A stretch of DNA of 32,078 bases from Treponema sp. (GTDB taxonomy: Bacteria > Spirochaetota > Spirochaetia > Treponematales > Breznakiellaceae), in assembly GCA_031286205.1 (NCBI GenBank), contig JAITUR010000065.1:1-32078 (forward strand). Direction: 5' to 3'. Positions 1-32,078 of the stretch are shown piece by piece. The first letter of the stretch is position 1. Every line of letters begins with the position of its first letter. The position numbers were made by a program, and so were the translations under genes. A model generated the notes under the pieces. That model did not search any database and was not told where the DNA came from. It was given only the letters and a program-made list of their open reading frames with translations.

Positions 1-596
1 AACCTTGAATGAATATCTGCGGCAATAATCTGATCCGTATAATCTAAAATACGCCTTGGGTCGGCGCAAAGAACAATATCAATATTAGCACCTAACGATT
101 TATAGTAATCAACATAATCTATTCCGGTGTATCTGTGTTTGGTTTCGCTGCCAAAAAGCCGGCGGTACTCGCTTTCGCTTAGACAATCTGAATACGGATT
201 AAGTTTTTTTTCGTCTACATCGTCCCATGTTATAAGTTGATTCCCAACTTCATCGTCCGGATAATTTAACAGCACGGTTACTTTTTCTGCACCGCGCGCA
301 ATGCCCTTAAGAAGCATGGCAAACCTGTTTCTGCTTAAAATGGGAAAAACAATACCGATATGTTCTTTAGAAAAATTATTTTTTACATCAGCGGCAATTT
401 GATCTATAGTTGCGTAATTCCCCTGCGCGCGCGCCAAAACTGCTTCGGTGATGCCGATAATATCGCCGTCATTAATACTGATATTCTCATGCTCAATTGC
501 ATCTTTTACAGATTGAGAAACTACAACCGTTAAATCATCGTTTTCACGAATAATCGGCGTTCGTAGACCAAAAGCTCTAGTTCCAATTACTCTCAT
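1..596 (-). CDS. Coenzyme F420-0:L-glutamate ligase-like protein (partial, C-terminus beyond the window)
   Basis: The reverse strand is open from an ATG at 596 to the window edge, giving 198 codons without a stop. The N-terminus reads MRVIGTRAFGLRTPIIRE, followed by a segment IGITEAVLARAQGNYA (about residues 47-62) and FPILSRNRFAMLLKGIARG (about 83-101). These match my memory of the CofE-like family (COG1478 type), which adds glutamate to F420-0 in methanogens and actinobacteria. Many anaerobic bacteria without known F420 synthesis carry this homologue, where its substrate is not established. A GGGG-type ribosome site lies about 12 nt upstream of the ATG, and a good promoter sits at 632-660. 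I am confident of the family, not of the substrate. The next gene downstream lies outside the window. Confidence 0.75.
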   Translation of the reverse strand, partial: MRVIGTRAFGLRTPIIRENDDLTVVVSQSVKDAIEHENISINDGDIIGITEAVLARAQGNYATIDQIAADVKNNFSKEHIGIVFPILSRNRFAMLLKGIARGAEKVTVLLNYPDDEVGNQLITWDDVDEKKLNPYSDCLSESEYRRLFGSETKHRYTGIDYVDYYKSLGANIDIVLCADPRRILDYTDQIIAADIHSR

Positions 597-631
597 ATTT
601 TACGATTTCCCCTTGCTTTGAATTTATAGAT

Positions 632-660
632 ATTATACCTAAAATACAGAATTTATACAA
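632..660 (-). promoter_or_regulatory. Promoter of the F420-ligase-like gene
   Basis: Read on the reverse strand, a -35 box TTGTAT (655-660) is separated by 17 bp from a perfect -10 TATAAT (632-637). The ATG at 596 follows after a leader of roughly 30 nt, so this is an ordinary leadered promoter, unlike many others in this window. Confidence 0.65.
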
Positions 661-690
661 TGCAGGTTTTGACAATGGCAACAGGAATTA

Positions 691-719
691 TTGACAAAAA
701 TAAATACATATCTTATTAT
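691..719 (+). promoter_or_regulatory. Promoter of the 87-aa ORF / methyltransferase unit
   Basis: There is a consensus -35 TTGACA at 691-696, a 17-bp spacer and a -10 TATTAT at 714-719. The ATG at 727 follows after only 7 nt, so transcription should begin at or next to the start codon (leaderless). Confidence 0.7.
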
Positions 720-726
720 TTTGTTT

Positions 727-990
727 ATGAAATTAGGGGCAAAATATATACAAATTAATAAAAATATAGAAAAAGTTAGAGAAGAGCTGGAAGAATTGAC
801 AAAAGCAGGTATATTTAATGTAAATATAGAAGATAAAAATAAATTTATAGATTGTTCAAGACAGGGTCCGGCTTTACAAGTAGAATTATTTTCTATAGAT
901 AATAAAGAGTATAATCGTTCTCCCAAGGAATTACATTCGGGGTTTAATACGGGTATTGAACCCTTTAGCACGAATAAAACTTCTAAATAA
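727..990 (+). CDS. Unknown 87-aa protein upstream of the DNA methyltransferase
   Basis: I do not recognise this protein. It starts MKLGAKYIQINKNIEKVREE and has a charged, probably helical first third, then a stretch ending in SGFNTGIEPFSTNKTSK. No membrane segment or signal peptide is visible. I chose ATG 727 because a near-perfect promoter (691-719) ends 7 nt before it; a TTG at 691 would lie inside the -35 box. The gene is AT-rich like the methyltransferase that begins 22 nt after its stop, so the two probably form one transcript. It could be a partner of the methyltransferase, a remnant of a restriction subunit, or unrelated. Confidence 0.5.
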   Translation: MKLGAKYIQINKNIEKVREELEELTKAGIFNVNIEDKNKFIDCSRQGPALQVELFSIDNKEYNRSPKELHSGFNTGIEPFSTNKTSK

Positions 991-1012
991 GACGCTGTAC
1001 ATTAATAAAATT

Positions 1013-2158
1013 ATGAGCATAATATATGATATGCCTGAAGATTTATATGAAAACTCAGAGTTTTTGACGGAACAAATAATTACTTATATTGGAAATAAGC
1101 GTTCCCTTTTAGATTTTATTACAAAAGGTATTCAAATTGTACAAAAACATCTTAATAAAGAAAAATTGAATATTTTTGATGTTTTTACGGGCTCAGGCAT
1201 TGTCGCGCGTCATTGTAAGCAGTTTTCAAATACCCTTTTAGTTAACGATTTAGAACAATATGCCGCTGTTACAGCCGAATGTTATCTATCAAATAAAAAT
1301 GAATTAAATATACCGGAATTAAAAGATATTTATAATGGACTTATTGCAAAGATAGAGAATAACAAACTTAAAGAAGGAATTATTACAAAATTATATTCTC
1401 CCAAAAACGATAATAATATAAAAAAAGATGAACGGGTTTTTTATACACATAGAAATGCAATGTATATAGATACAATGCGCGGCTACATTCAATCTGTTCC
1501 ATTACAATATCAAAAATACTTTCTTGCTCCTTTAATTGCAAAAGCATCTGTTCATGCAAATACTTCGGGTGTTTTTAAGGGATTTCATAAGGACAAAAAA
1601 ACAGGTTTGGGAAAATTCGGCGGCAGTAATGCCGATGCTCTTTTTCGGATTAAGGGAGATATTGTTTTACCTTTTCCCGTATTCAGCAATTTTAATTGTA
1701 ATTATACCGTATACAATGGCGATTCAAACAAAATTGTAAATGAAATACCGGAAGTGGATTTGGCATATCTGGATCCGCCCTATAACCAGCACCCTTACGG
1801 ATCAAATTATTTTATGCTTAACTTAATTCTGGAAAATAAATACCCGGAGAATATAAGCAATGTTTCCGGAATACCTGGTAACTGGAATCGTTCTCTTTAC
1901 AACAAAAAACAATATGCCTATTCTGCATTATCTGAATTAGTAGAAAAGATTAAAGCAAAATATGTTCTAATTTCTTTTAATTCAGAAGGATTTATTTCTC
2001 TTGATAAAATGAAAAGTATGTTAGAAAAAATTGGGAAAGTACAAGTATTGGAAACATCATACAATACATTTCGTGGCTGCCGTAATTTTGCGAATCTTGC
2101 CGAAAAAGGTAATCGCGATATTCATGTTACCGAATACTTGTATTTACTGGAGAAGTAA
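1013..2158 (+). CDS. DNA N6-adenine methyltransferase, D12 class (alpha group)
   Basis: The protein should transfer a methyl group from S-adenosylmethionine to the N6 of adenine in a specific DNA site. Motif order is that of the alpha group: ITYIGNKRSLLDF (motif X, near residue 23), FDVFTGSGIVAR (motif I, AdoMet binding, near 55), NDLEQYAAVTAECYL, then the catalytic DPPY at residues 254-257 followed by NQHPYGSNYF. The layout resembles the COG3392-like adenine methylases. The ATG at 1013 is preferred; a TTG at 956 would overlap the upstream gene and an ATG at 1031 is also possible, and none has a good ribosome site. No recognisable endonuclease gene is adjacent, so it is an orphan or its partner is the unknown 87-aa protein. 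Low GC compared with the backbone suggests acquisition by transfer. The recognition sequence cannot be read from the protein. Confidence 0.85.
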   Translation: MSIIYDMPEDLYENSEFLTEQIITYIGNKRSLLDFITKGIQIVQKHLNKEKLNIFDVFTGSGIVARHCKQFSNTLLVNDLEQYAAVTAECYLSNKNELNIPELKDIYNGLIAKIENNKLKEGIITKLYSPKNDNNIKKDERVFYTHRNAMYIDTMRGYIQSVPLQYQKYFLAPLIAKASVHANTSGVFKGFHKDKKTGLGKFGGSNADALFRIKGDIVLPFPVFSNFNCNYTVYNGDSNKIVNEIPEVDLAYLDPPYNQHPYGSNYFMLNLILENKYPENISNVSGIPGNWNRSLYNKKQYAYSALSELVEKIKAKYVLISFNSEGFISLDKMKSMLEKIGKVQVLETSYNTFRGCRNFANLAEKGNRDIHVTEYLYLLEK

Positions 2159-2231
2159 TAACACTTTTTAGAGGTTTTTGAAGCCCCTAATTTACCCCTT
2201 AAAAACATATTGTATCTAATCTTAATAAACC

Positions 2232-2266
2232 AGCCCACCTATAATGCCTTGCATTGCGGGTGGGCT
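2232..2266. repeat. Long near-perfect hairpin between convergent genes
   Basis: AGCCCACC (2232-2239) pairs with GGTGGGCT (2259-2266). Inside, AATGC (2243-2247) pairs with GCATT (2251-2255) around a CTT loop, and the intervening TAT/GCG can form two G-U pairs and one mismatch. This gives about 16 bp with one mismatch. It lies between the stops of the convergent methyltransferase and membrane-protein genes. It has no T-tract on either side, so it may be a Rho-independent-like or RNA-stabilising element, or a REP-type repeat. Confidence 0.55.
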
Positions 2267-2315
2267 AGAGTGTGGCGGAAAGAAATCAAACTAAAGCTCG
2301 TCCCTATTTACACCA

Positions 2316-3134
2316 TTATGGCGTTGGAGGATCTAGGGAGAGATCTCTTATGCTTATAGTGCCTGCATCATTTTCATGCCTTATATGAACTGAACCTCTA
2401 TCATAAGGAGCGATTATAGTCACAGCCTCACCTATAGAAATATATTTAGAAATTGACTTCGTATAATCATCAGGATTATCAGCATCTAGAATAGTCATAA
2501 GTACACTACTTCTATATTGCCCTTTTAAATTAGCAGTATAAGCAGTTATGTTCTGCTTATCAGCATTTTCAATAGCAGTAATAAAATATCCATACTCTGC
2601 TATAAATTTGGCACCATCTATCTTAACTTTTGCATTGTATACTAAAGCCCCGGCAATTATGGAGCCTGGCAGTACCAACGCTGCAACTATAAACAAGAAA
2701 AATGCGCTTCGTAAAAAGACCGGTTTTGGTTTTGCCTGTACATATAGCGCAATATATTGTATCAATAGGATAACAAGATAAATGATTGTTGCTATTGTAC
2801 CAATGAATACTCCTATAGCAAGCAAAATACATTTAAAGAAAAGGTTCATCAGCTTTGATTCAGCGCCGCCGTCCGACGATTTGCTGCCGTCCGAGTGTGT
2901 TGTTATGACTACATATTCAGGCATATTAAACATAGCGCCAAATCCGCCCTTTAACATGCGTCCAAGCATAGGCCAGGGAGCAATCAGAAAACCAAGAATA
3001 GCTATTGGACTTCTAAATCCCAAAGTACCAATCATAATTACAGCCCAACCAATGCAGATAAAAATAACTGTAGTTAATATCCTCTTGTAAACTGCCGCCA
3101 TTTTATCTTCTATGCTTACTTGTACATCACTCAT
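2316..3134 (-). CDS. Unknown multi-pass membrane protein
   Basis: I do not recognise the family. From the ATG at 3134 the protein is 272 aa, beginning MSDVQVSIEDKMAAVYKR. Hydrophobic segments lie near residues 19-38, 41-58, 97-130 (long, possibly two helices) and 143-165. A Ser/Gly/Asp-rich loop (HSDGSKSSDGGAESK) lies between the second and third segments. The last ~100 residues are polar, possibly a soluble domain outside the membrane. The upstream in-frame ATG at 3182 was rejected because AAGGAG sits 6 nt before 3134 and because 3182 lies inside a hairpin. The gene follows the lipoprotein on the same strand but a strong terminator separates them, so it probably has its own promoter near 3195-3215. 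Confidence 0.7.
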   Translation of the reverse strand: MSDVQVSIEDKMAAVYKRILTTVIFICIGWAVIMIGTLGFRSPIAILGFLIAPWPMLGRMLKGGFGAMFNMPEYVVITTHSDGSKSSDGGAESKLMNLFFKCILLAIGVFIGTIATIIYLVILLIQYIALYVQAKPKPVFLRSAFFLFIVAALVLPGSIIAGALVYNAKVKIDGAKFIAEYGYFITAIENADKQNITAYTANLKGQYRSSVLMTILDADNPDDYTKSISKYISIGEAVTIIAPYDRGSVHIRHENDAGTISIRDLSLDPPTP

Positions 3135-3168
3135 AAAAATCTCCTTAAAAATTTTGTGCGTTTTCGTA

Positions 3169-3193
3169 TCCTGCGGATACACTATCCGCAGGA
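3169..3193 (-). promoter_or_regulatory. Perfect 11-bp inverted repeat in the membrane-protein leader
   Basis: TCCTGCGGATA (3169-3179) and TATCCGCAGGA (3183-3193) are perfectly complementary around a 3-nt loop. The element lies 34 nt upstream of the start codon at 3134, between a TGTGATAAT-like -10 region and the AAGGAG site. No T-tract follows it. It could be an operator or a 5'-leader hairpin that controls mRNA stability or translation. Confidence 0.5.
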
Positions 3194-3213
3194 CATAATA
3201 TTATCACATAACT

Positions 3214-3260
3214 AAAAAAGGCTGCCCAGCACTTAATAACTTAGGTACCGAGCAACCTTT
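3214..3260 (-). terminator. Rho-independent terminator after the Ig-like lipoprotein gene
   Basis: Read on the reverse strand, AAGGTTGCTCGGTAC (plus-strand 3245-3259) pairs with GTGCTGGGCAGCCTT (3218-3232) over 15 bp, allowing G-U pairs, and a run of six T follows (3214-3219). It starts 13 nt after the stop codon of the lipoprotein gene. Confidence 0.85.
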
Positions 3261-3272
3261 GTGCCTGATTTT

Positions 3273-5243
3273 TTACCAGCCTGGTCCCGGCAGCGGCGGT
3301 ATCAGATACATATTTGCAATGTTAAGGGTTGCACTACCAGAGCTTACATTTACACGACCCTTGGTTGAATAGCGTTGTCCTCCGATTGTTTCGAGTGTAA
3401 ACCACATCCAGTTTTCGCCTTTGTTGTTTGGCCAAATTATTTCGTTGGGGACCATGAAAGTTCTAGTGCCAGTGTTCATAGTCATGCGGTAAGATTCTTC
3501 GGTATTGGCATAGACTATGGCATTGGCTGTTCCGGCTCCGCTTACGGTAATGCTTATATCCGTAGTGGCTATACTCATACCATCCACCTTAACACCAGTA
3601 ATTTCATATATCGGGTCTCCCCCGCCGGTAGTATTACCTGTCGGATTCTTCGTTCCCTCTCTTATTTTATTGGGGTGGTGGTATTCAAAAGAGGTAAGCC
3701 TGTCAACTGTCGGGTAAACTGTCAGGATTAAGTGAAAACCCATACCAAAGTCGTTACCGCCGGTTGACGGTACAATATATTCCCATGTATTGCTTCCCGC
3801 ACTTGTAGTCCGGTCAAGCAATGTAATTCTTTCGAGCTTTCCTTCTTGTCCATCAAACACCCATTGATCGGTTTCTAGTTTATATCCGCCGGCAGGGAAA
3901 ATTCCGTTAACTGTAATGGGGTCTATGGTTCCGCTGACCTTCGAGAAAGGAATAGCCTCGCTCGGACCACCGCCGTCTTCACCCATACCTATATTCTCTA
4001 AGTTGGCAACCCATGCATAATTATCCAAACTACCGCTAAAGCTGTTTACAGTGTACCGGTCTAAATCGACTTTAACTGCGTTCCATCCTTGCTTTAGAGG
4101 AATGTTTTCCCAATATATTCCGTCAATACCTGTGATCGATGTATTCTGGGTTGCATATATAAATCCGACAACCTCGCTAAGGTTATTTTTGTTGGCAAGG
4201 AGGAATACATCGAATTCAAGATCGGATCCAGAAGAAGACCATACATGAGCAAACATTGCTATACCTGCCCCTTTTGGCGAAGTACCGCTGGTAGGAGTAA
4301 TACCGTCATTTACATCGCCTAAGTCTTTAACAGGGACTTGATTGGGAGCTTCATAAATCAGCTTTCCATCGACAATATTTGCACCTAATTGGAAGAGTTC
4401 TACACTCTCTTGTAAGATGGGATCATAATACCAGGTTTTAAATCCAAAGCCTCCTTGTGAGATTATTTCCGAGAACATAGCTGAAGCTCCGTTTGTATAC
4501 GGTTCTAGTGCGCCGGTCGCCTGATTGTACCAGTGTACCGAAAGACCGCTGCCAAGACCTTCGGGGAAAGAAGGGGCGCTGCCGGCATAGAAAATATTTA
4601 CCGGTTTGGGCGAACCGCTGATGTTAAAGCCTGCTTTTGCAACTGTTACATTCAGTTCTCCGGAAGCGGTAATGCCGGATATTGATAGGGTGTAGGCTGG
4701 TCCTGCACCGCTTAAAGTTCCCTTGGTTGCGCTTACACCGCTCAGAGCAATATCGGCAGCGGTAAGTCCGGCGATTGCTTCGTTAAAGGTTAAGGTTAAT
4801 TCTGTAGTAGTTATAGAAGCATTGCCGTTGGCGGTTACTGTTTGCAATGTTCTTGATGGGTTGCCGGCATTGTAGTAATAAATGTTTACCTTTTTGGACG
4901 AATTTGCAATGGTATAGCCTGTTTTTGCTACCGTTACAGTTAATTCTCCGCCAAGCTGGGTGGGCGTAATTAACAGGGTGTATTCTGACCCATCGTTGCT
5001 TAGAGCCCCCTTGTCTACGCCATTTACGCCGCTTAGGGTAATGTCACTGACAGCAAGACCGGTGATTGTGTCACTAAAGGTCAGGGTTAATGCCGTAGTA
5101 GTCTGTGCGGCATTGCCGTCTGCGGCTAAACTGCTAAATGTTACATTTACACTGTCGGTGTCCTCTTCTTCCGGACAGGAAATTGTAAGTCCAACTACCG
5201 CAATAAGAGCGGCCATCGCTAGAATCTTAATTGTTTTTTTCAT
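3273..5243 (-). CDS. Large lipoprotein with two tandem Ig-like repeats
   Basis: The 656-aa product has a lysine-rich signal peptide with a relaxed spirochaetal lipobox ending LTISC (Cys23), then an acidic linker (PEEEDTD), so it should be lipid-anchored at the cell surface or periplasm. Two homologous repeats of about 90 residues follow (about 33-123 and 132-219). Both read TLTF...GL...DI.LSGV...KG.LS...YTL...GEL.VTVAK.G, ending in V.I.Y, a bacterial Ig-like or adhesin-type fold. The remaining ~430 residues are rich in Trp, Tyr, Gly and Asn and contain no motif I can name; a carbohydrate-binding or surface role is only a guess. AAGGAG lies 7 nt before the ATG. The promoter (5311-5339) overlaps palindromes next to the divergent XRE regulator, so control by that regulator is likely. 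A strong terminator follows. Confidence 0.75.
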   Translation of the reverse strand: MKKTIKILAMAALIAVVGLTISCPEEEDTDSVNVTFSSLAADGNAAQTTTALTLTFSDTITGLAVSDITLSGVNGVDKGALSNDGSEYTLLITPTQLGGELTVTVAKTGYTIANSSKKVNIYYYNAGNPSRTLQTVTANGNASITTTELTLTFNEAIAGLTAADIALSGVSATKGTLSGAGPAYTLSISGITASGELNVTVAKAGFNISGSPKPVNIFYAGSAPSFPEGLGSGLSVHWYNQATGALEPYTNGASAMFSEIISQGGFGFKTWYYDPILQESVELFQLGANIVDGKLIYEAPNQVPVKDLGDVNDGITPTSGTSPKGAGIAMFAHVWSSSGSDLEFDVFLLANKNNLSEVVGFIYATQNTSITGIDGIYWENIPLKQGWNAVKVDLDRYTVNSFSGSLDNYAWVANLENIGMGEDGGGPSEAIPFSKVSGTIDPITVNGIFPAGGYKLETDQWVFDGQEGKLERITLLDRTTSAGSNTWEYIVPSTGGNDFGMGFHLILTVYPTVDRLTSFEYHHPNKIREGTKNPTGNTTGGGDPIYEITGVKVDGMSIATTDISITVSGAGTANAIVYANTEESYRMTMNTGTRTFMVPNEIIWPNNKGENWMWFTLETIGGQRYSTKGRVNVSSGSATLNIANMYLIPPLPGPGW

Positions 5244-5281
5244 AAGAAATCTCCTTAAATTCTATAGAAATTGATTATAAA

Positions 5282-5475
5282 CAATGATATTTCATTGGCT
5301 ATATCATAGAACAATATATGATATATCATGGTTTGTCAAAAGAATTAAGCGAAAAAATGGGTAACCTAGACAATAATATAGGTTTAAATTCGATATATCA
5401 ATGAAATATCATTGACCATAATAAAAAATATATGATAAATCATGTATTATTAATCGTATTTCTTTGATATTTCAC
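5282..5475. promoter_or_regulatory. Array of operator-like palindromes (consensus ATGATATWTCAT)
   Basis: Sites are CAATGATATTTCATTG (5282-5297), a weaker half-like site ending TATATCAT (about 5296-5307), ATGATATATCAT (5318-5329), CAATGAAATATCATTG (5399-5414), ATGATAAATCAT (5432-5443) and a weaker TGATATTTCA (5465-5474). The first and fourth are the same 16-mer in opposite orientations. Centre spacings of 31-34 bp recur. The 5318 site lies in the spacer of the lipoprotein promoter, and the 5465 site abuts the -10 (TATAAT 5476-5481) of the XRE gene. A different dyad, AACCTA (5363-5368)/TAGGTT (5379-5384), lies in the middle. Binding by the XRE protein is inferred. Confidence 0.75.
5311..5339 (-). 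promoter_or_regulatory. Promoter of the Ig-like lipoprotein gene
   Basis: On the reverse strand a perfect -35 TTGACA (5334-5339), a 17-bp spacer and a -10 TATTGT (5311-5316) are present. The spacer consists almost entirely of the ATGATATATCAT palindrome. A second -10-like TATAAT occurs nearer the gene at 5274-5279, next to another palindrome. Confidence 0.55.
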
Positions 5476-5481
5476 TATAAT
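5476..5481 (+). promoter_or_regulatory. -10 element of the XRE regulator gene
   Basis: A perfect TATAAT lies 13 nt before the ATG at 5495, with no good -35 at 16-18 bp. A palindromic half-site (5465-5474) directly abuts it, which suggests negative autoregulation. Confidence 0.5.
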
Positions 5482-5494
5482 TTTCTTAAGTAAT

Positions 5495-5818
5495 ATGGAA
5501 AATAATTTAAGGGAAAATCTTAGAATAGAGCTGAATTATCAGGGAATTACTATTAAGGAATTGAGTGTAAAAACGGGTATTCCTGTTGCTACGCTGGATT
5601 GTTATCTGGGTTCAAGGGCAACGATTCCTTCTGTCGATGCCGCTATTAAAATAGCCCAAGCCCTGCAAGTTTCGGTCGAATATCTGGTTATTGGCGAAAA
5701 TGCGAATCAACCGCAAATTAAATCAAGCAGAGAAGCTCAGGAAATATCGGATTGGATTAAAACGCTGAACGCTGAACAATGCAAAACTATCCTAAAACTA
5801 ATAAAACTTTTTAAGTAA
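5495..5818 (+). CDS. XRE-family helix-turn-helix regulator
   Basis: The 107-aa protein has an N-terminal Cro/CI-type HTH (about residues 6-65): GITIKELSVKTGIPVATLDCYL forms the two HTH helices, and IPSVDAAIKIAQALQVSVEYL the following helices typical of HTH_3 proteins. The last 35 residues (EISDWIKTLNAEQCKTILKLIKLF) look like a short amphipathic dimerisation helix. No sensor or peptidase domain is present. It is transcribed away from the Ig-like lipoprotein gene, and the palindrome array between them overlaps both promoters, so it probably represses itself and the lipoprotein. No Shine-Dalgarno is visible. The downstream gene is convergent, so it is a single-gene unit. Confidence 0.85.
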   Translation: MENNLRENLRIELNYQGITIKELSVKTGIPVATLDCYLGSRATIPSVDAAIKIAQALQVSVEYLVIGENANQPQIKSSREAQEISDWIKTLNAEQCKTILKLIKLFK

Positions 5819-5838
5819 GGATTTTGTTCGTGCCAGAG

Positions 5839-7947
5839 TTATTCTACCTTAAACCGCGATACTTCTTTAGACAAAAGTCCAATGTATTTTTGATTCTCTA
5901 TACTTAAATCATTAACATGGTTAATTGCAACATTAACTCGATCTGCTCCGGATGCCATTTCGTTTACACCTCCGGTTATTTCCTGAGTCGCTTTTTCCAA
6001 GCTGTCGGCTTCACGAATTACTTCATTGGCGCCTTCGAGCATTTCCAGCGACACGCCTTTAACAAGTTGAGTTGTTTCGTTTACAAGACCAATTGCTTCC
6101 AGAATCTGCTTGCTGCCCTGACTTTGCTCTTCCATCGCATTAAGAACATTTTCTTCCTGCAAAACTACAGTTTTAATACTGGATTCGATAGCCTCGAATC
6201 TTTTAAGTACATTGTCAGTCGATTCGGTAATCTTATCGATCGAGGTCTTTATCTTTTTAAGTACTGTACTGATAGTTTTTGACTGCTCGCCGGAACTTTC
6301 AGCCAACTTGCGTATCTCCTCGGCAACAACCGAAAAGCCTTTACCCGCTTCTCCTGCATGAGCAGCTTCGATAGCGGCGTTCATCGAAAGAAGGTTAGTC
6401 TGACTGGCAATATTTTCCATTACCGAGTTAATTTCCAAAAGCCCCTCAGATTCCCTGGCAATTTCCTGAATATCCGAAGCCACATCCTGAAGTCCGGCTC
6501 TGCCTACTTCGGATGCATTGGTAAGCTCGTTAACATTTTCCGCATTTTTAGTAAGAGTCTGGGTTACCGAATTAATATTGGCAAGCATTTGTTCGATAGC
6601 CGATGAAGATTGGGCAACGCTGGTTGTCTGTTTCTCCACATGACTGTTAAGCTTGTTTATATTAACAGTAATCTGTTCCATTGTAGCATTGGTTTCGGTA
6701 ACGCTGGCACTCTGGTTTAGCATCCTTGTCTTTATACTTTGAATATTGGCGGTTATCTCGTTCATTGCCGAGGCAGTATTAGTCATGTCACCGGCAAGGT
6801 CTGTACCTATTTTTGAAAGCATGGTAGCTTCATTTCTAATGTTCAAAACAAGTATCTTAATTTTTTCAAGGGTCTGATTAAAGTAATGAGCAAGGCTGCC
6901 TATCTCGTCATTGGATTTAATATCAACAACATAGGTTAAATCTCCCTCTCCTTCAGAAATATCTTTTAACTGACCCGTCATTACTACAACAGGTTTAATA
7001 ATTGTTCGTATCATAATAAAAAGTGTTATTAGTAAAACAAGAAGAAAAATTGCCGCAATAATTACGGCTCTTAACATAGTCCTGTTTGCCTCTGCAAAAA
7101 CATAAACGGTGGGAATTATCGAAACCAATGTCCACTCCACCATAGAGAGGGGTTCGGAGCAAACAATCAATCCTCCTACTGTTCTGTAAAAGGAGCGTCC
7201 CAAAACTTGGCTGCGTACATCATCCAGCCCAAAATCATTAAAAAAATCTTCTTCCATAATAAGATTAACAGCCGGATTCGTTATGTATTTACCGGATTTA
7301 TGAAGAAAAAAACTGCGCATACCTTGCATGGTAATAAGCTCGTTTGCAATTTCATCCAGCTTTGCCATTGAAATATCCTCGCCTATTACAGCGACAGGAT
7401 TGCGGTTGTCGTCATATATTAACTGAGACATGGTTACCACAAGTTCGCTTGTAATCATATCTATATATGGGTCGGTAAATGCCACTTTGCCATTGGCTGC
7501 CATTGCATCAGCCCACCAGCCTCGTATCCGGTTATCGTAATCCCCCGGGGGTCTCCACCCGTCACCAAAGGCAATAAAACCGCCCGGCGCATTCCAAAGA
7601 CCGGGGCTGCATGCAAACAGCAGTTGTACATCTTCCATTGTTTCTGACATATATTTAAAGTAGGCTTCCAGCTGTCTCTCGTTGACATTCTCCGCCGCCA
7701 TCATTGGAAGCGCCCCCAAACCCGTATAAAAAAGGAGATTGGCTCTTTCTTTAAGCTGGGCTTCAGCATTGTCTCGAATATGTGTTGTGGTTTCGGTAAT
7801 AAAGTTCTGAACTTCCCTATATGATGCTGAACGCAAGGCAGTAATAAAAACAAAGCATACAAGGGAGATAATAATTAGGACTCCTATAAAAGCAAGACCT
7901 GTTAACTTAAAAACAAGAGACGCTTTTTTGATTCCTTGTGTATTCAT
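5839..7947 (-). CDS. Methyl-accepting chemotaxis protein
   Basis: This 702-aa transmembrane chemoreceptor senses ligands in the periplasm and signals to CheA/CheW. It has a TM helix near residues 13-35, a large extracytoplasmic region (about 36-290) of dCache-like character, a second TM near 292-316, a HAMP linker (about 317-370) and a long coiled-coil signalling domain. The conserved hairpin tip is clear: [20 protein letters not shown] followed by [18 protein letters not shown] (near residue 545). A ligand cannot be named. A TATAAA -10-like box lies 9 nt before the ATG, so the leader would be very short, and no Shine-Dalgarno is obvious. The receiver, cheB and cheR genes lie next to it, but the strands show this gene is a separate unit. 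No CheR-binding pentapeptide is seen at the C-terminus, which ends in SRFKVE. Confidence 0.93.
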
Positions 7948-8050
7948 GATGGTAATTTTATACCATACCCATTAATAACACAATATGCGTTTTTGTGTAA
8001 ATTTGGCAGTTTATGTGTCAAATTGCATGGATTTTTGCTTATAAATAGCA

Positions 8051-8079
8051 TTGATATTTTTTTAGAATTGCACTATTAT
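8051..8079 (+). promoter_or_regulatory. Promoter of the receiver protein gene (leaderless)
   Basis: The promoter has a -35 TTGATA at 8051-8056, a 17-bp spacer and a -10 TATTAT at 8074-8079. The ATG (8086) begins after exactly 6 nt, so the mRNA should start at or next to the AUG. Confidence 0.75.
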
Positions 8080-8085
8080 ATTACT

Positions 8086-8484
8086 ATGTCCAAAGAGAAG
8101 AAAAAGAGGAAAAAAATACTCTTGGTTGATGATGATGAAATACATCTAATAACAGCCGAATTATGCCTAAAAGACGAATATGATATATATAAGGCAAAAT
8201 CAGGGGATGAGGCCTTAAAATGCCTGCGTAATAAAGACTTTGTTCCCGACTTAATAATGCTGGATATAGTAATGCCAAAAATGGATGGGTGGGAAGTATT
8301 CAAAAAAATAAAAGGAATAACTGCCTTTAAAGATACTCCAATTTTATTTTTAACATCTATGGATGGCGAAGAAGAAAAAGAAAGAGCGCGGACTCTTGGA
8401 GCGGTCGATTACATTACAAAACCCTTAGAAATGACATTACTAAAAAACACAATAAGCGAAATATTCAGAATTAGGGAAATATAA
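8086..8484 (+). CDS. Stand-alone response-regulator receiver protein (CheY-like)
   Basis: The 132-aa protein is a receiver domain only, after a basic N-terminal patch (MSKEKKKRKK). Acidic pocket residues are Asp15-Asp17 in ILLVDDDE, the phospho-acceptor is Asp60 (LIMLDIVMPKMDGW), Thr90 follows (ILFLTSMDG) and the conserved Lys112 is in YITKPLE. There is no output domain. It could act as a CheY-like motor switch, phosphate sink or signalling intermediate. The in-frame upstream start at 7936 was rejected because it would run antisense over the chemoreceptor start and because a near-consensus promoter ends 6 nt before ATG 8086. It is convergent with cheB (9-nt gap). Which histidine kinase serves it is not visible here. 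Confidence 0.9.
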   Translation: MSKEKKKRKKILLVDDDEIHLITAELCLKDEYDIYKAKSGDEALKCLRNKDFVPDLIMLDIVMPKMDGWEVFKKIKGITAFKDTPILFLTSMDGEEEKERARTLGAVDYITKPLEMTLLKNTISEIFRIREI

Positions 8485-8493
8485 AAACGGCTG

Positions 8494-9651
8494 TTATTTT
8501 CGGTTGGTTTTTGCAACTTCGCAAATACGGCGCGCCATCTTGCTAAGGGGTACCTGCTCCATAACATGACCCATTTCGTGGGCAACACGCGGCATTCCGT
8601 AAACGATCGAGCTGGGTTCGTCCTGACCAAGAGTCATTCCGCCTTCTTTGTAAATTGTCCCCAGATGCATTGCGCCATCTTTGCCCATGCCTGTCATAAT
8701 TACTCCCAGTACGCGGTTCTGGTACGCCATTGCTACCGAAGCAAAAAGAACATCCGCCGACGGTCTATGACCTGAAACTAAAGGAGCATTTGAAAGACGG
8801 GCAACAGAGACATGGCCCTTTTTTTCTATTTCCAGGTGTTTGTTTCCCTGCGCTATTAAGATTCTGCCGGGTTTAATTGGGTCTCCGTCTTCTGCTTCTT
8901 TTACTTCCAACGGACAATTACGATCCAGACTTCTTGCAAATTCGTTTGTAAAGCCCTGCGGCATATGCTGTACAACTACAATGGGAACAAGCAGATCAGG
9001 GTCTATTTGGGAAAACACAACACGCAAAGCATCAGGGCCGCCCGTACTTATACCAATCGCAATAATTTCCGTATTTGCCGGATTTCTTATTCGCGGCGGC
9101 GGAGGCGCGGGCTCGACAACTTTTGTGGAGCATAAATGTTGAAGATGAGCCGCAATATCGCTGGACAAGGAAGAAGCTTTTTTGTCGATATTTTTTTCTC
9201 TATATTCTTCCGGGGCAAGAACTTTTTTACCCTGTTGTCTGCGATAAGCGCCGCCATAACCAAGCAGCATTTTTACCAATGTATCTTTAACTACATGAAT
9301 ATCTTCGGAGATGGAACCCGACGGCTTTTGAACAAAGTCGCTTGCTCCAAGAGAAAGCGCTTCCATTGTAATTTCCGCGCCTTTGGCGGCAATGGAAGAA
9401 AGGATAACAACGGGGATATTTATACCGAGTTTTTTTCGTTCCTGTAAAAATTCAATACCGTTCATTTCCGGCATTTCAAGGTCCAGGCAGATAACATCGG
9501 GATTAACGCGGGGAATTTTTTGCAGGGCAAACTGACCATTCATTGCTTTATCGGCAACTTTAAGACCCGGAGTTTCGTCTACCATGTGGCTTATTAAATT
9601 GCGCATTAATGCTGAATCGTCTACAACCAATACTTGAATTTCATCTGCCAC
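8494..9651 (-). CDS. cheB: CheB: protein-glutamate methylesterase/glutamine deamidase
   Basis: CheB removes methyl groups from chemoreceptor glutamates to reset adaptation. The 385-aa protein has an N-terminal receiver domain (Asp11-Asp12 and phospho-acceptor Asp57 in CLDLEMPEMNG, Lys109 in FVQKPSG). A long Pro-rich linker follows (about 140-192), then the esterase domain with the catalytic triad Ser202 (GISTGGP), His229 (VVQHMPQGFT) and Asp325 (MTGMGKDGA). The start is a GTG with AGGAG 6 nt upstream, overlapping the cheR stop, so cheR and cheB are translated from one mRNA. Length and domain order are normal for the family. Confidence 0.96.
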   Translation of the reverse strand: MADEIQVLVVDDSALMRNLISHMVDETPGLKVADKAMNGQFALQKIPRVNPDVICLDLEMPEMNGIEFLQERKKLGINIPVVILSSIAAKGAEITMEALSLGASDFVQKPSGSISEDIHVVKDTLVKMLLGYGGAYRRQQGKKVLAPEEYREKNIDKKASSLSSDIAAHLQHLCSTKVVEPAPPPPRIRNPANTEIIAIGISTGGPDALRVVFSQIDPDLLVPIVVVQHMPQGFTNEFARSLDRNCPLEVKEAEDGDPIKPGRILIAQGNKHLEIEKKGHVSVARLSNAPLVSGHRPSADVLFASVAMAYQNRVLGVIMTGMGKDGAMHLGTIYKEGGMTLGQDEPSSIVYGMPRVAHEMGHVMEQVPLSKMARRICEVAKTNRK

Positions 9652-9660
9652 GGGAATCTC

Positions 9661-10476
9661 CTAGATATATTTCCTGTACAATGTTGCCCATTCGGTTTTT
9701 AGGAATTCGAATTTAGTATCCATTCCAAACAAAGATTCGGAATGACCAATAAACAAGAATGATTTTGATGCCATAGAATCCCAAAAACGGTTTATTACCG
9801 CATTCTGTGCTGCATCATCAAAATAAATAATAACATTCCGGCAGAAGACAATATCAAAGTTTCTTTGCCCGGATTCGTTTTTTAGGTTGTGATAGTCAAA
9901 CTTTATTTTTGCTTGAAGATCTGCGCTTACTTTGTATCCGCCATCTACTTTGGTAAAATATTTTGTCAGATAATTATCGGGGATTCCTACAATTCTGGAA
10001 TCCGAATAAAAGCCCTCTTTTGCAGCCATAAGACATTTAAGCGAAAGATCGCTGGCAAGAATTTCGTAGCTCCATGCCGAGGGTAAAATTTCGCTAAGAA
10101 GCATGGCTATGGTATAGGGTTCTTCGCCCGTTGAACAGCCGGCACTCCAAATTCTAATGGCTCCGGGGATTTTTTTAATTTTCATTATTTCCGGAATTAC
10201 ATGCTTTTCCAGTGCATGAAAATGAGCCTCGTTTCTGAAAAAGCGGGTAAGGTTGGTTGTTATGGAATCTAAAAAGCCTTTAAGTTCTTCTTTATCTGTT
10301 TTAATCTTATTTAAGTAGCTGGATACAGTCACCTCGGGCTTGTCCCGTAGGCGTTCCTTTAAACGGCTTTCCAAAATTGAGCGGTTGGTAGAAGTGAATG
10401 TGATGCCGCTTTCTGCGTATATAAAATCACGGTATAGATCGAAATTTGCATCATTAAGAAACAGTGTTTCTGCCAT
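9661..10476 (-). CDS. cheR: CheR: chemoreceptor glutamate methyltransferase
   Basis: CheR uses S-adenosylmethionine to methylate chemoreceptor glutamates, opposing CheB. The 271-aa protein has the usual helical N-terminal domain with TTNLTRFFRN (73-82), the AdoMet site WSAGCSTGEEPYTIAM (110-125), and the C-terminal signatures FDIVFCRNVIIYFD and FLFIGHSESL. No tetratricopeptide extension is present. It is first in a two-gene operon with cheB (9-nt gap). Its promoter (10483-10511) is a standard sigma-70 type, not the flagellar sigma-28 type. With the -10 only 6 nt from the ATG and no Shine-Dalgarno, the transcript should be leaderless. Confidence 0.96.
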   Translation of the reverse strand: MAETLFLNDANFDLYRDFIYAESGITFTSTNRSILESRLKERLRDKPEVTVSSYLNKIKTDKEELKGFLDSITTNLTRFFRNEAHFHALEKHVIPEIMKIKKIPGAIRIWSAGCSTGEEPYTIAMLLSEILPSAWSYEILASDLSLKCLMAAKEGFYSDSRIVGIPDNYLTKYFTKVDGGYKVSADLQAKIKFDYHNLKNESGQRNFDIVFCRNVIIYFDDAAQNAVINRFWDSMASKSFLFIGHSESLFGMDTKFEFLKTEWATLYRKYI

Positions 10477-10482
10477 AATTAT

Positions 10483-10511
10483 ATAGTAGAAGATGATCGA
10501 TAAATAGTCAA
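10483..10511 (-). promoter_or_regulatory. Promoter of cheR-cheB (leaderless)
   Basis: On the reverse strand: -35 TTGACT (10506-10511), a 17-bp spacer, -10 TACTAT (10483-10488), then exactly 6 nt to the ATG at 10476. This is one of the clearest leaderless promoters in the window. Confidence 0.8.
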
Positions 10512-10529
10512 GAGCGATTTATAATAAGT

Positions 10530-11231
10530 TTAGAGCCGGACAGCTTCTACCATATAGCGGATATCATGTCCATTATCGGCTGCGCGCCTCATTTCTATCA
10601 CAAAAATAAGGGAATTTCCCGTAGAATCGATAATAACCCTTTTTATATTGTAGGACATTATCCTTTGCCTGGTAAAATGCGGAGTTCCAACGGTATAATT
10701 CCTTGTTTGACCTGTTGGCTGCCGGACCTCCAGGTTAATATGGAATTGCGAGCGGGTATTTACTCCAGTACCGGTTATGGTTGGCACTAGCTGGGCTTTA
10801 TAGCTTTTTCCGGAAACAAAATCGCGGAAATCGATGGTTTCTCCTCGCAGGGGAGGATTTTCGTCCCTGGAAATATAAAGGGGCAGCCCCTGATTTTGGA
10901 AGTTTATATTATACCTGTTAACAATGCTGCTATTATTTGCAAGAAGCTGATGCAGAATACCGGAGCCGTCTTGCCCTGCTTTTATTGGTTCGTTTTGTGT
11001 ATGGGTAATTCTCCCGTTTGGGACAAAATTGTTGCTTGCCATATCCACAATAAAGATGTCTGCCCAAGGTCTTAATGATGGCGATAGCACGCCATACTGA
11101 CCAAACATATATGTCCTGCCGTCAGGGGAGAATCCCAGGTCGACAAAAACAGCCGAGTCCCCTGCCCACAAAGCGGAAAAGCAAGTGAAAAAAAGTATCA
11201 AAACTGTTAAAAACGCTTTTTTCAAAAACAT
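10530..11231 (-). CDS. Secreted DUF2259-like protein
   Basis: The 233-aa product has a cleavable signal peptide (MFLKKAFLTVLILFFTCFSA, cleavage probably after ALWA) and a mature part beginning GDSAVFVDLGFSPDGRTYMF. The pattern FSPDGRTYMFGQYGV...ADIFIVDMASN agrees with my memory of DUF2259, a family of predicted secreted proteins of unknown function found in spirochaetes. The ATG at 11231 is preferred over 11249 because the strong GGGAGAGGGG ribosome site lies between them, 6 nt before 11231. A perfect TATAAT (11257-11262) lies just upstream. The gene is divergent from the membrane-protein operon at 11322. No catalytic motif is seen. Confidence 0.75.
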   Translation of the reverse strand: MFLKKAFLTVLILFFTCFSALWAGDSAVFVDLGFSPDGRTYMFGQYGVLSPSLRPWADIFIVDMASNNFVPNGRITHTQNEPIKAGQDGSGILHQLLANNSSIVNRYNINFQNQGLPLYISRDENPPLRGETIDFRDFVSGKSYKAQLVPTITGTGVNTRSQFHINLEVRQPTGQTRNYTVGTPHFTRQRIMSYNIKRVIIDSTGNSLIFVIEMRRAADNGHDIRYMVEAVRL

Positions 11232-11256
11232 GTAGTTCCCCTCTCCCATTATCGGT

Positions 11257-11262
11257 ATTATA
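11257..11262 (-). promoter_or_regulatory. -10 element of the DUF2259-like gene
   Basis: A perfect TATAAT on the reverse strand lies 25 nt before the chosen ATG, leaving room for a short leader with the GGGAGAGGGG site. No good -35 is seen. Confidence 0.5.
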
Positions 11263-11286
11263 TCATAAGTCTTGAGAAAGTAAAAG

Positions 11287-11316
11287 GTGACAATACCCCA
11301 AATTTTATGTTATTAT
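11287..11316 (+). promoter_or_regulatory. Promoter of the 11322-14754 operon (leaderless)
   Basis: GTGACA (11287-11292, five of six consensus bases), an 18-bp spacer and TATTAT (11311-11316) are followed after 5 nt by the ATG at 11322. An ATG at 11307 lies inside the -10 region and is rejected. Confidence 0.65.
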
Positions 11317-11321
11317 TGACC

Positions 11322-12152
11322 ATGACTCTTTCTGAACGAAATACCTTTTTTAAGATAGGAATGGTTTTTTGCGCCATTATAGTCTTATTAATAACTGCCG
11401 TTTCCATTTTTTCCATACCGGTATACTCCGCAATGGAGGAAAATCCCCGCCGGCCTGCGTATGTTTTTCAGCTTATTGCCGGATGGTTCTTAAAAACCGA
11501 TTATTTAGCTGTTCATACCTCGATTGTTTTAGCGGTTTTATTTTCCTTAGTATCGATGATTTTTATACATTCCTTTTTTGAAAGAACTTCTGCCCCCGAA
11601 ATCCTGTATATTTCGTTTTTTGCCTTTTCGCTGTCTTTCGAGGTTATCCGCCTTATTGTACCTTTACATATAAAATATATTTTTCCTCTGTTTTATCTTG
11701 TAACTGCGGCACGGGCTTTGCTTTTTGCCCGGTATTTCAGTATTTTTTCCCTATTTGCGGCAAGTGTGTGTGCTTCAGGTTTGGAAATTCAAAGAACCCG
11801 CAATGTTGTTTTATTTTTATTGGTCCCCTCTCTTGTTATCTCTCTGGGTGTTCCCATAGACGCTCAAACATGGGATACCTGCTTTACATTTGCATCGGGC
11901 AATACATCAATGTTTTTAATGATAGGGGTTATCGTACTTTTTGGCATTGTAATAAGCTTTTTTGTCGCAGCCAATAAGCGAAGATCCAAGGAATACTATT
12001 ATGTAGGGATTGGCGCGGCAATTGCCCTTGCCGGCAGAAATATACTGCTTGGCGTCGATAACTGGGCAGGACCTGTTTTGGGTATTTTACTTTTAGTGTT
12101 TGGAATCCGGTTAATGTGTTCGAAGCTGCATAAAATTCATCTTTGGCTGTAG
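11322..12152 (+). CDS. Unknown polytopic membrane protein
   Basis: The protein (276 aa, MTLSERNTFFKIGMVFCAII) consists almost entirely of hydrophobic segments, about seven or eight helices, with a short basic loop ANKRRSKEYYY near residue 220 and a basic tail. I know no named family, but a conserved treponemal membrane protein is plausible. The start at 11322 is set by the promoter ending 5 nt before it; the 15 bases from the ATG at 11307 overlap the -10. It begins a run of four same-strand genes (next gaps 32 nt, 0 nt and a 16-nt overlap), so it is probably co-transcribed with rsmE and the WecG/TagA-like gene. Confidence 0.7.
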   Translation: MTLSERNTFFKIGMVFCAIIVLLITAVSIFSIPVYSAMEENPRRPAYVFQLIAGWFLKTDYLAVHTSIVLAVLFSLVSMIFIHSFFERTSAPEILYISFFAFSLSFEVIRLIVPLHIKYIFPLFYLVTAARALLFARYFSIFSLFAASVCASGLEIQRTRNVVLFLLVPSLVISLGVPIDAQTWDTCFTFASGNTSMFLMIGVIVLFGIVISFFVAANKRRSKEYYYVGIGAAIALAGRNILLGVDNWAGPVLGILLLVFGIRLMCSKLHKIHLWL

Positions 12153-12184
12153 AAAACGCCTTTTTAAGCCGAAAATTAATTTAT

Positions 12185-13213
12185 ATGAAAAAATCTTTTC
12201 TAGTTTTTGCATTCGCATTAATGCTTATTTTGTGTGCAAGCGCTCAGGCTCATGCCACTTTTACACCGGATGTTGATATTCTTAACAGAAACGCGCCTAT
12301 TTTTCCCCATATGTTATTTACAGAAACAATCACGAACTCGAGAAGAGTAGAGGCTTCCCGTCCGTACTGGGTTAATACCAGAGAAGAACAGACAGCTATC
12401 GAACGAAGAACATCGTATCAAATTTCCATGCTGTTAAATTATGATATTCTTGCGTACTATGGACACCCTGGCTCCCGTAATATGGGAATTTTAGGCCGCC
12501 ATACAATCGAAGAAATAGATCAAATGCTTACAGAGCTTGCCAAAGTTTATGAAGCGACAGGCGGGAAAAAAATTAAAAAGGCGTTTTATCTTATTTATGG
12601 AACTGTCTGGCCGGAAGGCGAAATTGGAATAATGAGAGATTCGATGCTAATGCCCTATATCGAATACGGCATGAAGAACGATATATTGGTTTTTGTCGAT
12701 CATCAAATTGGAAAGTATCATCCTATAGAACCTGCTCATGGCAGGCAGTCGGCTCTTCATCAAATTTTACCGTATCTGCGTTATCCTAATGTACACCTTG
12801 CTCTGGATCCTGAATGGCGCACTACCCGTCCAATGCAGGTGCTTGGTCAGGTTACGGCGGACGAATTAAATCGTGCGCAGCAGATAATGGAAAACTACAT
12901 GATTGCAAATAATATTCCCGGCGAACGAATGCTTGTAATTCATCAATTTAATTCTATAATGGTTAGGAACGCTTCTCAGGTAAGAACCGATTTTAACAGG
13001 GTAAGATTTATTCACTGCATGGATGGAATTGGAGACCCGGAAATGAAACGCGGCACTTATGACTTCGTTGCACAATTTAACAATATGCCGCTTAAAGGTT
13101 TTAAGCTGTTTTATAATCTTGGAATTCCAGGCGCAGGTTTTGATAATCCAATAATGTCGCCGCAAGATGTCTATGAATTAAACCCCAGACCTCTTATAAT
13201 TATGTATCAGTAA
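12185..13213 (+). CDS. Unknown secreted protein
   Basis: The 342-aa product carries a signal peptide (MKKSFLVFAFALMLILCASA, cleavage probably after AQAHA) and a globular mature part. Stretches such as KKAFYLIYGTVWPEGEIGIM, NDILVFVDHQIGKYHP and YPNVHLALDPEWRTTRP have the alternating strand-and-acidic-residue look of a TIM-barrel enzyme, but I cannot assign a family. A glycosidase- or polysaccharide-related fold is a guess. The ATG at 12185 is chosen over an in-frame start at 12143 because it puts the signal peptide at the N-terminus. There is no clear Shine-Dalgarno. The stop codon is immediately followed by the rsmE ATG. Confidence 0.7.
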   Translation: MKKSFLVFAFALMLILCASAQAHATFTPDVDILNRNAPIFPHMLFTETITNSRRVEASRPYWVNTREEQTAIERRTSYQISMLLNYDILAYYGHPGSRNMGILGRHTIEEIDQMLTELAKVYEATGGKKIKKAFYLIYGTVWPEGEIGIMRDSMLMPYIEYGMKNDILVFVDHQIGKYHPIEPAHGRQSALHQILPYLRYPNVHLALDPEWRTTRPMQVLGQVTADELNRAQQIMENYMIANNIPGERMLVIHQFNSIMVRNASQVRTDFNRVRFIHCMDGIGDPEMKRGTYDFVAQFNNMPLKGFKLFYNLGIPGAGFDNPIMSPQDVYELNPRPLIIMYQ

Positions 13214-14008
13214 ATGAAACAATTTGTTTTATCTAAAACGCCGGATAATAATGGAACTCTTCAGTTAAACGGCAAGGATTTTCATTATTTAACTCGTGTG
13301 CGGCGGTTAGCTGTAGGCGAGTATTTTCCCGCTCTTCTGCCGGACGGCACAGAAACAGTTGTACAAATTACATCTATCGGTAAAAGCGTATTAACAGTCA
13401 AAACCGAAAATACTTTCTGCGAAGAAAGTTCGCCCGGAGCAAAAGTTTGTGCCGGACAATTATCTGCCCGTTTAATTTTGTTTCAGGCACTCCCCAAAGG
13501 CGACAAGATGGATTTAATTGTACGGCAGGCAGCAGAAACCGGAATAGCGGAAATTGTTCCGTTTGTTTCGGAATTTTCTGTTGCAAAAAAGAATGTGGGT
13601 CTTGCAAAATTTTCCCGTTGGGAACGAATTATTAAAGAAGCGCTCCAGCAAAGCGGTTCTAAAACAGCAACTGTTATTAAGCAGCCTTTAACCATGAATG
13701 AACTTTTAGAATATTGGAAAACCTTAACTGCTTGTTGTAACGGCGTAACCGGATTGTTGTTTCATCATAGGGGGCTTGAACAAATTTCGCTTCATGGGTA
13801 TCTTGATAGTATAGAAGCAGCATCGCCTGTGCTGGTTATTGGACCGGAAGGCGGTTTTTCAGATACGGAAGTAGCCCTTTTTATGGAAAATGGTTTTAAG
13901 CCGTTTACTATTGGGGATACAATTTTAAGAACAGAAACTGCCGCTCTTTATTGTGCAGCGGCGGTTAAAATTATATTGCTGGAGAAAAATTCGTGGCAGT
14001 TGAAGTAA
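13214..14008 (+). CDS. rsmE: RsmE: 16S rRNA m3U1498 methyltransferase
   Basis: RsmE methylates N3 of U1498 of 16S rRNA in the assembled small subunit. The 264-aa protein has an N-terminal PUA-like domain (about 1-70, with LNGKDFHYLTRVRRLAVGE) and a C-terminal SPOUT knot. Signatures are FQALPKGDKMDLIVRQAAET, RWERIIKEALQQSGS, VIGPEGGFSDTEV and the AdoMet loop TIGDTILRTETAALYCAAAV. Length is normal. The ATG abuts the previous stop codon, and the 3' end overlaps the next gene by 16 nt, indicating translational coupling in the operon. Confidence 0.95.
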   Translation: MKQFVLSKTPDNNGTLQLNGKDFHYLTRVRRLAVGEYFPALLPDGTETVVQITSIGKSVLTVKTENTFCEESSPGAKVCAGQLSARLILFQALPKGDKMDLIVRQAAETGIAEIVPFVSEFSVAKKNVGLAKFSRWERIIKEALQQSGSKTATVIKQPLTMNELLEYWKTLTACCNGVTGLLFHHRGLEQISLHGYLDSIEAASPVLVIGPEGGFSDTEVALFMENGFKPFTIGDTILRTETAALYCAAAVKIILLEKNSWQLK

Positions 14009-14754
14009 CAGAAAAAAAACAACGCGTTAAATTTTTAAATGTCCCTATAGATATTATTGCACCGGAAGACCTTGGAGATGTAGTTTATAATATGTTAAAA
14101 GAAGACAAGGAACACAATATTGTTCTTTTGTCTCTTTGGGATTTGCTCCGGGCAAGAAGAAGCGGCGAATACCGTTCTTATATTACAAGAGCATCTTTGG
14201 TTATACCAATTTCCAAAAGTATAACTAGCGGACTTAAATTTCTTACAGGAAAAAAAGCATACCGTTATATGCCGTTCGATTTTATTATCAGCATACTGAC
14301 AATTTTGGAAAAGCGGGAATTTTCCACATTTCTTCTTGGCGGAAAAAAGAAAATACTGAATATTGCGGAAAAAAACATACGGCAAACTTTTCCAAGACTG
14401 CGCATTGTCGGAAGATGTCACGGTAATTTTAAGCGGCACGAAGAAGCTATCATTATAAAAGCTATTAAAAAAGCATCTCCATCGCTGCTTTTGGTTGGCA
14501 AAGGGGTCAGCGGCAAAGAAAAGTGGATAGCTAGAAATCATGTTGCCATTGGACAAAAAGGCATGCGGTTATGGTGCAGCGATATTTTTGATGTTTTTGC
14601 GGAAAAGAAAAAGCATCCTTCCACCAGAACCTTTAATGCCGGGCTTGAATGGGTAGGGTTCTGTTTCCAAAATCCCATAAGGTTTTTTAGAGTATTCCCC
14701 TATATATATTATAAATTCCTGTTGTTGGCAAATAAGTTATTTGTTAAATCTTAA
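13993..14754 (+). CDS. WecG/TagA/CpsF-like glycosyltransferase, atypical active site
   Basis: Family members transfer N-acetylmannosamine or related sugars to undecaprenyl-linked acceptors in surface polysaccharide synthesis. The 253-aa protein has the family fold signs FLLGGKKKILNIAEKNIRQTFP, RIVGRCHGNF and SPSLLLVGKGVSGKEKWI, and ends in a basic, aromatic tail of the kind that docks the enzyme on the membrane. Where typical members have a Thr-containing N-terminal motif and a PDG motif with a catalytic Asp, this protein has LLSLWDLLRAR and VIPISKSIT, so both expected catalytic residues appear to be missing. It may be a distinct subfamily or inactive. The GTG start has GGAG 8 nt upstream and overlaps rsmE. 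Confidence 0.75.
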   Translation: MAVEVTEKKQRVKFLNVPIDIIAPEDLGDVVYNMLKEDKEHNIVLLSLWDLLRARRSGEYRSYITRASLVIPISKSITSGLKFLTGKKAYRYMPFDFIISILTILEKREFSTFLLGGKKKILNIAEKNIRQTFPRLRIVGRCHGNFKRHEEAIIIKAIKKASPSLLLVGKGVSGKEKWIARNHVAIGQKGMRLWCSDIFDVFAEKKKHPSTRTFNAGLEWVGFCFQNPIRFFRVFPYIYYKFLLLANKLFVKS

Positions 14755-16093
14755 GAAATAATTTTGCTACGGAAAAATAAACAATAAGGGAAACAGCATC
14801 GACAATTGTGGTTAATAGTGGCGCTGCCATAACAGCAGGGTCTAATTTAATCTTCTTTGCCAGCATGGGCAAGAGAGCGCCAATACATTTTGAAATTAAT
14901 AAAGTTACAAATAAAGTAATACTTACAACAACTGCAATTACAATGCCCTGGCCGCTTTTGTTGCCCATTAAATAAATGCGAAAAACATTTATGGCACAAA
15001 GCCCAAGACCGCATAATGATGCAACCCGAATTTCCCGCCATAACACACGCATTGCATCTTTTAATTTTATTTCGCCTATTGCCATACCACGAATAATCAA
15101 TGTAGAAGATTGACAGCCCGCATTTCCGCCTGTACCCATCAACATTGGAATAAAAGCAACCAATACCGGAAGTACAGCTATTGCGTTTTCAAATTCGGAA
15201 ATAATTATCCCTGTAATTGTTGCAGAAAGCATAAGCACCATAAGCCAAATAATGCGGTTTCTTGCAAGCTGCATAATACCTGTTTTTAGATATGGATCGT
15301 CGGATGGAGCAAGAGCGTGCATTATTTCTATATCTTCTGTTGTTTCTTCTTCTATTACCTGGACAATATCGTCTACAGTAATAATCCCGACAAGGCGCTG
15401 TTCGTTATCTACAACGGGCATGGTCATTAACCCGTATTTTTTAAACATTCCGGCTATTGTTTCCCTGTCATCGGAGGTGTTGGCAAAAATAGTCTGGCTG
15501 TCCATGATATTTCCAATCTGCTGATTCGATTGGGCTAAAAGCATTTTCTTTACAGTGATAGTGCCCACAAGAAGCCGGTCTTGCCTGATAACATAACAGG
15601 TATAAATTGTCTCTTTGTTTACTCCGGTTTTTCTAATTTCGTTAAACGCTTCTGCTACTGTGGTTTCTTCATGTAAATCCACATATTCTGTGGTCATAAT
15701 ACTTCCGGCAGAATCTTCGGGATATTTTAAAAGTTGATTAATAATCGCCCGCTTTTCCGGAGTAGCAGTCTGCAGTACACGCTTTACGACATCTGCCGGC
15801 ATTTCTTCTATAAAGTCAGCCGCGTCGTCGGCGAAGAGATTATTAATAATTTCGCCGATTTCTCTGTCGGATAATACTTCTATAATTTGCTGTTGTTCGT
15901 CCGGAGCAAGGAACGAAAATACATCGGAGGCAAGGCTTTTGGAAAGCAGTCTAAAAAGCTGTACATGTTTTTCTTTGTCTAGTTCGCTGAATATTTCAGC
16001 TATATCGACAGTATTCATCCAGGGGAGCAATTCTTTAAGAAGAACAAAGTCGATATTATCGGCCTTCATTAAATCCAGTAATCTGTCCTTCAT
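14744..16093 (-). CDS. mgtE: MgtE-type magnesium transporter
   Basis: MgtE is a homodimeric, Mg2+-gated inner-membrane channel. The 449-aa protein has the N-terminal superhelical domain (about 1-125), a pair of CBS domains (about 130-255, with SAGSIMTTEYVDL and VGIITVDDIVQVIEEE) and a five-helix membrane domain. Family signatures in the pore are PMLMGTGGNAGCQSSTLIIR and LLTTIVDAVSLIVYF, the latter with the ion-coordinating Asp. AGGAG lies 6 nt before the ATG and a TTGACA-16-TAGATA promoter (16112-16139) is present, so it is leadered. Its 3' end overlaps the convergent WecG/TagA-like gene by 11 nt. No Mg2+ riboswitch is evident in the short leader. Confidence 0.95.
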   Translation of the reverse strand: MKDRLLDLMKADNIDFVLLKELLPWMNTVDIAEIFSELDKEKHVQLFRLLSKSLASDVFSFLAPDEQQQIIEVLSDREIGEIINNLFADDAADFIEEMPADVVKRVLQTATPEKRAIINQLLKYPEDSAGSIMTTEYVDLHEETTVAEAFNEIRKTGVNKETIYTCYVIRQDRLLVGTITVKKMLLAQSNQQIGNIMDSQTIFANTSDDRETIAGMFKKYGLMTMPVVDNEQRLVGIITVDDIVQVIEEETTEDIEIMHALAPSDDPYLKTGIMQLARNRIIWLMVLMLSATITGIIISEFENAIAVLPVLVAFIPMLMGTGGNAGCQSSTLIIRGMAIGEIKLKDAMRVLWREIRVASLCGLGLCAINVFRIYLMGNKSGQGIVIAVVVSITLFVTLLISKCIGALLPMLAKKIKLDPAVMAAPLLTTIVDAVSLIVYFSVAKLFLKI

Positions 16094-16111
16094 AACCTGC
16101 TCCTATAGAAG

Positions 16112-16139
16112 TATCTATTAAATTGTTGTATTGTGTCAA
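16112..16139 (-). promoter_or_regulatory. Promoter of mgtE
   Basis: On the reverse strand: perfect -35 TTGACA (16134-16139), 16-bp spacer, -10 TAGATA (16112-16117). The -35 lies within 20 bp of the divergent adenosyltransferase start at 16154, so the two promoters must be interleaved. Confidence 0.65.
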
Positions 16140-16153
16140 TATAGGATTATGGT

Positions 16154-16621
16154 ATGGAAACCTCTAATTTAAACGGCGGCAAGTTATTAAAAAATACATT
16201 GCAAATTCATCTTCTGGGTACACTGGACGAATTAAACGCCCATTTGGGGCTTGTTAAGGTAAAATTGCCGGACGAAAAAAATAAAAATTTTTTAGAAAAT
16301 ATACAAAAAAATCTTATGAAATTGATGTCGCATGTGTCTGATGTTTCTAACGAAAGCTATTTTTTTTCTGACAGCAAAACGGCAAAACTGGAAAATGAAA
16401 TTGATGCATTAAAAAAACTGTTTCCCATAGAATATAATTTTATCCTGCCCGGAAAAAACGAAACAGAAGCATTTATACATATTGCAAGAACAACTGCCAG
16501 AAAGGCGGAGCGGTATTATGCCGCAGTAAGCGAACAAACTCCGCTATGCAGCCATGCCGCCGATTATTTAAACAAATTATCGGACTATTTGTTTTATTTA
16601 TCTTTTATTCCTATTGCGTAA
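16154..16621 (+). CDS. PduO-type ATP:cob(I)alamin adenosyltransferase, N-terminally shortened
   Basis: PduO-type enzymes transfer the adenosyl group of ATP to cob(I)alamin. The 155-aa protein keeps the family core: GTLDELNAHLGLVKVKL (Asp25), FILPGKNETEAFIHIARTTA, ARKAER (Arg116, Arg120) and LNKLSDYLFYL (Asn140). The N-terminal ATP-binding loop, normally TKTGDxGxTS, is missing before METSNL. The three codons just upstream of the ATG encode Asp-Tyr-Gly, as expected for the end of that loop, but are preceded by an in-frame TAG (16142-16144). Function is therefore doubtful: it may be damaged, use an unusual start, or have another role. AGGA lies 7 nt before the ATG. The 3' end overlaps the convergent GH30 gene by 11 nt. 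Confidence 0.75.
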   Translation: METSNLNGGKLLKNTLQIHLLGTLDELNAHLGLVKVKLPDEKNKNFLENIQKNLMKLMSHVSDVSNESYFFSDSKTAKLENEIDALKKLFPIEYNFILPGKNETEAFIHIARTTARKAERYYAAVSEQTPLCSHAADYLNKLSDYLFYLSFIPIA

Positions 16622-18035
16622 ACCTGACCGATAAAATATTCCCGCGCGGAAGATTAACCAGGGCAGTATTTTTTCCGGTTATTTTTACCTTTTCCCATTG
16701 GGCATACTTGCCTTCTTTTGACCTCATGGCTGCCGCTTCCCGTATTTCGAAATCTTCCGGCAGTTGGATTTTTATGGTTCCCATGTCTACACCGCCTTCG
16801 CCTGTAATTGCCGTTGGATTAAAAAACACAAGGCTGATTGTGTTTCTGTCCGGAGATACAAATGCCGTTGCTTTTGCCGCAGTGCTGTCTATATTAAAAG
16901 AAGAATTGTTAATAACTTTCCGGTTTGACATATTTTCTTCGTTTGCCGATGTGTTTTGAACATCAACGGCAACCCGCCATGTTTCATTTGCAAATCTGGC
17001 GTAGTGGGAAATTGCATAACCGCGCGGCATAATTTTACCTGCGGCAGTATTGTATTGACCATCGCCAATAAAACTGTAGAATCGTTTACCCGCCCACCAA
17101 ATAAAAGTATTTTCGTCGTTTAAGCGAATACTTAAATCAATGTCGTTTAAAAGTTTCCATACAAAGTTCCAGGTAGAATCAAAGGCATAAAGAGACTCCT
17201 TCCCGCTGTTGATATTATGTTCTGTCATCCACACTTCTTTTGGATCTGTCGGATGATCAAGGGCATTGATATAGCGGACTTGTCTGCCTCCGTAAGTATG
17301 GCGGCCGATTATGTCGATTACCTTTCTGGATTCCGGATCGTCAAGCGCGGCATTATTAATATTTGGATGGCTGTATGCTTCTCCGTTCATTGTAAGAACG
17401 AAGGGCATTTCTTTACCGCCGCCAAAGCCGGGGACACCTTCTGTAAAGCGTCCTGTTAATTTAAAGAAATCCCTCATTTCTTCGCCTGTCCATAAACAGC
17501 CGTCATAGTCTACTTTATAATCCGGTTCGTTCTGAATTGATATTGCGTAAATTGGAGCGCCATTTTCGTACATATTGCGCGCAAAGGCTTTTAGGTAATT
17601 GGCATAATCTTTATAAAATTCCGGCAGCAATTTGCCGTCTCCTTTTGTATTGTTATTGTTTTTCCATTCTTTGGGAGGGCTCCACGGGGATGCTAAAACA
17701 TAGCCGCCGTAATTGTTTACAATTTTTACATTTTCGTAATAATGCGGTCTTGCACGGCTTACGACCTGCTCCATTGTCAAGTCGATATCGGTATTATGCG
17801 GCATTATCATTATACGCAGAATATTCAGTCCAAGCCCCGATTCGGGATCAAACATTAGCTCGATATCTTCCGGCGTTGTCAGGGGAAAGTTCCCCCAGCC
17901 GACATCCATTGCTCCAAATCCCCGTACATACTGGTATTTTGTGCTGGTATCTACCGTTATGGTAATACTTGGGTTCTTGTATGTGCAAGCGGTAACAAGA
18001 AAAACCGCGGTAATAATTAAACCTGTCTTTTTCAT
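16611..18035 (-). CDS. GH30-family glycoside hydrolase lipoprotein
   Basis: The 474-aa protein has a lipoprotein signal (MKKTGLIITAVFLVTAC, Cys17), so it should be surface- or periplasm-anchored. The catalytic (beta/alpha)8 barrel starts with QYVRGFGAMDVGWGNFP and contains the acid/base Glu in IYAISIQNEPDYKVDYDG and the nucleophile Glu in EVWMTEHNINSG, the pattern of GH30. A C-terminal beta domain (from about residue 370) follows, as usual for the family. GH30 includes endo-xylanases, beta-glucosidases and beta-1,6-glucanases; the QNEPDY context resembles xylanases, but the arginine that binds glucuronate in subfamily 8 is not obvious in FIWWAGKRFYSFIG. A consensus promoter ends 6 nt before the ATG (leaderless). 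Confidence 0.88.
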   Translation of the reverse strand: MKKTGLIITAVFLVTACTYKNPSITITVDTSTKYQYVRGFGAMDVGWGNFPLTTPEDIELMFDPESGLGLNILRIMIMPHNTDIDLTMEQVVSRARPHYYENVKIVNNYGGYVLASPWSPPKEWKNNNNTKGDGKLLPEFYKDYANYLKAFARNMYENGAPIYAISIQNEPDYKVDYDGCLWTGEEMRDFFKLTGRFTEGVPGFGGGKEMPFVLTMNGEAYSHPNINNAALDDPESRKVIDIIGRHTYGGRQVRYINALDHPTDPKEVWMTEHNINSGKESLYAFDSTWNFVWKLLNDIDLSIRLNDENTFIWWAGKRFYSFIGDGQYNTAAGKIMPRGYAISHYARFANETWRVAVDVQNTSANEENMSNRKVINNSSFNIDSTAAKATAFVSPDRNTISLVFFNPTAITGEGGVDMGTIKIQLPEDFEIREAAAMRSKEGKYAQWEKVKITGKNTALVNLPRGNILSVRFTQ

Positions 18036-18041
18036 GTATTA

Positions 18042-18070
18042 ATTATATCTGATTTCTTGTTAAGTTTCAA
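18042..18070 (-). promoter_or_regulatory. Promoter of the GH30 gene (leaderless)
   Basis: On the reverse strand: -35 TTGAAA (18065-18070), 17-bp spacer, perfect -10 TATAAT (18042-18047), then exactly 6 nt to the ATG at 18035. Confidence 0.8.
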
Positions 18071-18123
18071 TTGGTCAAATAAACCTACGCTTCTAAAGGG
18101 GAGTCTGAAGAAACCCCGCATAA

Positions 18124-18654
18124 TTACAATTTATTCAGTCTCCATATTTCAAATATTAATAATAATGAAGTTATTGGCGATACAATAATATACATTACTT
18201 TTAAAATTTTATTTTTATATCGATTTATAAAATATATTAGAAACAATAATAAACCAAATGCCATAATTAATGAAGGTATTCCAGCATCTGTAAAATAAAG
18301 TTTATCAAAGTTATAATTTGAACTTTTATATAATAGATATAGATAATAAAAGTAATATATTTGAAGTATGGAGATAATTAATTGAAACACATTATTAAAA
18401 TGCAATTTTGTTTTTATACCCCTTTGTACTATTATTATTGCCACAACTATTAATTTGATAAAACATTCTATAGTAAATATATAAAAATAATAATAAAAAA
18501 CCCAAGAAAAAAAACCAAAATAAAAAGTATGAAAAGCAGCAGGAATTAAAACTGCAACAAGATGAGATAATAAACTTAGTAAAATAAACACAGACATTAA
18601 GATTATATCAAAAACAAGTAATATGCTTATATATTTGTCTCTAATGAGCTTCAT
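18124..18654 (-). CDS. AT-rich small membrane protein of unknown function
   Basis: The 176-aa protein ([18 protein letters not shown]) has four or five long hydrophobic helices and many Tyr, Phe and Ile residues. No family is recognised. Its codon use is far more AT-rich than its neighbours, which suggests either transfer or relaxed constraint. A promoter TTGACC-16-CATAAT (18661-18688) ends 6 nt before the ATG, supporting a real gene with leaderless mRNA. It is divergent from clpB. A weak GGGG/CCCC hairpin around 18098-18117 lies downstream of the stop and might terminate it. Confidence 0.6.
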
Positions 18655-18660
18655 ACATTA

Positions 18661-18688
18661 ATTATGGATATTATTATAAAAAGGTCAA
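18661..18688 (-). promoter_or_regulatory. Promoter of the AT-rich membrane protein (leaderless)
   Basis: On the reverse strand: -35 TTGACC (18683-18688), 16-bp spacer, -10 CATAAT (18661-18666), 6 nt to the ATG at 18654. Confidence 0.65.
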
Positions 18689-18705
18689 TAAAACACTTAA
18701 CAAAC

Positions 18706-18734
18706 TGGACTTTATTGCTAAACTTTCCTATATT
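18706..18734 (+). promoter_or_regulatory. Promoter of clpB (leaderless)
   Basis: TGGACT (18706-18711), a 17-bp spacer and TATATT (18729-18734) are followed after 6 nt by the clpB ATG (18741). No CIRCE inverted repeat is present, so HrcA control is not supported by this sequence. Confidence 0.65.
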
Positions 18735-18740
18735 ATAACC

Positions 18741-21320
18741 ATGGATACGGAAAAACTCACCATAAAGGCGCAGGAGGCTCTGCACGAGGCTCTTTCCAAT
18801 GCGCAGAAAAACGACCATGCCCAGGTCGAGACTGAACACCTTTTGCTTGCTCTGCTTCAGCAGGAAAACGGGATTGTCGCGCCCATTATCGAAAAAATCG
18901 GGGGCGATGTAAACAAGCTTGCTTCCAATGTGCAGGCTCTGGTTAATCAATCTTCAAAAATTTATGGCGATGCTGCACAGGTGGTTTTCTCTCCGGCGCT
19001 CTCCAAAATACTTGCTAAAGCCGAAGGAGAAGCAGCCGCGCTTAAAGACGATTTTGTTTCCACCGAGCATATTCTTATCGCAATTGCGGCGGGGGAAGGC
19101 AAGGCGACGAATTTGTTGTTAAATGCAGGTGTTCCCAAAAATATGATTCTTGGCGCACTCAAACAGGTAAGGGGTAACACTCGTGTAACCGACCAAAACC
19201 CCGAAGAAAAATATCAGGTGCTGGAAAAATATTGCCGCGATTTAACCGCTCTTGCCAAACAGGAAAAGCTTGATCCCGTTATCGGCCGTGACGAAGAAAT
19301 CCGCCGCTGTATGCAGGTGTTGTCACGGCGCACAAAAAATAACCCCGTATTAATTGGCGAGCCGGGCGTTGGCAAGACTGCTATTGTAGAGGGGCTTGCG
19401 CGCCGTATTGTCGAAGGCGATGTACCCGAAGGGCTTAAAGGCAAAAAACTTCTTGTTTTGGATTTAGGCGCGCTTGTTGCGGGCGCAAAATTTCGCGGCG
19501 AGTTTGAAGAACGCCTGAAAGCTGTTATACACGAAGTGCAGACAGCCGACGGCAGAATCATTCTTTTTATTGACGAGCTTCATACGCTTGTGGGCGCAGG
19601 CGCTGCCGAAGGCGCGACAGACGCTTCCAATCTTCTTAAACCTGCGCTTGCCCGCGGAGAGCTTCGTTGTATTGGCGCTACTACTCTAGACGAATACCGC
19701 AAGCACATAGAAAAAGATGCGGCGCTTGAACGGCGCTTTCAGCAGGTTTACACGGCAGAACCTTCTGTCGAGGATACGATTGCAATTTTACGCGGGTTAA
19801 AAGAACGCTACGAAATACATCATGGTGTACGCATTAAAGACGAGGCTCTTGTGTCGGCGGCATCATTATCGAATCGATACATCACAAGCCGCTTTCTTCC
19901 CGATAAGGCAATTGATCTTGTCGATGAAGCCGCAAGCCGCCTTAAAATGGAATTGGACAGCCGCCCGACAGAGCTGGATAAACTGGAGCGCAAACTGTTA
20001 CAGCTTTCCATAGAAAAACAGGCATTGTCACAGGAAAGCGACCCTGCATCAAAAGAACGCCTGACAAAACTGGAAAAGGAAATAGCCGACTTAACCGCCG
20101 AACGCGATGCAATGAAGGCTCGCTGGGAAAGCGAAAAAATCGATATTCAGAAAATCCGCACCATAAAACAACAGATAGAAGAATTAAAGATCGAGGAAAA
20201 CCGGTATGTACGGGAAGGCGATCTTTCCAAAGCGGCGGAAGTAAAACACGGCAGAATCCCCGAAGCAGAAAGGCAGCTTGCCGCCCTGACAGATAATATG
20301 GAAAGTAAGCAGGGGAACAATGCCTTATTGCGCGAAGAAGTCAGCGAAGAGGATATTGCAGGAGTTGTCTCTGCATGGACAGGGATACCTGTCTCCAAAA
20401 TGATGTCGGGCGAATTGCAAAAATTTCTGGAACTGGAAAAAGTTTTGGAAAAACGGGTTGTCGGGCAGGACAATGCCCTTGCCGCAGTCGCCGATGCAAT
20501 TCGCCGTAACAAGGCGGGGTTGTCGGATGCGGCGCGCCCGCTGGGGTCTTTCCTTTTTCTTGGACCGACAGGCGTAGGCAAAACCGAGCTTGCAAAAACA
20601 CTGGCAGACTTTTTGTTTAATGACGATAAAGCCCTTACACGAATTGACATGAGCGAGTACGGAGAAAAACACTCTGTCAGCCGGCTGATTGGCGCGCCGC
20701 CGGGATATGTAGGATATGAGCAGGGAGGTCAATTAACGGAGGCAATCCGCAGGAGACCGTACAGCGTAATTCTTTTTGACGAGATCGAAAAAGCGCACCC
20801 CGAAGTATTCAATGTCTTCTTGCAAATACTCGATGACGGGCGATTGACGGACGGACAGGGAAGAGTTATCGATTTTAAAAATGTCATTATCATTATGACA
20901 AGCAATCTTGGATCGGACTTAATTCTGGAGGCAAAAGATCCTCAGGCAATCCGCGACTCGCTTATGGAATTGTTAAAACAAAGTTTTAGACCGGAGTTCT
21001 TAAACCGTATCGACGAGACTGTTGTTTTTAACAGATTGGAAAAAAGCGAAATTGCAAAAATCGTGGATATTCAGTTAGCGCTGTTAAAAGAGCGTTTGCT
21101 GGAACGCAAAATTACGCTAAAACTTACGGACAAAGCGAAGGAGCTGCTTGCAGAGCGGGGTTACGACCCTATGTTTGGCGCACGCCCGTTAAAACGCACA
21201 GTCCAGAGCGAATTGGAAAACCCGCTTGCCAAATTAATAATTGCAGGGAAGGTAAAGGAAGGTGACACCGTTGCCGCAGATTCCGACGGGAAAGGGATTG
21301 CGTTTAAGAAGAGCGGGTAG
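18741..21320 (+). CDS. clpB: ClpB: protein-disaggregating AAA+ chaperone
   Basis: ClpB is a hexameric ATPase that works with DnaK to rescue proteins from aggregates. The 859-aa protein has the N-terminal Clp repeat domain (about 1-150), AAA module 1 with Walker [14 protein letters not shown] (about 206) and Walker [16 protein letters not shown] (about 273), and the coiled-coil M domain (about 400-530), which distinguishes ClpB from ClpA/C. AAA module 2 has Walker [13 protein letters not shown] (about 608) and Walker [17 protein letters not shown] (about 676). No ClpP-binding loop is seen, as expected. Length is typical. There is no Shine-Dalgarno; the promoter ends 6 nt before the ATG. Confidence 0.97.
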
Positions 21321-21335
21321 TTTTTCTGTATAGCC

Positions 21336-22466
21336 CTAACCCTCTATCTTTTTTAAAATGGTCAGCAACTCTGCACCGCGGATGGGTTGGGCAGGTCTAA
21401 AGTTGCGGCCGTCGGGAAGTGACAGGAACTCTCTTTCTACACAGCCCAGTATTGCATCAAAATAAGGAGAAAGAACCGGCACATCTGCGATTGGACTGCG
21501 CGGGTCTGTTCCTCTTGCATAGCGGGCCGAGTAACGGGATAACATTCCGCGATCCGCGCGGGCTTCTGCAAATAAGTGCCAAATTAGATAAGCGGCTCCG
21601 GCACGAGTAACTGTTTCTGTAATGTTTGGTTTTGTCATTGGCCAGTTTGTTATGGTAATATCCTGGGTAAACGGAATAAAAGCACGATCCAGTAAACGGT
21701 TAAACAGATCAGCTTCTGTAACATTTCTGCCGCCTGTCATAAATCGTAAAAGTTGAGTCTCGTTCTTTATAATGGTTATACAGTCATTCCAGCTAAGAGT
21801 ATCCTGAATAAGAAATCCAAAAGTTCCGACCGCAATTCCTGTGGCATTGCGAAGCTCCCATGCACGGGCTCTGTATGTAGAATAACTTTCTCTGTAAACG
21901 GGGTTTATCTTGGAAGCAAAAGCAATATCAAATGCGCCGGCGGCTTCGGAAAACCGGCTTAAATCCAGAAGCGTGCGGGCTCTTTCTATATTTAACTCAC
22001 CGGCTCCAACGGCATGAACGCCGGCAGCCATTAATTCTCTGTCTATAATTTCCAGTCTTTTTGCAGGGTCTCCTTCCATCCGAATTCCCAAAACAATAGC
22101 CGGAACATTGCCGGACGAAACAGTATTTGACTGCCTGTGTAATCGCTGGGCTTCGCTGTATCGTCCTGCTAAAAGTTCAAGCCTGCCCAGCCATGCAGTA
22201 AGTTTGGCGGAATAGTCGGCATCCGCTGCGGCTTCTTTTTCCATATCGGTAATTATCTGCCGTGCGCCGGTAATATCGGCTTGGCTTGGACGCACACCGG
22301 ATATACTGGCGGCTTCGAACGGAACAATCGCTGCTTCAACTTTTGCAATATTTTCTTCCAGTTGACCCCTCTGGCTGTTAATGGAAATATCGCTTAATGT
22401 TTTACAAGACGGAAACATCGCTGTAATTAAAAACACAATTATTAACACAAATAAACTTTTTTTCAT
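21336..22466 (-). CDS. Lipoprotein with helical-repeat body and SLH-like C-terminus
   Basis: The 376-aa product has a lipoprotein signal with a relaxed lipobox (MFPSC, Cys21). Residues about 30-200 are Ala/Leu-rich helices with TPR-like spacing (LTAWLGRLELLAGRYSEAQR, ARTLLDLSRFSEAAGAFDIA). The C-terminus (YFDAILGCVEREFLSLPDG, then FRPAQPIRGAELLTILKKI) resembles an S-layer homology module. It may tether envelope components; that is inference. GTGGAGA lies 4 nt before the ATG. It follows the 882-aa anchored protein by 24 nt and is probably in the same operon. It ends 15 nt from the convergent clpB stop. Confidence 0.7.
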   Translation of the reverse strand: MKKSLFVLIIVFLITAMFPSCKTLSDISINSQRGQLEENIAKVEAAIVPFEAASISGVRPSQADITGARQIITDMEKEAAADADYSAKLTAWLGRLELLAGRYSEAQRLHRQSNTVSSGNVPAIVLGIRMEGDPAKRLEIIDRELMAAGVHAVGAGELNIERARTLLDLSRFSEAAGAFDIAFASKINPVYRESYSTYRARAWELRNATGIAVGTFGFLIQDTLSWNDCITIIKNETQLLRFMTGGRNVTEADLFNRLLDRAFIPFTQDITITNWPMTKPNITETVTRAGAAYLIWHLFAEARADRGMLSRYSARYARGTDPRSPIADVPVLSPYFDAILGCVEREFLSLPDGRNFRPAQPIRGAELLTILKKIEG

Positions 22467-22490
22467 ATTATCTCCACATAATACTTTGTC

Positions 22491-25139
22491 CTATCTAAAT
22501 TGCCAACGGTAAAGTTTACGATCCATTCCAATGCCGAACACCTCGGCTTTTTTCCCGCCCTGTGCTTCTATAAAATATGGTTTTCCCCAAATAGGCAGGG
22601 GGAATCCTTCCAAAGAACGGAAGTTGCGAGTATATGCATGAAGCGCATTGCCTTCGCCGGTTATAAATATTTCCGGTATATTATCGCCATTGGTATCAAA
22701 AAAGGTTATATACCCTACTTCTTTAACAACAAAGTCAGGGATATTTTGATACAACATTTCTCCTTCCAAACTTACTCTATAAAGAGTTCCATCTTGAGAA
22801 ATAAGCCATAAATAGGTTCCGTCAAAAACAGGCTGGAAATAGAACATATTGTTTAAAAACAGGGGGAATGGCGAAATAGAAGAAGCATTTTCGTCATAGA
22901 CAATTAATTCGCCTGTCTGGCATACAAAGGCGGTAAGCACACGGTTATTATGGGTAAATACCAATGGAGTTCCAAAACCTATACCGACACTTGCAGTAAA
23001 TTCATCGTCCTTGATATTGCCGGTACTTATTGGAGCCGGCCAGCCGGGCAAGGTTTTTCCCTGTGCATCTAATAGGTAGATTTCGCCAAAGAAACTTTTT
23101 GGATAAACTGCGGCATAGTTTGCGCCTGGGGTTCGCCCTCTTGCAGGAACCGAAAGGAACGAAGGGGGCGAAATTAACGGTACTGTAAATACGGTTTCCC
23201 AGTTTTTCTGATTTGCTTTTGTATCGATCATAATTACATGGCCATCGTCGTCGCAAAGATAAACACAGCCTTCGAATGCAACGGGAGCGGCGGAAATTCG
23301 AAGCCCCGTAAGTACAGGGAAATTTTCGTGCGGATCCATATTGCCGTCGACAAGAGTTACCCGCCCTCTATCGCTTACTACCCAGGCATTTACCGCATCT
23401 TTTCCGCCGGCTCCAACAGCGGGGATAACCCAATGTCTGCCCTGACCTGTAATGTCGTACACACTGTTATCCGTTATATCCATTGAAAAAGCGGTATTGC
23501 CGGCAGCAAAGAAAATTCTATTGCCCATTCCAAAAACCTGGCTGGACGCTCTTCCAATATCCAGCGGATAACCGCCGACAAGCGTTACGCCGTTTCCGGA
23601 TCCGGGAATTAAAGAGAACGAAAAATCTACAACGCCTCTGTTAAAACTAATGCGTACCAAACCCTGCCGGTAAAGAGACAGATAACCGCTAAGGGCGGTA
23701 TTTTGCCGCAGGAAGAACGGCATAGAACGATCCATTGAATAATAAACGCTAAAGGCGGTAGCTGCCGTTTTGCCGCCCGCAATATTGCGCCATGTATTTG
23801 TGCGCGGCAAAACATCATTTCTTTGCATTGCACGCAGGGCGGCAAGAAGGGTGTCGGCAGATTCGCTTACTAAAATAAAATCTCTGTAAATTGTATAGTA
23901 CGGCGACGGCAGATTAATATCCCACTTTCTTAAAAGCAGCTGTAAAAAATCCGGAATGGAAATTCTTGGAAGCCTTGTTCCATCCAAGCTAAGTCTTGTA
24001 TCTTCGTTAAGTAAAATCGAGCTGAACGCTTTGTCAAAAACCTGCTGCCGTTTTCGTTCATCTTCCACCTGAATTGCATAGACAGGGTGCGGTCTTCCTT
24101 CCATGCCAAAGACGGCGTACTCATTACCCGTCCAGGAAAATAATAATTCGTCTAATGTTAATCCAAATGCAATGCGCGAAGAAGATTCTGCAAATTTTAA
24201 GGTATCTTCCATGTCCGGCATAAACACAATTGCAGCCTGATAAAGCTCCCGCAAAGTTCCGGCAGAAAGAATTGTGGCATATTGGGTAGAACCGGGCAGC
24301 CTTTCGTTTATGTCCGATGCCCGGGAACGGCTTTGAAGAAATTTGCTTAATGTAGACTGGTTTGATGTCATTGGCACTGTCAGGTAGAACTCTATTTTTT
24401 TTGGATAAATGGAAAGACCTGCTTCTACAGTGGAATCAAATTCAAGACTGTCAAGAATTTCCGCAATTTTTGGATCTTGGTCCGAAAAAAGTTCGTTTAT
24501 AAATTGATGCGAAAGCCTTACAGCCGCATCGTAATTTGATATTTTAATATTCTTAAAAGGAAGAGCTTCGTTATCTGCCGCCAAACGAGCCTCGAAAACT
24601 TTTGAGCTATTGGTAATAAATAAAACATTCCTGTGCGGCCCAATAAAAACCGTCATGTCATCCAGCCGGTATTCGAACCGGGAATTCTTTCCGGCCTGTA
24701 CATAGTACAGATTGGGTATTGTAACAAAATTGGAAGCAATGGGAATAAGCCGCAGCAACGGCGATAAAAGTTTTAAATCATAAGCGGCGGCAAACGAACC
24801 GTCAGCATCATCTGACAATAGGGCAAGCTCCATTTTTCCGCCCATTAAATTGTGCAATAGACGGTTTTTAAGAAGAGGGTTTTCTTTTAAAGATTCAATA
24901 AGAGGAGACATATAAGCCAGTTCGGGGACAGTGGAAATATCATCCAGCGATTCATGGGCTAAAAGACCGTTAATTAAACGGGATGGGTTGGGGACAGTTA
25001 TTCGAATAACCGCGGTATCGGGAATAACCTTTGCCGCATCGATCCTGCCAATCAATGAAAATGCAATCCAAATAACCGCAAGAGCGGCCAGCACGATAAA
25101 AAATATTAACAGACCTTTAAGGAATTTTTTAATTTTCAT
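22491..25139 (-). CDS. Membrane-anchored protein with C-terminal beta-propeller
   Basis: The 882-aa protein has one N-terminal helix (FLKGLLIFFIVLAALAVIWI, about 6-25) and a long extracytoplasmic part. The N-terminal half (to about residue 500) may match the DUF3352 type, but I am not sure. The C-terminal half contains repeated strands of WD/PQQ-like propeller character (VYLCDDDGHVIMIDTK, GEIYLLDAQGKTLPGWP, GELIVYDENA, GTLYRVSLEGEMLYQ) and an FG-GAP-like FFDTNGDNIPEIFITGEG, a pattern of Ca2+-binding Asp loops. It probably works in envelope assembly or outer-surface display. A TATAAT (25148-25153) ends 8 nt before the ATG, but the gene also lies 9 nt downstream of a 53-aa gene, so both internal start and read-through are likely. 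Confidence 0.7.
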   Translation of the reverse strand: MKIKKFLKGLLIFFIVLAALAVIWIAFSLIGRIDAAKVIPDTAVIRITVPNPSRLINGLLAHESLDDISTVPELAYMSPLIESLKENPLLKNRLLHNLMGGKMELALLSDDADGSFAAAYDLKLLSPLLRLIPIASNFVTIPNLYYVQAGKNSRFEYRLDDMTVFIGPHRNVLFITNSSKVFEARLAADNEALPFKNIKISNYDAAVRLSHQFINELFSDQDPKIAEILDSLEFDSTVEAGLSIYPKKIEFYLTVPMTSNQSTLSKFLQSRSRASDINERLPGSTQYATILSAGTLRELYQAAIVFMPDMEDTLKFAESSSRIAFGLTLDELLFSWTGNEYAVFGMEGRPHPVYAIQVEDERKRQQVFDKAFSSILLNEDTRLSLDGTRLPRISIPDFLQLLLRKWDINLPSPYYTIYRDFILVSESADTLLAALRAMQRNDVLPRTNTWRNIAGGKTAATAFSVYYSMDRSMPFFLRQNTALSGYLSLYRQGLVRISFNRGVVDFSFSLIPGSGNGVTLVGGYPLDIGRASSQVFGMGNRIFFAAGNTAFSMDITDNSVYDITGQGRHWVIPAVGAGGKDAVNAWVVSDRGRVTLVDGNMDPHENFPVLTGLRISAAPVAFEGCVYLCDDDGHVIMIDTKANQKNWETVFTVPLISPPSFLSVPARGRTPGANYAAVYPKSFFGEIYLLDAQGKTLPGWPAPISTGNIKDDEFTASVGIGFGTPLVFTHNNRVLTAFVCQTGELIVYDENASSISPFPLFLNNMFYFQPVFDGTYLWLISQDGTLYRVSLEGEMLYQNIPDFVVKEVGYITFFDTNGDNIPEIFITGEGNALHAYTRNFRSLEGFPLPIWGKPYFIEAQGGKKAEVFGIGMDRKLYRWQFR

Positions 25140-25148
25140 ATTTCGTAA

Positions 25149-25310
25149 TTATATCCTATTTTGGGTTTTGTTGTCTTTAGATTCGGTTGGGATAGGGTTA
25201 TTTTTTGCAAAAACCAAGGCTTGGAGAATACCAAGAATATAATCCTGCTGCTCATCGTTAAGCAGGGTAAAATCTTTGCATATTTTATTCAGCTTCTCTT
25301 CCCTGTCCAC
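25149..25310 (-). CDS. 53-aa protein resembling the C-terminal helix of XRE regulators
   Basis: A GTG start at 25310 is preceded by GGAGG with a 5-nt spacing, and the frame stays open for 53 codons to a TAA at 25149-25151. The product begins MDREEKLNKICKDFTLLNDE and continues QQDYILGILQALVFAKNNP. The F-x-x-L-(x)4-Q-x-Y-I/V-(x)5-L pattern also occurs at the C-terminus of the divergent XRE protein (LFSELPPKFQDYVMQQVESL), where it probably mediates dimerisation. There is no HTH. It is expressed from a TATAAT (25352-25357) flanked by GTGAGT repeats. It may be a small partner or antagonist of the regulator; that is inference. Confidence 0.6.
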   Translation of the reverse strand: MDREEKLNKICKDFTLLNDEQQDYILGILQALVFAKNNPIPTESKDNKTQNRI

Positions 25311-25343
25311 TACACCCTCCGGTAAATGATTTTCACTCTATTT

Positions 25344-25423
25344 GTGAGTATATTATACTATATTGTGAGTATTGTAAATACTTTATTTCCTCAAATTGAA
25401 AAAAACTTCATTGCATAGTGAGT
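25344..25423. promoter_or_regulatory. GTGAGT direct repeats between divergent promoters
   Basis: GTGAGT occurs at 25344-25349, 25365-25370 and 25418-25423, spaced 21 and 53 bp (close to whole helical turns). The first two stand in the longer TTGTGAGTAT context. They flank the -10 of the 53-aa gene, and the third lies directly after the -35 of the XRE gene. Likely operator sites for the XRE protein; binding is inferred. Confidence 0.55.
25352..25357 (-). promoter_or_regulatory. -10 element of the 53-aa gene
   Basis: A perfect TATAAT on the reverse strand, 41 nt before the GTG start, leaves a leader with the GGAGG site. No clear -35. GTGAGT repeats lie on both sides. Confidence 0.5.
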
Positions 25424-25439
25424 GTTATTGTAATATGAT
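25411..25439 (+). promoter_or_regulatory. Promoter of the second XRE gene (leaderless)
   Basis: TTGCAT (25411-25416), a 17-bp spacer and TATGAT (25434-25439) are followed after 6 nt by the ATG at 25446. A GTGAGT repeat sits in the spacer. Confidence 0.65.
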
Positions 25440-25445
25440 AAGACT

Positions 25446-25775
25446 ATGACAGTTAGTAAGCGAATAAGACATTTACGACATACCTTAAATATGTCTCAGG
25501 TTGAGTTTGCTAAATCAATCTATATAAGTAATGGATATATTGCGGAACTGGAATGTGAACATCGCAAGGTTAATGACAGAATTATTCATTTAATTTCGTT
25601 GACTTTTGGCGTAAGCGAAAAATGGCTGAAAACTGGCGAGGGGGATATGTTTTTTTCCACACCCGGGGAAAAACTACAGCGAATGGTTTCTTTATTTAGC
25701 GAGCTGCCTCCAAAGTTTCAGGACTATGTAATGCAGCAGGTCGAATCTCTTTTAACTGTAAGCAGCGAGAAGTAG
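25446..25775 (+). CDS. XRE-family regulator
   Basis: The 109-aa protein begins with a Cro/CI-type HTH (about 4-65): KRIRHLRHTLNMSQVEFAKS, YISNGYIAELECEHRKVND, then RIIHLISLTFGVSEKWLKTG and EGDMFF, a signature of a common XRE subfamily. The C-terminal 35 residues (LQRMVSLFSELPPKFQDYVM) form a likely dimerisation helix. It is divergent from a 53-aa gene that carries a similar helix, and three GTGAGT repeats lie between them, suggesting control of both promoters. A SpoU-type methyltransferase gene follows after 5 nt and is probably co-transcribed. Confidence 0.85.
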   Translation: MTVSKRIRHLRHTLNMSQVEFAKSIYISNGYIAELECEHRKVNDRIIHLISLTFGVSEKWLKTGEGDMFFSTPGEKLQRMVSLFSELPPKFQDYVMQQVESLLTVSSEK

Positions 25776-25780
25776 TAATT

Positions 25781-26629
25781 GTGATACCTTTGTATAAATT
25801 AGAAAAATTGCCGCGAATTCAAAGATTAAGAAAAATAGCAAAATATTTTTCGTCTGCAGAAAATCGATTATGCGAAAACCTTGCCAACAAAGAGGATATG
25901 GAATTAAAACCGGGCTTATTCTCTGATACAGAAATAATTTTTTTTACAGATGCCGCAAGGCTGCTTGCAAAGGATACGCTCTTTCCACAGGAAGCGCAAA
26001 AGCTGTTTGAAGAAGCGGCGCTTGCTTTTCAGAATATCGATACAAATGGGCTGCGAAGAGCTTTTAACAATGTTAAACATCTTTTGTTTGCCGTAACAGG
26101 CAAAGATCAGGCGGATTGGGATTTTACGGCAAGCGACGGTTCTTTGGATTCAAAAAAACGCCGGGTATTTAACGGTATGCAGGTTTATCTGGAAGATATC
26201 CGCTCTCCGTTTAATGTTGGCGCAATGTTTCGTACTGCAGAAAGTTTTGGCGTAGAAAAAATCATATTGTCGCCCTTCTGTGCCGACCCTCGCCATCGCC
26301 GCGCGGAAAGAACGGCTATGGGTTGTATTGATACAATACCCTGGGAACGGCAGGAGCTTTTTGCGCCGCACGAAGAAAATAAGCTTAAAGACGATACCCC
26401 CATTTTTGCGCTGGAAACAGGCGGAATCCCCATTAACGAATTTGCCTTTCCGCCAAGCGGCATTTTAATTGCAGGTTCCGAAGAATTGGGGGTAAGTCCG
26501 CGCGCGCTGGAAGCCGCCGATGCCTCTTTTGGCAGGGTGTCTATTCCCATTTATGGCGCAAAAGCCTCGCTGAATGTTTCAACGGCGTTCGGAATAGCGC
26601 TTCAATACTGGTCAAAAGCGTTAATTTAA
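25781..26629 (+). CDS. SpoU/TrmH-family RNA ribose 2'-O-methyltransferase
   Basis: The 282-aa protein has a poorly conserved N-terminal region (about 1-125, possibly substrate binding) and a C-terminal SPOUT knot. The three family motifs are present: motif 1 SPFNVGAMFRTAESFGVEKI (about 142-161) with the catalytic Arg, motif 2 ILIAGSEELGVSP (about 228-240) and motif 3 IPIYGAKASLNVSTAFGIAL (about 255-274). The substrate, tRNA or 23S rRNA, cannot be decided from sequence. It begins with GTG 5 nt after the XRE stop and has no strong ribosome site, so translation is probably coupled. Confidence 0.88.
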   Translation: MIPLYKLEKLPRIQRLRKIAKYFSSAENRLCENLANKEDMELKPGLFSDTEIIFFTDAARLLAKDTLFPQEAQKLFEEAALAFQNIDTNGLRRAFNNVKHLLFAVTGKDQADWDFTASDGSLDSKKRRVFNGMQVYLEDIRSPFNVGAMFRTAESFGVEKIILSPFCADPRHRRAERTAMGCIDTIPWERQELFAPHEENKLKDDTPIFALETGGIPINEFAFPPSGILIAGSEELGVSPRALEAADASFGRVSIPIYGAKASLNVSTAFGIALQYWSKALI

Positions 26630-26632
26630 TAT

Positions 26633-26638
26633 TATAAT
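26633..26638 (+). promoter_or_regulatory. -10 element of the MetH-like gene (leaderless)
   Basis: A perfect TATAAT ends exactly 6 nt before the ATG at 26645. The -35 region is weak. Read-through from upstream genes is also possible. Confidence 0.5.
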
Positions 26639-26644
26639 AAACTA

Positions 26645-28024
26645 ATGAGTATCCGGCAGCAAATATTATCCATTGCGGAAAAACGCATCCTTATTTTGGA
26701 TGGTGCGGTGGGCTCGCTTATTCAGGCTCTTAACCTGGGTAAAATTTGCAACGACAATCTTTGCCGTACAAACCCCCAAAAAATTATCAATATTCATAAT
26801 GCATATCTGGAAGCCGGAGCGGACATAATCGAAACCTGCAGCTTTAACTCGACATCGGTATCCCTTGCGGATTATGGTTTAGAACACGAGGCTTATGAAA
26901 TTAGCACAGCTTCCGCACGCATTGCCCGCGAATGCGCGGATAAATATTCAACGCCGGACAAGCCGCGTTTTGTTGCCGGAAGCATTGGGCCAACAGCAAA
27001 GGGCGCAAGCTTGTATCCCGACATTAACAATCCGGGAAAGCGCTCCATAATATGGGACGAACTTGAAAATGCATACTACGATAATGCAAGAGGACTTTTG
27101 GACGGCGGCGCAGACATCTTAATAGTAGAAACGATCTTCGATACCCTTAACGCAAAAGCCGCATTCTTTGCAATTTCAAGATTAATGGAAGAACAGCAGA
27201 TTGATATTCCGGTAATAGTCTCTGTCACTATTTCCGGCGAAGGAGGGCGGCTGCTTTCAGGTCAAAATCTGGAAGCCTTTGTTATTTCTGTTAAGCATAT
27301 TAACCCGTTGGCAATAGGGCTTAATTGTTCCTCCGGTGCGGAAAAACTTTTTCCCTTTGTCCGCGAAATTTCCAATATTATAAACGATAAAAAAATCCCC
27401 TGTTTGGTTATTGCATATCCAAATAACGGCTTCCCAAACAGTCAGGGTATTTACGAAGAAACGCCGGAAGTTATGAGCAATAAAATCGATGCGTACTTTA
27501 AGGAAAAACTGGTTAACATTATTGGAGGCTGCTGCGGGACTACGCCTGCCCACATAGAAACTATCGCAAAAAAAGCGGCAGATTATTCTCCAAGGGAAAT
27601 CTCGCACCCCGGCGAAACACAGGGAATCTGGCTTTCCGGATTAGAAGCGCATTATATAGAAAATATAGATACTCTGCCGGCATCCATTTTAAAAATTGAT
27701 GCCAAAGATATAAACGAATTCCGGCAAGCCCTGATTGACGGAGAATTTGAAAATGCGGCGGACATTGCACGGGACATTATAGATAGCGGTGCGGATATTC
27801 TGCCTATCGAAATTGACGACGAAAAAATTCTTAACAGATTTTTGGATTTTGCTTTACTCGACCCGTATGTATCAAAAGTTCCTTTTTTCTTAAAAAGTTC
27901 TAATATTAAAGTATTGGAAACAGGGCTTAAACGCTTGCAGGGAAAAGCGCTTGCCGGCCCTATAGATAACGATAACGCAAAAATTATTAAGCGCTATGGT
28001 GCGTATCCGGTAATAGGTGTATAA
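26645..28024 (+). CDS. MetH-like homocysteine S-methyltransferase with truncated folate domain
   Basis: The N-terminal 330 residues are a complete homocysteine-binding barrel: ILILDGAVGSLIQALNLG (15-32), DIIETCSFNSTSVSLADYGL (60-79), and the zinc-binding cysteines Cys228 (GLNCSSG) and Cys296-Cys297 (IIGGCCGTTPAH). This module activates homocysteine for methylation. What follows (about 345-459) resembles only the first half of the pterin-binding domain, lacks the GERTN motif and has LPIEIDD and LKSSN where MetH has conserved Asp/Asn residues; the protein ends at YGAYPVIGV. There is no cobalamin or activation domain. Full MetH is around 1200 aa. It may accept methyl from a separate corrinoid protein or another donor. 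The stop codon lies within the -10 of the next gene. Confidence 0.82.
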   Translation: MSIRQQILSIAEKRILILDGAVGSLIQALNLGKICNDNLCRTNPQKIINIHNAYLEAGADIIETCSFNSTSVSLADYGLEHEAYEISTASARIARECADKYSTPDKPRFVAGSIGPTAKGASLYPDINNPGKRSIIWDELENAYYDNARGLLDGGADILIVETIFDTLNAKAAFFAISRLMEEQQIDIPVIVSVTISGEGGRLLSGQNLEAFVISVKHINPLAIGLNCSSGAEKLFPFVREISNIINDKKIPCLVIAYPNNGFPNSQGIYEETPEVMSNKIDAYFKEKLVNIIGGCCGTTPAHIETIAKKAADYSPREISHPGETQGIWLSGLEAHYIENIDTLPASILKIDAKDINEFRQALIDGEFENAADIARDIIDSGADILPIEIDDEKILNRFLDFALLDPYVSKVPFFLKSSNIKVLETGLKRLQGKALAGPIDNDNAKIIKRYGAYPVIGV

Positions 28025-28031
28025 TATCAAC

Positions 28032-28781
28032 ATGAAAATTAAATTTTTATTTATATTGATGCTTTTTCTTGCCATACTTCCTGCGGGAGCGCAATTTTCA
28101 GATTACATATATTGGTCATACAACGGCAGTATTGTTTTTTTGGCTTCTGACAATGGAAATAAAAATCCTCCGCAGATAGTGCCTTCGCTTGGAATTTCTG
28201 CAGCATATTCCATATTTAAACATTTAAGAGTTGAACTAACAGAAGATGTTTATTTTGCAAATTATGAATTTAACGGATACCCAATGGCTTGCGAGATTGG
28301 TCACAGCGAGGCGTTTGTGGCAGGTTTTACTACAGGGCTGCAATTAACAGGCTTTTTTCCTGTAGCTCCAAACGAAACTGCATTTCGTTTTTATGGAGGT
28401 CTGGCGGCGGATTTGCGTCTTGTAACACATTCTCTTGGTTTAAGCAGCTATTATCAGAACGAAAACAAACAGCAGGTAGAAAATATCACAAATTATTTTT
28501 GGGCAAATGGAAGAATGTTCTTTGCTTCTATGGGTTTAGGAATTGACATTCCATTCAGCGATAAACAATCGCTGGGTATAGATTTAAGAGCATGGGCTCC
28601 ACTTTATCGTTTATGGACAGACAAAGACCTTCCGGAAATTGACGGCTGGCGTTTTGGCGCAGGCATAAGAATTTCTCCCCGTAAACCGCTGCACCCGCTA
28701 AGACCAACAAGAGCGCCGCGGCAGAGACAGCCAAGCGTACCGGGAAATACTGAATCTGCAGACGAAGAAACAACGGAATAG
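28032..28781 (+). CDS. Probable outer-membrane beta-barrel protein
   Basis: The 249-aa product has a signal peptide (MKIKFLFILMLFLAILPAGA, cleavage probably before QFSDY). The mature part has alternating strands with many Gly, Tyr and Phe (LGISAAYSIFKHLRVELTED, FRFYGGLAADLRLVTHSLGL, FFASMGLGIDIPF), consistent with a small barrel. A basic, Pro/Arg-rich then acidic tail follows (RKPLHPLRPTRAPRQRQPS). No named family. TATAAT (28020-28025) ends 6 nt before the ATG. An in-frame GTG at 28017 lies in that -10 and is rejected. It is followed by radA after 5 nt. Confidence 0.65.
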   Translation: MKIKFLFILMLFLAILPAGAQFSDYIYWSYNGSIVFLASDNGNKNPPQIVPSLGISAAYSIFKHLRVELTEDVYFANYEFNGYPMACEIGHSEAFVAGFTTGLQLTGFFPVAPNETAFRFYGGLAADLRLVTHSLGLSSYYQNENKQQVENITNYFWANGRMFFASMGLGIDIPFSDKQSLGIDLRAWAPLYRLWTDKDLPEIDGWRFGAGIRISPRKPLHPLRPTRAPRQRQPSVPGNTESADEETTE

Positions 28782-28786
28782 AAATT

Positions 28787-30172
28787 GTGAAGAAAAAAAA
28801 CTCTTTAATTTATAAATGTTCCGCTTGCGGACACGAAGAACCAAAATGGCTGGGACGCTGTCCGGAATGCCGCGAATGGAACACCTTAACGGAAACCGCT
28901 CTAAAAAACGAAGGTTCGAATTCTTTGGGGCAACGCAAGGCAAAAACCGGCAGCGATTTGCCTAAACCTTTGCCCCTGTCAACAGTTGACCCAATGGAGG
29001 GCAGCCGTATTGGAACAGGGATTGGCGAACTAGACCGTGTACTTGGCGGCGGTATTATGAAGCGTTCCGCAGTCCTTGTAGGCGGCGAACCCGGTATTGG
29101 AAAATCGACCTTGCTTTTACAACTTGCCGCCGCCGCCCAAACAAAGGGAAGAATTCTTTATGTTTCCGGCGAAGAGTCTCCCGGTCAAATTAAACTAAGG
29201 GCGGATCGCCTTGGTCTATCTGCAAATAAATCTGTAATGGATAGAATAGAAATATTATGTTCTGCCCAACTGGAAGAAATCGAATACAATCTTAACAATA
29301 TAAAACCTGTATTGGTAATGATTGATTCCGCCCAAACACTTTTTTCCCCGGATGCGGGCGCGGTTGCAGGCACGGTGAATCAAATGAAATTCTGTTCCCT
29401 TGAATTGATCAATTGGACAAAAGAACATGACGCTTCTTTATTTATTACAGCCCATGTAACAAAAGAAGGTGTTATAGCAGGACCCAAAACACTTGAACAT
29501 ATGGTAGATACCGTTCTTTATTTTGAGCAGAACGATGCCGATTTCCGTTTTCTAAGAGGGGCTAAAAACAGGTTTGGCTCTGTCGATGAAATCGGCATTT
29601 TTACAATGGGCGAGCATGGTCTTTCCCCCGTCGATGATACAGGCCGCCTTTTCCTTGTACGGCGCGAACCTTCCAATGCACCCCCCGGCGTGGCAATAGC
29701 CGCCGTTCTTGAAGGAACCAGAACCATCCTTGTAGAAATTCAGGCGCTTTGTATTCCGGCAAAAGGATCAATTAGCCGTGTTTTTTCCGACAAGATCGAT
29801 TCCGGCAGGGTATCCAGGATTTCCGCCGTTTTGGAAAAACATCTGGGGCTTCGGCTTTCTGACCACGATTTATATGTAAATGTGGCAGGCGGTATTCGTA
29901 TTACCGAGGTAGGCGTAGAGCTTGCCCTTGCCTGCGCGCTTTATTCTGCCCGTACAGGCCTTGCCCTGCCCGAGGATTTGGCAATAGCGGGCGAGGTTTC
30001 CCTGACAGGCGAAATACGCCCTGTACGCCGGCTTGCCGGACGGGTTAAAACCGCAGTAAATTTGGGATTTAACGGCTTTTTGGGCCCTGCGGAGAAAGAG
30101 GTAAAGGGACTTATTCCGGTAAATGACATAAAAATGGTTATTAGTAAAATATTCGGAAATGTAAAAAAATAG
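28787..30172 (+). CDS. radA: RadA: DNA recombination and repair ATPase
   Basis: RadA is a RecA-related hexameric helicase that helps branch migration at recombination intermediates. The 461-aa protein has an N-terminal C4 zinc finger (Cys11, Cys14, Cys25, Cys28: CSACGHEEPKWLGRCPEC), Walker A GGEPGIGKSTLL (about 99-110), the RadA-specific KNRFGS motif (about 260-265), and a C-terminal Lon-type protease-like domain (about 310-455: CIPAKGSISRVFSDKIDSGR, NVAGGIRITEVGVELALA). The start is a GTG with only a weak ribosome site, 5 nt after the previous stop. Length is normal. No terminator is visible before the next promoter. Confidence 0.96.
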   Translation: MKKKNSLIYKCSACGHEEPKWLGRCPECREWNTLTETALKNEGSNSLGQRKAKTGSDLPKPLPLSTVDPMEGSRIGTGIGELDRVLGGGIMKRSAVLVGGEPGIGKSTLLLQLAAAAQTKGRILYVSGEESPGQIKLRADRLGLSANKSVMDRIEILCSAQLEEIEYNLNNIKPVLVMIDSAQTLFSPDAGAVAGTVNQMKFCSLELINWTKEHDASLFITAHVTKEGVIAGPKTLEHMVDTVLYFEQNDADFRFLRGAKNRFGSVDEIGIFTMGEHGLSPVDDTGRLFLVRREPSNAPPGVAIAAVLEGTRTILVEIQALCIPAKGSISRVFSDKIDSGRVSRISAVLEKHLGLRLSDHDLYVNVAGGIRITEVGVELALACALYSARTGLALPEDLAIAGEVSLTGEIRPVRRLAGRVKTAVNLGFNGFLGPAEKEVKGLIPVNDIKMVISKIFGNVKK

Positions 30173-30181
30173 CAAAAGACC

Positions 30182-30211
30182 TTGACAATGTTTGGAATAA
30201 ATGGCTAAATT
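30182..30211 (+). promoter_or_regulatory. Promoter of the RRM protein gene
   Basis: A perfect -35 TTGACA (30182-30187), an 18-bp spacer and a -10 TAAATT (30206-30211) are present. The start codon is at 30336, so the leader is about 115-120 nt, the longest in this window. Confidence 0.65.
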
Positions 30212-30219
30212 TTAAATAC

Positions 30220-30335
30220 CACTCGCTTTAGGGAGTGTGAATACTTGGGCGTAAGTCCACGAATGTATTTGTTGATTTTCAGCAGGGACATTCAAGCGTG
30301 CCCGGGCGTATAAACCGGGTGAAGGAATTTTCTCA
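30220..30335 (+). promoter_or_regulatory. Structured 5' leader of the RRM protein gene
   Basis: Several hairpins can form: CACTC (30220-30224)/GAGTG (30233-30237); GAATGT (30261-30266)/ACATTC (30288-30293) enclosing TGTTG (30270-30274)/CAGCA (30280-30284); and CCCGG (30301-30305)/CCGGG (30315-30319) directly before GAAGGA (30321-30326), the ribosome site 9 nt from the ATG. I recognise no known riboswitch class. A temperature- or protein-responsive control element is inferred. Confidence 0.5.
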
Positions 30336-30617
30336 ATGGCTAAGAAACTGTATGTCGGAAACCTTTCCTACAACACCACAGAAGATGGTCTCAAGAACCT
30401 GTTTTCAGAGTTCGGAACCGTCGCATCGTCAAAGATCATCTTTGATCGTGAATCCGGCAACTCCAAAGGGTTCGGCTTTATCGAAATGAGCAGCGACGAA
30501 GAAGCTAACGCAGCTATCGAAGGCACAAACGGCCGCGAATTCGAAGGCCGTCAGCTTCGCGTAAACGAAGCGATGGATAAACCTCGCCGCGAAGGTTCAG
30601 GCAGAGGCAACTGGTAA
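30336..30617 (+). CDS. RRM-domain RNA-binding protein
   Basis: The 93-aa protein is a single RNA recognition motif: RNP2 is KLYVGNLSY (4-12) and RNP1 is KGFGFIEM (about 44-51), with the usual aromatic residues. A short basic, Gly/Arg-rich tail (PRREGSGRGNW) follows. Proteins of this kind occur in cyanobacteria and spirochaetes, where some respond to cold. Codon use is more GC-rich and biased than that of neighbours, suggesting high expression. It has its own promoter, a structured 115-nt leader and a strong terminator, so it is a monocistronic unit. Confidence 0.93.
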   Translation: MAKKLYVGNLSYNTTEDGLKNLFSEFGTVASSKIIFDRESGNSKGFGFIEMSSDEEANAAIEGTNGREFEGRQLRVNEAMDKPRREGSGRGNW

Positions 30618-30642
30618 AACAGCGCTTTTGTACTGAGTCTTT

Positions 30643-30680
30643 ATCCAGCACCTAAATTCTTAGGTGCTGGATCATTTTTA
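30643..30680 (+). terminator. Rho-independent terminator after the RRM gene
   Basis: CCAGCACCTAA (30645-30655) and TTAGGTGCTGG (30660-30670) pair perfectly around a 4-nt loop, extendable by two A-T pairs. A T-rich stretch (CATTTTTA) follows. Confidence 0.9.
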
Positions 30681-30701
30681 ACATCTTTCATTTTTAGACC
30701 T

Positions 30702-30729
30702 TTTCCACAAGCCAAGGGTATGGTATAGT
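30702..30729 (+). promoter_or_regulatory. Promoter of the acyltransferase gene (leaderless)
   Basis: TTTCCA (30702-30707), a 16-bp spacer and TATAGT (30724-30729) are followed after 7 nt by the ATG at 30737. The -35 match is modest. Confidence 0.5.
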
Positions 30730-30736
30730 AGTATCT

Positions 30737-31618
30737 ATGGAAACTTTAACCACAAAATTTGGTGCAGAAATTAAGAAAGTAGTATCTCTTTCAAAAGTCC
30801 CTACAAGGGTAACAGAAGATAATGTTTTTCAGGAGGCAGATCTTGCTATCCTGCCAATTCTGGATAAAATGGTGGAAGATGTCTCTCTTCCCGGCTCCGG
30901 GCTGGACGGCTTAGAGAATATAGAAGAACTTTTTGCAAAAGCCGAAAGCGGAAAGTCCTGTATGCTTTTGGTGGAACATTACAGCAATCTTGATCTTTCT
31001 ATTTTAAGCACAATGCTAAGCAAGGCAGGAAACCGCGGACATGAAATTAGAAAATCAATTATTGCAATTTCCGGCATCAAACTAAACGAAGATAATCCTG
31101 TAGTTGCCGCATTTACCGGTGCTTATTCTAAAATTGTTATTTACCCAAGCCGATCCACACAGGGTCTTGATCCGGAAAAAGACAAGGACGAAATTGCGCG
31201 CAGCAATACCATTAACAGGGCAGCAATGAAGGCGCTTATCCGGCATAAATACAAAGGACATCTTGTTCTGGTGTTTCCGTCGGGCACGCGATACCGCCCC
31301 TGGGATCCTGATACAAAAAAAGGATTAAGGGAAATTGATTCTTACATTCGTTCTTTTGATTATATGTGCTTTGTTGCGCTTAACGGCGAAGTTTTACAAG
31401 TGCAAAAAACAGATATGATGAACGATTTTGTAACCAAAGATATTATCCGTGTAACAGTTGGACCCGTTGTCGATTGCAATGAATTCCGCAACAAGATATT
31501 GGATGCTTCTGCAGAAGATGCAGATAAAAAGCAGGAAGTTGCAGACGCAATAATGATAGAGCTGGAAAAAATGCACATAGCCGCAGAAGAAAAACGCAAG
31601 GTCTTGTTAAAGAGTTAA
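30737..31618 (+). CDS. PlsC-like glycerolipid acyltransferase
   Basis: Enzymes of this family add a fatty acyl chain to glycerol 3-phosphate or 1-acylglycerol 3-phosphate in phospholipid synthesis. The 293-aa protein has the catalytic HX4D motif as HYSNLD (His81, in LLVEHYSNLDLSIL) and the substrate-binding FPSGTR motif (about 180-185), followed by YRPWDPDTKKGLREIDSYIR. No transmembrane helix is evident, so it may be a peripheral membrane enzyme. The broad spacing of motifs and soluble nature leave open whether it acts on the sn-1 or sn-2 position. The next gene starts 2 nt after the stop codon. Confidence 0.85.
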   Translation: METLTTKFGAEIKKVVSLSKVPTRVTEDNVFQEADLAILPILDKMVEDVSLPGSGLDGLENIEELFAKAESGKSCMLLVEHYSNLDLSILSTMLSKAGNRGHEIRKSIIAISGIKLNEDNPVVAAFTGAYSKIVIYPSRSTQGLDPEKDKDEIARSNTINRAAMKALIRHKYKGHLVLVFPSGTRYRPWDPDTKKGLREIDSYIRSFDYMCFVALNGEVLQVQKTDMMNDFVTKDIIRVTVGPVVDCNEFRNKILDASAEDADKKQEVADAIMIELEKMHIAAEEKRKVLLKS

Positions 31619-31620
31619 CC

Positions 31621-32078
31621 ATGAGTATTTCTAAAGAAAATGTCTTAACAATTATTAATAATTATAGCAACAACCCCCAACAGCTTATTGCCATATTGCT
31701 GGATATTCAATCTGCAAGCGGAAAAAACTGTATAGAAAAACAATGGGCGGAGCTTACCGCCAAAACACTGGACATTCCTCTTTCCAAGGTCTACGATGTT
31801 TTAACCTTTTACGCAATGTTCAGTACAGAGCCTCGCGGTAAATATATTATCGAAATTTGCACCAGCACTCCCTGTTATTTTATAAAAACTTTGGATATAG
31901 TCCGATACTTTGAAGCTGCCGCCGGTATCAAAATGGGGCAGACCACAAGCGACGGCAAAATTTCCCTTTTTTTTACAAGTTGTGTAGGCGCCTGCGGTAT
32001 CGGTCCTGTGGCAAAAATTGGCAATGAAGTTTACGGCAATCTTACAGAAGAAAAAATAAAAGAGCTTGTCCAGAGTTG
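31621..32078 (+). CDS. NuoE/HydC-type 2Fe-2S thioredoxin-like subunit (partial, cut by window end)
   Basis: This open frame of 152 codons (MSISKENVLTIINNYSNNPQ) continues past the window. The family carries one 2Fe-2S cluster in a thioredoxin-like fold and passes electrons within NADH dehydrogenases, NAD-dependent hydrogenases or formate dehydrogenases. The four cluster ligands are Cys80 and Cys85 (ICTSTPCYF, C-x4-C) and Cys121 and Cys125 (SCVGACGIGPV, C-x3-C). The N-terminal helical part includes LSKVYDVLTFYAMFSTEP, typical of the family. An electron-bifurcating [FeFe]-hydrogenase subunit is likely in a fermentative spirochaete, but the next genes needed to decide are outside the window. It starts 2 nt after the acyltransferase stop. 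Confidence 0.9.
   Translation, partial: MSISKENVLTIINNYSNNPQQLIAILLDIQSASGKNCIEKQWAELTAKTLDIPLSKVYDVLTFYAMFSTEPRGKYIIEICTSTPCYFIKTLDIVRYFEAAAGIKMGQTTSDGKISLFFTSCVGACGIGPVAKIGNEVYGNLTEEKIKELVQS

Follow-up and report, generated by a model that had tools for sequence, protein, structure and literature searches.

The Treponema sp. genome encodes a 53-aa protein, here called sml53, whose two-helix hairpin resembles the C-terminal hairpin of a 109-aa XRE regulator encoded by the adjacent, divergently transcribed gene. The pair lies in a window of 32,078 nucleotides (the whole stretch of DNA analysed, contig JAITUR010000065.1). We propose, with moderate confidence, that XRE represses both divergent promoters and that sml53 is a SinI-like antirepressor acting via mixed dimers; together they would form a self-contained feedback switch. 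The observation is confirmed and extends beyond the original claim, and paralogous divergent pairs recur in related Spirochaetia.

The small gene

The genes of the pair and the ribosome-binding site of the small gene are as follows.

25149..25310, minus strand: sml53, a 53-aa small protein lacking an HTH, with a hairpin (residues 3-37) and a variable, poorly ordered tail (residues 38-53)
25316..25320, minus strand: ribosome-binding site GGAGG, with 5 nt between it and the sml53 GTG
25446..25775, plus strand: 109-aa XRE regulator, with the HTH at about residues 5-66 and a C-terminal hairpin (helices 73-86 and 89-108; Pfam, AlphaFold2)

The sml53 frame begins with GTG and its stop lies 9 nt ahead of the ATG (25139) of an 882-aa gene. 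The first-pass annotation had proposed it as an overlooked gene on the basis of GGAGG, the 5-nt spacing and the GTG, and the frame and the coding signature of its homologues agree. Most homologues start with ATG or GTG and have a G-rich ribosome site 5' of the start. Synonymous-site conservation in relatives, a check suggested at that stage, gave mean uncorrected values of 0.705 for pS and 0.160 for pN (pN/pS 0.23) over codons 3-36 of 24 homologues, with variability of 0.14, 0.04 and 0.37 at codon positions 1, 2 and 3. None of the 24 has a stop in this frame; in the five remaining frames, stops interrupt 17, 24, 20, 23 and 22 of them. Judged by this signature, the frame is a real gene under coding selection.

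No Pfam, NCBIfam, PHROG or PADLOC family was identified for the protein at E<=1, and no toxin, phage or defence family. Solved structures include no relative of the family by sequence (best E 0.72), and a Foldseek search with the sml53 model gave no useful match in the PDB or among viral models. The sml53 family seems to be new. At one locus (L053, 4001-4273) the small protein carries an extended tail built of RGTAL(Q/H)(D/N)A repeats.

The XRE regulator and the shared hairpin

XRE matches HTH_19 (2.6e-7) and also HTH_3 in Pfam, and scores above the curated cut-offs of PF12844 (30.9 bits; cut-off 30.2) and PF01381 (25.2 bits; cut-off 23), which places it in the XRE/HTH_3-type group. Sequence searches against solved structures returned five matches at E<=0.01 (PezA, 434 repressor forms, ClgR), spanning the HTH region and extending at most to profile position 83. 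Foldseek aligned the XRE model with SinR of 1b0n over 98 columns (E 0.02, TM 0.54, rmsd 8.7). The VIA second look at the model concerned mainly residues 1-69 and is therefore uninformative on the hairpin. A second XRE of the same family is encoded elsewhere in this genome (locus L106, contig C62, 1-215), where it faces a short frame of two-helix pattern that has a weak start and is cut by the contig start.

The stretches encoding the two hairpins are the following.

25200..25304, minus strand: sml53 two-helix hairpin (helices 3-16 and 19-37), matching the XRE C-terminus (AlphaFold2, hhalign)
25662..25769, plus strand: XRE C-terminal hairpin, resembled by sml53 (hhalign, AlphaFold2)

AlphaFold2 predicts the sml53 helices with block pLDDT of 92-98 over the first 40 residues and those at the XRE end with 66-75, which is moderate confidence. 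The two predicted hairpins agree helix for helix at an offset of 70. A common pattern, F-x-x-L-(x)4-Q-x-Y, had been noticed from the letters alone; it runs through F14, L17, Q22 and Y24 in sml53 and F84, L87, Q92 and Y94 in XRE. That likeness holds up, as does the lack of an HTH in sml53: the profile match exceeds its controls. BLASTP gives 9/29 identities (E 6e-4 for this single comparison). Alignment of the two family profiles with hhalign covers 35 columns (E 1.6e-6, probability 90), and against the C-terminal part of XRE alone the score is 33.3 (E 2e-7), whereas none of 200 column permutations scores above 18.2, reversal of that part lowers the score to 8.0 and the HTH half reaches 10.4. 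In a search of its own genome with the sml53 family profile, the sole other match at E<=10 falls on the C-terminal end of the neighbouring XRE (E 0.15). The match is thus homology-like and beyond the controls, and a generic amphipathic hairpin could account for part of it. As in SinI-type antagonists, an HTH-less small protein resembles the C-terminal hairpin of its partner regulator; SinI resembles the C-terminus of SinR.

The likeness might instead be fortuitous, with sml53 an unrelated operon leader, or a protein with its own function, that is merely regulated by XRE. Two-helix hairpins are common, and the sml53 model found no useful match in the PDB or among viral models. The permutation, reversal, shuffle and other-ORF controls (see also below) speak against it, as do the restriction of the own-genome profile match to the adjacent XRE and the retention of the small gene where it is unlinked or has no co-directional gene behind it. 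We give this explanation the least weight, as a very slim chance.

Under the favoured reading, in which the two hairpins pair, the composition of helix 2 is also informative. At sml53 positions 27, 31 and 35, small residues occupy 0.72, 0.72 and 0.69 of 61 filtered partners (seven named loci and the L035 artefact were left out, reducing 76 to 68, and the anchor filter kept 61 of the 68). At the equivalent XRE positions the fractions are only 0.11, 0.07 and 0.07 of 110, with bulky residues instead. Among 32 non-orthologous partners the small-residue fractions drop to 0.50, 0.47 and 0.44. This small-residue face hints at mixed rather than self pairing. Residue pairs at positions 22/92 (Q or K/R) also covary (Q-Q 41, Q-K 19, K-K 8, K-Q 0; n=68, p 3e-4), and we do not use this as evidence because the anchors are plainly off in some cases and the counts take no account of phylogeny.

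Promoters and candidate operator

We identified two promoters and three GTGAG boxes (short direct repeats, no strand assigned) between the divergent genes.

25350..25378, minus strand: sml53 sigma-70-like promoter (TTTACA, 17 nt, TAATAT), from conservation in the alignment, read by eye
25411..25439, plus strand: XRE promoter (TTGCAT, 17 nt, TATGAT), from the alignment read by eye; absent from the consensus-scan list
25344..25348: candidate operator box 1, GTGAG, near the expected sml53 transcription start
25365..25369: candidate operator box 2, GTGAG, exactly 21 bp from box 1 and within the -35/-10 spacer of the sml53 promoter (repeat D2)
25418..25422: candidate operator box 3, GTGAG, 28 bp upstream of the XRE ATG, within the promoter spacer

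A consensus scan found five promoter-like sites in the 1-kb region, with 3.5 expected; because this count is near chance, the sml53 promoter call rests on alignment conservation. The boxes are far from chance: 53 occur in 19 intergenic regions of the genus, whereas 300 mononucleotide shuffles average 1.0 and never exceed 4. Across these 19 loci the pair with 21-bp spacing lies over the small-gene promoter in 16 and the XRE-promoter box, TTG[CT][AT]T[AT]GTGAG, occurs in 17. The distance of this box from the ATG is 28 bp at 16 loci and 29 bp at the remaining one, L014. A twentieth locus (L024), with the XRE box present and the 21-bp pair absent, was left out of these counts.

With at most one mismatch, a scan of the 39 genus genomes for the two-box pattern gives 18 places, spread over 17 genomes, and none for the reverse-read control. 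All 18 places, compared by hand, are directly upstream of a small gene. The GTGAG pair is therefore restricted to the small gene in the 39 genus genomes. Seventeen of the 22 genus genomes with a small gene carry the pattern; the five without a match at one mismatch are G154, G161 (boxes 22 bp apart), G163 (cut at a contig end), G167 and G182. In its own genome the pattern is single, with one further place at two mismatches. We considered a wider regulon and found none, given this single occurrence and the position before a small gene at 18/18 places in the genus.

Lying within the promoter spacers and near the expected transcription start, the boxes suggest that both genes are repressed, though activation or co-repression may also be at work. 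Only 6 nt separate the XRE -10 element from the ATG, and the distance from box to ATG is nearly constant across the genus; thus the XRE mRNA (start region 25434-25446) is probably leaderless. The lambda cI mRNA from PRM is leaderless.

Conservation and spread of the divergent pair

XRE is divergent from the small gene at 26 of 30 homologous loci. The remaining four are two contig ends (L019, L023), L003 with no adjoining XRE, and L028, which is degenerate, with no XRE in the stretch examined. A search for the same pair in other treponemes, proposed with the original observation, therefore finds it in many relatives. Based on comparison of these loci, the divergent pair is the conserved unit. 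The alignment sets were A1 (28 of the 30 loci; L023 and L028 left out), A2 (14 of the 26 XREs), A3 (the window plus 25 of 27 named loci; L053 and L065 left out) and A4 (the window plus 23).

Among 195 genomes of the family searched, 53 have a small-gene match at E<=0.1; at E<=2.6e-10 a match occurs in 22 of the 39 genus genomes. Of the 27 named relatives, all MAGs or genomes, all but two bear the label Treponema, Spirochaetia or Spirochaetaceae; the exceptions are one Brevinematales and one Tannerellaceae. The spirochaete-like pair on the Tannerellaceae-binned contig (L055) is probably due to misbinning, possibly to transfer. Judging by isolate codes, these relatives, like the Spirochaetia that carry paralogous pairs, probably come from termite guts.

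XRE paralogues of the family are often found opposite a short ORF of two-helix type. In two more distant families of the class, such an ORF was found at only 11 of 20 XRE loci (one by profile, L036/L139, and ten by eye). When partners are chosen by position only, 103 XREs have enough upstream DNA for the test, and at 76 of them a divergent ORF of 38-125 aa begins with a good start. The XRE C-terminus profile scores above 8 bits in 0.461 of these 76 (orthologues included), compared with 0.004 of 1025 other small ORFs, 0/1520 shuffles and 0/76 reversed sequences. Beyond L001-L034 and L044-L070, just 11 of 46 position-chosen partners exceed 8 bits; the top row of the test, L035 (64 bits), is another XRE rather than a small partner and was excluded from the 46. 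Of the 27 XREs without a position-only partner, the small-family profile finds a small gene at ten (L029, L036, L071, L079, L080, L086, L087, L099, L107 and L116). Others of the 27, such as L112 and L113, have no small gene in the stretch read.

The small-family profile gives 133 matches at E<=1, which come from overlapping loci and hence are not independent: 97 are divergent from an XRE, 19 lie inside an XRE (18 of them at its C-terminal end) and 17 are elsewhere. The last group comprises nine strong matches (contig ends, unlinked or degenerate), two tail to tail with an XRE (L084, 182-945, and L095, 2888-3542, which are thus not divergent) and six others (L017, L037, L040, L042, L059 and L100). 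In a single-contig genome of 4.1 Mb (L097) the divergent small frame is just 39 aa and looks degenerate, with XRE intact. A same-family XRE was identified at E<=1e-14 in 8/148 genomes of the class sample (own genome included), and 11/392 genomes of the phylum sample match the small profile at E<=0.01, two of them (L037, L040) with no XRE of this family in the stretch examined. The module therefore occurs in certain lineages only.

Dependency of the small gene on XRE

All 22 genus genomes with a small gene (E<=2.6e-10) have an XRE orthologue at >=70% identity, and 3 of 25 genus genomes with XRE have no strong small-gene match. In G160 the contig ends 260 nt upstream of XRE and the GTGAG before XRE is kept. 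In G162 the small gene and the box pair are both lost, with the XRE box retained, and in G175 the GTGAG before XRE is altered. The XRE of G175 (L113) directly faces a lipoprotein gene that by eye resembles the 376-aa gene of the window, as would be seen after joint loss of the small gene and the 882-aa gene.

In G181, XRE faces a chemoreceptor-like gene (by eye), and two small genes unlinked to XRE, on other contigs, each keep the box pair. Each is followed by a convergent ABC-transporter-like gene and not by an envelope operon. These two genes of one MAG (L044, 898-1056, and L046, 3535-3714), on contigs without XRE, adjoin uvrB-like or ackA-like genes (by eye), and could reflect a duplication or two strains mixed in the MAG. 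At L013 the small gene is followed by a convergent clpB. Taken together, these genomes indicate that the small gene depends on XRE and not on the downstream gene. The dependency runs one way.

The same homology, pairing and box data would fit a co-repressor or set-point device, in which sml53 joins XRE oligomers and stabilises or limits repression (negative feedback) with no relief. The 21-bp spacing of the two boxes hints at cooperative binding, which a partner protein could modulate, and phage P1 employs a small co-repressor, Lxc (excerpts of PMC11323111). Loss of the HTH, on general reasoning and by comparison with H-NST, is expected to yield a dominant-negative partner, and XRE persists without the small gene in the three genomes described above, with its GTGAG kept in two of them. 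We therefore regard a co-repressor as unlikely, and favour an antirepressor.

Genes behind the small gene

Two genes follow sml53 in the presumed operon.

22491..25139, minus strand: 882-aa gene 3' of sml53, with an N-terminal hydrophobic segment and weak beta-propeller and DUF3352 matches below cut-offs
21336..22466, minus strand: 376-aa protein with a lipobox-like N-terminus (by eye), the next gene of the presumed operon

A homologue of the 882-aa gene is present at 18 of 30 small-gene loci (flanks of up to 1.5 kb), and the pair is retained with other genes, or none, behind the small gene. The 882-aa gene is an operon partner in this lineage and not a constant part of the module. The first-pass annotation had envisaged a feedback switch over an envelope operon: the operator data fit the feedback, and the envelope operon is not a fixed output.

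Genes for exported proteins are common beyond the small ORF. In a first crude count there were 26/42, compared with 0/29 beyond XRE. With a fairer background, a signal peptide or lipobox occurs in the first larger gene at 29/50 paralogue loci and in 35/117 background genes (Fisher p 6e-4), with classes assigned by a regular expression plus a hydropathy threshold and the small gene unconfirmed at some of the 50 loci; fifteen loci of L044-L070, counted apart, gave 4/15. Because of these crude classes and unconfirmed genes, the exported link is a lead only. Such genes follow the small ORF at, for example, L072, L073, L080, L098, L107, L108, L119 and L124-L129. At L086 (1515-3095, minus strand) the small hairpin continues in frame, with no stop, into an exported-protein gene, either as a fusion or as a shared frame with an internal start.

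A module that is retained while its neighbours change, with a private operator, no further target found and an XRE resembling phage repressors, might also be a toxin-antitoxin-like system or a relic of a phage repressor and antirepressor, selfish or conferring immunity, with XRE neutralising sml53. A relative is encoded in 0/41 pattern-matching stretches of viral contigs (a scan with one conserved peptide pattern only), and the small protein, as noted, belongs to no toxin, PHROG or PADLOC family identified. A toxin that copies the C-terminal hairpin of its antitoxin would be unusual, and the neighbours in the window include a SpoU-type methylase and ClpB. We consider such an origin highly improbable, and return to the antirepressor.

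Proposed switch

We predict that XRE dimerises through its C-terminal hairpin, which would be of dimerisation type, and binds the GTGAG boxes that overlap both divergent core promoters, thereby repressing the small gene and itself. The sml53 hairpin would pair with that of XRE and take its pairing surface. The resulting mixed dimers would fail to hold the two-box operator, and XRE would be inactivated. Relief of the sml53 promoter would then lead to more sml53, a double-negative (positive) feedback that may make the switch bistable. The output would be the small gene and whatever follows it, here the 882-aa protein and the lipoprotein. This proposed mechanism is well motivated.

Comparison with known systems

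The nearest system in action is SinI/SinR (PDB 1b0n), which also combines an XRE-type repressor with a small antagonist. The SinI:SinR heterodimer breaks the SinR tetramer and frees DNA as part of a bistable circuit in Bacillus subtilis, and sinI and sinR share one transcript (both from excerpts of PMC6123443), whereas the genes described here are divergent. The sequence families also differ: the SinI domain (PF08671) was not identified at the sml53/XRE locus, and a search of the own genome gave two sub-threshold places, both elsewhere.

Phage TF-smORF modules share the arrangement of the genes: a regulator gene lies beside a divergently transcribed small antirepressor gene, as the small gene lies beside XRE at the 26 loci above. 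In those modules, according to excerpts of the paper (Silpe 2023, PMC10432266), the regulator activates the smORF, which targets a third protein, cI, and the smORFs have no homologues. In contrast, sml53 resembles the adjacent regulator, the boxes occupy positions that fit repression, and the pattern scan turned up no viral relative.

H-NST consists of the oligomerisation domain only and antagonises full-length H-NS, most likely via heterodimers (PMC7074111, in the part available), and is thus alike as a pairing-domain-only antagonist of a full-length regulator. It differs in being island-borne and in targeting a global silencer, and does not form a divergent one-to-one pair with a private operator. 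The arbitrium AimX and phage repressors (PDB 9iaq, 9sf2) again combine a small protein with an XRE-like phage repressor, to judge from the entry titles, and the repressor chains of both entries are weak Foldseek matches of the XRE model. These belong to Bacillus phages under AimR/AimP control, and the AimX paper PMC10769878, in its excerpted text, concerns MazF.

We found no description of the sml53/XRE pair in the literature searched (mainly open-access, with few subscription journals or preprints). The early suggestion of a possibly undescribed module seems to hold for the family, and not for the kind of mechanism, since HTH-less antagonists of repressors are already known from SinI/SinR, H-NST and phage antirepressors.

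Implications

More broadly, and tentatively, gut Spirochaetia may possess a large, undescribed family of portable switches, each combining an XRE with a divergently encoded, HTH-less version of its own dimerisation hairpin, with contacts specific to the pair and a private operator, often placed before changing genes for exported proteins or lipoproteins and flipping individual surface genes on and off. We regard this generalisation as possible though doubtful. If true, a new multi-copy family of bacterial microproteins that keep only the pairing domain of a regulator would join the few known cases. One genome can hold several paralogous pairs, and these would thus provide a natural set in which to study what keeps each pair insulated from the others. 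The switches would also offer a testable handle on surface-gene switching in poorly studied gut treponemes.
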